Of a stretch of DNA of 64,000 bases, positions 1 through 64,000 are shown piece after piece (position 1 is the first letter of the stretch; every line of letters starts with the position of its first letter). Source of the DNA: Actinokineospora diospyrosa (GTDB lineage: Bacteria; Actinomycetota; Actinomycetes; Mycobacteriales; Pseudonocardiaceae); assembly GCF_024171925.1 (NCBI RefSeq), contig NZ_JAMTCO010000017.1, positions 124,001 through 188,000 on the forward strand, read 5' to 3'. The position numbers and the translations under genes are program-made. Below the pieces are notes generated by a model, which was not told where the DNA came from, did no database searches, and saw only the letters and a list, made by a program, of their open reading frames with translations.

Positions 1-25984
<25,984 letters not shown>

Positions 25985-25999
25985 CCCCGCACACCCTTT

Positions 26000-26040
26000 C
26001 CGGGACGGCCTTCACCGCGCCGGGACCCGTGTCGTCCCGG
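26000..26040. other. Inverted repeat between SIP gene and first NRPS
   Basis: CCGGGACG (26000-26007) pairs with CGTCCCGG (26033-26040) across a 25-base loop in the 86-base gap. It could be an RNA stem affecting read-through or processing, but no U-tract follows and the role is unknown. Confidence 0.5.
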
Positions 26041-26070
26041 CGTCGGTTGGATTTCATCGGAGGAAGCGGT

Positions 26071-26883
26071 CTACTCGTCCTCGGCGTGCCCACGCCGCCA
26101 GTAGCCGCTGAAGTACACGCGCTGCTTGGTGAGGTCCCGCTCCAGCACCAGGGTCGCGCGCACGGCCTGCACGGCCGAGGACTCCCCCGCGACCCACGCG
26201 TAGGTGCGCGGGTCGACCGACTCGGCGCGCACGGCGTCGGCGAGCCGGGTTCCCGTACCCGGTTCGGCGCCATCGCGGTGCAGCCAGGTGACCGACAGGT
26301 CGGCCGCGGACCGCAACGGCTGCTCCTCGGCCGCGGAATCGACCTCCACCAGCACCCGGGCAGGCACACCTGCCGGGAGTGACGCGGCGATCCCGCTGAT
26401 CGCGGGCAGCGCTGTCTCGTCGCCGACCAGCAGGTAAGCGCTCGTGTCGGTAGGTGGGCCAAAGCTGCTCAGGCAGCCATAGAGGCCGATCTTGTCGCCT
26501 TCCCGCGCGGCAGCAGCCCAGCGCGAGGCGGGGCCGGTGTCGCCGTGCAATACGAAGTCGATGTCGAGTTCACGCTCGTCCGGTCGCGCCGCCCGCACCG
26601 TGTAGGTCCGCACGATCGGGCGCAAGCTCTCCGGGATGGCGCGCATCGCGTCCCAGAACGGGACCGCGTCCGGTACCACTACCTCGGCACCCGGGGCGGG
26701 CGGCAGCAGCACCTTGCAGCGGGGTTCCGGCCCGACCTCGGTGTAGTGCGCCAGATCCGCCCCGGTCAGGGTGATCCGCACGGTGTGCGGGGTGACCCTG
26801 GTGGTCCTGGCCACGGTGAGCCGGTACGGGCGCAACGAATCGCGTCCGGCCGGGCCCCGGCCCGCCACCGCTGGCGCGCCCAC
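26071..26883 (-). CDS. Siderophore-interacting FAD/NAD(P)H reductase (SIP family)
   Basis: About 270 residues with the flavoprotein motif RTYTVR (FAD binding) and the C-terminal SIP signature ending FSGYWRRGHAEDE. Family members (ViuB, MxcB type) reduce ferric siderophores in the cytoplasm to release iron, using NAD(P)H. I place the start at GTG 26883, three bases after the MbtH stop, giving the usual family length; a longer in-frame reading would overlap MbtH and lacks family similarity. The Shine-Dalgarno signal is weak, consistent with translational coupling. Its place between MbtH and the NRPS genes, and near an ABC pair, makes it the iron-release enzyme of this system. Confidence 0.92.
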   Translation of the reverse strand: MGAPAVAGRGPAGRDSLRPYRLTVARTTRVTPHTVRITLTGADLAHYTEVGPEPRCKVLLPPAPGAEVVVPDAVPFWDAMRAIPESLRPIVRTYTVRAARPDERELDIDFVLHGDTGPASRWAAAAREGDKIGLYGCLSSFGPPTDTSAYLLVGDETALPAISGIAASLPAGVPARVLVEVDSAAEEQPLRSAADLSVTWLHRDGAEPGTGTRLADAVRAESVDPRTYAWVAGESSAVQAVRATLVLERDLTKQRVYFSGYWRRGHAEDE

Positions 26884-26885
26884 GG

Positions 26886-27113
26886 TCAGGCGCTCGCCCG
26901 GTCGGCGTCCATCCGCTGGGCCAGGCTGCGCGGGCGCATGTCGGTCCAGGTGGCCTCGATGTGGGCGAGCACGGCGGCGCGGGTGTCCGGGCCGAACACG
27001 ACCTGCCAGCCCGCCGGGACGTCGACGAACGTCGGCCACAGCGAGTACTGGCCCTCGTCGTTGACGAGGGCGTGGAAGGTGCCGTTCTCGTCGTCGAACG
27101 GGTTGGTCGACAT
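26886..27113 (-). CDS. mbtH: MbtH-like NRPS chaperone
   Basis: 75 residues beginning [20 protein letters not shown], with the family tryptophans and the S-L-W-P and G-W-x-V-V-F-G motifs. MbtH proteins bind adenylation domains and are often needed for their solubility and activity. ATG 27113 is preferred because GAGGAG lies eight bases upstream; the GTG three codons earlier overlaps that ribosome-binding site. First gene of the NRPS operon and the gene nearest the 27144 iron box. Confidence 0.97.
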
Positions 27114-27143
27114 CGCGCGCACTCCTCAGGGGATACCGGAATC

Positions 27144-27162
27144 GTTGGTTAGGCTAACCTAA
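27144..27162. promoter_or_regulatory. IdeR/DmdR iron box upstream of MbtH-NRPS operon
   Basis: GTTGGTTAGGCTAACCTAA matches 17 of 19 positions of the actinobacterial consensus TWAGGTWAGSCTWACCTWA. It lies 31 bases upstream of the MbtH ATG, so Fe(II)-loaded repressor would block transcription of MbtH, SIP and both NRPS genes in iron-rich cells. Confidence 0.92.
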
Positions 27163-27220
27163 TTCGCCGGTCGGGAAAAGTGCCAGCCACCCCGGTGCGC
27201 GTTCGGTCACACAGTCGAGA

Positions 27221-28027
27221 TCAACGGTGGCCGAAAAAGTCCAGCAGCAGCGCGTTGACCGCGCCGGGCTGCTCCAAATAGCCGTAATGCCCCCCGTCGG
27301 CGACCACCTCGAAGCCAGCGCCGGGGATCGCGGCGGCGACCTCACGACTCAGGTGCGGCGGGGTGACCACATCGTCGGCGAAGGCGATGACCAGCGTGGA
27401 CGCGGTGATCCGGGCGCAGTGGGCGAGCAGTCCGGGATCGTCCACGATCGCCATCTGCGCCAGCACGCCGGGCCCCGCGGGCTGGGTGGCGAACTCGAGG
27501 ATGTCGAGCCATTCCCGCGCTTTGTCGGTGTCGAACAGCGTGCGCGGAGAAAGGTTCCACAAAGCTGTAGAAGCTGCGTGATAGCGCGGCGGCAATCGAA
27601 TGCCCGCGGCCGCCAACTCCAACTCGCCCGCGTCGAAGGCGGCGTGCAGCGCCTCTTGACGGGAGCGGGTCGCGATCAGCACGAGCCGGTCGACCAACCC
27701 GGGCCGGGTCGCAGCGACCTCAACGGCGATGCGCGCGCCGAGGGATGTACCGACAAGAGCGATCTTCGGGAGCTCCAAGTGCTCGGCAAGGGCAACGACA
27801 TCGGCTGCCATGTCGGGCACGGTGATGCCATCAGCGCACTCGGAGGTGGGCGCGATGCCCCGGTTGTCCACGGTGATCACGCGGTACCCGGCGGCGACAA
27901 GAGCGGGCTGCTGGTGCAGGTGCCACACGCGGCCTGAGCTGCCAGTGCCCATCAGCATCAGGACAGGGTCACCGGTGCCCTTGTCGTGGTAGCTCAGACT
28001 GATGCCGTTGAGGTCGACTACCGGCAC
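27221..28027 (-). CDS. Alpha/beta hydrolase (trans thioesterase or siderophore esterase candidate)
   Basis: 268 residues with the alpha/beta-hydrolase fold: nucleophile elbow GTSLG near residue 94, acid in FADDVV, histidine in DGGHYGYLEQP. GTG start overlaps the TAG of the upstream ABC gene by one base (TAGTG), so it is cotranslated with the transporter pair. Known clusters of this type carry hydrolases that release the peptide or cut the ferric siderophore. Either role fits, because no thioesterase domain is visible in the NRPS. The sequence alone does not separate them, and a general esterase remains possible. Confidence 0.8.
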   Translation of the reverse strand: MPVVDLNGISLSYHDKGTGDPVLMLMGTGSSGRVWHLHQQPALVAAGYRVITVDNRGIAPTSECADGITVPDMAADVVALAEHLELPKIALVGTSLGARIAVEVAATRPGLVDRLVLIATRSRQEALHAAFDAGELELAAAGIRLPPRYHAASTALWNLSPRTLFDTDKAREWLDILEFATQPAGPGVLAQMAIVDDPGLLAHCARITASTLVIAFADDVVTPPHLSREVAAAIPGAGFEVVADGGHYGYLEQPGAVNALLLDFFGHR

Positions 28028-29724
28028 TAGATGGCCCTTTCTTCGTGGACGACCCTTCCCTCAGCGAGCCGGACCACGCGCGGCAGCCGCTCGATGGTGG
28101 CCTCGCGGTGGGCGATGACGATGAGGGTACGGCCGGTGTGCAGCCGGTCGACAGCCCGTTCCAGGCGGGCCGAGGTCTGCGGGTCGATGTCGGCGGTGGC
28201 CTCGTCGAGGATCAGGACCGCCGGGTCGACGAGCGAGGCCCGGACCAGACCGAGGATCTGCCGCTCCCCCGCGGAGAGCCGATCACCGCGACGCCCGACG
28301 ACCGTGTCGAGGCCATCGGGCAACGACGCCACCCAATCGTCGAGGCCGAGCGCGTGCACGGCGGCGACCATGTCCTGGCGAGTTGGCGCTGTCGGCGCCA
28401 AGGCGAGGTTATCGGCGATCGTGCCATCGACCAGGTGGACCTGTTGCGGGACGAGGACAAGCCTGCCACGCAGGTCAGCCTCATCGAGGTCGGCGAGGTC
28501 GACCCCGCCGAAGGTGACCTTGCCGCGGTCAGGGGTGTAGAGGCCGCTAAGCAGCTTGGCGAGGGTTGTCTTACCGGAGCCCGTTTGGCCTACCAGCCCA
28601 GCGCGGTCGCCTTCGGTGAAGGACACCGAAACATCGTGCAGTACCTCGGATCCGTTGACGTAGGCATAGCCAAGATCCGAAGTGGACAGTTCCGCGCGCT
28701 CGGGAGCCGTAGCGGACGCGCCGCTCTTACCTTGCCGCTCGGTCGCGTCCAGGAGGTCGAGCAGTCGGGCAAGGCCAACGCGGGCGAGCTGCATCTCGGC
28801 CAAGAGCTCGGAGAGGTTGAGTACGCCCTCGAACAGGTTCCTGGTGGCCAGCACGAACACCACGACGGTGCCGACGCTGATCTGGTCGGAGGTCACGAAC
28901 CACACGCCGAGGAGCAGCAGCACGGCGGTGGAGAGGCCCTCAAGCAGACTCATCGTCTCTAGGCGGTTCTGCACCGCGACCGTGCGGTTGGCCGCTTTAA
29001 GTGCCTCATCGTTCGATCGGCCGAAGCGGCGCAACCGAGCACCGACACCGCCGCCGAGCCGCAGCGTCTCCCCCGCCGCGACGAACTCGGTGAACTGGGC
29101 GGCCATGGTGGCCTCGGCGGCGGCCTGGTCGCCGAACGCGTCGTCGGCGTCGCGCTCGAACCAGCGCAGCACCAGCACCGCGGCGGGCACGAAGACCGCC
29201 AGCAGGATCAGGGTCAGCAGCCAGGAGTAGGCGAGCAGGACCACGATCGTCATGCTCAGCGTGATCAGGGCGCCGAGCAGGTCGGGCAGGCTGGCGCGGA
29301 CGAACTGGGCCAATTCGGCGACCTCGCCGGTGCTGCGGCGCAGCAGGTCACCGGTGCGGTGCGCCTCGATGAAGCGCAGCGGCGCGGTCGCGAGCCGGTC
29401 CACGACCAGTTCCCGCAGGTGCCGCACGACCCGCTCGCCGACCGAGGTGAGCTGCAACTCGGCGGCGGCGAGCAGCACGAGCCTGCACAGCGTCAGTCCG
29501 ACGAGGACGAACACCGCCAGCCACAACCCGTCCCGGTCCTTGCCGAGCACCGCGTCCACGCCCGACCCGATGACCGGGGCGATGCCGACCACGGCCGCGG
29601 TGGCCGCGGCGGTGGTGAGCAGGGCGGCCGCGATGCGCCAGCGGTGCGACCGCAGGTAGGGCCAGAAGCGGCGCAGCACACCCTTGGTGGACGGCGCCTC
29701 GGCGAGGGTGCGGATCTCAGCCAC
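28027..29724 (-). CDS. ABC half-transporter (TMD-NBD), catalytic-site subunit
   Basis: 565 residues: an exporter-type membrane domain (about 1-320) and a nucleotide-binding domain with Walker A GQTGSGKTT, Walker B LILDEATADID with the catalytic Glu, H-loop IVIAHRE, and an unusual signature LSAGERQ instead of LSGGQ. It overlaps the next gene upstream by eight bases and so is made with it as a pair. Paired half-transporters beside a SIP protein recall the mycobacterial siderophore importer IrtAB, but export as in CchG/CchI-type systems is equally possible. Confidence 0.93.
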   Translation of the reverse strand: MAEIRTLAEAPSTKGVLRRFWPYLRSHRWRIAAALLTTAAATAAVVGIAPVIGSGVDAVLGKDRDGLWLAVFVLVGLTLCRLVLLAAAELQLTSVGERVVRHLRELVVDRLATAPLRFIEAHRTGDLLRRSTGEVAELAQFVRASLPDLLGALITLSMTIVVLLAYSWLLTLILLAVFVPAAVLVLRWFERDADDAFGDQAAAEATMAAQFTEFVAAGETLRLGGGVGARLRRFGRSNDEALKAANRTVAVQNRLETMSLLEGLSTAVLLLLGVWFVTSDQISVGTVVVFVLATRNLFEGVLNLSELLAEMQLARVGLARLLDLLDATERQGKSGASATAPERAELSTSDLGYAYVNGSEVLHDVSVSFTEGDRAGLVGQTGSGKTTLAKLLSGLYTPDRGKVTFGGVDLADLDEADLRGRLVLVPQQVHLVDGTIADNLALAPTAPTRQDMVAAVHALGLDDWVASLPDGLDTVVGRRGDRLSAGERQILGLVRASLVDPAVLILDEATADIDPQTSARLERAVDRLHTGRTLIVIAHREATIERLPRVVRLAEGRVVHEERAI

Positions 29725-31351
29725 CGACGACCTCCATGTCTTCGGCGAGGGTGATCAAGCGGTCCGCGGCGGCGACAACGGCCGGGCGGTGCGTGACGAA
29801 GATGATCGCGGTGTCGGGAGACCAGTCGCGCAGCCTGCGCAAGATGGTGCGCTCGGTGTCGGCGTCGACCGCGGAGGTGACGTCATCGAGCACCAGGACC
29901 GGCGGCTTGTCCAGCAGACCCCGAGCCAACGCGAGCCGTTGGACCTGCCCGCCGGAGAGAGTCTCACCGCGCTCGCCCACGACGGTGTCGTAACCGTCGG
30001 GGAGGCCCTCGATGAACTCGTCGAGGGCGGCGACGCGGCAGGCCTCACGCACGAGGTCGAGATCGATGTCCCGGTCAAGAGTGATGTTGTCGCGGATCGT
30101 GCCGGATAGCACCACCGGGCGCTGCGGCACCACGCCGATGCGGCGCCACACCTGCTCCGGGTCGGCCAGCCGCAGGTCGATCCCTCCGAAGTGGACGGTG
30201 CCGTGCTCGGGATCGTCCAACCGGCACAGCAACCGCACCAGCACCGACTTGCCGGACCCGGTCGGGCCGGTCACGACGACCAACTCCCCCGGACCGGCGA
30301 CCAGGTCGACCGGGTCGAGCACGGTGCGGCCCTCGCGCACCGCGGTGACGCCGACGGCGGCGAGCATGCCGGTCTCGGGCAGCGGCCGCGGGTCGGCGGG
30401 GGCGGCGACGGCGGGGCGGGCGGCCAGCACCTCGGCCACGCGCGCCGCGGCGACCCTGGCCTGGCCGCGGTTGACCAGCAGGTCGACCAGGACGGTCACG
30501 GCGACCGTCATGGTGATCATCCAGGAGGTGAAGGCGACCAGGGAGCCGACGCTGATCCGGCCGTCGATGGCGGCGAGCCCGCCGACCGCGAGGCCGATCG
30601 CCACGGCCAGCCGCAGCAGCGCGGGCGGGGCGGAGACCCACCACGCCGAGATCCGGGCCACGCCCAGGGTGTGCCGGGTGACGTGCGCGCTGACCTCGGT
30701 GTGCCTGCGCACCAGCACCTGCTCGCCGCCAAGGCCGCGCACCGCGGCGCTGGCCGAGAGCAGGTCCTCCACCGCGTCCGCGCGGGTACCGTGCGCGCCG
30801 GAGAGGCGCTCGTTGGCGGCGCGGTACCGGCCGGGGAACTGGGCGTTGAGCAGGCCGAGCAGCGGCATCGCGACCAGCAGCACGGTGAGCAGCACCGGGT
30901 CGAGCACGGCGACCGCGGGCACCACGACCAGCACGGTCACCGCGACCCGCGACCAGCGGGTCAGCCCCTGCACCCAGGCGGTGATCATCTCGGTGTCCCT
31001 GGTGACCCGCATCGCGAGGTCACCTCGGCCGAACGGCGCGAGGGCGGCGCGGTCGAGGGCACCGACGCGGTGCGCGAGGTCGGCGCGCAGGGCGTGCGCG
31101 ATCCGGTTGGCGGCCAGGTTCGCCCACCACTTGCCCGCGATCGCGGCGGTGAGCATGACGAGGGCGACCACGGCGGTGGTGACCGACCAGAACGCGGTGC
31201 GGCCGGTGTCGCCGGGCGCGATGCCCTCGTCGAGGCCGTGTTGGACGCACCACGGCAGGGCGAGCAGCGCGGCCTGTTGGACCACCGTGGCGGCCAGGCC
31301 CGCGCCGAGCACGACCCGCTCCCCCCGCAGGCCGCTGCGCAGCAGATCCAC
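29717..31351 (-). CDS. ABC half-transporter (TMD-NBD), degenerate-site subunit
   Basis: 544 residues with about six membrane segments followed by a nucleotide-binding domain: Walker A GPTGSGKS, canonical signature LSGGQVQR, H-loop FVTHRP. Walker B reads LVLDDVTSAVD, with Asp where the catalytic Glu should be. The partner has the degenerate signature LSAGE. Together these are the hallmarks of a heterodimeric ABC transporter with one active and one degenerate ATP site. GTG start 31351 has GGGAGG eight bases upstream. First gene of a three-gene unit with the partner half-transporter and the hydrolase. Confidence 0.93.
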   Translation of the reverse strand: MDLLRSGLRGERVVLGAGLAATVVQQAALLALPWCVQHGLDEGIAPGDTGRTAFWSVTTAVVALVMLTAAIAGKWWANLAANRIAHALRADLAHRVGALDRAALAPFGRGDLAMRVTRDTEMITAWVQGLTRWSRVAVTVLVVVPAVAVLDPVLLTVLLVAMPLLGLLNAQFPGRYRAANERLSGAHGTRADAVEDLLSASAAVRGLGGEQVLVRRHTEVSAHVTRHTLGVARISAWWVSAPPALLRLAVAIGLAVGGLAAIDGRISVGSLVAFTSWMITMTVAVTVLVDLLVNRGQARVAAARVAEVLAARPAVAAPADPRPLPETGMLAAVGVTAVREGRTVLDPVDLVAGPGELVVVTGPTGSGKSVLVRLLCRLDDPEHGTVHFGGIDLRLADPEQVWRRIGVVPQRPVVLSGTIRDNITLDRDIDLDLVREACRVAALDEFIEGLPDGYDTVVGERGETLSGGQVQRLALARGLLDKPPVLVLDDVTSAVDADTERTILRRLRDWSPDTAIIFVTHRPAVVAAADRLITLAEDMEVVGG

Positions 31352-31396
31352 CCCGGTGTCCTCCCTGTGGGCGCGCGCGAGTCAGGGCGCGCTAAG

Positions 31397-31415
31397 AAAA
31401 GTTAGGTCATCCTTA
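31397..31415. promoter_or_regulatory. Weak candidate iron box upstream of ABC operon
   Basis: Read on the minus strand, TAAGGATGACCTAACTTTT matches about 14 of 19 positions of the iron-box consensus, keeping AGG on the left and CTAAC on the right. It lies about 46 bases upstream of the ABC GTG start. The centre is poor, so binding is uncertain. Confidence 0.5.
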
Positions 31416-31447
31416 CTTGCCACCCGGTGGGGTGTCAATGTGATGGA

Positions 31448-32488
31448 TCAGCGCCGTCCGGAACGCCACTCACTCGCCAACAACCAGGCAAGGTAGAGCC
31501 CACCGAGAGCGGCAGTGGCAACTCCGACCGGTAGCGCGTTCTGGCCGAAAACGCGTTGCGACAACACATCTCCTGCCAGCAATAGCGCCCCACCCATGGC
31601 CGCGGCGGGCAATATGGCGACCCCGGCCGAACCGGCCAGTCGACGCGCCAACTGTGGCGCGGCAAGTGCGACGAACGCGATAGGACCCGCGCACGCGGTC
31701 GCCACTGCTGTAAGGGCAACGCTGATGACAACAAGCGCGAGACGGGTGGGCTCGGTGCGGATGCCGAGCATGGTCGCGGTCTCGTCACCCATCTCGAGTA
31801 GACCCAACCTTCGGCCTAGCACCAATGCGGCCGGAAGGAGGAGCGCGAGCGCTATAGCTACCGGAAGTACTTCCGACCAGCCCCGACCGTTAAGGCTGCC
31901 GACGAGCCAAACCTGGGCTGATTGGGCTTGACGAAGACCGGCCCTGGTGAGGATGTAGGTGTTCAGCGAACCCAGGACGGCTGTGACGCCGATGCCAATG
32001 AGGATCAGTCGATAGCCCTGGACGCCTGCCCTATAGGCGAGTCCGTACACGATGATCGCCGCGACGATGCCGCCCGCGATAGAACCCAGGGCGATCTCGG
32101 TGATCCCGCCGCCGAAGACGATCAGCACGAGGATGGCGCCGGTGGCGGAGCCGGTGGAGAAGCCGATGATGTCGGGGCTGCCCAGGGGGTTGCGGGACAG
32201 GCTCTGGAAGATCGCGCCGCTGATCCCCAGCGCGGCACCGACGATGACCGCGATGGTCACCCTGGGCAGGCGCAGGTCGAAGACGATGTACTTCTGGCCG
32301 CCGGTGCCCGCGCCGTTGAGCGTGTTCAGCAACTGGGTCAGGTTCAGGGGGAAGTCGCCGGTGAGCATGCCGAGCACGGCGAGACCAAGCGTGGCCACGA
32401 GCAAGGCGATGACCACGATGATCGCGCGGGGGTGAGCTCGGGTGGACAGGCCACCGACGCGCAGGGGGATGCCGGTCACCAGGCTCAT
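31448..32488 (-). CDS. FecCD-family iron-siderophore permease, second subunit
   Basis: 346 residues of mostly hydrophobic segments with FecCD motifs (LRLPRVTIAVIVGAALGISG, SRNPLGSPDIIG). The start is ATG 32488, which overlaps the preceding permease stop as ATGA; a longer in-frame reading upstream is an artefact. Together with the neighbour it should form the membrane channel of a BtuCD-like ferric-siderophore importer. No ATPase or binding-protein gene follows; the next gene downstream is the ABC half-transporter operon. Confidence 0.95.
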   Translation of the reverse strand: MSLVTGIPLRVGGLSTRAHPRAIIVVIALLVATLGLAVLGMLTGDFPLNLTQLLNTLNGAGTGGQKYIVFDLRLPRVTIAVIVGAALGISGAIFQSLSRNPLGSPDIIGFSTGSATGAILVLIVFGGGITEIALGSIAGGIVAAIIVYGLAYRAGVQGYRLILIGIGVTAVLGSLNTYILTRAGLRQAQSAQVWLVGSLNGRGWSEVLPVAIALALLLPAALVLGRRLGLLEMGDETATMLGIRTEPTRLALVVISVALTAVATACAGPIAFVALAAPQLARRLAGSAGVAILPAAAMGGALLLAGDVLSQRVFGQNALPVGVATAALGGLYLAWLLASEWRSGRR

Positions 32489-33462
32489 AGGTGAGCCAGT
32501 TTCCGGCGCCTGCACAGCGCGATGAACACCGGGGCGCCGACGAAGGCGGTGATGATCCCGACCTCCATCTCCCGGGGCGAGATGATCAACCGGCCGACCA
32601 CGTCCGCGCCGAGCAGCAGCACCGGACCGAGCAGGGCGCACAGCGGCAGCACCCGCCGCAGGTCCGGCCCGACGACGGCGCGGGCCATGTGCGGCACGGT
32701 CAGCCCGATGAACGCGATCGGCCCCACCGCGGCCGTCGCGGCCCCGCAGAGCAGGGTGATCGCCGCCGCGGAACCGAGCCGGACGGTGCTCAGGTTGACC
32801 CCGAGCGCGCGCCCGGTCTCGTCGCCGAGTGCGATCGCGTTGAGCGGCGCGGCCAGCCCGGCCGCGATGAGCAGCCCGGCGAGGATGAACCAGTGGACCT
32901 GCGACACGACGTCCATGCCGCGCTGGTCGAGCGAGCCGATCTGCCAGAACCGGAACTGCTGGAACGCCGCCGGGTCGAGCACGATCGTCGCGGCCACGAA
33001 CGCGCCGAGGGTCGCGGTGATGGCCGCGCCTGCGAGCACCATCCGCTCCGGGGTCACCGCGCGCCCGGTCGAGCCGAGCAGGTAGACCAGGGTGGACGCG
33101 ACGGCGGCGCCGAGGAAGGCGAACCAGATGTAGCCGCCGACGGTGGTGATGCCGAAGAAGGCGATGGCGGCCACGACCGCGGTGGAGGCACCGATGTCGA
33201 CGCCGAGCAGGGCGGGGTCGGCGAGCGGGTTGCGGGTCAGCGACTGCATCAGCGCGCCAGCGACGCCGAGCGCGACGCCGACGAGCAGGCCGAGCAGCGT
33301 GCGCGGGACCCGCCGGTCCCAGATGATCGTCGCCTCGTCACCGGTGGGCAGCGCCCCGGTCAGCACGTCCCAGACGGTCGAGAGGGGGATGGTCCGGGAC
33401 CCGATCGCCACGCTGGCCAGGAGGACGAGGACCAACCCCACCCCGAGTAAGCCGACCCGCAC
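32485..33462 (-). CDS. FecCD-family iron-siderophore permease, first subunit
   Basis: 325 residues with about nine or ten membrane segments and motifs RVPRTLLGLLVGVALGVAG, TRNPLADPALLG and GPIAFIGLTVPHMAR. GTG start 33462 has GGGAGG just upstream. A strong iron box sits 35 bases before the start, so this two-gene unit is expected to be induced in iron starvation. Heterodimeric partner of the following permease. Confidence 0.95.
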   Translation of the reverse strand: MRVGLLGVGLVLVLLASVAIGSRTIPLSTVWDVLTGALPTGDEATIIWDRRVPRTLLGLLVGVALGVAGALMQSLTRNPLADPALLGVDIGASTAVVAAIAFFGITTVGGYIWFAFLGAAVASTLVYLLGSTGRAVTPERMVLAGAAITATLGAFVAATIVLDPAAFQQFRFWQIGSLDQRGMDVVSQVHWFILAGLLIAAGLAAPLNAIALGDETGRALGVNLSTVRLGSAAAITLLCGAATAAVGPIAFIGLTVPHMARAVVGPDLRRVLPLCALLGPVLLLGADVVGRLIISPREMEVGIITAFVGAPVFIALCRRRKLAHL

Positions 33463-33497
33463 CGCACCTCCCAGACCACCAAGACCACCCTGTGAAC

Positions 33498-33516
33498 TCA
33501 GGTTAGGCTCACCTTA
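33498..33516. promoter_or_regulatory. IdeR/DmdR iron box upstream of FecCD genes
   Basis: TCAGGTTAGGCTCACCTTA matches 17 of 19 positions of the degenerate consensus. It lies 35 bases before the permease start. The last codons of the upstream HAD gene (stop at 33509) run into the box. Confidence 0.9.
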
Positions 33517-34141
33517 GCTCGCCCAGGTCGCGCACCCACTGGACCCCCTCCACCTCGAACTCGGGTCCAACGCCGACGAACCCGAAGCCCGCACCCCTGG
33601 CCGCGTGCAGGTCCATGAGCGCGTCCCCGATGTAGACGGTGTCGGCGTCGCGGACGCCACTCTTGGCGAGGATCCGCCGGGCTTCCGCGAAGACCTCGGG
33701 GTCGGGCTTGTGCTTGGTCGTCCTATCGGCACCGTGCACGAACGCGAGGCGGTCGGCGGAGAAGCCCGCGTGGTGGAGGTCGGTGATGGCGGGGTCGGTG
33801 TTGGCGGAGGTGACGACGCCTACGTGGGTGCCGTTGTCGAGGAGGGCTTGAACGAGGTCCAGGGCTCCCGTGGCAGCGGTCTTGCGATAGAGGTGTTCGA
33901 GGCTGAGGTTGGCGGCCTTCATCTCGTCTAGAGGTGCGGAGTGGCGGTAGAGGAGCCCGATCAACTGGTCGTACGGCTTGCCCCAGTGCTCTCTTAGCTC
34001 GTCTTCGCTGAGCTCAATCCCGTAGAACCGCGCAGCCACGGCTTGGTGGTGTGCCCACTTGACGACTCGAGTGATGAGCAACGTGTCATCCAGGTCGAAG
34101 ACCACCGCCTTCGCCTGCCACACGACATCGCGAACCCCCAC
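33509..34141 (-). CDS. HAD-superfamily phosphatase
   Basis: About 210 residues with all HAD motifs: FDLDDTLL (nucleophile Asp), VVTSAN (motif II), KHKPDPEVF (motif III Lys) and YIGDALMD (motif IV). The cap insertion places it with phosphoglycolate-phosphatase-like enzymes; the substrate is unknown. I choose GTG 34141 because GGAGG lies four bases upstream; the alternative GTG 34168 would add nine residues. It sits 51 bases behind a MarR gene. Its stop lies inside the iron box of the permease operon, so it is probably not part of that operon. Confidence 0.88.
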   Translation of the reverse strand: MGVRDVVWQAKAVVFDLDDTLLITRVVKWAHHQAVAARFYGIELSEDELREHWGKPYDQLIGLLYRHSAPLDEMKAANLSLEHLYRKTAATGALDLVQALLDNGTHVGVVTSANTDPAITDLHHAGFSADRLAFVHGADRTTKHKPDPEVFAEARRILAKSGVRDADTVYIGDALMDLHAARGAGFGFVGVGPEFEVEGVQWVRDLGELR

Positions 34142-34192
34142 TACGCCTCCCTCACCTTCACCGACCACGGAGAGCCGCCCTCACGCTAGCGG

Positions 34193-34642
34193 TCACTCCT
34201 CCGCTGCGAGCGCCGCCGAGAGGCGGCTGTAGATGTCGTCGAGGGCGGCCAGGTCGGCGTCGGTAAGAGGGTCGAGGAAGGTCCTTCGGACGGTCGCCAC
34301 GTGGTCTGGGGCGGCGGCGGTGATGGCGGCTCGACCCTCGGGGGTGAGGCGGACCATGGCGCCCCGGGCGTCGTCGGGGCAGGTTTCCCGGGTTATCAGG
34401 GCTCGGGACTCCATGCGGCTGAGGTGGTGGGAGAGCCTGCTGCGCTCCCAGCCGACGGCGGTGGCCAGGTCGCGGGCCCTGACCAGGCCGTCCGGGGACT
34501 CCGAGAGGGGCACGAGCAGGGCGTAGTCGGCGAGGGAGAGGCCGCTGTCGCGGGCCAGGCGGCGTTCCAGGACGGCCTGGAGGTCGCGGTGCAGGGCCAG
34601 GTGGGCCCGCCAGACGCGGGCCTCGCGGTCGTTGAGCCACAT
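34193..34642 (-). CDS. MarR-family transcriptional regulator
   Basis: 149 residues with a winged-helix core (LSLADYALLVPLSE, RDLATAVGWERSRLSHHLSRME, LTPEGRAA). ATG 34642 has GGGAG nine bases upstream. It is divergent from a flavin monooxygenase across a 62-base gap that contains an inverted repeat, so it probably represses that gene and itself. The ligand is unknown; MarR proteins often sense phenolics or oxidants. Confidence 0.93.
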   Translation of the reverse strand: MWLNDREARVWRAHLALHRDLQAVLERRLARDSGLSLADYALLVPLSESPDGLVRARDLATAVGWERSRLSHHLSRMESRALITRETCPDDARGAMVRLTPEGRAAITAAAPDHVATVRRTFLDPLTDADLAALDDIYSRLSAALAAEE

Positions 34643-34671
34643 GCGGGGAAGCTCCCGTCCACCAAGTTTGT

Positions 34672-34684
34672 TGATGTGTCATCA
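34672..34684. promoter_or_regulatory. Inverted repeat, candidate MarR operator
   Basis: TGATG-TGT-CATCA is a perfect 5-bp inverted repeat with a three-base centre in the divergent MarR/monooxygenase gap. It lies in the AT-richest stretch, where a promoter is expected. Confidence 0.6.
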
Positions 34685-34704
34685 TAAGGTGAATGGAGGC
34701 CCGC

Positions 34705-35733
34705 ATGGAACTCGGCATCTACAGCTTCGCCGACCGCCACCCAGACCCGGTCACCGGCGCGCAGGTCACGGTGGCCGAGGCGCTGGCGAACACGCTGGAG
34801 CGCATCAAGCTCGCCGACGAGCTCGGCCTGTCCTTCTACGGGCTCGGTGAGCACCACCTCGACAGCTACGCCATCTCCAACCCGGGCACGGTCCTGGCCG
34901 CGGCGGCGGCGATCACCGAGCGGATCACGCTCAGCAGCGCGGTGACCGTGCTCAGCACCGAGGACCCGGTCCGGCTCTACCAGCAGTTCACCACCCTCGA
35001 CCAGCTCAGCCGGGGTCGTGCCGAGCTGCTCGCGGGCCGGGGGTCGTTCACCGAGTCGTTCCCCCTCTTCGGCGCGGACCTCGGCGACTACGACGACCTG
35101 TTCGACGAGAAGTTGGCGCTGCTGCTGCACCTGGACCGCGAGGACCCGATCACCTGGTCGGGCCGGTTCCGCCCGCCGCTGGAGGACGCGCGCGTCCTGC
35201 CGCGGCCCTACGGCGAGCACCTGCGCATCTCGGTCGGCACGGGCGGGAACCCGCAGTCGTCCGTCCGAGCGGGACTGTTGGGCCTACCGGTGGTGTACGC
35301 GGTCATCGGCGGGCAGCCGGAGAGGTTCGCCCCGCTCGTAGACCTCTACCGGCGGGCAGGTGAGAGCGGCGGCCAGACCGGGTTGCACGTGACCATGGGC
35401 GCTATCGGCTTCATCTCGCGGAAGTCGCAGGAAGCCAAAGACACGTTCTACCCGTACTGGTTGGAAACCATGAAGTACGGCGCCCGGGCCCGCGGCTGGT
35501 CTGTGCCATCGCGCGCCGATTACGACAATTACACCCACAACGCCCAGGCGCTCTTCGCGGGGAGCCCGGACGAGATCGCCGACCGCATGATCACCGTGGG
35601 CAAGCTCGTTGGGGCCGATCGCTATGCGATGCAGATGGACTGGGCGGGTGTGCCGCACAAGGAGGTCATGAACGCCATCGAACTGCTGGGCACCGAGGTG
35701 CTGCCGCAGGTCCGCAAGGAGTTCGGCGAGTAG
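34705..35733 (+). CDS. LLM-class flavin-dependent monooxygenase
   Basis: 342 residues of the bacterial luciferase-like TIM-barrel family: MELGIYSFADRHPD, FYGLGEHHLDSYAISNPG, ERITLSSAVTVLSTEDPVR, ISVGTGG. Members use FMN or F420 to oxidise varied substrates, often aldehydes, alkanes or aromatics; the substrate here is unknown. ATG 34705 has GGAGG five bases upstream, better than the ATG four codons earlier. Divergent from a MarR repressor and directly abutting a convergent alcohol dehydrogenase. Confidence 0.9.
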   Translation: MELGIYSFADRHPDPVTGAQVTVAEALANTLERIKLADELGLSFYGLGEHHLDSYAISNPGTVLAAAAAITERITLSSAVTVLSTEDPVRLYQQFTTLDQLSRGRAELLAGRGSFTESFPLFGADLGDYDDLFDEKLALLLHLDREDPITWSGRFRPPLEDARVLPRPYGEHLRISVGTGGNPQSSVRAGLLGLPVVYAVIGGQPERFAPLVDLYRRAGESGGQTGLHVTMGAIGFISRKSQEAKDTFYPYWLETMKYGARARGWSVPSRADYDNYTHNAQALFAGSPDEIADRMITVGKLVGADRYAMQMDWAGVPHKEVMNAIELLGTEVLPQVRKEFGE

Positions 35734-36762
35734 TCACGGCTCGATCATGGTGACGCCGTTGCCGGGGGTGTTGCCCATGGCCGTTAGCGCTGACGGCGCT
35801 TTCTCCAGTGGGATGGTGCGGGTGATGAGCAGGTCGGGGCGGAGGATTCCCGTCGACACCATGGACATCATCTCCGGGTAGGCGTGGGCAGGCATACCGT
35901 GGCTGCCCAGCATCTCCAACTCGTAGGCGATCACCCGCGCCATCGGCACCGGCGGGTCCTTGGGTAGCAGCCCCACCTGCACGTGCCGTCCACGGCGGCG
36001 TAGACAGGTGATCGAGGCCGCGCACGTGGCGGGGCTACCCAGCGCGTCTAGCGACAAGTGCGCCCCGCCGCGGGTGGCCTCGATGATCGCGGCCGGGATG
36101 TCCACCGTCGTCACCGGGTTGAGGCACGTCACCGCGCCAAGGGACGCGGCCATCTCCAGCGCGGCGAACGAGATGTCGACCGCGAGGACCCTGGCCCCCG
36201 CGGCGACCGCCACAGCGACCGCGGAGAGCCCGACCCCGCCGCAGCCGTGCACGGCGACCCACTCCCCCGGCGCCACCCGGCCCTGCGCGATCACCGCGCG
36301 GAACGCCGTCGCCACCCGGCAGCCCAGGCCAGCCGCGGTCGCGAACGGCATGTCGTCGGCCAGGCCGATCAGGTTGACCTCGGCGTCCTCGACGGCCACG
36401 TACTCGGCGAACGATCCCCAGTGGGTGAACCCGGGCTGGGTCTGCCGCTCGCACACCTGCTGGTCACCGGCGGCGCAGGACGGGCAGCGGCCGCACGCGC
36501 AGACGAACGGCACGGTGACCCGGTCGCCCTCCCGCCACCGGGTGACGTCCGCACCGACCGCCGCGACGGTGCCCGCCAGCTCGTGGCCGGGCACGTGCGG
36601 CAGCCGGATGTCCGGGTCGTGCCCGATCCAGCCGTGCCAGTCGCTGCGGCACAGGCCGGTCGCGGCGACGCTGATGACCACCCCGCGCGGGGACGGGGTG
36701 GGGTCGGGAACCGTCTCGACCCAGGGGTCCTCGCCGAACTGCTCGAACACCACGGCACGCAC
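35734..36762 (-). CDS. Zinc-dependent medium-chain alcohol dehydrogenase
   Basis: 342 residues of the MDR family. Catalytic-zinc ligands lie in [10 protein letters not shown] and GHELAG. The structural-zinc loop has four cysteines (CACGRCPSC, then C after GDQQV), and the nucleotide-binding turn is [12 protein letters not shown] 36762 with GGGAG upstream starts at the family N-terminus ([13 protein letters not shown]); the longer open frame is not conserved in type. It oxidises or reduces an alcohol/aldehyde with NAD(P); the substrate is unknown. Its stop abuts the stop of the convergent monooxygenase. Confidence 0.93.
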
Positions 36763-36914
36763 CGACCGTCTCCCTCCCACGCGCGGACCCGTCCAGCATT
36801 CGGGGACGGGCCACGCATGGTCAAGGGTCGCAAGCCAAAGGTCGGAAGCGGCGGTAGGGCAAGAGTCGGCAGACCACACCCGATAAGCGAGCCTGAGTCA
36901 GTACTACCGATGGC

Positions 36915-37904
36915 TCAACGAGGAGGCAGGACTGCCTCGATGGTGTCCGCAATACGCGCATGACCCGCCGCATTGGGGTGGATCAACGCCCAACCGCCGG
37001 AGCGGTCGACGATCCCCTCCACCCAGTTGGCCCCATCAGGCCTACACACGTCGTGTCCCAGCGTGGCGGTGTAAGTGTCGACATAGATCGCGTTGTGCAT
37101 CGCGGCCTGCTGGGCGATCACCTGGTTGAGCCGCTCCAGCACATCCGAGCGCAGCCACCGCAGGTCTGGGTACGTGGCGGTGGCGAAGTTGCGCAGTGCC
37201 CGCGGGGAGTCGCCGTAGACACAGGTGTTGACGTCCTCGGGGATGATCGACGGGTAGCCGACGACGACCACGGAGACGTTGGGCGCCTGCGCGCGGATCA
37301 TCTCTATAAGGTCGCCGTACTCCTGGCTGACGATGGTGAGCCGTTCGGTGACGGTAGGTACGCCGTCACCACCAGAGGTGAAGTAGTCACTGCAAGGGTG
37401 GTCAAGGTCCTTATCCGCGTAGCTGCCCAATTGCAAACACGCGTAGACCAACTCCAGGAACCCGAAGGTGTTACCACCGACGCCTATAGTCACCAGGTTC
37501 GCGCTCTCGGTGATGGCATCGATCTGCGGTGGCACTACCGGGAACGGGTAATCCGGGTCGAACACATCGAAGAAGGGCAAGTTGTAGCCGGTGGGTTCTT
37601 GCGGCTGGTTGTAGAGGTTCGCGATGGTCGCGCCCGCGCAGGTCACATTGGTCAGGTCGAACACCGCTGACAGCCGTTCGCGCAACAACTCCGGGTAAGA
37701 ACCCGCCGTCCGACCACAGCCGTCGCGACCGCCGGACACGGCGAGCTCGACCCCGGCGGCGGGGATCGCACCGGCGGCATAAGAATCCCCCAGCGCCACC
37801 CACTGGTACGGCGCGGCGGGAGCGGCGTGGGCGGGCAACGCGGGCACGGTCGCGGCCAAGGTCACGGCGAGCGCGGTGGCGAGTCTGACGTGGGCACGCG
37901 TCAT
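36915..37904 (-). CDS. Secreted SGNH/GDSL hydrolase (lipase/esterase)
   Basis: 329 residues with a signal peptide (MTRAHVRLATALAVTLAATV..., cleavage near AHA-AP around residue 27). The catalytic blocks are GDSYAAG (Ser), GVGGNTFG (block III) and HPNAAGH (His). Several cysteines in the mature part are likely disulfide-bonded, as in the Streptomyces SGNH lipase. ATG 37904 has GAGGAG eight bases upstream. Probably an extracellular lipase or esterase; the exact substrate is open. Confidence 0.93.
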   Translation of the reverse strand: MTRAHVRLATALAVTLAATVPALPAHAAPAAPYQWVALGDSYAAGAIPAAGVELAVSGGRDGCGRTAGSYPELLRERLSAVFDLTNVTCAGATIANLYNQPQEPTGYNLPFFDVFDPDYPFPVVPPQIDAITESANLVTIGVGGNTFGFLELVYACLQLGSYADKDLDHPCSDYFTSGGDGVPTVTERLTIVSQEYGDLIEMIRAQAPNVSVVVVGYPSIIPEDVNTCVYGDSPRALRNFATATYPDLRWLRSDVLERLNQVIAQQAAMHNAIYVDTYTATLGHDVCRPDGANWVEGIVDRSGGWALIHPNAAGHARIADTIEAVLPPR

Positions 37905-38184
37905 CGGATCTGCTCCTCGGGGCGACGGCGCCGCGCGGATCGGCGCGGCATCCCGAGTCGTACCGTCCACAGAGGGCGGACGCCAGCAGCCTCACCCACC
38001 CTGGTGACGGCGACCCTACCGTGGGGCAGCCTGGGCATAAGCCGCCCCACGGCCGTGCCTTGCTCCCAAGACCCGCCCACGGGAACCGGCCGGGCGAGCG
38101 CGGTCAGGTGGGCGATCGCGGGTCACGCTAGAAGAAACACCACCGGCACAGGTACCCCCGAATGGCGCAAGAGAGCCAGATCCC
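37905..38184. other. Intergenic stretch without a recognised gene
   Basis: Between the SGNH-hydrolase start and the terminator of the GlxA-like gene. It should hold the SGNH promoter and 5' leader. I see no convincing ORF, RNA or operator in it. Confidence 0.5.
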
Positions 38185-38217
38185 GCCCCGGCTCCCCGGA
38201 TTCCGGGGAGCCGGGGC
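38185..38217 (-). terminator. Long perfect hairpin downstream of the GlxA-like regulator
   Basis: A 15-bp perfect stem (38185-38199 with 38203-38217, GCCCCGGCTCCCCGG and its complement) closes a three-base loop ATT. It lies 17 bases after the regulator stop. There is no U-tract, as is common for actinobacterial terminators. Confidence 0.8.
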
Positions 38218-38233
38218 ACACCCCCAGCGCGGA

Positions 38234-39211
38234 TCAGCCCTCCACAGTGGACGCGAAACGGCGGCGGTATTCCGCCGGTCCCACCGCGAGCGCGCGCAGG
38301 AACGCGCGGCGCATCGCCTCCGGCGTGCCGTACCCGCAGGCGCGCGCCACCCGCGAGACGCTGTCGTCGGTGTCCTCCAGCCGCAGCCGCGCCGCCTCGA
38401 GCCGGACCTGGTCGACGTAGCGGCCGGGCGCCACCCCCACCTCCTGGGTGAACGCGCGGGTGAAGTGCCGCGGCGAGAGCCCGGCGTGCTTGGCCAGCGC
38501 GGTCACCGACAGGTCCGCCTCGGGGTGCTCGGCGATCCAGCGCTGCACGTCGCGCAACGGTTCGCGGTGCGCCAGTTGCGCCGACATCTGCGCGCTGAAC
38601 TGGGCCTGGTTGCCCGGGCGGCGCAGGAACACCACCAGGTGCCTGGCGACGGTGAGCGCCACGTCGCGGCCGAGGTCGTCCTCCACCAGCGCCAGCGCGA
38701 GGTCGATGCCCGCGCTCACCCCGGCCGAGGTGGCGATGTTGCCGTCGCGCACGAAGATCGGCTCGGCGACCACGGTGATGTCCGGGTGCAGGTCGGCCAA
38801 CTCGGCGCAGTACGCCCAGTGCGTGGTGGCCCGGCGCCCGGCGAGGAACCCGGCCTCGGCCAGCACGAACGCCCCGGTGCACACCGACACCAGCCGCCCG
38901 GCGCGCGGACCGGCGCCGCGCAGCCACGACACCAGCGACAGGTCGAGCTCACCCGGTACGCAGCCACCTGGCGCGACCAGGGTGTCCGGCGCGGGCGCGC
39001 CGTCGAGGTCGATGTCGGGGACCAGCCGCAGCCGCGCGGAGGTCCGCACGGCGACCGCACCGAGGCTGCCGGTGGTGATCGCGTAGGCGGGCGCCCCGCC
39101 GCGCTCGGTGAGGACGTCGTTGGCCGAGGCGAACACCTCGACCGGCCCGACCACGTCGAGCCCCTTGACGCCGTCGTAGAGCATCAGCTGGACGTTGTGC
39201 ACACCACCCAT
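38234..39211 (-). CDS. GlxA-like regulator (DJ-1/PfpI domain plus AraC HTH)
   Basis: 325 residues. The N-terminal DJ-1/PfpI-like domain (about 5-190) has the nucleophile-elbow-like SVCTGAFVLAEAG. The C-terminal AraC helix-turn-helix region (about 215-320) has the recognisable LSPRHFTRAFTQEVG and VARACGYGTPEAMRRAF. Such proteins activate catabolic genes in response to a small molecule. No obvious target is adjacent. The start is not well supported by a ribosome-binding site; ATG 39211 is used. Confidence 0.9.
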   Translation of the reverse strand: MGGVHNVQLMLYDGVKGLDVVGPVEVFASANDVLTERGGAPAYAITTGSLGAVAVRTSARLRLVPDIDLDGAPAPDTLVAPGGCVPGELDLSLVSWLRGAGPRAGRLVSVCTGAFVLAEAGFLAGRRATTHWAYCAELADLHPDITVVAEPIFVRDGNIATSAGVSAGIDLALALVEDDLGRDVALTVARHLVVFLRRPGNQAQFSAQMSAQLAHREPLRDVQRWIAEHPEADLSVTALAKHAGLSPRHFTRAFTQEVGVAPGRYVDQVRLEAARLRLEDTDDSVSRVARACGYGTPEAMRRAFLRALAVGPAEYRRRFASTVEG

Positions 39212-39270
39212 GTTGTTCGGTGCGCGGCGAAGGCGTCAACGACGCGTACCCCACCTTTCGCGCCACGGGC

Positions 39271-39825
39271 TCACCACACCCACTTGCGCATCCACAGTGG
39301 ACGGTCGCGGCCCTGGCCGACCTGGCGCAGCTCGGTGGGGTCGAACAGCACCGGTTCCGGCTCGGCGTGCACCAGCAACACCTCGTGGTAGACCTCGCGG
39401 TCGGACAGGATCCACCCGGCCGGGCAGCCCGCCGCGCGCCACCTGGCCCGCCACAGCGCGGTCTCCTCCACCGCGGCCCGCTCGACCAGCTGGACCCGCT
39501 CCACGCGCAGCCCGCGCGCGGTGAGCACCATCCCGGCGACGCAGGCGAGCACCCCGCAGTCCAGGTGCGCCGCGCCGGGCACGTCGCACCAGGCGAACGG
39601 CCACCGGCTGGGACCCCAGCGGAAGTAGCGGAACAGCCAACCGAGGCCGAAGGTCGTGGTGTCCCACTCGCGGGCGGGGGTCGCCTCGGCGCGGTCGTGC
39701 GCCAGCAGCCAGGACCGGGTGTCGGCGCACGCGACGCAGTCCGGGTGCTCGACCAGCGCGGACGGCGGCTGGTCGGGCACCTTCGCGGGCAGCGCGGGGA
39801 CGGCCGACTGGGCGGGGGGTGTCAT
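39271..39825 (-). CDS. Small transglutaminase-like protein of the radical SAM operon
   Basis: 184 residues, not recognised as a named family. The part HLDCGVLACVAG, then YHEVLLVHA, then PVLFDPTE has the order Cys - His - Asp seen in transglutaminase-like and arylamine N-acetyltransferase folds (Cys on a helix, H-x-x-V, D-P-T). An N-terminal CVAC pair could bind metal. The first possible start, GTG, directly follows the stop of the ATP-grasp/decarboxylase gene; the next codon, ATG 39825, has GGAG eight bases upstream. The context suggests it transfers or hydrolyses an amide or acyl group in the operon's pathway. Function is inference. Confidence 0.75.
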   Translation of the reverse strand: MTPPAQSAVPALPAKVPDQPPSALVEHPDCVACADTRSWLLAHDRAEATPAREWDTTTFGLGWLFRYFRWGPSRWPFAWCDVPGAAHLDCGVLACVAGMVLTARGLRVERVQLVERAAVEETALWRARWRAAGCPAGWILSDREVYHEVLLVHAEPEPVLFDPTELRQVGQGRDRPLWMRKWVW

Positions 39826-39828
39826 CAC

Positions 39829-42069
39829 TCAGACTCCGAACCGGTAGCTCATGCTGGCGTCGTAGGCGCCCGCGTCGAGGAACAGCAGGTGGTCGCCCGC
39901 GGCGATGCCGTCGGGCAGGGTGAGCCCGGCGCGCGGGCGGTCGTGCTCCATGCACAGCCGACCGAGCACGGACTCGTCCCCGGCGGGCAGCTTGCGCCAC
40001 CGGGCACCCGGGGCCCGCCACAGCACGGGGTGCGGGTGCGAGGCCCAGTCGGGCAGTTCGGCGATCGAGGCGTCGACGACCGCGGCCCGCCCGAGCGGCC
40101 CGTCGCGCACGTCGAGCACGGTGGTGAACACCGCCATCGCCGGTTCCACCAGGTACTTGCCCGGCTCGAACAGCACCTGGTCGAGCGAGCCGAGCTCGCG
40201 CACCGCGACCCGGCTCGCCCTGGTCAGCTGGCTGCCGAGCTCCTCGCGGGCGAGCCAGGGCGGCCACCCGCCGCCGAGGTCGACGCAGCGGGCGCGGCTG
40301 TTGACGCGGGTCAGCAGGTCGGCGGCGACGGTGACCGCCGAGGTGAACTCGCGCAGCCAGGCGCGCAGCCCGATCTGGCTGGCGGCGTGGTGGAACTGCA
40401 GCCCGACCCGGCCGAGCGGGGCGCGGCGCAGCGCGTCGGCGACCCGGCGGTAGGTGCGCGGGCAGGTGACGTCGATGCCGAAGCGGGAGGCGACGGTGGG
40501 CGGGGCGAGCCGCAGCCCGACCACGTCGGCGTACACCGCGCCGGTGGTGAGCAGGTCGACGGTGCGCTCGAGGTCGGTGACCGAGTCGCAGAACACCGCG
40601 CCGAACTTGACCGGGCCGCCGTCGAAGCGCCACCACTTCGCCGGGCCGCCGAGCACGACCCGGTCGCCGGGGAAGCCCGCCTCGGCGCAGCGGCGGGCCT
40701 CGGCCTGCGAGATCACCTCGACCAGCGCGCCGCGGCGCAGCACCGCGTCGAGCACCCGGGGGTCGGGGTTGGTCTTGACCGAGTAGGCGAAGCGGGTGGG
40801 CACCCCGGTGGCGTCCTCGACATCGCGGCAGACCGCGGTGAGCCGGTCCAGGCCGCGGTCGAGCACCCCGCCGAACAGGACCCGCGCGGGCGACTCGTAC
40901 GGGTCGACCACGAGCGCCGCGGCGATGTCGGCGGTGCGCACCGGGTCGACCGCGCTCGGGCGCGGCCGGGGGCGCGCCGGGGTGAGCCTGCGGGAGAGCA
41001 CCGGCATGCCGGAGGGGTGCTTGCCGACCGCGGCGGGTTCCGGCGCGACCGCGCGGTGGGTCGGCGCGAGCGCGCCGGTGGCGTGCGGGCCCGCCGGGAT
41101 CTCCTCGACGACGCGCACGAACCCGCTCGAGTGGGCCTTCTCCCGCTCGTGGCGGGGGATCCCGGTCGCGGCGGCGACGAGCCGGGCGGGCAGGTTGACC
41201 CCGGCGAGGGTGGCGCCGTGGATCCAGGCCGGGAACCGCGGGTTGACCTCCAGCAGGTACGGGACGCCGGTGTCGCTCTCGCGCACGAACTCGACCTCGC
41301 CGCCGCCAGTCCACCTGGTGACCCGGACCAGGTCGACCAGCCGGGCGCGGGTTGGCTGGTCGAGCCGGTCGACCGCGCCAGCCCAGGTCTTGCCCTCGCT
41401 GGTGACCATCGTCTTGCGCATCGCGCAAGCGCCGAGCAGTTCGCCGTCGAGCGCGGCGAACACCACCGACTCCTCGGTGCCCGCGACGTGGCGCTGCAGC
41501 AGGCTCTCCGCGCCCCAGGTGTCGCGCACCCGCTCGAGCGCGCCGGTCAACTCGGCGCGGTTGGTGACCGCGACCGCCTGGTAGCGCGGTCCCTTGACCC
41601 AGATCCGCCAGCCGTGCCGGGCGGCGAAGTCGGCGGCGTCCTCGATGCCCTCGGCGAAGCGGTGCTCGGGTACCGCGAGCCCGAGCAGCGACGCGGCGGT
41701 CTCGCCCGGCTTGGCAACGACGTCGAACGCGGCGGCTGGCGGCAGCAACAGCGCCGGGTGGCCGGGGGCGCGCTCGGTGAGCAACGCGGCCTCCAGGTCG
41801 AGGCCGGGCAGGAAGACCGCGCCAGCCGACTCCACGATGGACACCAGGCCCGCGCACAGCGCGCCGAGATCGGCGGTGTGCCAACCGGGGCGGATGTGCG
41901 TGCGGTCGAACTCCGGGGCGCTGAGCCCGGTGGAACGCGGCGAGTAGTCCAGCGCCTCGAGCCGCAGCCGGGGCCAGGCCAGCCGCAGCGACCGGGCCAG
42001 GCCGAGCCCGGGTGAGGGGTTGGGGCCCGAGTGCACGCCGGACAGCACGACGGTGGGGGTGGTCGACAC
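39829..42069 (-). CDS. ATP-grasp ligase / PLP-dependent decarboxylase fusion
   Basis: 746 residues. The N-terminal half (about 1-330) is ATP-grasp: RIWVKGPRYQAVAV, GACAMRKTM, GGGEVEFVRES and the metal/ATP motif LEVNPRFPAW. The C-terminal half (about 370-746) is a fold-type III decarboxylase of the DAP/ornithine/arginine group: FAYSVKTNPD with the PLP lysine, DLGGGWP (phosphate), EPGKYLVEP, the GRLCMEHD cysteine and GAYDASMSYRFG. All catalytic markers appear intact. GTG 42069 has AGGGGA upstream and lies 11 bases after the radical SAM stop. It could ligate an amino acid and decarboxylate it (or the reverse), giving an amine or amide. No described fusion comes to mind. Confidence 0.9.
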   Translation of the reverse strand: MSTTPTVVLSGVHSGPNPSPGLGLARSLRLAWPRLRLEALDYSPRSTGLSAPEFDRTHIRPGWHTADLGALCAGLVSIVESAGAVFLPGLDLEAALLTERAPGHPALLLPPAAAFDVVAKPGETAASLLGLAVPEHRFAEGIEDAADFAARHGWRIWVKGPRYQAVAVTNRAELTGALERVRDTWGAESLLQRHVAGTEESVVFAALDGELLGACAMRKTMVTSEGKTWAGAVDRLDQPTRARLVDLVRVTRWTGGGEVEFVRESDTGVPYLLEVNPRFPAWIHGATLAGVNLPARLVAAATGIPRHEREKAHSSGFVRVVEEIPAGPHATGALAPTHRAVAPEPAAVGKHPSGMPVLSRRLTPARPRPRPSAVDPVRTADIAAALVVDPYESPARVLFGGVLDRGLDRLTAVCRDVEDATGVPTRFAYSVKTNPDPRVLDAVLRRGALVEVISQAEARRCAEAGFPGDRVVLGGPAKWWRFDGGPVKFGAVFCDSVTDLERTVDLLTTGAVYADVVGLRLAPPTVASRFGIDVTCPRTYRRVADALRRAPLGRVGLQFHHAASQIGLRAWLREFTSAVTVAADLLTRVNSRARCVDLGGGWPPWLAREELGSQLTRASRVAVRELGSLDQVLFEPGKYLVEPAMAVFTTVLDVRDGPLGRAAVVDASIAELPDWASHPHPVLWRAPGARWRKLPAGDESVLGRLCMEHDRPRAGLTLPDGIAAGDHLLFLDAGAYDASMSYRFGV

Positions 42070-42080
42070 CGGTGTCCCCT

Positions 42081-43388
42081 TCAGTGCTCGGTGGCGAAGT
42101 AGGTGGCGAGGCGCTCGTCCTCGCGGTGGCGCAGTTGCGCCCACAGCGCCTCGTAATCGGCGGTGGGGATCGCGGAGTGGTTGTCGTTGTGGTCGGAGTA
42201 GTCCTGGAACGCCGTCGCCGACAGCTCCGCCGGGCTCATCCGGGCCCGCGCGCGGGTCCAGTGCGAGCGCTCGCCGAGCGGGGTGTGCGGCAGCGGGTAG
42301 TAGCGGAACGCGTCGAAGGCCAGCCGGGGCACCGAGTCGATCAGGTCCAGCGTGGCGCGGGCGTCGGCGGCGTCCTCGCCAGGCCAGCCGATGCCGATCG
42401 AGGCGCGCAGCGCGAACCCCAGGTCGAGCGCCCGGTTGAGCACGTCGGCGATCTCGCCGCGCAGCCGCCCCTTGGCCAGCAGCAGCCGGGTCCGCGCCGA
42501 CGCGGACTCGATCCCGACATAAAGGGCGCGGAACCCGGCGCGGTGCATGAGCGCGAGCAACTCGGGATAGCGGTCGAGATCGGACAACTGGACGTCGCAG
42601 CCGAAGCGGAATCCGCCGCCGTCGGCGATCGCGCGGGCGCAGAAGTCGCGAACCCGCCGTTGCCGGGCGTCGATGAAACAGTCGTCGACGAAGTAGAATC
42701 CGCGGGCGCCGGTGACCGCGTTCAGTTCCAGCAGGTCGTCGTGCAGTTTCCCGGCGGTGACGTAGCGGAACCGCGCGTTCGGGTAGTGCGCGTTGAGGTA
42801 GCAGAAGGTGCACCGCCTGGTGCAGCCGCGCGCGGAGGCGACGTGGATGCCGGGCACGGCCATGTTCGGCCAACTGCGCGCCGGGTGCACGTAGTCGGCC
42901 AGGCCCGACCACCAGGACGGCAGGCCGACCGCGTCCAGGGTGGGCGGCTCGGCGCCGTGCACCAGGCCGCCCGGGCGCGGGCGGCGCGCCAGCCAGGACA
43001 CCATCGCCTGCTCGCCGTCGCCGAGCACCAGGGTGTGCACGCCGGTCCAGATCAGCGCCCGCGGGTCGGGGAAGGTGCTGACCAGCGGCCCGCCCGCGAC
43101 CACGGGGACGTCCGGGGCGACCCGGGCGAGGTGGTCGACCACGGCCCGGAAGCGGCGCGCCGCGACGCCCTGCTTGGCGGTCACCCCGACCACGGTGGGG
43201 CGCACCGCGGCGAACTCGGCGTCCAGGCTCGCCGCCGGGTCGGCGCCGTTGAGGTCGAGCACCCGCGCGCCGTGCCCGGCCGCGCGCACCGCGTGCCCGA
43301 TGGTGATCGCGCCCCACGGCGGGAACGCGAGCGGATTGACCTCGTCGTAGATTCCCGGGTGCACCAGCAGCACCTGTTCTCGGGTCAC
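42081..43388 (-). CDS. B12-binding-type radical SAM protein
   Basis: 435 residues. The N-terminal part (about 1-150: EQVLLVHPGIYDEVNPLAFPPWG, ARVLDLNGADP, VVGVTAKQG, VVAGGPLVSTFPD) matches the Rossmann-like cobalamin-binding region of class B radical SAM enzymes, although the classic DxHxxG is not evident. The radical SAM core has the cluster motif C-TRR-C-TF-C near residue 190, followed by YVGIES and SIGIGWPGE. GTG 43388 is preceded by AAGGAG at five to six bases. First gene of a three-gene operon with the ATP-grasp/decarboxylase and the transglutaminase-like protein. The reaction is unknown; methylation or C-C bond chemistry are family possibilities. Confidence 0.88.
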   Translation of the reverse strand: MTREQVLLVHPGIYDEVNPLAFPPWGAITIGHAVRAAGHGARVLDLNGADPAASLDAEFAAVRPTVVGVTAKQGVAARRFRAVVDHLARVAPDVPVVAGGPLVSTFPDPRALIWTGVHTLVLGDGEQAMVSWLARRPRPGGLVHGAEPPTLDAVGLPSWWSGLADYVHPARSWPNMAVPGIHVASARGCTRRCTFCYLNAHYPNARFRYVTAGKLHDDLLELNAVTGARGFYFVDDCFIDARQRRVRDFCARAIADGGGFRFGCDVQLSDLDRYPELLALMHRAGFRALYVGIESASARTRLLLAKGRLRGEIADVLNRALDLGFALRASIGIGWPGEDAADARATLDLIDSVPRLAFDAFRYYPLPHTPLGERSHWTRARARMSPAELSATAFQDYSDHNDNHSAIPTADYEALWAQLRHREDERLATYFATEH

Positions 43389-43688
43389 CGCGTCTCCTTT
43401 CGTTCGAGAAGGCATCGTGGTCCCGGCGGACCCCGTTACCCATTCCCGTCGACCGCGACACGATCCAGCGACAAAACCCCGTTCCGTTTCCTGATTCCGC
43501 CACGACAATGGTTGTCGCGGAATTCCAGGAACTAGCCGCGGTTCGGCACGTTCGGTAGTCGGAAATGACGTCCCGCTGGACCAAAAGGGTATTCCCGGCC
43601 GCGGCGGCCACCCGGGCGGCGCAGCGCGGCCGAGCGTGATGTCGTTTTCCCGCTGGAGTCGCCGGTCGCGACCGGCGATGCTGGGCAC
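43389..43688. promoter_or_regulatory. Divergent regulatory region with bulged hairpin
   Basis: A 300-base gap between the radical SAM operon and the divergent Ada-AlkA gene, less GC-rich than its surroundings. It holds one long interrupted palindrome (see 43494-43523). I see no convincing small ORF or precursor peptide on either strand; open frames here lack a ribosome-binding site and actinobacterial codon bias. Confidence 0.5.
43494..43523 (-). promoter_or_regulatory. Palindrome/hairpin upstream of radical SAM operon
   Basis: ATTCCG(43494)-cca-CGACAA-TGG-TTGTCG-CGGAAT(43523): a 12-bp stem with a three-base bulge and a TGG loop. The inner part, CGACAA-TGG-TTGTCG, is a perfect inverted repeat. 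It lies about 105 bases before the GTG start. It could be an operator or a structured leader. Confidence 0.65.
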
Positions 43689-45176
43689 ATGCACTCCGAC
43701 ACCGAGCGGTGCGTGCGCGCCGTGCAGTCGCGTGACGCGCGGTTCGACGGCTGGTTCTTCACCGCCGTGCTGAGCACCGGCATCTACTGCAGGCCCAGTT
43801 GCCCGGTGGTCCCGCCCAAGGCGCGCAACATGCGGTTCTACCCGAGCGCGGCCGCGGCCCAGCACGCAGGCTTCCGGGCGTGCAAGCGGTGTCGGCCCGA
43901 CGCCTCGCCCGGCTCGCCGCAGTGGAACGAGCGGGCCGACCTGGTGGGCAGGGCGATGCGGCTGATCGCCGACGGCGTCGTGGACACCGGCGGGGTGCCC
44001 GCGCTGGCGGCGCGGCTGGGCTACAGCGTGCGGCAGGTGGAGCGGCAACTGCGCGCGGAACTGGGCGCCGGGCCGCTGGCGCTGGCCAGGGCGCAGCGCG
44101 CGCAGACGGCCAGGGTGCTGATCGAGACCAGCGCGCTGCCGATGACCGAGGTCGCCATGGCCGCGGGGTTCGGCAGCATCCGGACGTTCAACGACACCGT
44201 GCGCGAGGTGTTCGCGCTCTCGCCGACCGACCTGCGCAGGCGGGCGACCGGGCAGGCAGGACAGGCGGGGCAGGCGGGACAGGCGGGGCCGGTGTCGGGC
44301 GGGTTGACCGTGCGGCTGCCGTTCCGGGCGCCGTTCGCCCCGGACAACGTCTTCGGCCACCTCGCCGCGACCGCCGTGCCCGGGGTCGAGGAGTGGCGCG
44401 CGGGCGCCTACCGGCGCAGCGTCCGGCTGCCCAACGGGCCGGGCGTGGTGAGCCTGCGGCCCGGCCAGGACCACGTGCGGTGCGACCTGTCGCTGACCGA
44501 CCTGCGGGACGTGTCGGTGGCGATCAGCCGGTGCAGGCGCCTGCTCGACCTCGACGCCGACCCGGTGGCCGTCGACGACCTGCTCGCCGCCGACCCGGTC
44601 CTGGCGCCGCTGGTGCGCCGGACACCGGGCAGGCGGGTGCCGCGCACCGTCGACGGCGACGAGATGGCCGTGCGCGCCGTGCTGGGCCAGCAGGTGTCCA
44701 CGCAGGCGGCCCGCACCCACGCCGCGCGGCTGGTGCTGGCGCACGGCGAGCCGATCACCGACGACGGCGGCGGCCTGACGCACCTGTTCCCGGACGTGGC
44801 CGCGCTCGCCGGGATCGACCCGGAGACCCTCGCCTTCCCGCGGTCGCGCCGGGCGACGCTGCTGGGGCTGGTCGCCGCGCTGCCGCGCATCGACCTGTCC
44901 CCCGGCGGCGACTGGCGGGCCGCGCGCGAGGACCTGGCCGCGCTGCCCGGGATCGGGCCGTGGACGGTCGAGACGATCGCCATGCGCGCCCTGGGCGACC
45001 CGGACGCGTTCGTCGGCAGCGACCTGGGGATCCGGGTCGCCGCCCAGTCGCTGGGGTTACCCACCGCTCCGGCCGCGCTGAGCACCCGCGCGGCGGCGTG
45101 GCGGCCGTGGCGCTCCTACGCGGTGCAGTACCTGTGGGCCACCGGCGACCACCCGATCAACTTCCTGCCCGCCTGA
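43689..45176 (+). CDS. alkA: Ada-AlkA fusion: adaptive response regulator / 3-methyladenine glycosylase
   Basis: 495 residues in three parts. The N-terminal Ada zinc domain has cysteines 34, 38, 65 and 68 (YCRPSC, CKRC) and takes methyl from phosphotriesters. An AraC helix-turn-helix region lies at about 80-185. The C-terminal AlkA-type glycosylase (about 205-495) has the helix-hairpin-helix LPGIGPWTVET and catalytic Asp in VGSDLGIR. The Gly-Gln-Ala repeat (188-200) is a flexible linker. It senses methylation damage and excises alkylated bases. The next gene is the O6-alkylguanine transferase, 30 bases on, so both act in one alkylation-repair operon. Confidence 0.95.
   Translation: MHSDTERCVRAVQSRDARFDGWFFTAVLSTGIYCRPSCPVVPPKARNMRFYPSAAAAQHAGFRACKRCRPDASPGSPQWNERADLVGRAMRLIADGVVDTGGVPALAARLGYSVRQVERQLRAELGAGPLALARAQRAQTARVLIETSALPMTEVAMAAGFGSIRTFNDTVREVFALSPTDLRRRATGQAGQAGQAGQAGPVSGGLTVRLPFRAPFAPDNVFGHLAATAVPGVEEWRAGAYRRSVRLPNGPGVVSLRPGQDHVRCDLSLTDLRDVSVAISRCRRLLDLDADPVAVDDLLAADPVLAPLVRRTPGRRVPRTVDGDEMAVRAVLGQQVSTQAARTHAARLVLAHGEPITDDGGGLTHLFPDVAALAGIDPETLAFPRSRRATLLGLVAALPRIDLSPGGDWRAAREDLAALPGIGPWTVETIAMRALGDPDAFVGSDLGIRVAAQSLGLPTAPAALSTRAAAWRPWRSYAVQYLWATGDHPINFLPA
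44250..44288 (+). repeat. 9-bp tandem repeat in AlkA linker
   Basis: Four copies of G-G-G/A-C-A-G-G-C-G/A type units encode G-Q-A repeats between the AraC and glycosylase domains. In-frame slippage here would change linker length only. Confidence 0.85.
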
Positions 45177-45206
45177 CCCAGTCCCCCGCTCGAAACGAGG
45201 AAACCC

Positions 45207-45737
45207 GTGCCGCTGTCCGCCCCCGTCACCCTCGCCGACCCGCTGACGGGCCCCACCCGCTACCACACGGTCGACTCCCCCGTCGGCGAACTGCTGCTCA
45301 CCAGCGACGGCGTGGCGATCACCGGTCTCTACATGGGGATCGGGCACCGCCACTTCGCCGGGATCGGCGCGGACTGGATCAGCGACGGCGCTCCGTTCGA
45401 CGCGGCGAAGGCCCAACTGGCGGCGTACTTCGGCAACGAGCTGCGCGAGTTCGACCTGCCGCTGGCGCCGCGCGGGACGCCGTTCCAGCGGGAGGTGTGG
45501 CAGGCGCTGACGACCATCCCGTGGGGCCACACGACCACCTACGGCCAGCTCGCCCACCAGCTGGGGCGCACCGCGGCGGCCTCGCGCGCGGTCGGCACGG
45601 CCAACGGCCGCAACCCGGTCTCGATCATCATCCCGTGCCACCGGGTCATCGGGGCCAGCGGCGCGCTGGTCGGCTACGGCGGTGGCCTGCCTGCCAAGCG
45701 GCACCTGCTCACCCTCGAGGGCTCGACGCTCGTCTGA
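45207..45737 (+). CDS. ogt: Methylated-DNA-protein-cysteine S-methyltransferase
   Basis: 176 residues with the alkyl-acceptor motif IPCHRV (Cys near 144), the upstream FQREVWQALTTIPWG helix-turn-helix and the late GYGGGLPAKRHLL. It transfers the alkyl group from O6-alkylguanine to its own cysteine and is used up. GTG 45207 has AGGA upstream. Second gene of the alkylation-repair pair. Confidence 0.97.
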   Translation: MPLSAPVTLADPLTGPTRYHTVDSPVGELLLTSDGVAITGLYMGIGHRHFAGIGADWISDGAPFDAAKAQLAAYFGNELREFDLPLAPRGTPFQREVWQALTTIPWGHTTTYGQLAHQLGRTAAASRAVGTANGRNPVSIIIPCHRVIGASGALVGYGGGLPAKRHLLTLEGSTLV

Positions 45738-45811
45738 GACGGCGCCCATCCAGGACACGTCCAGGACAACGGGGTGGCCACGAATTGCAACAGTGCTGTT
45801 AGATTGGTCGG

Positions 45812-46783
45812 GTGCTCTACACCCACGGTGAACCACGCGCCCACGGCCTGCTCGACGTCGGTCACGGCCACCTCGTGCACTGGGAGGAGTCCGGCGACCC
45901 CGGGGGCAAGCCCGCGCTGATCGTGCACGGCGGCCCGGGGAGCGGGCTCAACCCGGCCAGCCGCGACTACTTCGACCCCGCGCGCTACCGCATCGTCCAG
46001 TTCGACCAGCGCGGGTGCGGCCGCAGCACCCCGAACGCGGGCGCGCACACCACGGACCTGACCCACAACACGACCCACCACCTCGTCGCCGACATGGAGG
46101 CACTGCGCGAGCACCTGGGCATCGACCGGTGGCTGCTCTCCGGCGGTTCCTGGGGCTCGACGCTGATCCTCACCTACGCGCAGCGCCATCCCGACCGCGT
46201 AACGGAAATCGTGCTGAGCGCGGCGACGACCTCCCGGTACGCCGACTTCGAGTGGATCACCTCCGGGGTGGGCGCGTTCTTCCCCGAGGCGCTGGAACGC
46301 TTCCGCGCGGGCGCTTCCCACGCCGACGACGTGATCGCCGCCTACCATGACCTGGTGTCCAGTTCGGACGCCGCGGTGCGCGAGCGGGCCGCGCGGGACT
46401 GGACGGCGTGGGAAGACACCGTTGTCTCGCTGGAACCGGCGGGCTACACCAAGCCCTACAGCGACCGCCCGACCGAGGCCCTGTACACGCTGGTGCGACT
46501 GGTGACCCACTACTGGTCCAACAAAGCGTGGCTCGAGGACGGTCAACTCCTGCGCGACGCCAACAGGTTGACGGGCATCCCCGGCACGATCCTGCACGGG
46601 CGCCACGACATCGGCGGACCGGTCGAGGTCGCGTGGACGCTGGCGGAAGCGTGGCCCGACGCGGAACTGGTCGTCGTGGAAGACGCCGGGCACACCGGCA
46701 GCGCGGAACTCGACCGCCTCAAACGGGAAGCACTGGACCGCTACGCCGTGGATTCACCCGGCACCACCAGCCCGGTCCGGTAG
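45812..46783 (+). CDS. pip: Proline iminopeptidase
   Basis: 323 residues, peptidase family S33: HGGPGSGLNP oxyanion loop, FDQRGCGRSTPN, nucleophile GGSWGST, Asp in GRHDIGGP and His in DAGHTGS. It removes N-terminal proline from small peptides in the cytoplasm. GTG start. The 3' end overlaps the convergent response-regulator gene by 43 bases. A short AACAG-TG-CTGTT inverted repeat lies upstream (45789-45800). Confidence 0.95.
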   Translation: MLYTHGEPRAHGLLDVGHGHLVHWEESGDPGGKPALIVHGGPGSGLNPASRDYFDPARYRIVQFDQRGCGRSTPNAGAHTTDLTHNTTHHLVADMEALREHLGIDRWLLSGGSWGSTLILTYAQRHPDRVTEIVLSAATTSRYADFEWITSGVGAFFPEALERFRAGASHADDVIAAYHDLVSSSDAAVRERAARDWTAWEDTVVSLEPAGYTKPYSDRPTEALYTLVRLVTHYWSNKAWLEDGQLLRDANRLTGIPGTILHGRHDIGGPVEVAWTLAEAWPDAELVVVEDAGHTGSAELDRLKREALDRYAVDSPGTTSPVR

Positions 46784-47433
46784 GCCAGCACCACGGCACT
46801 GGCCCGGTCGCGGACGCCGATCTTGGCCAGGACCCGCTTCACGTGCGTCTTGGCCGTCGACTCCGCGATCACCAGGGCGACGGCGATCTCGGCGTTGCTG
46901 TGCCCGAACGCGATCAGCTTCAGCACCTGGGTCTCGCGGTCGGTCAACCGGCCGATCCGGGGATCGGTCACCGGCGCGGGCACCTGGCGCACGAACCGGT
47001 CCACCAGGTCGCCGGTGACCGCGGGGTCCAGCACGGTCTCCCCCAGGGCCACCACCCGCACCGCGTCGATCAGCCGCTCCGGCGAGGCGCGCTTGAGCAG
47101 GAAACCCCGCGCCCCCGAGCGCAGAGCGCCCCAGACGTACTCGTCGTGGCGGAACGTCGTCAGCACCAGCACCGCGGTGGACGGGCACGCCGCCACCACC
47201 CGCCGGGTCACCTCGACCCCGTCGAAGCCGGGCATCCGCACGTCCACCAGCAGCACGTCCGGCACCAGGTCCCGCGTCACGGCCACGGCGGCGACACCGT
47301 CGCCCGCCTCGCCGACCACCTCGATGTCGCCCGCGGTCCCCAGCACCACCCGCACACCCGCGAGCAGCAGCGGATCGTCATCGGCGAGCACGACCCTGAT
47401 CACACGCCCCCCGTTCACACGACCCCCGTTCAC
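46741..47433 (-). CDS. NarL/FixJ-type response regulator
   Basis: About 230 residues: receiver domain with LADDDPLL acid pair, phospho-acceptor Asp in LLVDVRMPG, TTF and LLKRAS (Lys); LuxR helix-turn-helix near the end (LTDRETQVLKLIAFGHSNAEIA). The first GTG overlaps the histidine-kinase stop as GTGA. Two further in-frame GTGs, at 47418 and 47403, are created by a 15-bp tandem repeat; the receiver domain proper starts at the third, so the true start is open. It works with the adjacent kinase; targets unknown. Confidence 0.93.
   Translation of the reverse strand: MNGGRVNGGRVIRVVLADDDPLLLAGVRVVLGTAGDIEVVGEAGDGVAAVAVTRDLVPDVLLVDVRMPGFDGVEVTRRVVAACPSTAVLVLTTFRHDEYVWGALRSGARGFLLKRASPERLIDAVRVVALGETVLDPAVTGDLVDRFVRQVPAPVTDPRIGRLTDRETQVLKLIAFGHSNAEIAVALVIAESTAKTHVKRVLAKIGVRDRASAVVLAYRTGLVVPGESTA
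47404..47433 (-). repeat. 15-bp tandem duplication covering the response-regulator start
   Basis: GTGAACGGGGGTCGT (47433-47419) and GTGAACGGGGGGCGT (47418-47404) differ at one base. Each carries a GTG, and a third GTG follows at 47403, giving three possible in-frame starts. Confidence 0.9.
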
Positions 47434-48443
47434 GAGATCGGGAGCAGGACCCGCAGCTGGAACCCACCCCCCTCACCACCACCGTGCACCACGGTCCCAC
47501 CCAGCACCTCGGCCCGCTCCGCGATCCCGGTCAGACCGCGGCCGACCCGGTAACCCGGTCGCGGCCCGCGGCCCCGGTCGCACACCTCGACGGCGACCTG
47601 CTCGCCCGCCGACCGCACCGACACCGTCGCCGACCGGGCCCCGCCGTGGGTCAGCGCGTTGGTCAGCGCCTCTTGGACGATCCGGTACACCGCGAACTCC
47701 ACCGGCCCCGGCAGGGCACCGACCTCGACCCGCAGGTCGACCGCCATCCCCACCTCCGTCATCCGGGCCGCCAAGCGCGCCAGGTCCGGGTCCTCCGGGC
47801 GCAGCGCGGCGAGCACCCGGTCGAGCTCCTCGAGGGCCTCGCGACCGGTCCGCTCCACACCCGCGAGCAGCTCCCGCGCCTTGTCCGGGTCCCGGTCGAG
47901 CACCACCCGGCTCGCCCCCGCCTGCACCAGCATCACGTTGACCGTGTGCCCGACCAGGTCGTGCAGCTCGCGCGCCATCCTGGTCCGCTCCTCGGCGACC
48001 GCCGCGCGGCGCATCAGCGCGCTGCGCTCCTTGGAGCGGGCGGTCCCGAAACCGACCGCCCAGGCCAGCAGCCAGAAGAACATCGTGCCCGTGACCGTCA
48101 CCGCGGGCTCGTCCAGGTGCGCGTAGTAGGCGAGCACGCCGGGCAGCACGAGCACCGGCCCCCACAGAGCCCGCCGCACCGGGGCGAAGGCGCCCAGCGC
48201 GTGCATGCCCATGAGGTTGGCGTACGGGGCGATCGGGTCCGCGACGCCGAGCAACCCGCCGCCCATCAGCGCGGCGGTGCCCAGCAGGTACCCGGCCAGC
48301 GGCGCGCGCCTGCGCAACGCCAGGCCCGCCGCCACGGCGGCGGCGAGCCACCACGGGCCGGGGCCGACCACGACCATCGCGGCGAACGCCGCGACGGCCA
48401 AGGCCCCGTCAAGCAACCACCACCGTGCGCTCATCCGCCACAT
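47430..48443 (-). CDS. Sensor histidine kinase (HisKA_3 type)
   Basis: 337 residues: four to six membrane segments in the first 145, dimerisation/phosphoacceptor helix ARELHDLVGHTVNVM with the His, and a HATPase domain (VQEALTNALTHGG N-box, DRGRG, GRGLTGIAERAEVLGG). It phosphorylates the downstream response regulator. The start is 48443 or 48434 (two in-frame ATGs); either overlaps the upstream membrane-protein gene by 26-35 bases, so the three are one operon. Confidence 0.92.
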   Translation of the reverse strand: MWRMSARWWLLDGALAVAAFAAMVVVGPGPWWLAAAVAAGLALRRRAPLAGYLLGTAALMGGGLLGVADPIAPYANLMGMHALGAFAPVRRALWGPVLVLPGVLAYYAHLDEPAVTVTGTMFFWLLAWAVGFGTARSKERSALMRRAAVAEERTRMARELHDLVGHTVNVMLVQAGASRVVLDRDPDKARELLAGVERTGREALEELDRVLAALRPEDPDLARLAARMTEVGMAVDLRVEVGALPGPVEFAVYRIVQEALTNALTHGGARSATVSVRSAGEQVAVEVCDRGRGPRPGYRVGRGLTGIAERAEVLGGTVVHGGGEGGGFQLRVLLPIS

Positions 48444-49305
48444 CCCTAGCCATCAAGGCCCGCAGGTACCCCACCGCAACTCCTACCACGCCGAACAGGC
48501 CGAGCACGCCCAACAACACGGTCGGGTCCGTCCACGGTCGACCGTCGTAGGCGGTCAGGGTGACGGCGGTGTAGGCGCCCGCGTAGCCGACCGTCGCGAT
48601 CAGCATGGCCGAGAGCCGGGCCCGCGGCGCCAACCTGGTGCCCTCCAACAAGATCGCCAGCACGGCGAGCACCTGGATGCCGTGGATGCCGATCGCGTGG
48701 GCGAGTTTCGCGCTGCCCGCCGCGCCGAACACCAGGTCCTCCGGCACGTGCCCGGTCGCGGCGACCACGGCGTCACCCTCGGCGATGAGCCGGGTCCCGA
48801 TGTAGCCCGCCACCACCTGGGCGGTGATGCCCGCCAACGCCGCGACCCGCACGACGGCCGAGCCGCGCAGGTCGAACACCGCCCACACCAGCAGCAGCCC
48901 GATCGCCGCGGCCACGGCGAGCACGCTCTGCCCCATCAACTCGAACACCTTCTCGTCGAAGGGCGAGGTGTTGTTGAAGTGCGAAGGCTGCCCGCGCCAC
49001 ACCTGCATGGAGATGAGCGCGACCTCGAAGACCGAGAACCCGCCGAGCAACACCACCACCGGCCACCGCAACCACCGCCTTTGCATATTGCGCAACACCC
49101 ACACGACCGACCACGCCAACAACCCGAACGACGCGCCGAACACGATTGGCTTGCGCCAGCTCACCGATCCGAGCCACGGCGTGCCGTCCACGACCGCCAC
49201 GACCGAGTGCGCCACCGCCGAGGCCAGCAACAGCGTGCCGCACCACCAGAGAAACCGCTGCGCACCCCCGTGCGGCCGCACCGCGGTCCACACCTGGGTC
49301 ACCAT
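48409..49305 (-). CDS. Multi-pass membrane protein of the two-component operon
   Basis: 298 residues with about eight hydrophobic segments; family not recognised. ATG 49305 has GGGGAG upstream and is preferred over earlier in-frame ATGs. It contains conserved-looking polar patches between segments (SVSWRKPIVFGASFG, HFNNTSPFDEKVFELMGQS). It overlaps the histidine kinase, so it could be a sensing partner or the regulated output. Function unknown. Confidence 0.8.
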   Translation of the reverse strand: MVTQVWTAVRPHGGAQRFLWWCGTLLLASAVAHSVVAVVDGTPWLGSVSWRKPIVFGASFGLLAWSVVWVLRNMQRRWLRWPVVVLLGGFSVFEVALISMQVWRGQPSHFNNTSPFDEKVFELMGQSVLAVAAAIGLLLVWAVFDLRGSAVVRVAALAGITAQVVAGYIGTRLIAEGDAVVAATGHVPEDLVFGAAGSAKLAHAIGIHGIQVLAVLAILLEGTRLAPRARLSAMLIATVGYAGAYTAVTLTAYDGRPWTDPTVLLGVLGLFGVVGVAVGYLRALMARDVADERTVVVA

Positions 49306-49479
49306 CCCCACAACTCCCCGTTGCACCATGGGAAACGACGGTAGGTCGGACCCGGGTCCGGCTCGTCCCCCCACTGGGGTAGGGAAATCCTGAGAACACC
49401 CTCAGTGGTCCACAGTGGATCGAGAAAAGCGCCCGAATTGCGCCGTTCGGCCGTAGCTGCATTTTCGGCCTGCCCTTAG

Positions 49480-49495
49480 TTTGGTCCAGACCAAA
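49480..49495. promoter_or_regulatory. DasR-type chitinase operator
   Basis: TTTGGTCCAGACCAAA is a perfect 7-bp inverted repeat with a two-base centre, 38 bases before the chitinase ATG. The core TGGTCCAGACCA is the sequence known from Streptomyces chitinase promoters and close to the DasR responsive element. Confidence 0.88.
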
Positions 49496-49533
49496 GGGCG
49501 GTGTTCCGGACCGCTCGACAGCGAGGGAGAACA

Positions 49534-50829
49534 ATGTCCGCGAATAGATGGCGCGCGGCGGCGCTGCTCACCGGGGTGGCCGTCGCCGCGGCCGTCGTGG
49601 TGGCGCCGCAGGCCCAGGCGCACCCCGACCACGGCCACGGTGGCGGCCACAGCAAGGACCGGGTGATCGGGTACTTCACCAACTGGGGCATCTACGGCCG
49701 CAACTTCACCGTCCGCGACCTGGACACCAGCGGCACCGCCGCCCGGCTGACCCACCTGAACTACGCCTTCGGCTTCCTCGACGCGCAGGGCAACTGCGTC
49801 GCCTCGGACGCCTGGGCCGACTACCAGAAGCCGTTCGAGGCCGCGCAGAGCGTCGACGGGGTGGCCGATGTCGCCGGCCAGCCGCTGTCGGGCAATCTCA
49901 ACCAGATCCGCAAGCTCAAGAAGAAGTACCCGAAGCTGCGGGTGCTCATCTCGCTGGGCGGCTGGTCGGGCTCGAAGTACTTCTCCAACGCCGCGCTCAC
50001 CGCCGAGTCGCGCAAGGCGCACGTGAAGTCCTGCGTCGACCAGTGGATCAAGGGCAACGTCGCCCCCGGCGGCGCCGCCGCTGGCGTGTTCGACGGCATC
50101 GACCTCGACTGGGAGTGGCCCAACAGCACCGCGGGCGACCCCGGCAACATCAGCAGGCCCGAGGACAAGGCCAACTACACCAAGCTGATGGAGGAGTACC
50201 GCAGGCAGCTGCCCAAGGGCGCCGACCTGACCGCGTACCTGCCCGCGAACACCCGGGAGATCACCTCGGGCTTCGAGGTGTCGAAGGTGCTGCGACTGCT
50301 GACCTTCGGGAACCTGCAGGGCTACGACTACCACGGAGCCTGGGACCCGACCACCAACCAGCAGTCCGGCCTGCGCACCGCCAAGGGCGACCCGACCCCG
50401 GCCCCCGGCTTCAGCACCCAGGTCGTCGTGGACGCCTACGTCTCGCGCGGCGCGCCGCGCGACAAGCTCGTCCTCGGCGTGCCGTTCTTCGGGCGCGGCT
50501 GGACCGGCGTGGCCAACGTCAACAACGGCCTCTACCAGAAGGCCACCGGCCCGGCGCCCGCGACGTGGGAGGCGGGCAGCGAGGACTACAAGGTCCTCAA
50601 GACCAAGGTCGGCGTCGGCGGGTACAAGGTGTACCGCGACGAGAAGGCCGGGCACGCCTGGCTCTACGACGGCAACAACTTCTGGACCTACGACGACCCG
50701 ACCGAGATCCGCCGCAAGGCCCGCTACATCAACTCCCAGGGCCTGGGCGGGGCGATGGTCTGGTCGCTCGACGCCGACACCAGCGACGGCGAGCTGATCA
50801 AGGCGCTGCACCGCGAACTGTCCTGTTAG
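49534..50829 (+). CDS. Secreted family-18 chitinase
   Basis: 431 residues: signal peptide (MSANRWRAAALLTGVAVAAA..., cleavage after AQA near 29), then a GH18 barrel with LISLGGWSGS, catalytic FDGIDLDWEWP (acid near residue 194), QGYDYHGAWD and GAMVWSLDAD. It cleaves chitin outside the cell; no separate chitin-binding domain is seen. ATG 49534 has AGGGAG upstream. A DasR-like operator lies in front and a strong hairpin terminator behind, so it is monocistronic and probably induced when N-acetylglucosamine phosphates relieve DasR. Confidence 0.96.
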   Translation: MSANRWRAAALLTGVAVAAAVVVAPQAQAHPDHGHGGGHSKDRVIGYFTNWGIYGRNFTVRDLDTSGTAARLTHLNYAFGFLDAQGNCVASDAWADYQKPFEAAQSVDGVADVAGQPLSGNLNQIRKLKKKYPKLRVLISLGGWSGSKYFSNAALTAESRKAHVKSCVDQWIKGNVAPGGAAAGVFDGIDLDWEWPNSTAGDPGNISRPEDKANYTKLMEEYRRQLPKGADLTAYLPANTREITSGFEVSKVLRLLTFGNLQGYDYHGAWDPTTNQQSGLRTAKGDPTPAPGFSTQVVVDAYVSRGAPRDKLVLGVPFFGRGWTGVANVNNGLYQKATGPAPATWEAGSEDYKVLKTKVGVGGYKVYRDEKAGHAWLYDGNNFWTYDDPTEIRRKARYINSQGLGGAMVWSLDADTSDGELIKALHRELSC

Positions 50830-50844
50830 GACAATTGGCGTAAC

Positions 50845-50875
50845 GGGGTCCCCGGCGATTGCCGCCGGGGACCCC
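50845..50875 (+). terminator. Terminator after chitinase
   Basis: A 13-bp perfect stem (GGGGTCCCCGGCG 50845-50857 with 50863-50875), five-base loop ATTGC, followed by TTGTCC. Starts 16 bases after the chitinase stop. Confidence 0.9.
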
Positions 50876-50959
50876 TTGTCCTGTGCGGCAAATGGAGTCT
50901 GTCGGGCCGGGTCGCGCTGATCTACGGTTCCCCCAACCCACCGGGGAAAGGACCGAGGA

Positions 50960-52312
50960 ATGAGCGGATGGCCCCACCTGCGTTCGGCGCGGACCGTCCG
51001 GGTCGGATCGGCGCCGGGTACGGTGATCACCTGCGGGGTGACCGACACGGTGATCGCCGACGTCCCGGTGTCGGTGGTGTTCTTCTTCCCGCACGCGCTC
51101 GACGAGGACAGCCTCGCCGAGGGGCTCGCGGCGGCGCTGGCCGCGGTGCCCGCCTTCGCCGGGCGGCTGCGCACCACCGGTGACCTCCTGGAGATCGTCT
51201 GCGACGACTCGGGCATCCCGCTGGAGGTCTACGACCTCGACGAGACGCTGCCCAAGGCGATCGGCCGGGTGACGCTGCCCGGCGCGGACTTCGTCGACCA
51301 CGTCCAGGCCCGCGACGCGCGCCAGGGCGGACTGCCGTTGCTGACCGTCCGGTTGACGCACCTGTCCGACGGCACCTCGGCGCTGGGCTGCTCGTTCCAC
51401 CACTCGGTCGGCGACCTGGCGAGCTTCATGTTCCTGGTCCGGGCCTGGTCGGCGGCCACCGAGGGCACCGAACCGCCCGCGATCACCCTGCTCACCGACC
51501 CGGACGCGCACCTCGACGCGGTCCTGCCGCCCACCGACTCCGGCCGCCCCGGGTTCCGGCTACCCACCCCCGAGCAGGCCGAGCGGCTCGCCGCGGAGTT
51601 CCAGGGCGCGGTCCGGGCGAACCGCACGGTCCAGGTCTACTTCACCGACGCCGAGATCGCCCGCCTGCGCGACGAGGTCAGCGCGGCGGCCGGGCGGCGG
51701 CTGTCGGTCAACGACGTGCTGTGCGGGCACGTCACGAACGTGGTGCGCGGGCTCGCGGGCGACACCGACGCCGCGCGCTCGATCGCGATGCCGGTCAACG
51801 TCCGCCGCTTCCTGGGCCTGGACGAGGGTGTCATCGGCAACCTCGTCGGCGAGATGTTCGTGACCTGCCCGCCGGACGCCCCCGCCGAGGTCATCGCCGG
51901 GCTGGTCCGCGACGCCGTGACCGACTTCCCGCGCGCGCAGCTCAACCTGCGGGCGAACCGGGCGTTCCTGGAGTCCATCGGCCGCTCCCGGCTCGGCGAG
52001 TGCGTCCCGGTCGGCTTCGACCCCGACCAGCGGACGTTCACCATCACCAACTGGAGCCGCTTCGGCATCTACGAGATCACCTTCGGCGGCAAGCAGCCGG
52101 TGTTCTTCAGCCCCACGTCCAACCTGCAGCTGCCCTGGGTGGCCTGGGTGGTCGAGGGCTTCGACAACCGGGGGCTGCTGTTCACCATCGCGGTGCCCGC
52201 CCGGTTGGCGACTGTGCTGCGCGGCCCGGTGGGGCGCGAGGCGCTGCACCGCTACCGGGACCCGGCGGAGGAACTGCCCGCGCTGGCCGGGGAGATCCGC
52301 AAGTTGGCCTAG
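50960..52312 (+). CDS. BAHD-like acyltransferase
   Basis: 450 residues with the catalytic HHSVGD (H-x-x-x-D) near residue 147 and NWSRFGIYEITFGGKQP near 363, matching the structural DFGWG region of plant BAHD acyltransferases. BAHD enzymes move an acyl group from CoA to an alcohol or amine. They are best known in plants; bacterial versions are little described. ATG 50960 has AGGA upstream. It stands alone between the chitinase terminator and an SOS-type promoter, so context does not identify the substrate. An NRPS-like C domain is less likely because HHxxxDG and other C motifs are absent. Confidence 0.85.
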   Translation: MSGWPHLRSARTVRVGSAPGTVITCGVTDTVIADVPVSVVFFFPHALDEDSLAEGLAAALAAVPAFAGRLRTTGDLLEIVCDDSGIPLEVYDLDETLPKAIGRVTLPGADFVDHVQARDARQGGLPLLTVRLTHLSDGTSALGCSFHHSVGDLASFMFLVRAWSAATEGTEPPAITLLTDPDAHLDAVLPPTDSGRPGFRLPTPEQAERLAAEFQGAVRANRTVQVYFTDAEIARLRDEVSAAAGRRLSVNDVLCGHVTNVVRGLAGDTDAARSIAMPVNVRRFLGLDEGVIGNLVGEMFVTCPPDAPAEVIAGLVRDAVTDFPRAQLNLRANRAFLESIGRSRLGECVPVGFDPDQRTFTITNWSRFGIYEITFGGKQPVFFSPTSNLQLPWVAWVVEGFDNRGLLFTIAVPARLATVLRGPVGREALHRYRDPAEELPALAGEIRKLA

Positions 52313-52315
52313 CTG

Positions 52316-52331
52316 TCGAACACATGTTCGA
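52316..52331. promoter_or_regulatory. LexA SOS box
   Basis: TCGAACACATGTTCGA: 6-bp perfect arms TCGAAC/GTTCGA, matching the Gram-positive/actinobacterial LexA consensus. It lies four bases after the acyltransferase stop and just before the -10-like TAGGCT at 52341-52346. Confidence 0.9.
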
Positions 52332-52353
52332 ACGGCCTGGTAGGCTGGGTGCC

Positions 52354-52689
52354 GTGAGAGGCTCCAAGGGGACCGTGGCCAGGTACTACCAACCCTGGCC
52401 CGCCCCGGTCCAGGCAGCGCACTACAGCGACCCGTCGACCCTGCCCGCCATCAGCCAGTGGGTGACCGCCCTGCGCCAGCAGGGCAAGGTCACCCCCGAG
52501 GTCACCTTCGGCATCGACAGCACCGACGAGCCCCCGACCGGCATCCTCACCGACAAGACCGGCGCGCACCCGCTGCGCCTGAGCGGCTTCCTCGTGTTCG
52601 GCAGGCACGGTCTGCACGTGCTGGACGCGCACACCTTCTGGCTGTCCTACTTCGACCCGTCCCCACCGGACCGGGACTGGGCGCCCTGA
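52354..52689 (+). CDS. Small SOS-regulated protein of unknown function
   Basis: 111 residues beginning VRGSKGTVARYYQPWPAPVQ and ending FWLSYFDPSPPDRDWAP; one domain rich in aromatic and His residues, no signal peptide or membrane segment. I do not recognise the family. GTG 52354 is chosen because the -10-like TAGGCT ends only seven bases before it and no Shine-Dalgarno is seen, which fits a leaderless mRNA. An in-frame ATG at 52324 lies inside the SOS box and would be upstream of the likely transcription start. A consensus LexA box precedes the gene, so it should be induced by DNA damage. Confidence 0.8.
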   Translation: MRGSKGTVARYYQPWPAPVQAAHYSDPSTLPAISQWVTALRQQGKVTPEVTFGIDSTDEPPTGILTDKTGAHPLRLSGFLVFGRHGLHVLDAHTFWLSYFDPSPPDRDWAP

Positions 52690-52705
52690 CCGGCACCCGA
52701 CCGCA

Positions 52706-52742
52706 GGGCCGCCCACGTCCCCACCCGGGGCGTGGGCGGCCC
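52706..52742 (+). terminator. Terminator after small SOS gene
   Basis: A 12-bp perfect stem (GGGCCGCCCACG 52706-52717 with 52731-52742) and a 13-base loop, 17 bases after the stop. Confidence 0.85.
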
Positions 52743-52802
52743 GTCAGGTTTGCCGAACCCCGCTGTTAGAATCGCGGAAACAGCACCGTTTCCGGGGGGA
52801 CA

Positions 52803-53360
52803 ATGCGGGCGCGCGCGGTCGCACTATCGGTTCTGCTGGCCATTTCCGGCTGTTCGGTCGCGGAATCCGCGCCGGGCACCGCGACCAACCCCACCGGTGT
52901 GGTGATCGCCGTCGCCGACCGGGTGGGCATCGAGGACCTCGGCGGCGAAGACCTGTTGTCCCCCGGCACAACCGTGTCGCTCGGGGACTTCCCGGACCAG
53001 GTCGTCGTGCTCAACATCTGGGGCGCGTGGTGCGGTCCGTGCCGGGGCGAGACCGAGCACCTGATCGGGGCCCACGAGGACGTGGCGGATCTGCCGGTTG
53101 CGTTCCTCGGCATCGATGTCCGCGACAACGACCGCGATTTCGCGGTGGATTTCGTGCGCGACCGCGAAGTGCCGTACCGCTCGATCTACGACCCTGCCGC
53201 GCGCACCTTGCTGAAGTTGAAGAAGTACCGCGGCGTGGCCGTGCCGACAACGCTCGTGCTGGACGGTCAGCACCGGGTCGCGGCGTTCTTCGTCGGCGGG
53301 CTGCTGCGGTCCGAACTGGTCCCGGTCGTGCGGGCGGTCGCGGCCGAACAGTCCCCCTGA
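52803..53360 (+). CDS. TlpA-like lipoprotein thioredoxin
   Basis: 185 residues: lipoprotein signal with lipobox LLAISGC (Cys 17), then a thioredoxin fold with WGAWCGPC (Cys 77 and 80) and the cis-proline motif VAVPTTLVLD. It should be anchored on the outer face of the membrane and reduce disulfides, for example in cytochrome c or copper-centre assembly. No such genes are adjacent, so the partner is unknown. Confidence 0.93.
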   Translation: MRARAVALSVLLAISGCSVAESAPGTATNPTGVVIAVADRVGIEDLGGEDLLSPGTTVSLGDFPDQVVVLNIWGAWCGPCRGETEHLIGAHEDVADLPVAFLGIDVRDNDRDFAVDFVRDREVPYRSIYDPAARTLLKLKKYRGVAVPTTLVLDGQHRVAAFFVGGLLRSELVPVVRAVAAEQSP

Positions 53361-53362
53361 CC

Positions 53363-54343
53363 TCAGGCGTCGCCCGCTTTCTCAGCCGCCTCACGGGCCT
53401 TGGCGCGGCGCTTGCCCTCGTGCATGGCCTGCACCCGGGCGACCGGGATGGTCCGCCCCTCGGCCACGAGATCCGCAGGCAGCGCTTGGGCCGCGGGCAT
53501 CGACTCGGCCCACGGGTCGCGCTCGCCGAGCAGGTCCAGCGCCGTGCGGAGGGTGAAGTCGGCGGGGGTGACGCGGTCCAACTCGTCCCACGACACCGGG
53601 AACGACACCGGCACGCCCGGGCGGATCCGCGGGCTGTAGGGCGCCGCGATGGTGGCGCCGTACGCGCGGGTCGAGTCGAGGAAGACCTTCCCGTGCCGGT
53701 CGTCCTTGATGTACGCGGTGGTGGCGATGGCCGGGTCCAGCCGTTCCGCGCGGGCGGCCACGGCACGGGTCGCGGCGGCGACGTCGTCGGGGTCGGCGGG
53801 CAGCAGCGGCACGAGGATGTGCACGCCCTTGGAGCCACTGGTCTTCACCGCCGCCGTGAGCCCGTCGTCGGCCAACGCCCGCCGCACCAAGGCGGCCGCG
53901 GCGACCACGGCGTCGAAACCGGCCTCCGGCGGGGGATCCAGGTCGAGCACGAGGTGCGTCTGCGCGTTCTCCCCGAGGCGGAACAGCGGGACGTGGTACT
54001 CGACCGCGCGCTGGTTGCCCAGCCACACCAGGGTCGGCCGGTCGTCGCACACCACGTAGTTGATCTCGCGCTTGCTGCTGTCGGCCCACAACCGGGTGGT
54101 GCGCACCCACCCGGGGGTGTACTTGGGGGTGTTCTTCTGCATGAACGGCGGCTGGCCCGGCCGGACCCGGACCACCGACAGCGGCCGCTCGCTCAAGCCG
54201 GGCAGCATCCGCCCGGCCACCGCGGCCAGGTAGTCGACGAGGGTCCGCTTGGTGGCCTCGGCCCCGTCGAACAGCGGCTGGTCGAGGTTGGTCAGCGACA
54301 CCCCGTCACGGATCTCGTCGCTGCGGATCTCGTCGCTCGTCAC
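53363..54343 (-). CDS. LigD-type polymerase domain (NHEJ primase-polymerase)
   Basis: 326 residues of the LigD polymerase family: LVLDLDPP metal-binding Asp pair, KTSGSKGVHILVPL, the late Asp region KVFLDSTRAYGATIAAPYSPR. It matches the stand-alone polymerase domain without ligase or nuclease domains. Such proteins fill gaps during Ku-dependent end joining. GTG 54343 with a weak ribosome-binding site is chosen since the longer frame upstream is not conserved in type. A S-D-E-I-R tandem repeat marks its N-terminus. No ku or ligase gene is in the window. Confidence 0.92.
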   Translation of the reverse strand: MTSDEIRSDEIRDGVSLTNLDQPLFDGAEATKRTLVDYLAAVAGRMLPGLSERPLSVVRVRPGQPPFMQKNTPKYTPGWVRTTRLWADSSKREINYVVCDDRPTLVWLGNQRAVEYHVPLFRLGENAQTHLVLDLDPPPEAGFDAVVAAAALVRRALADDGLTAAVKTSGSKGVHILVPLLPADPDDVAAATRAVAARAERLDPAIATTAYIKDDRHGKVFLDSTRAYGATIAAPYSPRIRPGVPVSFPVSWDELDRVTPADFTLRTALDLLGERDPWAESMPAAQALPADLVAEGRTIPVARVQAMHEGKRRAKAREAAEKAGDA

Positions 54344-54445
54344 CCGCTCACTGTGCCACAGGGGGCGGGGGCGGGAATCGGCCGCGAGATCGCGCGCCGG
54401 GGCACCCGCGGTCCCACGGCGCGGCCGTCCGAATGGCCGCAATTA

Positions 54446-54457
54446 CACTGGTCAGTG
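54446..54457. promoter_or_regulatory. Short inverted repeat in Ppx/LigD divergent region
   Basis: CACTG-GT-CAGTG in the 227-base gap between divergent genes. A CCCGCC-CC-GGCGGG hairpin follows near 54487. A local operator is possible; not matched to a known regulator. Confidence 0.35.
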
Positions 54458-54570
54458 ACACTCGTACTGGTTCGGTGGATTTGCCTGCCCGCCCCGGCGG
54501 GTAACAATAATCCCCACACCACTGACTTAAGAGGCATATCACCAACACCGGACGCGAACAGGGACCAGCG

Positions 54571-55482
54571 ATGCGCGAACCGCTCGACACCGTCGGTGTG
54601 CTCGATGTCGGCAGCTTCAGCGCACACCTGCTCGTGGTGGCCGCCCACCAGGACGACCCGCTGACCCCGCTGCACTCGGACAAGGTCCGGCTGCGCCTCG
54701 ACCGCGCCTACGACACCTGCGGGCGGCTGCGCCCCGAGGGCATCGACGCGATCGCCGCGGCGATCGCCGCGGTGCGCGGGCGGGCCCGGCGCGCGGGGGT
54801 GCCGATCGGCGAGTTCGTGCCCTTCGCCACCTCCTCGGTGCGCGACGCGGCGAACGCCGACGAGGTCGTGCGCCGGATCGCCCGGCGCACCGGGGTCGTG
54901 TTGCGCACCTTCACCGGCCAGCAGGAGGCCCAGCTCGCCTACCTGGCCGCCCGCCGCTGGTCGGGCCAGCGGGGCAGGCTGACCGTGCTCGACGTCGGCG
55001 GCGGGACCGTCGAGGTGGCCACCGGCGCGGCCGACGAGCCGCTGGTGGCCGAGTCGCTGCCCTTCGGCGCGCGCACGCTGACCGCGCTGGGGCTGGTGGA
55101 CCGCGAGGACGAGGTCGCCGAGCTGATCCGGCGCGCGCTCACCGAGGACGACCTGGCCGCGCTGCACCGGGGGCGCGCGGTGGGCTGCTCGAAGGTGTTC
55201 GGCGGTCTGGCCAAGCTCGCGGGCAGGCGCACCGTGCGGGTGGCCGACCTGGACCGGTGGATCCCCCGGCTGGCGCGGCTGTCGGCGCGGCGCCGGGCGA
55301 AGCTGCCGGGCATCTCGCGCCACCGGGCCGAGCAGTCGCTGGCTGGCGCGGTGGCGGCGCGGGCGTTGATGGAGGTCACCGGGCACGACGCGGTCGTGGT
55401 CAGCCCGTGGTCGACCACCCAGGGGCTGCTGCTGGCACTGCGCGAACACCGCTCGGGACTGGTCGGCACCGACGCCGCGTGA
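54571..55482 (+). CDS. Ppx/GppA exopolyphosphatase-like protein
   Basis: 303 residues with the actin-like ATPase fold: VLDVGSFSAHLLV phosphate-1 motif, FATSSVRDAANA, GQQEAQLAYLA and VLDVGGGTVEVA. The family degrades polyphosphate or guanosine pentaphosphate; phosphate-1 begins D-V-G-S-F rather than the usual D-x-G-S-N, a slight variation. ATG 54571 with GGGA upstream. Shares a divergent promoter region with the LigD polymerase. Confidence 0.9.
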   Translation: MREPLDTVGVLDVGSFSAHLLVVAAHQDDPLTPLHSDKVRLRLDRAYDTCGRLRPEGIDAIAAAIAAVRGRARRAGVPIGEFVPFATSSVRDAANADEVVRRIARRTGVVLRTFTGQQEAQLAYLAARRWSGQRGRLTVLDVGGGTVEVATGAADEPLVAESLPFGARTLTALGLVDREDEVAELIRRALTEDDLAALHRGRAVGCSKVFGGLAKLAGRRTVRVADLDRWIPRLARLSARRRAKLPGISRHRAEQSLAGAVAARALMEVTGHDAVVVSPWSTTQGLLLALREHRSGLVGTDAA

Positions 55483-55537
55483 CCGGTTCACCACCGCGCG
55501 ACCGTTTCACCCCCGGCGGTCGAGGTATTCCCGATCC

Positions 55538-55972
55538 ATGACGGAATTGGCGGTGTGGGCGGTGACGGTGCCCGCCGACCCGGCGCAGCTGCACTTCGCG
55601 CGGCACGCGCTGCGGGACTGGCTGGCCGGGACCGGTGTCCCGGAGGGTACGTGCGAGGACGCCGTGTGGTCGGCGGACGAGGCGATGAGCAACGCGATCG
55701 CCAACGGGGGCCGCTCGGGCGCGCGCTCCGCCGTGCTCGGGGTGAGCGCGCACGTGGACGACGCGGTCGTGGTGGTCACGGTGGTCGACGAGATCGGCTG
55801 GCGGGTGCCCGCCTCCGGGGTGGTGCTCGCCGGGCGCGGCATGGCGATCGTGCGGGCGCTCGCCGAGGAGGTCAACCTCGCGGTGACCGACGGGCGCACC
55901 ACGTTCACCGCGTGGTTCGCCCGCGAGGGCGCGACCCGCGATCACTCCACTGTGGAGCGACGGGCGGACTGA
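55538..55972 (+). CDS. RsbW/SpoIIAB-like ATP-binding anti-sigma regulatory protein
   Basis: 144 residues of the HATPase (GHKL) type: N-box WSADEAMSNAIANGG, then VVDEIGW and GRGMAIVRAL for the ATP lid. These small kinases act on anti-anti-sigma proteins in actinobacteria. No sigma or antagonist gene is adjacent. Its last 31 bases overlap the convergent cation-efflux gene. Confidence 0.88.
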   Translation: MTELAVWAVTVPADPAQLHFARHALRDWLAGTGVPEGTCEDAVWSADEAMSNAIANGGRSGARSAVLGVSAHVDDAVVVVTVVDEIGWRVPASGVVLAGRGMAIVRALAEEVNLAVTDGRTTFTAWFAREGATRDHSTVERRAD

Positions 55973-56979
55973 GCGCCGTAGCGGGCGAGCACGGCGGCGC
56001 GCAGGTCGGCGTCCGAGCGCGGCACCGGTTCGAGGAAGACCTCGCTGACATCGGGGTGCGCTTGGCGCAGTTCGGCCGCCAGCCGCACGCAGACCCGCTC
56101 CAACTGCCCCGCGGTGAGCGTGTCGTCGAAGTCGACCCGCGCGCACACCAGCACGCTGTCGGTGCCGATCAGCATGGTCTGCAGGTCCACCACGGCGTCG
56201 ACCTCCGGGGCGGCCGACAGGTGGTCGCGCACCCCGTAGACCAGGTCCGGCGCGGCTTGGCGACCGATGAGCAGCGCGGCGTTGGCCCTGCCGAGCAGGA
56301 ACGCCACACCGGCCAGCAGCAGGCCGATGGCGATCGAGGCGATCCCGTCCCACACGGAGTCCCCGGTGAGGTGGTGCAGCCCGACGCCCGCGAAGGCCAG
56401 CAGCAGACCGGACAGCGCCGCGGAGTCCTCGTAGAAGACCGTGGTGGCGGTGGGGTCGTCGCTGTGGCGCAACTGGGCGCGCAAAGTCCGCCCCTGGTCG
56501 GCGGCGTCGCGGCGGACTTGGCGCAGCGCCTGCGCCCAGGACACCGACTCCAGGGCGAACGCGACCGCCAGCACGATGTAGGCCACCACGGGGGAGGTCT
56601 GGTCCTCGGCCTCGCCGAAGACGGTCGCAATCCCCTCGTAGAGGGCGAACATCGAGCCGGACGCGAAGATCGACACCGCGGCGAGCAGGGACCAGAAGTA
56701 GCGGGCCTTGCCGTAGCCGAAGGGGTGGGTGCGGTCGGCCGGGCGGCGGGAGACCTTGAGCGCGGTGAGCAGCAGCACCTCGGTGATCGTGTCGGCCACC
56801 GAGTGCACCGCCTCCGACAGCATCGCCGCCGAGCCGGTGATCAGCCCGGCGACCAGTTTGAGCACCGCGATCAGCAGGTTCACCGATCCGGCGAGCACCA
56901 CCGTGAGCGTGCTCTCGCCACCCGTGGACGGCTTCTCACCCTTGGCCCCACCGCTGTGCGACCGCTCGTCCTGCGCCAC
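55942..56979 (-). CDS. Cation diffusion facilitator (metal efflux) protein
   Basis: 345 residues with the CDF membrane core: AAMLSEAVHSVADTITE (metal-binding His/Asp), RTHPFGYGKARYF, and a cytoplasmic C-terminal domain. It probably exports Zn, Fe or Mn by proton antiport. GTG 56979 with AGGA upstream. No metal regulator lies next to it. Confidence 0.93.
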   Translation of the reverse strand: MAQDERSHSGGAKGEKPSTGGESTLTVVLAGSVNLLIAVLKLVAGLITGSAAMLSEAVHSVADTITEVLLLTALKVSRRPADRTHPFGYGKARYFWSLLAAVSIFASGSMFALYEGIATVFGEAEDQTSPVVAYIVLAVAFALESVSWAQALRQVRRDAADQGRTLRAQLRHSDDPTATTVFYEDSAALSGLLLAFAGVGLHHLTGDSVWDGIASIAIGLLLAGVAFLLGRANAALLIGRQAAPDLVYGVRDHLSAAPEVDAVVDLQTMLIGTDSVLVCARVDFDDTLTAGQLERVCVRLAAELRQAHPDVSEVFLEPVPRSDADLRAAVLARYGAQSARRSTVE

Positions 56980-57012
56980 CCGGCGATCCTAAGTCGCCGG
57001 GTGGCGGCCCGC

Positions 57013-58173
57013 TCAGCTCGCGATCTCCCCCAGCGCGGCCACCGCCGCGCGCAACTGGTCGTCGCGCAGGTAGGGCGCGGGCCCGAACCGCAGGTGCTCA
57101 CCGCGGCTGTCGGTGAGGACGCCGCGCTCGGCCAGCACCCGTTGGAACTCCTGCGCGCGCGGTGCCCGCAGCGACAGGAACCCGGCGAACGCGCTGCGCG
57201 GGGTGTCGCGGTCGCGGGTGACGACCTCGTCGGGCAGCCCCAACTCGTCGAACGCCGAGGCCAGCAGGCCGTTCTGGTGCAGGGAGATCTCGCGCAACCG
57301 GGCGGCGGTCAGGCCCTGCTCGGCGAAGAAGTCGAGCACCCGCGCCGCGCGGTAGTGGCTGGTCGGGTCGTACGTGGCCCCGGCGAAGCGGGTCGCTCCC
57401 GGCCCGTAGGCGACGAGGGTGGGGTCCCGTTCGTCGGCCAGCGCGGCGAACTCGGCGTACCAACCGGTGATCACCGGGCGGGTGTGCTGGGCGTGCCCCG
57501 GCAGCCGCAGGAAGCAGTTGCCCTCGCCCAGTTGCAGGTATTTGTAGCCGCCGCCGACGATCCAGGCGTCGGCGAGGCCGTCGAGGTCGAACGGGACGAC
57601 GCCCAGCGCGTGGTAGGCGTCGACGAGCAACTCGACGCCGTGGCGCTCGCACGCGGCGGCGACCGCGGCGAGACCGGGCACGATCCGGGCGGTCTCGAAC
57701 AGCACCGCGGACACCAGCACGGCGGCGGTCTTGTCGTCCACTTCGGACGCGAGGCGCTCGGCGAGGGTGTCGGCCGGTTCGGCTGGGACCCGCACGATCC
57801 GGACGAACTCCTCGGCGAGCCTGCCCAGCTGCCTGCGCAGGGTGTGGAACTCGCCGTCGGTGGTGATCAGCTTGGGGCGGCCGGTGATGTCGATCGCGGA
57901 CAGGAACCGGACGACGAGCTCGTGGGTGTTGGCGCCGAGCGCGACGTCACCGCCGGGGTCGCCCACCAGCTCACCGTAGGCGGCCCGCAACCGATCCGCT
58001 TTGGCGAAGGCGCGGCCCCACTTCTCGTCCACGGCGAGCGCGGCGTCGTCGAAGGCCTCGATCTGGCCCTCCAGCGCCACATCCGGCCACGCCTGGTGCG
58101 AGTGCCCGGTCAGCAGCAGCCGGTCGGCGACGCCGAAGCGCCGGTAGTGGGCGGCGAGGTCCGCGGCGCTCAC
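57013..58173 (-). CDS. kynU: Kynureninase
   Basis: 386 residues, PLP aminotransferase fold I: LTGHSHQAWP, DGEFHTLRRQLG, VDAYHALGVVPFDLDGL and the PLP lysine in GGGYKYLQLGEGN (near residue 209). It hydrolyses kynurenine to anthranilate and alanine. GTG 58173 overlaps the tryptophan-dioxygenase stop as GTGA. The product, anthranilate, is the expected substrate of the divergent CoA-ligase/monooxygenase genes. Confidence 0.95.
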   Translation of the reverse strand: MSAADLAAHYRRFGVADRLLLTGHSHQAWPDVALEGQIEAFDDAALAVDEKWGRAFAKADRLRAAYGELVGDPGGDVALGANTHELVVRFLSAIDITGRPKLITTDGEFHTLRRQLGRLAEEFVRIVRVPAEPADTLAERLASEVDDKTAAVLVSAVLFETARIVPGLAAVAAACERHGVELLVDAYHALGVVPFDLDGLADAWIVGGGYKYLQLGEGNCFLRLPGHAQHTRPVITGWYAEFAALADERDPTLVAYGPGATRFAGATYDPTSHYRAARVLDFFAEQGLTAARLREISLHQNGLLASAFDELGLPDEVVTRDRDTPRSAFAGFLSLRAPRAQEFQRVLAERGVLTDSRGEHLRFGPAPYLRDDQLRAAVAALGEIAS

Positions 58174-59018
58174 AGTTCGCTCCGCACGGCCCACAGGTCG
58201 GGGAACGCGGGGTCGAACAGGGTGCCGCGCAAGTACGCCGCGCCCGCCGACCCGCCGGTGCCCTGCTTGGTGCCGATCGTGCGCTCGACCATCTTCACGT
58301 GCCGGTACCTCCACTCCTGTAGACCCTCATCGAGGTCGACCAAGTACTCCGCGACGGTGGACGGTCCCGAGTCGTCGCCGTAGACGGCGAGCAGGACCTT
58401 CTGCAGCTCGGCGGAAGGCGCCGCCGCCGTGCTCACGTCGCGGTCGAGCAGGTCCGCCGGGACCTGGTAGCCGTGCAGGGCGAGGTAGCCCAGGAACGAG
58501 TCGAACAGCGACGGCCGCGCCATCGCGTCGGCGATGCGGGCGCGCTCGTCGCCGCCCTCCGGGTAGTGCGCGAACGCGCGCCGGTCCCGGCGACCCAGCA
58601 CCGCCTCCAGCTCGCGGAACTGGGCGGACTGGAAGCCGCTGGAGGCGTCGAGGCGGGCGCGGAAGCTGGTGAACTGGCGCGGGGTCATCGTCTCCAGCAC
58701 GTCGATCTGGGCGACGATCACCTTGAGGATGGTCAGCACCCGGCGCAGCACCCGGGTGGCGTGCGCGGTGTCGCCCTTGGCCAGCACCGCCTGCAGCCGG
58801 GCGAGCTCGTGCAGGACCTGCTTGAACCACAGCTCGTAGACTTGGTGGATGACGATGAACAGCAGCTCGTCGTGCTCGTCGGAGCGCGGGCGCTGCGCGG
58901 CGAGGACCTCGTCGAGGGCCAGGTAGGACGTGTAGGTGAGCGCGGCTTTCGTGTCGGCCGGGCTCGGGTCTGCCGGGTTGGGTTCCGCGCTGGGAGGGCC
59001 CTGCTCTGGTGCGGTCAC
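58170..59018 (-). CDS. kynA: Tryptophan 2,3-dioxygenase
   Basis: 282 residues with the haem-dioxygenase core: LLFIVIHQVYELWFKQVLHE, MTPRQFTSFRARLDASSGFQS, YRHVKMVERTIGTKQGTGGS (haem and substrate region). It opens the indole ring of tryptophan to N-formylkynurenine. GTG 59018 overlaps the PaaX-gene stop as GTGA, and the 3' end overlaps kynureninase, so regulator and both enzymes are one operon. Confidence 0.97.
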   Translation of the reverse strand: MTAPEQGPPSAEPNPADPSPADTKAALTYTSYLALDEVLAAQRPRSDEHDELLFIVIHQVYELWFKQVLHELARLQAVLAKGDTAHATRVLRRVLTILKVIVAQIDVLETMTPRQFTSFRARLDASSGFQSAQFRELEAVLGRRDRRAFAHYPEGGDERARIADAMARPSLFDSFLGYLALHGYQVPADLLDRDVSTAAAPSAELQKVLLAVYGDDSGPSTVAEYLVDLDEGLQEWRYRHVKMVERTIGTKQGTGGSAGAAYLRGTLFDPAFPDLWAVRSEL

Positions 59019-59815
59019 GGCGTCATCGCTCCGTCGAAGTGGCGCTGGGCCTGCTCGGCCAGCGCGGGGTAGGTGTCGTGGAAGAGGTCGACCGCGGCGG
59101 CCCGGTGCGGCGGGGGCGGCACGACGTCCTCGGGGAGTTCCGGGTCGAGCAGCGCGAACTGGCGGTAGGTGTGGGTCAGCCGCACGCGTAAGCCGAACGC
59201 GGTGGCCGGATCGGGCTCCGGGTCGCGGTTGGTGAACTCGGTGACGAAGTCGCGGTAGCGCCGCTCCAACCCCGGCAGGTCCCACACGCGGGCGGTGAAG
59301 GCGGCGAAGTCGGGCACGGCGGCGGGCGCGCCGACCAGGACGCCCGCGTGCGCGGCGACGCCCAGTTCGGCCAGCAGGGTGGCGACCTCGTCGGCCCGGT
59401 CGTAGGGGGCCAGCCAGGTGCCGTCCTGGACCGAGCCGAAGCCGAGGAACCGCAGCCTGCGCACCAGCCGGGCCCGGGCGACCCGCTGCTCCTCGGGGAT
59501 GGCGTGCCAGAGCACGGTCCACTGCCCGGCGGCGCCCGCGCGGGTGCCCAGGGTGAAGATGCGCCGGTCGCCCTCGGCGAGCACGGCGGCGGCGCGGGGG
59601 GTGATCCGGTAGTGCACCATCCGGCCGTCGCGGACCCGTTCCAGCAGGTCGCGCTGCACGAGCCGGGTCAGCGCGACCCGGGCCGCGCCGGGTGAGGAGC
59701 CGAACTCGGCCAGCAGCGCCACCAGGCCACCGGACCACACCGTGGTGCGCTCGCGGGGGCGCAGGTGGGCGCCGAGGATGGTCAGCACGAGGTCCTGCGG
59801 GGCTGCGTCGAACAC
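59015..59815 (-). CDS. PaaX-family transcriptional regulator
   Basis: 266 residues: N-terminal winged helix (VLTILGAHLRPRER, SPGAARVALTRLVQRDLLERVRDGRMVHYRIT), the family core (WTVLWHAIPEEQRVARARLVRRLRFLGFG) and the C-terminal four-helix part. PaaX proteins repress aryl-CoA catabolic genes and release DNA on binding an aryl-CoA. It is divergent from the CoA operon and cotranslated with tryptophan dioxygenase, so anthraniloyl-CoA (or a related CoA) is the likely inducer. GTG start; no clear Shine-Dalgarno. Confidence 0.92.
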   Translation of the reverse strand: MFDAAPQDLVLTILGAHLRPRERTTVWSGGLVALLAEFGSSPGAARVALTRLVQRDLLERVRDGRMVHYRITPRAAAVLAEGDRRIFTLGTRAGAAGQWTVLWHAIPEEQRVARARLVRRLRFLGFGSVQDGTWLAPYDRADEVATLLAELGVAAHAGVLVGAPAAVPDFAAFTARVWDLPGLERRYRDFVTEFTNRDPEPDPATAFGLRVRLTHTYRQFALLDPELPEDVVPPPPHRAAAVDLFHDTYPALAEQAQRHFDGAMTP

Positions 59816-59827
59816 AGCACGAGCTTA

Positions 59828-59850
59828 GTTGACACCTCAGCGGGGTCAAC
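59828..59850. promoter_or_regulatory. Candidate PaaX operator between divergent operons
   Basis: GTTGACACC-tcagc-GGGGTCAAC: 9-bp arms with eight matching positions, in the 80-base gap between the PaaX operon and the flavin-oxidoreductase operon. The only strong dyad in the gap, placed to control both. Confidence 0.75.
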
Positions 59851-59895
59851 CGTAACGTTTTGCCCAGTGACCCCGGGCACAAGGGTGTGACGCTG

Positions 59896-60696
59896 GTGCA
59901 GGTCGGTATCGGACTCCCCAACACGGTTCCCGCTCGTGGGCGCGGCGCGCTGCTCGAGTGGGCGCGGCGCGCCGAGGCGGCGGGCTTCAGCACGCTCGCC
60001 GTGCTCGACCGGCTGCGCTACGACAGCGTGGACCCGTTCATCACGCTGGCGGCCGCCGCCGCGGTGACCGAGCGGATCGGGCTGGCCACGATGATCGCGA
60101 TCGGCCCGCTGCGCTCCCCCGGCGTGCTGGCCAAGCAGGCCCAGTCGCTGCACGAGGTCTCCGGCGGGCGGTTCACCCTCGGCCTGGGCATCGGCGCCCG
60201 GCACGACGACTACGCCGCCGCGGGGGTCGACCCGAGCACCCGGGGCGCGGCGCTGTCCACCCAGCTCGCCCACCTGCGCGGCGGCGGGTTGTCCTCTGTG
60301 GACATCCTGGTCGGCGGGAGTTCCGGCACGGCGCTGGCCCGGATGGCCCGCTACGCCAACGGGTACGCCCACGGCGGCGGTCCGCCCCGCGCGTTCGCCT
60401 CCGCCGCGACGCAAGCCCGTGCCGCGTGGTACGACCACGGCAGGCCAGGCTCCCCGGTGTTGTGGGGGCAGGGTTATCTGGCGCTGAGCGAGCCGGAGCG
60501 CGGGCAGGACTACCTGCGCGACTACTACGCCTTCACCGGCCCGTTCGCCGACAAGATCGCGGCCGGTGCGTTGACCAGCGCGCGGGCCATCAAGGACTAC
60601 GTGCGCGGCTACGCCGAGGCGGGCTGCGACGAGCTGATCCTGTTCCCCACCACGCTCGACCTGGCCGACCTCGACCGCCTTGCCGAGGCGCTCTGA
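59896..60696 (+). CDS. LLM-class flavin oxidoreductase
   Basis: About 266 residues of the luciferase-like family: VGIGLPNTVPA, FSTLAVLDRLRYDSVDPFITLAAAAAVTERIGLATMI, GGRFTLGLGIGAR. It uses FMN or F420. The start is uncertain: GTG 59896 has AAGGG ten bases upstream; longer TTG/GTG choices add nine to twelve residues. First gene of the CoA operon, overlapping the next gene by one base (TGATG). It may act on the reduced aminobenzoyl-CoA or deal with a reactive by-product; this is inference. Confidence 0.88.
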   Translation: MQVGIGLPNTVPARGRGALLEWARRAEAAGFSTLAVLDRLRYDSVDPFITLAAAAAVTERIGLATMIAIGPLRSPGVLAKQAQSLHEVSGGRFTLGLGIGARHDDYAAAGVDPSTRGAALSTQLAHLRGGGLSSVDILVGGSSGTALARMARYANGYAHGGGPPRAFASAATQARAAWYDHGRPGSPVLWGQGYLALSEPERGQDYLRDYYAFTGPFADKIAAGALTSARAIKDYVRGYAEAGCDELILFPTTLDLADLDRLAEAL

Positions 60697-62612
60697 TGGA
60701 CGTCTCGATCCTCGGCGCGGGCCCGGCGGGGCTGTACCTGGCGATCCTGCTGCGCAAGGCAGGGCATACCGTCGCGGTGCACGAGCGCAACGCCCCGGAC
60801 GCCACGTTCGGGTGGGGGGTGGTGTTCTCCGAGGAGACGCTGGGGGCGTTGCACGACGCGGACCCGCCGACGCACTTGGAGATCACCGACTCGTTCGCCC
60901 GCTGGTCGCGCATCGACATCCGCTACCGCGGCGAGGTCGTCCGCTCCAGCGGCCACTCGTTCACCGCGATCGCCCGCAGGCACCTGCTCGCGATCCTGCG
61001 GGCCAGGGCGACCGAACTGGGCGCCGACCTGCGGTTCGGCAGTGAGCTCGAGGAGCCGCCGCAGGCCGACCTGCGGGTCGCGGCCGACGGCGCGAACAGC
61101 AAGACCCGGCAGCGGCACTTCCGGGCGCGGGTGTCGCCGCAGGGCTGCAAGTACGTCTGGTTCGGCACCGACCTGGTGCTCGACGCGTTCACCTTCGCCT
61201 TCCGCGAGACCGAGTACGGCCTGTTCCAAGCGCACGCGTACCCGTTCGACGAGCGGACCAGCACCTGGATCGTGGAGTGCGCGCAAGGGGTGTGGGAGCG
61301 CGCCGGACTCGACACGGCGACCGAAGAGGAGAGCATCGCGTTCTGCGAGCGGCTGTTCGCCGAGGACCTCGGCGGCGCGCGGCTGCGGTCCAACCGGTCG
61401 CTGTGGCTGGACTTCCCGCTGGTGCGCACCCCGAGTTGGCACAAGAGAAACCTGGTGCTGCTGGGCGACGCAGCGCACACCGCGCACTTCTCCATCGGCT
61501 CGGGCACCAAGCTGGCGATGGAGGACTCGATCGCGCTGGCCGCCTCGCTGGCGACCGAGCCGACGCTGGACGCGGCGCTGACCGACTACGAACTGCGGCG
61601 GCAGCCGGTGGTGGAGCGGTTCCAGCAGGCGGCGGCGGAGAGCGCGGGCTACTTCAGCCGGACCGCGCACTACACCTCGTACGAGCCGATCCAGTTCGCG
61701 GTCAACCTCCTCACCCGCAGCGGCCGGGTCACGCACGCGAACCTGGCGCAGCGCGACCCGCGGCTGATCCGCCGGATCGACTCGTGGTTCGCGGGCCGCG
61801 CGATCGCCGCGCCGCCGGTGTTCGCGCCGTTCGGCGAGCTGCCGAACCGGTTGGTCGCCGAGGTGTCCACACCGGACGAGGTGGCGGCTCGGGTGGCGGA
61901 CGGGTACGGGCTGGTGCTGGCCGGTCCGGTCGAGGTCGACTCGGCCTCGCCCGCGGACTGGCGGGGCGCCGTCGCGCTCAAGGCGGACACCCGCCTCGGC
62001 CTGCGGCTCACGCACCGGGGTGCCCGGGCCGGGGCGCCGTGCGTGGCGGCCTCACCGATCCCCTACGGGCCGTTCGCGCCGGTCCCTACCGAGGTGAGCG
62101 ACCTCGACGCGGTGCTGCGGGCCTTCGCCGAGCACGCCGCCGACGCGGCCGAGGCCGGGTTCGACCTGTTGGAGCTGGACATGGCCGACGGGCACCTGCT
62201 CGCCGGGTTCCGCTCCCCGCTGACCAACCAGCGCACCGACGAGTGGGGCGACCGGCACAAGTTCCCGCTCGCCGTGCTCGACGCCGTGCGCGCCGCGTTC
62301 CCCCGCACGCTGGCGGTGCGGCTGGCGGTCACGGACTGGGCGCCGGGCGGGACGAGCGTCGCCGACGGCATCGCCTTCGCCAAGGAGCTGCGGGCGCACG
62401 GGACGGACCTCGTGCACGTGCGCGCGGGGCACACGCTGCCGGACTTCCGACCCGACTACCAGCGCGGCTACCTGACCACGCTGTCGGACCGGGTGCGCAA
62501 CGAGGCCGGGATCCCGACGCTGGTCGGCGGCTACCTGACCACGCTCGACGAGGTCAACACCGTCGTCGCGGCGGGCAGGGCGGACCTGTGCGTGCTGGCG
62601 GAGGCGCCATGA
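60696..62612 (+). CDS. Anthraniloyl-CoA monooxygenase/reductase-like fusion protein
   Basis: 638 residues. The N-terminal FAD monooxygenase (about 1-375) has GAGPAGLYLA and GDAAHTAHFSIGSG; the C-terminal part is an old-yellow-enzyme-like barrel (about 385-638). This domain order is that of 2-aminobenzoyl-CoA monooxygenase/reductase, which hydroxylates and reduces anthraniloyl-CoA. The OYE half is short: the usual end after ADLCxLA is missing and a conserved His region reads LLELDMADGHLL. ATG overlaps the preceding stop by one base. It forms a unit with the CoA-ligase and creatininase genes. Confidence 0.9.
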   Translation: MDVSILGAGPAGLYLAILLRKAGHTVAVHERNAPDATFGWGVVFSEETLGALHDADPPTHLEITDSFARWSRIDIRYRGEVVRSSGHSFTAIARRHLLAILRARATELGADLRFGSELEEPPQADLRVAADGANSKTRQRHFRARVSPQGCKYVWFGTDLVLDAFTFAFRETEYGLFQAHAYPFDERTSTWIVECAQGVWERAGLDTATEEESIAFCERLFAEDLGGARLRSNRSLWLDFPLVRTPSWHKRNLVLLGDAAHTAHFSIGSGTKLAMEDSIALAASLATEPTLDAALTDYELRRQPVVERFQQAAAESAGYFSRTAHYTSYEPIQFAVNLLTRSGRVTHANLAQRDPRLIRRIDSWFAGRAIAAPPVFAPFGELPNRLVAEVSTPDEVAARVADGYGLVLAGPVEVDSASPADWRGAVALKADTRLGLRLTHRGARAGAPCVAASPIPYGPFAPVPTEVSDLDAVLRAFAEHAADAAEAGFDLLELDMADGHLLAGFRSPLTNQRTDEWGDRHKFPLAVLDAVRAAFPRTLAVRLAVTDWAPGGTSVADGIAFAKELRAHGTDLVHVRAGHTLPDFRPDYQRGYLTTLSDRVRNEAGIPTLVGGYLTTLDEVNTVVAAGRADLCVLAEAP

Positions 62613-63358
62613 GCCACCGGTTCGCCGACCTGACCTCACCGGGGGCCGCGGCACTGCGGGAGCGGACGCCGGTGCTGCTGCTGCCGGTGGGCGCCGTGGA
62701 GCCGCACGGGCCGCACGCGCCACTGGACACCGACCCGATCATCTCCGCGGGGATGTGCCTGCGGGCGGCGGACCGGCTGGCCGACGACCCGGTGATCACC
62801 GTCAAGATCCTGCCCGCGCTGTCCTACGGGGTGACCGAGTTCGGGGCGGGGTTCGCCGGGGCGGTCGGGATCAGCGCCGCGACGCTGGGCTCCCTGGTCG
62901 TCGAGATCTGCTCTTCCCTTGCCGCGCAGGGGTTCCCCCGGGTGGTCGTGGTGAACAACCACTTCGAGCCCGCCCACGTCAGCGCCCTGCGGGCGGCGGT
63001 CAAGACGTTGGCGGACAACGGGATCCGGACCGGGTACCTCGACCTCCTGCGGCGCGCGGCGGTCGCCCGGCTGACCGAGGAGTTCCAGTCCGGCTCCTGC
63101 CACGCGGGCCGCTACGAGACCTCGCTCGTCCTCGCCGACCACCCCGAACTGGTCGACACCGGGGCCATGGCCCGGTTGCCCGCGGTGCGGGTCGATCTGC
63201 CCGCGGCGATGAGCGCGGGCAAGCACGGGTTCACCGCGATGGGCATGCTCGACGCCTATTGCGGCGCGCCAGCCGAGGCCACCGCCGAGGAGGGGCGGCA
63301 GACCTTCGAGAGCCTGACCGACATGCTGGTCGAGGCCATCCACGACCAGGTGCGTTGA
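62609..63358 (+). CDS. Creatininase-family amidohydrolase (candidate formamidase)
   Basis: 249 residues of the creatininase family with zinc-site motifs VGAVEPHGPHAPLDTD, NNHFEPAHV, and SCHAGRYETSLVL. Family members cut amide bonds; the archaeal member ArfB removes formyl groups. ATG 62609 overlaps the preceding stop as ATGA and has GGAGG four bases upstream. No ordinary kynurenine formamidase is seen here, so this protein is a candidate for N-formylkynurenine deformylation. An alternative is hydrolysis of a ring-derived amide after the CoA steps. Confidence 0.88.
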   Translation: MSHRFADLTSPGAAALRERTPVLLLPVGAVEPHGPHAPLDTDPIISAGMCLRAADRLADDPVITVKILPALSYGVTEFGAGFAGAVGISAATLGSLVVEICSSLAAQGFPRVVVVNNHFEPAHVSALRAAVKTLADNGIRTGYLDLLRRAAVARLTEEFQSGSCHAGRYETSLVLADHPELVDTGAMARLPAVRVDLPAAMSAGKHGFTAMGMLDAYCGAPAEATAEEGRQTFESLTDMLVEAIHDQVR

Positions 63359-63368
63359 GAGGAGTCCG

Positions 63369-64000
63369 GTGCCCCACCAGCTCAACCTCGCGAGCCACTT
63401 CCTCGACCGCAACACCGACCTCGGCCGGTCGGACCGCCCAGCCCTGCTCGGCCCGACCGGCCCGCACACCTACGCCGACCTCGCCGACCTGACCAACCGG
63501 GTCGGCAACGTGCTGCTGTCGTTCGGGGTGCGCCCGGGCGACCGCGTGCTCTTAGCCCTGTCCGACGGCGTTGAGTTCGTCGCGACCTGGTTCGGGGCGC
63601 AGAAGATCGGTGCGGTGACCGCCGAGGTCTACACGTTCCTCACGGCAAAGGACTACTCCTACTTCTTGGGCTACACCGGGGCGTCGGTGGTGGTCGCGGA
63701 TTCCCTGACGCTGCAACGGTTACGCGAAGCAGGAACGCAAGGGCGCGACATTCTCGTGGTTGGCGCAGCGGACCTGGAGTTACAGGCGAACGAGCACGAC
63801 TTCGACGCGCTGGCGGCCGCTTCTCCGTCCACTTTAGACGCTGTGTTGCGCGGGCCGGACGATGTGGTGCTGTGGAAGTTCACCACGGGTAGCACGGGAA
63901 CGCCGAAGGCCTGTCCGCACACGTTCCACAGCCCGGTCAACAGCCACGAGTGGTACGCGCGAGGAGTGCTGGGGCTGACCGAGGACGACATCGTGTTGCC
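63369..64000 (+). CDS. Aryl-CoA ligase, probable 2-aminobenzoate-CoA ligase (3' end outside window)
   Basis: The first 210 residues are visible: MPHQLNLASHFLDRNTDL, TYADLADLTNRVGNVLLSFGV, then the AMP-binding motif TTGSTGTPKA. The layout matches benzoate-CoA ligase family enzymes. It should activate anthranilate for the preceding monooxygenase. GTG 63369 has GGAG upstream (GAGGAGTCCG). Unusual for this DNA, four TTA leucine codons occur (63552, 63720, 63780, 63834) with other A/T-ending codons. Confidence 0.9.
   Translation, partial: MPHQLNLASHFLDRNTDLGRSDRPALLGPTGPHTYADLADLTNRVGNVLLSFGVRPGDRVLLALSDGVEFVATWFGAQKIGAVTAEVYTFLTAKDYSYFLGYTGASVVVADSLTLQRLREAGTQGRDILVVGAADLELQANEHDFDALAAASPSTLDAVLRGPDDVVLWKFTTGSTGTPKACPHTFHSPVNSHEWYARGVLGLTEDDIVL

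Follow-up and report, generated by a model that had tools for sequence, protein, structure and literature searches.

A minus-strand operon of Actinokineospora diospyrosa encodes a cobalamin-binding radical SAM protein (RS), an ATP-grasp/PLP-decarboxylase fusion (FU) and a small protein of predicted transglutaminase fold (SM). The best reading of this operon is assembly of an amide product without an NRPS. We give roughly even odds (about 0.5) to a carrier-free pathway of ligation, decarboxylation of the conjugate, transfer by SM and methylation by RS, for which we infer the reactions, their order and their substrates. This reading is favored because the ligase and decarboxylase share one chain, the decarboxylase carries a distinctive methionine motif, SM has a Cys-His-Asp triad in a suitable predicted fold, and SM directly follows FU in 44 of 47 loci. 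The conserved unit is FU plus SM and not the trio of RS, FU and SM.

Operon organization and conservation

The window is the whole 64,000-nucleotide stretch of contig NZ_JAMTCO010000017.1 that was analysed, and positions refer to it. The three genes are intact and tightly packed:

42081..43388, minus strand: RS, 435 residues, cobalamin-binding radical SAM protein; GTG start at 43388, AAAGGAGA upstream
39829..42069, minus strand: FU, 746 residues, ATP-grasp/PLP-decarboxylase fusion; GTG start at 42069
41080..42069, minus strand: FU residues 1-330, ATP-grasp ligase domain
39829..40887, minus strand: FU residues about 395-746, alanine-racemase-fold PLP decarboxylase with K432 and C706-M707-E708
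39271..39825, minus strand: SM, 184 residues, predicted transglutaminase-fold protein with Cys90-His147-Asp162; ATG start
43389..43688, no strand assigned: intergenic region 5' of RS; a divergent Ada/AlkA-type gene begins at 43689

A GTG at 39828 is a possible alternative start for SM. The preliminary description had called the genes overlapping or closely spaced; they are close (11 bases between RS and FU, 3 between FU and SM) but nowhere overlap. No consensus sigma-70 site was found in 43389-43688 upstream of RS. A GGGTAAC block shortly before RS is kept in seven aligned genus loci and may be a regulatory site. The Rfam scan of positions 38000-45000 and the search of phage records each gave zero matches.

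The seven best matches to FU are all from Actinokineospora (92% identity to A. baliensis), and the three nearest genomes encode operon proteins of 84-96% identity. Against these relatives dN/dS was 0.18-0.30 (RS and FU) or 0.08-0.22 (SM), and against four more distant members of the genus it was 0.34-0.49. Because of these identities, the dN/dS ratios (0.08-0.30 near, 0.34-0.49 distant) and the occurrence of FU plus SM across phyla, the operon is not a chance arrangement.

Domains and catalytic residues

RS matches the Pfam B12-binding (46 bits, cut-off 32.1) and Radical_SAM (52.4, cut-off 29.5) families and carries the CxxxCxxC motif as C189-x3-C193-x2-C196, cysteines that we take to be catalytic. 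These two domains and the motif place it among the cobalamin-binding radical SAM proteins. Its best named NCBIfam model was PhpK at 79.9 bits versus a cut-off of 600, and RS, FU and SM all fell below every NCBIfam cut-off. The putative methylase assignment of RS comes from superfamily membership alone.

FU exceeds the Pfam cut-offs for ATPgrasp_Ter (34.6, cut-off 29.1) and for Orn_Arg_deC_N (PF02784; 44, cut-off 23.4), the latter spanning residues 410-641, whereas its C-terminal sheet domain scored 16.6 of the 23 required. K159, K227, E260, N276, K432, G599-G601 and C706 are all present, those of the ATP-grasp domain being presumably catalytic. Both fold and family match identify an ATP-grasp ligase; amino-acid ligases are among the near structural matches, and carboxylases score equally high. 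The second half of FU is an alanine-racemase-fold PLP decarboxylase by PF02784 and by sequence matches in the PDB, where it matches diaminopimelate and N-citrylornithine decarboxylases. The PLP lysine K432, the GGG loop G599-G601 and the catalytic cysteine C706 are invariant in the 33 aligned fused-type sequences.

The residue next to the catalytic cysteine bears on the substrate. Cys-Met-Glu (C706-M707-E708) is found in 33 of 33 fused FU sequences, the methionine also adjoins the catalytic cysteine in 44 of 44 split-form decarboxylases, and in alignment FigC, an N-citrylornithine decarboxylase, has the same methionine. The FigC substrate is an amide-linked ornithine, whereas in ODC, ADC and DAPDC the side-chain amine is bound by an acidic residue at this position, as given in the available part of that work (PMC7857480). 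Because methionine rather than an acidic residue adjoins the FU cysteine, as in FigC, the alignment suggests that the FU decarboxylase acts on an already amide-linked amino acid; the basis of this argument is a single relative of solved structure into which the ligand was docked, which counts against the main reading. The position equivalent to FigC H357 is variable in the 33 FU sequences (H, D, N, S, T or E). From the same available part, FigC, SbnH, AcsE, MccE and BtrK form a clade of decarboxylases for conjugated substrates (PMC7857480).

Known decarboxylase identities were rejected. The best curated score was LysA (68.8 bits), ahead of FslC (38.6), both far under their cut-offs. FU is not a diaminopimelate decarboxylase LysA (TIGR01048 cut-off 297.9), M707 replacing the acidic residue, nor does it qualify as a polyamine enzyme, the curated cut-offs being unmet and the acidic residue missing. 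The label 'diaminopimelate decarboxylase' carried by FU homologues in the source records is doubtful because the LysA test failed. As an N-citrylornithine decarboxylase of the FslC/FigC type FU also fell short (NF041039 cut-off 500); given the shared methionine, its mode of action may nevertheless resemble that of FigC.

SM has zero Pfam family matches. Transglut_core (PF01841) matched only one of 29 SM-family members (E 0.093) and SM itself not at all, no named family corresponds to SM in Pfam, NCBIfam or PHROGs (PHROGs zero), and a profile of the SM family retrieved nothing from the PDB. The predicted structure is transglutaminase-like, with Cys90, His147 and Asp162 invariant and in the Cys-His-Asp order of that fold. 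The transglutaminase-like label of SM thus depends solely on the predicted fold and the order of these residues, curated families all failing to match. In fold comparison transferases and an amide synthase score similarly. The structure prediction that the preliminary description had proposed for the small protein thus bore out its transglutaminase-like call; its RS and FU domain calls exceed the Pfam cut-offs, and the catalytic motifs it considered intact (RS cysteines, FU residues, SM Cys-His-Asp) are all present.

FU and SM are the conserved unit

A genome scan gave at least 560 FU relatives, of which the best 80 were fetched, a sampling by similarity. These 80 comprised 35 of fused type (L004-L038, of which a few are truncated or interrupted by a contig end or a frame change) and 45 of split type (L039-L083), in which ligase and decarboxylase are two genes. 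Addition of further genomes gave 87 fused-type stretches by score (L039 also passes), or 53 after removal of redundancy, among them pieces of one FU on separate contigs (L124/L125). Of the 47 non-redundant fused-type loci with at least 700 bases after FU, 44 have SM as the very next gene, at spacings from 55 bases of overlap to 63 bases apart; this count omits six of the 53 loci with less than 700 bases behind FU, two of which hold all or part of SM. The three loci without SM behind FU are L039 and two Actinokineospora genomes, and in the latter two a genome-wide search for SM gave zero matches. By record titles, FU plus SM occurs in at least six phyla.

Whole-genome searches of 14 genomes found exactly one SM copy in each of the 11 fused-type genomes and none in the three split-type genomes, and SM was present in none of the 45 split-form stretches. 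SM is not required for every version of the FU system: it is dispensable in some versions, since it is missing from two of eight genus loci and all 45 split-form stretches. The preliminary description proposed three genes conserved together, to be checked by a neighborhood search, and named separate occurrence as the outcome that would defeat its novelty claim. FU and SM do occur together (44 of 47), but RS, one of at least three alternative partners, is present in only 9 of 37 loci, so that this outcome applies to RS and not to the FU-SM pair.

Searches at broader scale, which scored for each genome its 2 to 5 best first-look candidates so that absences are soft, found only the A. diospyrosa genome itself among 396 genomes of the phylum and only the locus already known among 197 Nocardioidaceae. 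Among 297 genomes of the family, RS (E<=1e-50) was found in seven, all belonging to the nine with FU (E<=1e-60, one a partial match), with only the five best first-look candidates per genome scored for RS.

Full-length FU is present in 8 of 16 Actinokineospora genomes. RS is adjacent in seven of these, SM in six and both in five. The genomic place is common: an Ada/AlkA-type gene and a dehydrogenase accompany FU in 7 of 7 fetched genus stretches, a GDSL gene in six and an AraC gene in four. The A. inagensis locus (L102, 8091-10223; protein P0009) lacks RS, and that genome holds no RS remnant. Its FU has lost K120, K227, K432, H560, C706, M707 and D710 while its SM keeps the triad; the 17 FU residues checked are intact in the other seven members, including the two without SM. 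RS and FU therefore seem to stand or fall together in the genus, because FU lost catalytic residues where RS is missing and is intact in the other seven. Since FU is intact in two genomes without SM, SM seems replaceable in the genus, which would fit a late or replaceable SM step. These gene-loss cases are single events.

Exchange of the third partner

Partners were counted in 37 non-redundant fused-type loci with at least 2 kb on each side, omitting 16 of the 53, including the window's own locus L001. RS accompanies the pair in 9 loci (six from Actinokineospora), a urea-transporter-family gene in 9 and a Fe/2-oxoglutarate-like gene in 13, leaving 6 with none of these, among them L102, which lost RS, and the split locus L039. 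No locus of the 37 has two partners together. On a quick FU tree, in which long branches were flagged, the three partner labels need three changes, or seven with 'none' as a fourth state; taken singly, RS needs three and the transporter four, and the oxygenase-like label forms one clade. The absence of double partners reflects few evolutionary events, since the tree needs only three partner changes.

The cheapest ancestral state of the third partner on this tree is probably the urea-transporter-family gene, in agreement with the split form, of which 43 of 45 stretches hold a urea-transporter-family gene. L039 and L058 do not; the L058 contig stops 883 bases past its ligase gene. Transporter calls were made with a home-made profile, Pfam confirming the domain in three proteins (L011, L019 and L040). 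In L040 (10433-12637) the domain is fused to an M23 peptidase, 3' of split ATP-grasp and decarboxylase genes; the fusion is Pfam-confirmed in L040 only, and same-cluster genes occur in L041-L083, many from Bacteroidota. TPR-type clusters come next in 29 to 34 loci. The link of ATP-grasp/decarboxylase genes to urea-transporter-family proteins (43 of 45 split-form, 9 of 37 fused-type) raises the testable question of the cargo of the channel.

RS precedes FU in one actinobacterial MAG as well as in Actinokineospora; in Nocardioides, Mycobacterium and a Spirochaetia MAG it comes after SM. That RS sits on either side of the pair in different lineages speaks for a functional link with FU and SM. The oxygenase-like family has no Pfam or PHROG match but invariant H145-x-D147, H195 and R208, an H-x-D...H...R pattern that we read as a Fe/2-oxoglutarate oxygenase signature; this pattern suggests membership of that class, and the four matches in a PDB profile search all had E 0.099 or worse. 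The oxygenase-like genes L033:6545-7279 and L033:7246-7989 and their relatives form tandem pairs before FU in several loci, and the oxygenase-like gene runs in the opposite direction in L037 and L038. On a Streptomyces zaomyceticus plasmid (L155:8992-13425) the gene after FU and SM carries the annotation fatty acid desaturase.

Carrier proteins and the neighboring NRPS cluster

The A. diospyrosa genome has 127 matches to PF00550. On the contig of the operon the nearest carrier-protein match is about 16 kb away, inside an NRPS. Of 131 FU stretches, a set that includes redundant ones, a home-made PP model matched one, L098, at about 6 kb from FU; the model was built from eight NRPS-type domains, and stand-alone carriers may escape it. 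Membership in a carrier-dependent system of the closthioamide or butirosin type was rejected, there being no carrier match and SM having no Pfam match.

Positions 3-33462 of the window hold NRPS genes together with genes for a siderophore-interacting protein, a FecCD permease and two ABC transporters, which make up an ordinary cluster of siderophore type; in the 7043-25984 ORF, condensation, AMP-binding and PP-binding domains were confirmed within the first 1000 residues. That the operon belongs to this cluster (window 3 to about 33 kb) was rejected: six genes of other kinds lie between, namely HAD, MarR, luciferase-like and alcohol-dehydrogenase genes (by eye) and GDSL and AraC genes (by Pfam).

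Proposed pathway and alternatives

In the proposed carrier-free pathway the ATP-grasp domain would activate a carboxylate as the acyl phosphate and join it to the amino group of an amino acid. The fused PLP decarboxylase would then remove the alpha-carboxylate of the conjugate to give an acylated amine, SM would hold the acyl group as a thioester on its Cys-His-Asp site for transfer to another amine or to water, and RS would methylate an unactivated carbon, either in the building block or in the product. Against this pathway stand the top rank of LysA among the curated scores, the variability at the H357 position, the equal scores of carboxylases for the ATP-grasp fold and the versions that lack SM. 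A broader proposal, to which we give slightly less than even chances, is that FU and SM lie at the heart of a so far unrecognised class of carrier-free pathways that spans phyla. Here one chain would ligate and decarboxylate, a new transglutaminase-fold family would release or transfer the product, and a partner would set the chemistry or traffic of the small amide. Candidate partners are the cobalamin radical SAM protein, the Fe/2-oxoglutarate-like oxygenase, a membrane desaturase and a urea-transporter-type channel, the last probably ancestral.

The acyl group might instead be a temporary handle, for example gamma-glutamyl, SM being an amidohydrolase that releases a free small amine or amide after decarboxylation. 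We consider this unlikely: transferases and an amide synthase score similarly for the SM fold, and no gamma-glutamyl enzyme was found among 20 neighbor proteins scanned with Pfam. Decarboxylation could also come before ligation, the C-terminal domain of FU making an amine to which the ATP-grasp domain couples a carboxylate. Methanofuran synthesis, in which tyrosine decarboxylase makes the amine before its ligation by MfnD, is a precedent for this order. A single chain with both activities would work in either order and FU has overall similarity to diaminopimelate decarboxylase, but M707 replaces the acidic residue that binds side-chain amines in relatives and makes this order quite improbable.

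Two further possibilities concern the product. FigC, SbnH and AcsE all serve citrate siderophores, FU shares the FigC motif, and the siderophore-type NRPS cluster is near (NRPS genes about 13 kb and permease genes about 6 kb away), all of which would fit a carrier-free, siderophore-like metallophore pathway. However, the six intervening genes are of other kinds, neither a siderophore receptor nor an NIS synthetase was found among 20 FU-locus neighbor proteins scanned, and the third partners are unlike iron genes, so that we give this proposal very little credence. Transglutaminase-fold and B12 radical SAM proteins frequently have proteins or peptides as targets, and the operon could be a protein- or peptide-modifying system made of such enzymes instead of a small-molecule pathway. 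By eye, no conserved short ORF was seen 5' of RS in seven genus loci, a weak argument against this idea, and a precursor peptide upstream of RS is weakly rejected, the short ORFs there having been judged by eye only; in the wider FU set the clustering covered ORFs of at least 90 residues. We regard protein or peptide modification as highly improbable.

Relation to known systems

The pathway of the pyrrolysine ligase PylC includes a radical SAM partner. PylC itself (structures 4ffr and 4ffl) resembles FU in its ATP-grasp fold. Butirosin synthesis uses an ATP-grasp ligase (BtrJ), an alanine-racemase-fold decarboxylase (BtrK) and a cysteine acyltransferase (BtrH), with BtrI as carrier. The operon would have the same kinds, a ligase, a decarboxylase of a conjugate and a cysteine acyltransferase, but butirosin depends on the BtrI carrier, the BtrK-FU match is weak (26.9 bits) and SM has no Pfam family. 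BtrK is described, in the available part of the source, as the decarboxylase of a conjugated amino acid in butirosin synthesis (PMC8503589).

Closthioamide assembly involves the ATP-grasp enzyme CtaD, the decarboxylase CtaF and the transglutaminase CtaJ, with building blocks on the carriers CtaE and CtaH, as given in the available part of that report (PMC6772006). In that part the likeness is amide assembly by the same three enzyme kinds; however, the Cta building blocks are carrier-bound, whereas the operon has no carrier match and its ligase and decarboxylase are fused, the comparison being by enzyme kind. In rhizoferrin synthesis FigA, an NIS synthetase, ligates and FigC then decarboxylates an amide-linked amino acid, according to the available part of the source (PMC7857480). 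FU would share with this system the ligate-then-decarboxylate order and does share the Cys-Met motif of FigC, but there the ligase is of another type, the genes are separate, and a transglutaminase-fold partner is not mentioned in the part of the paper available. The operon works most like a blend of closthioamide, butirosin and rhizoferrin logic and is a member of none of them by the tests run. In line with the earlier statement that no characterised pathway has this set, the literature searched, most subscription papers being outside its scope, yields no description.

If the carrier-free pathway is true, it is a new amide-assembly logic that combines a fused ligase-decarboxylase with an unnamed transglutaminase-fold family in at least six phyla. 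The same core with different third partners is a ready comparative design for tailoring.

Other neighbors of FU

In L020 (7432-7878), L022, L025, L027 and L030 a small opposite-strand protein with a QEHxMGC-type motif is encoded upstream of FU; the L020 protein has no Pfam match over cut-off, and we take this type to resemble a C39-type cysteine peptidase. In an Ectothiorhodospiraceae MAG a defence-like protein with SIR2-like and nSTAND NTPase domains (L023:4786-7221) is encoded just 5' of FU.
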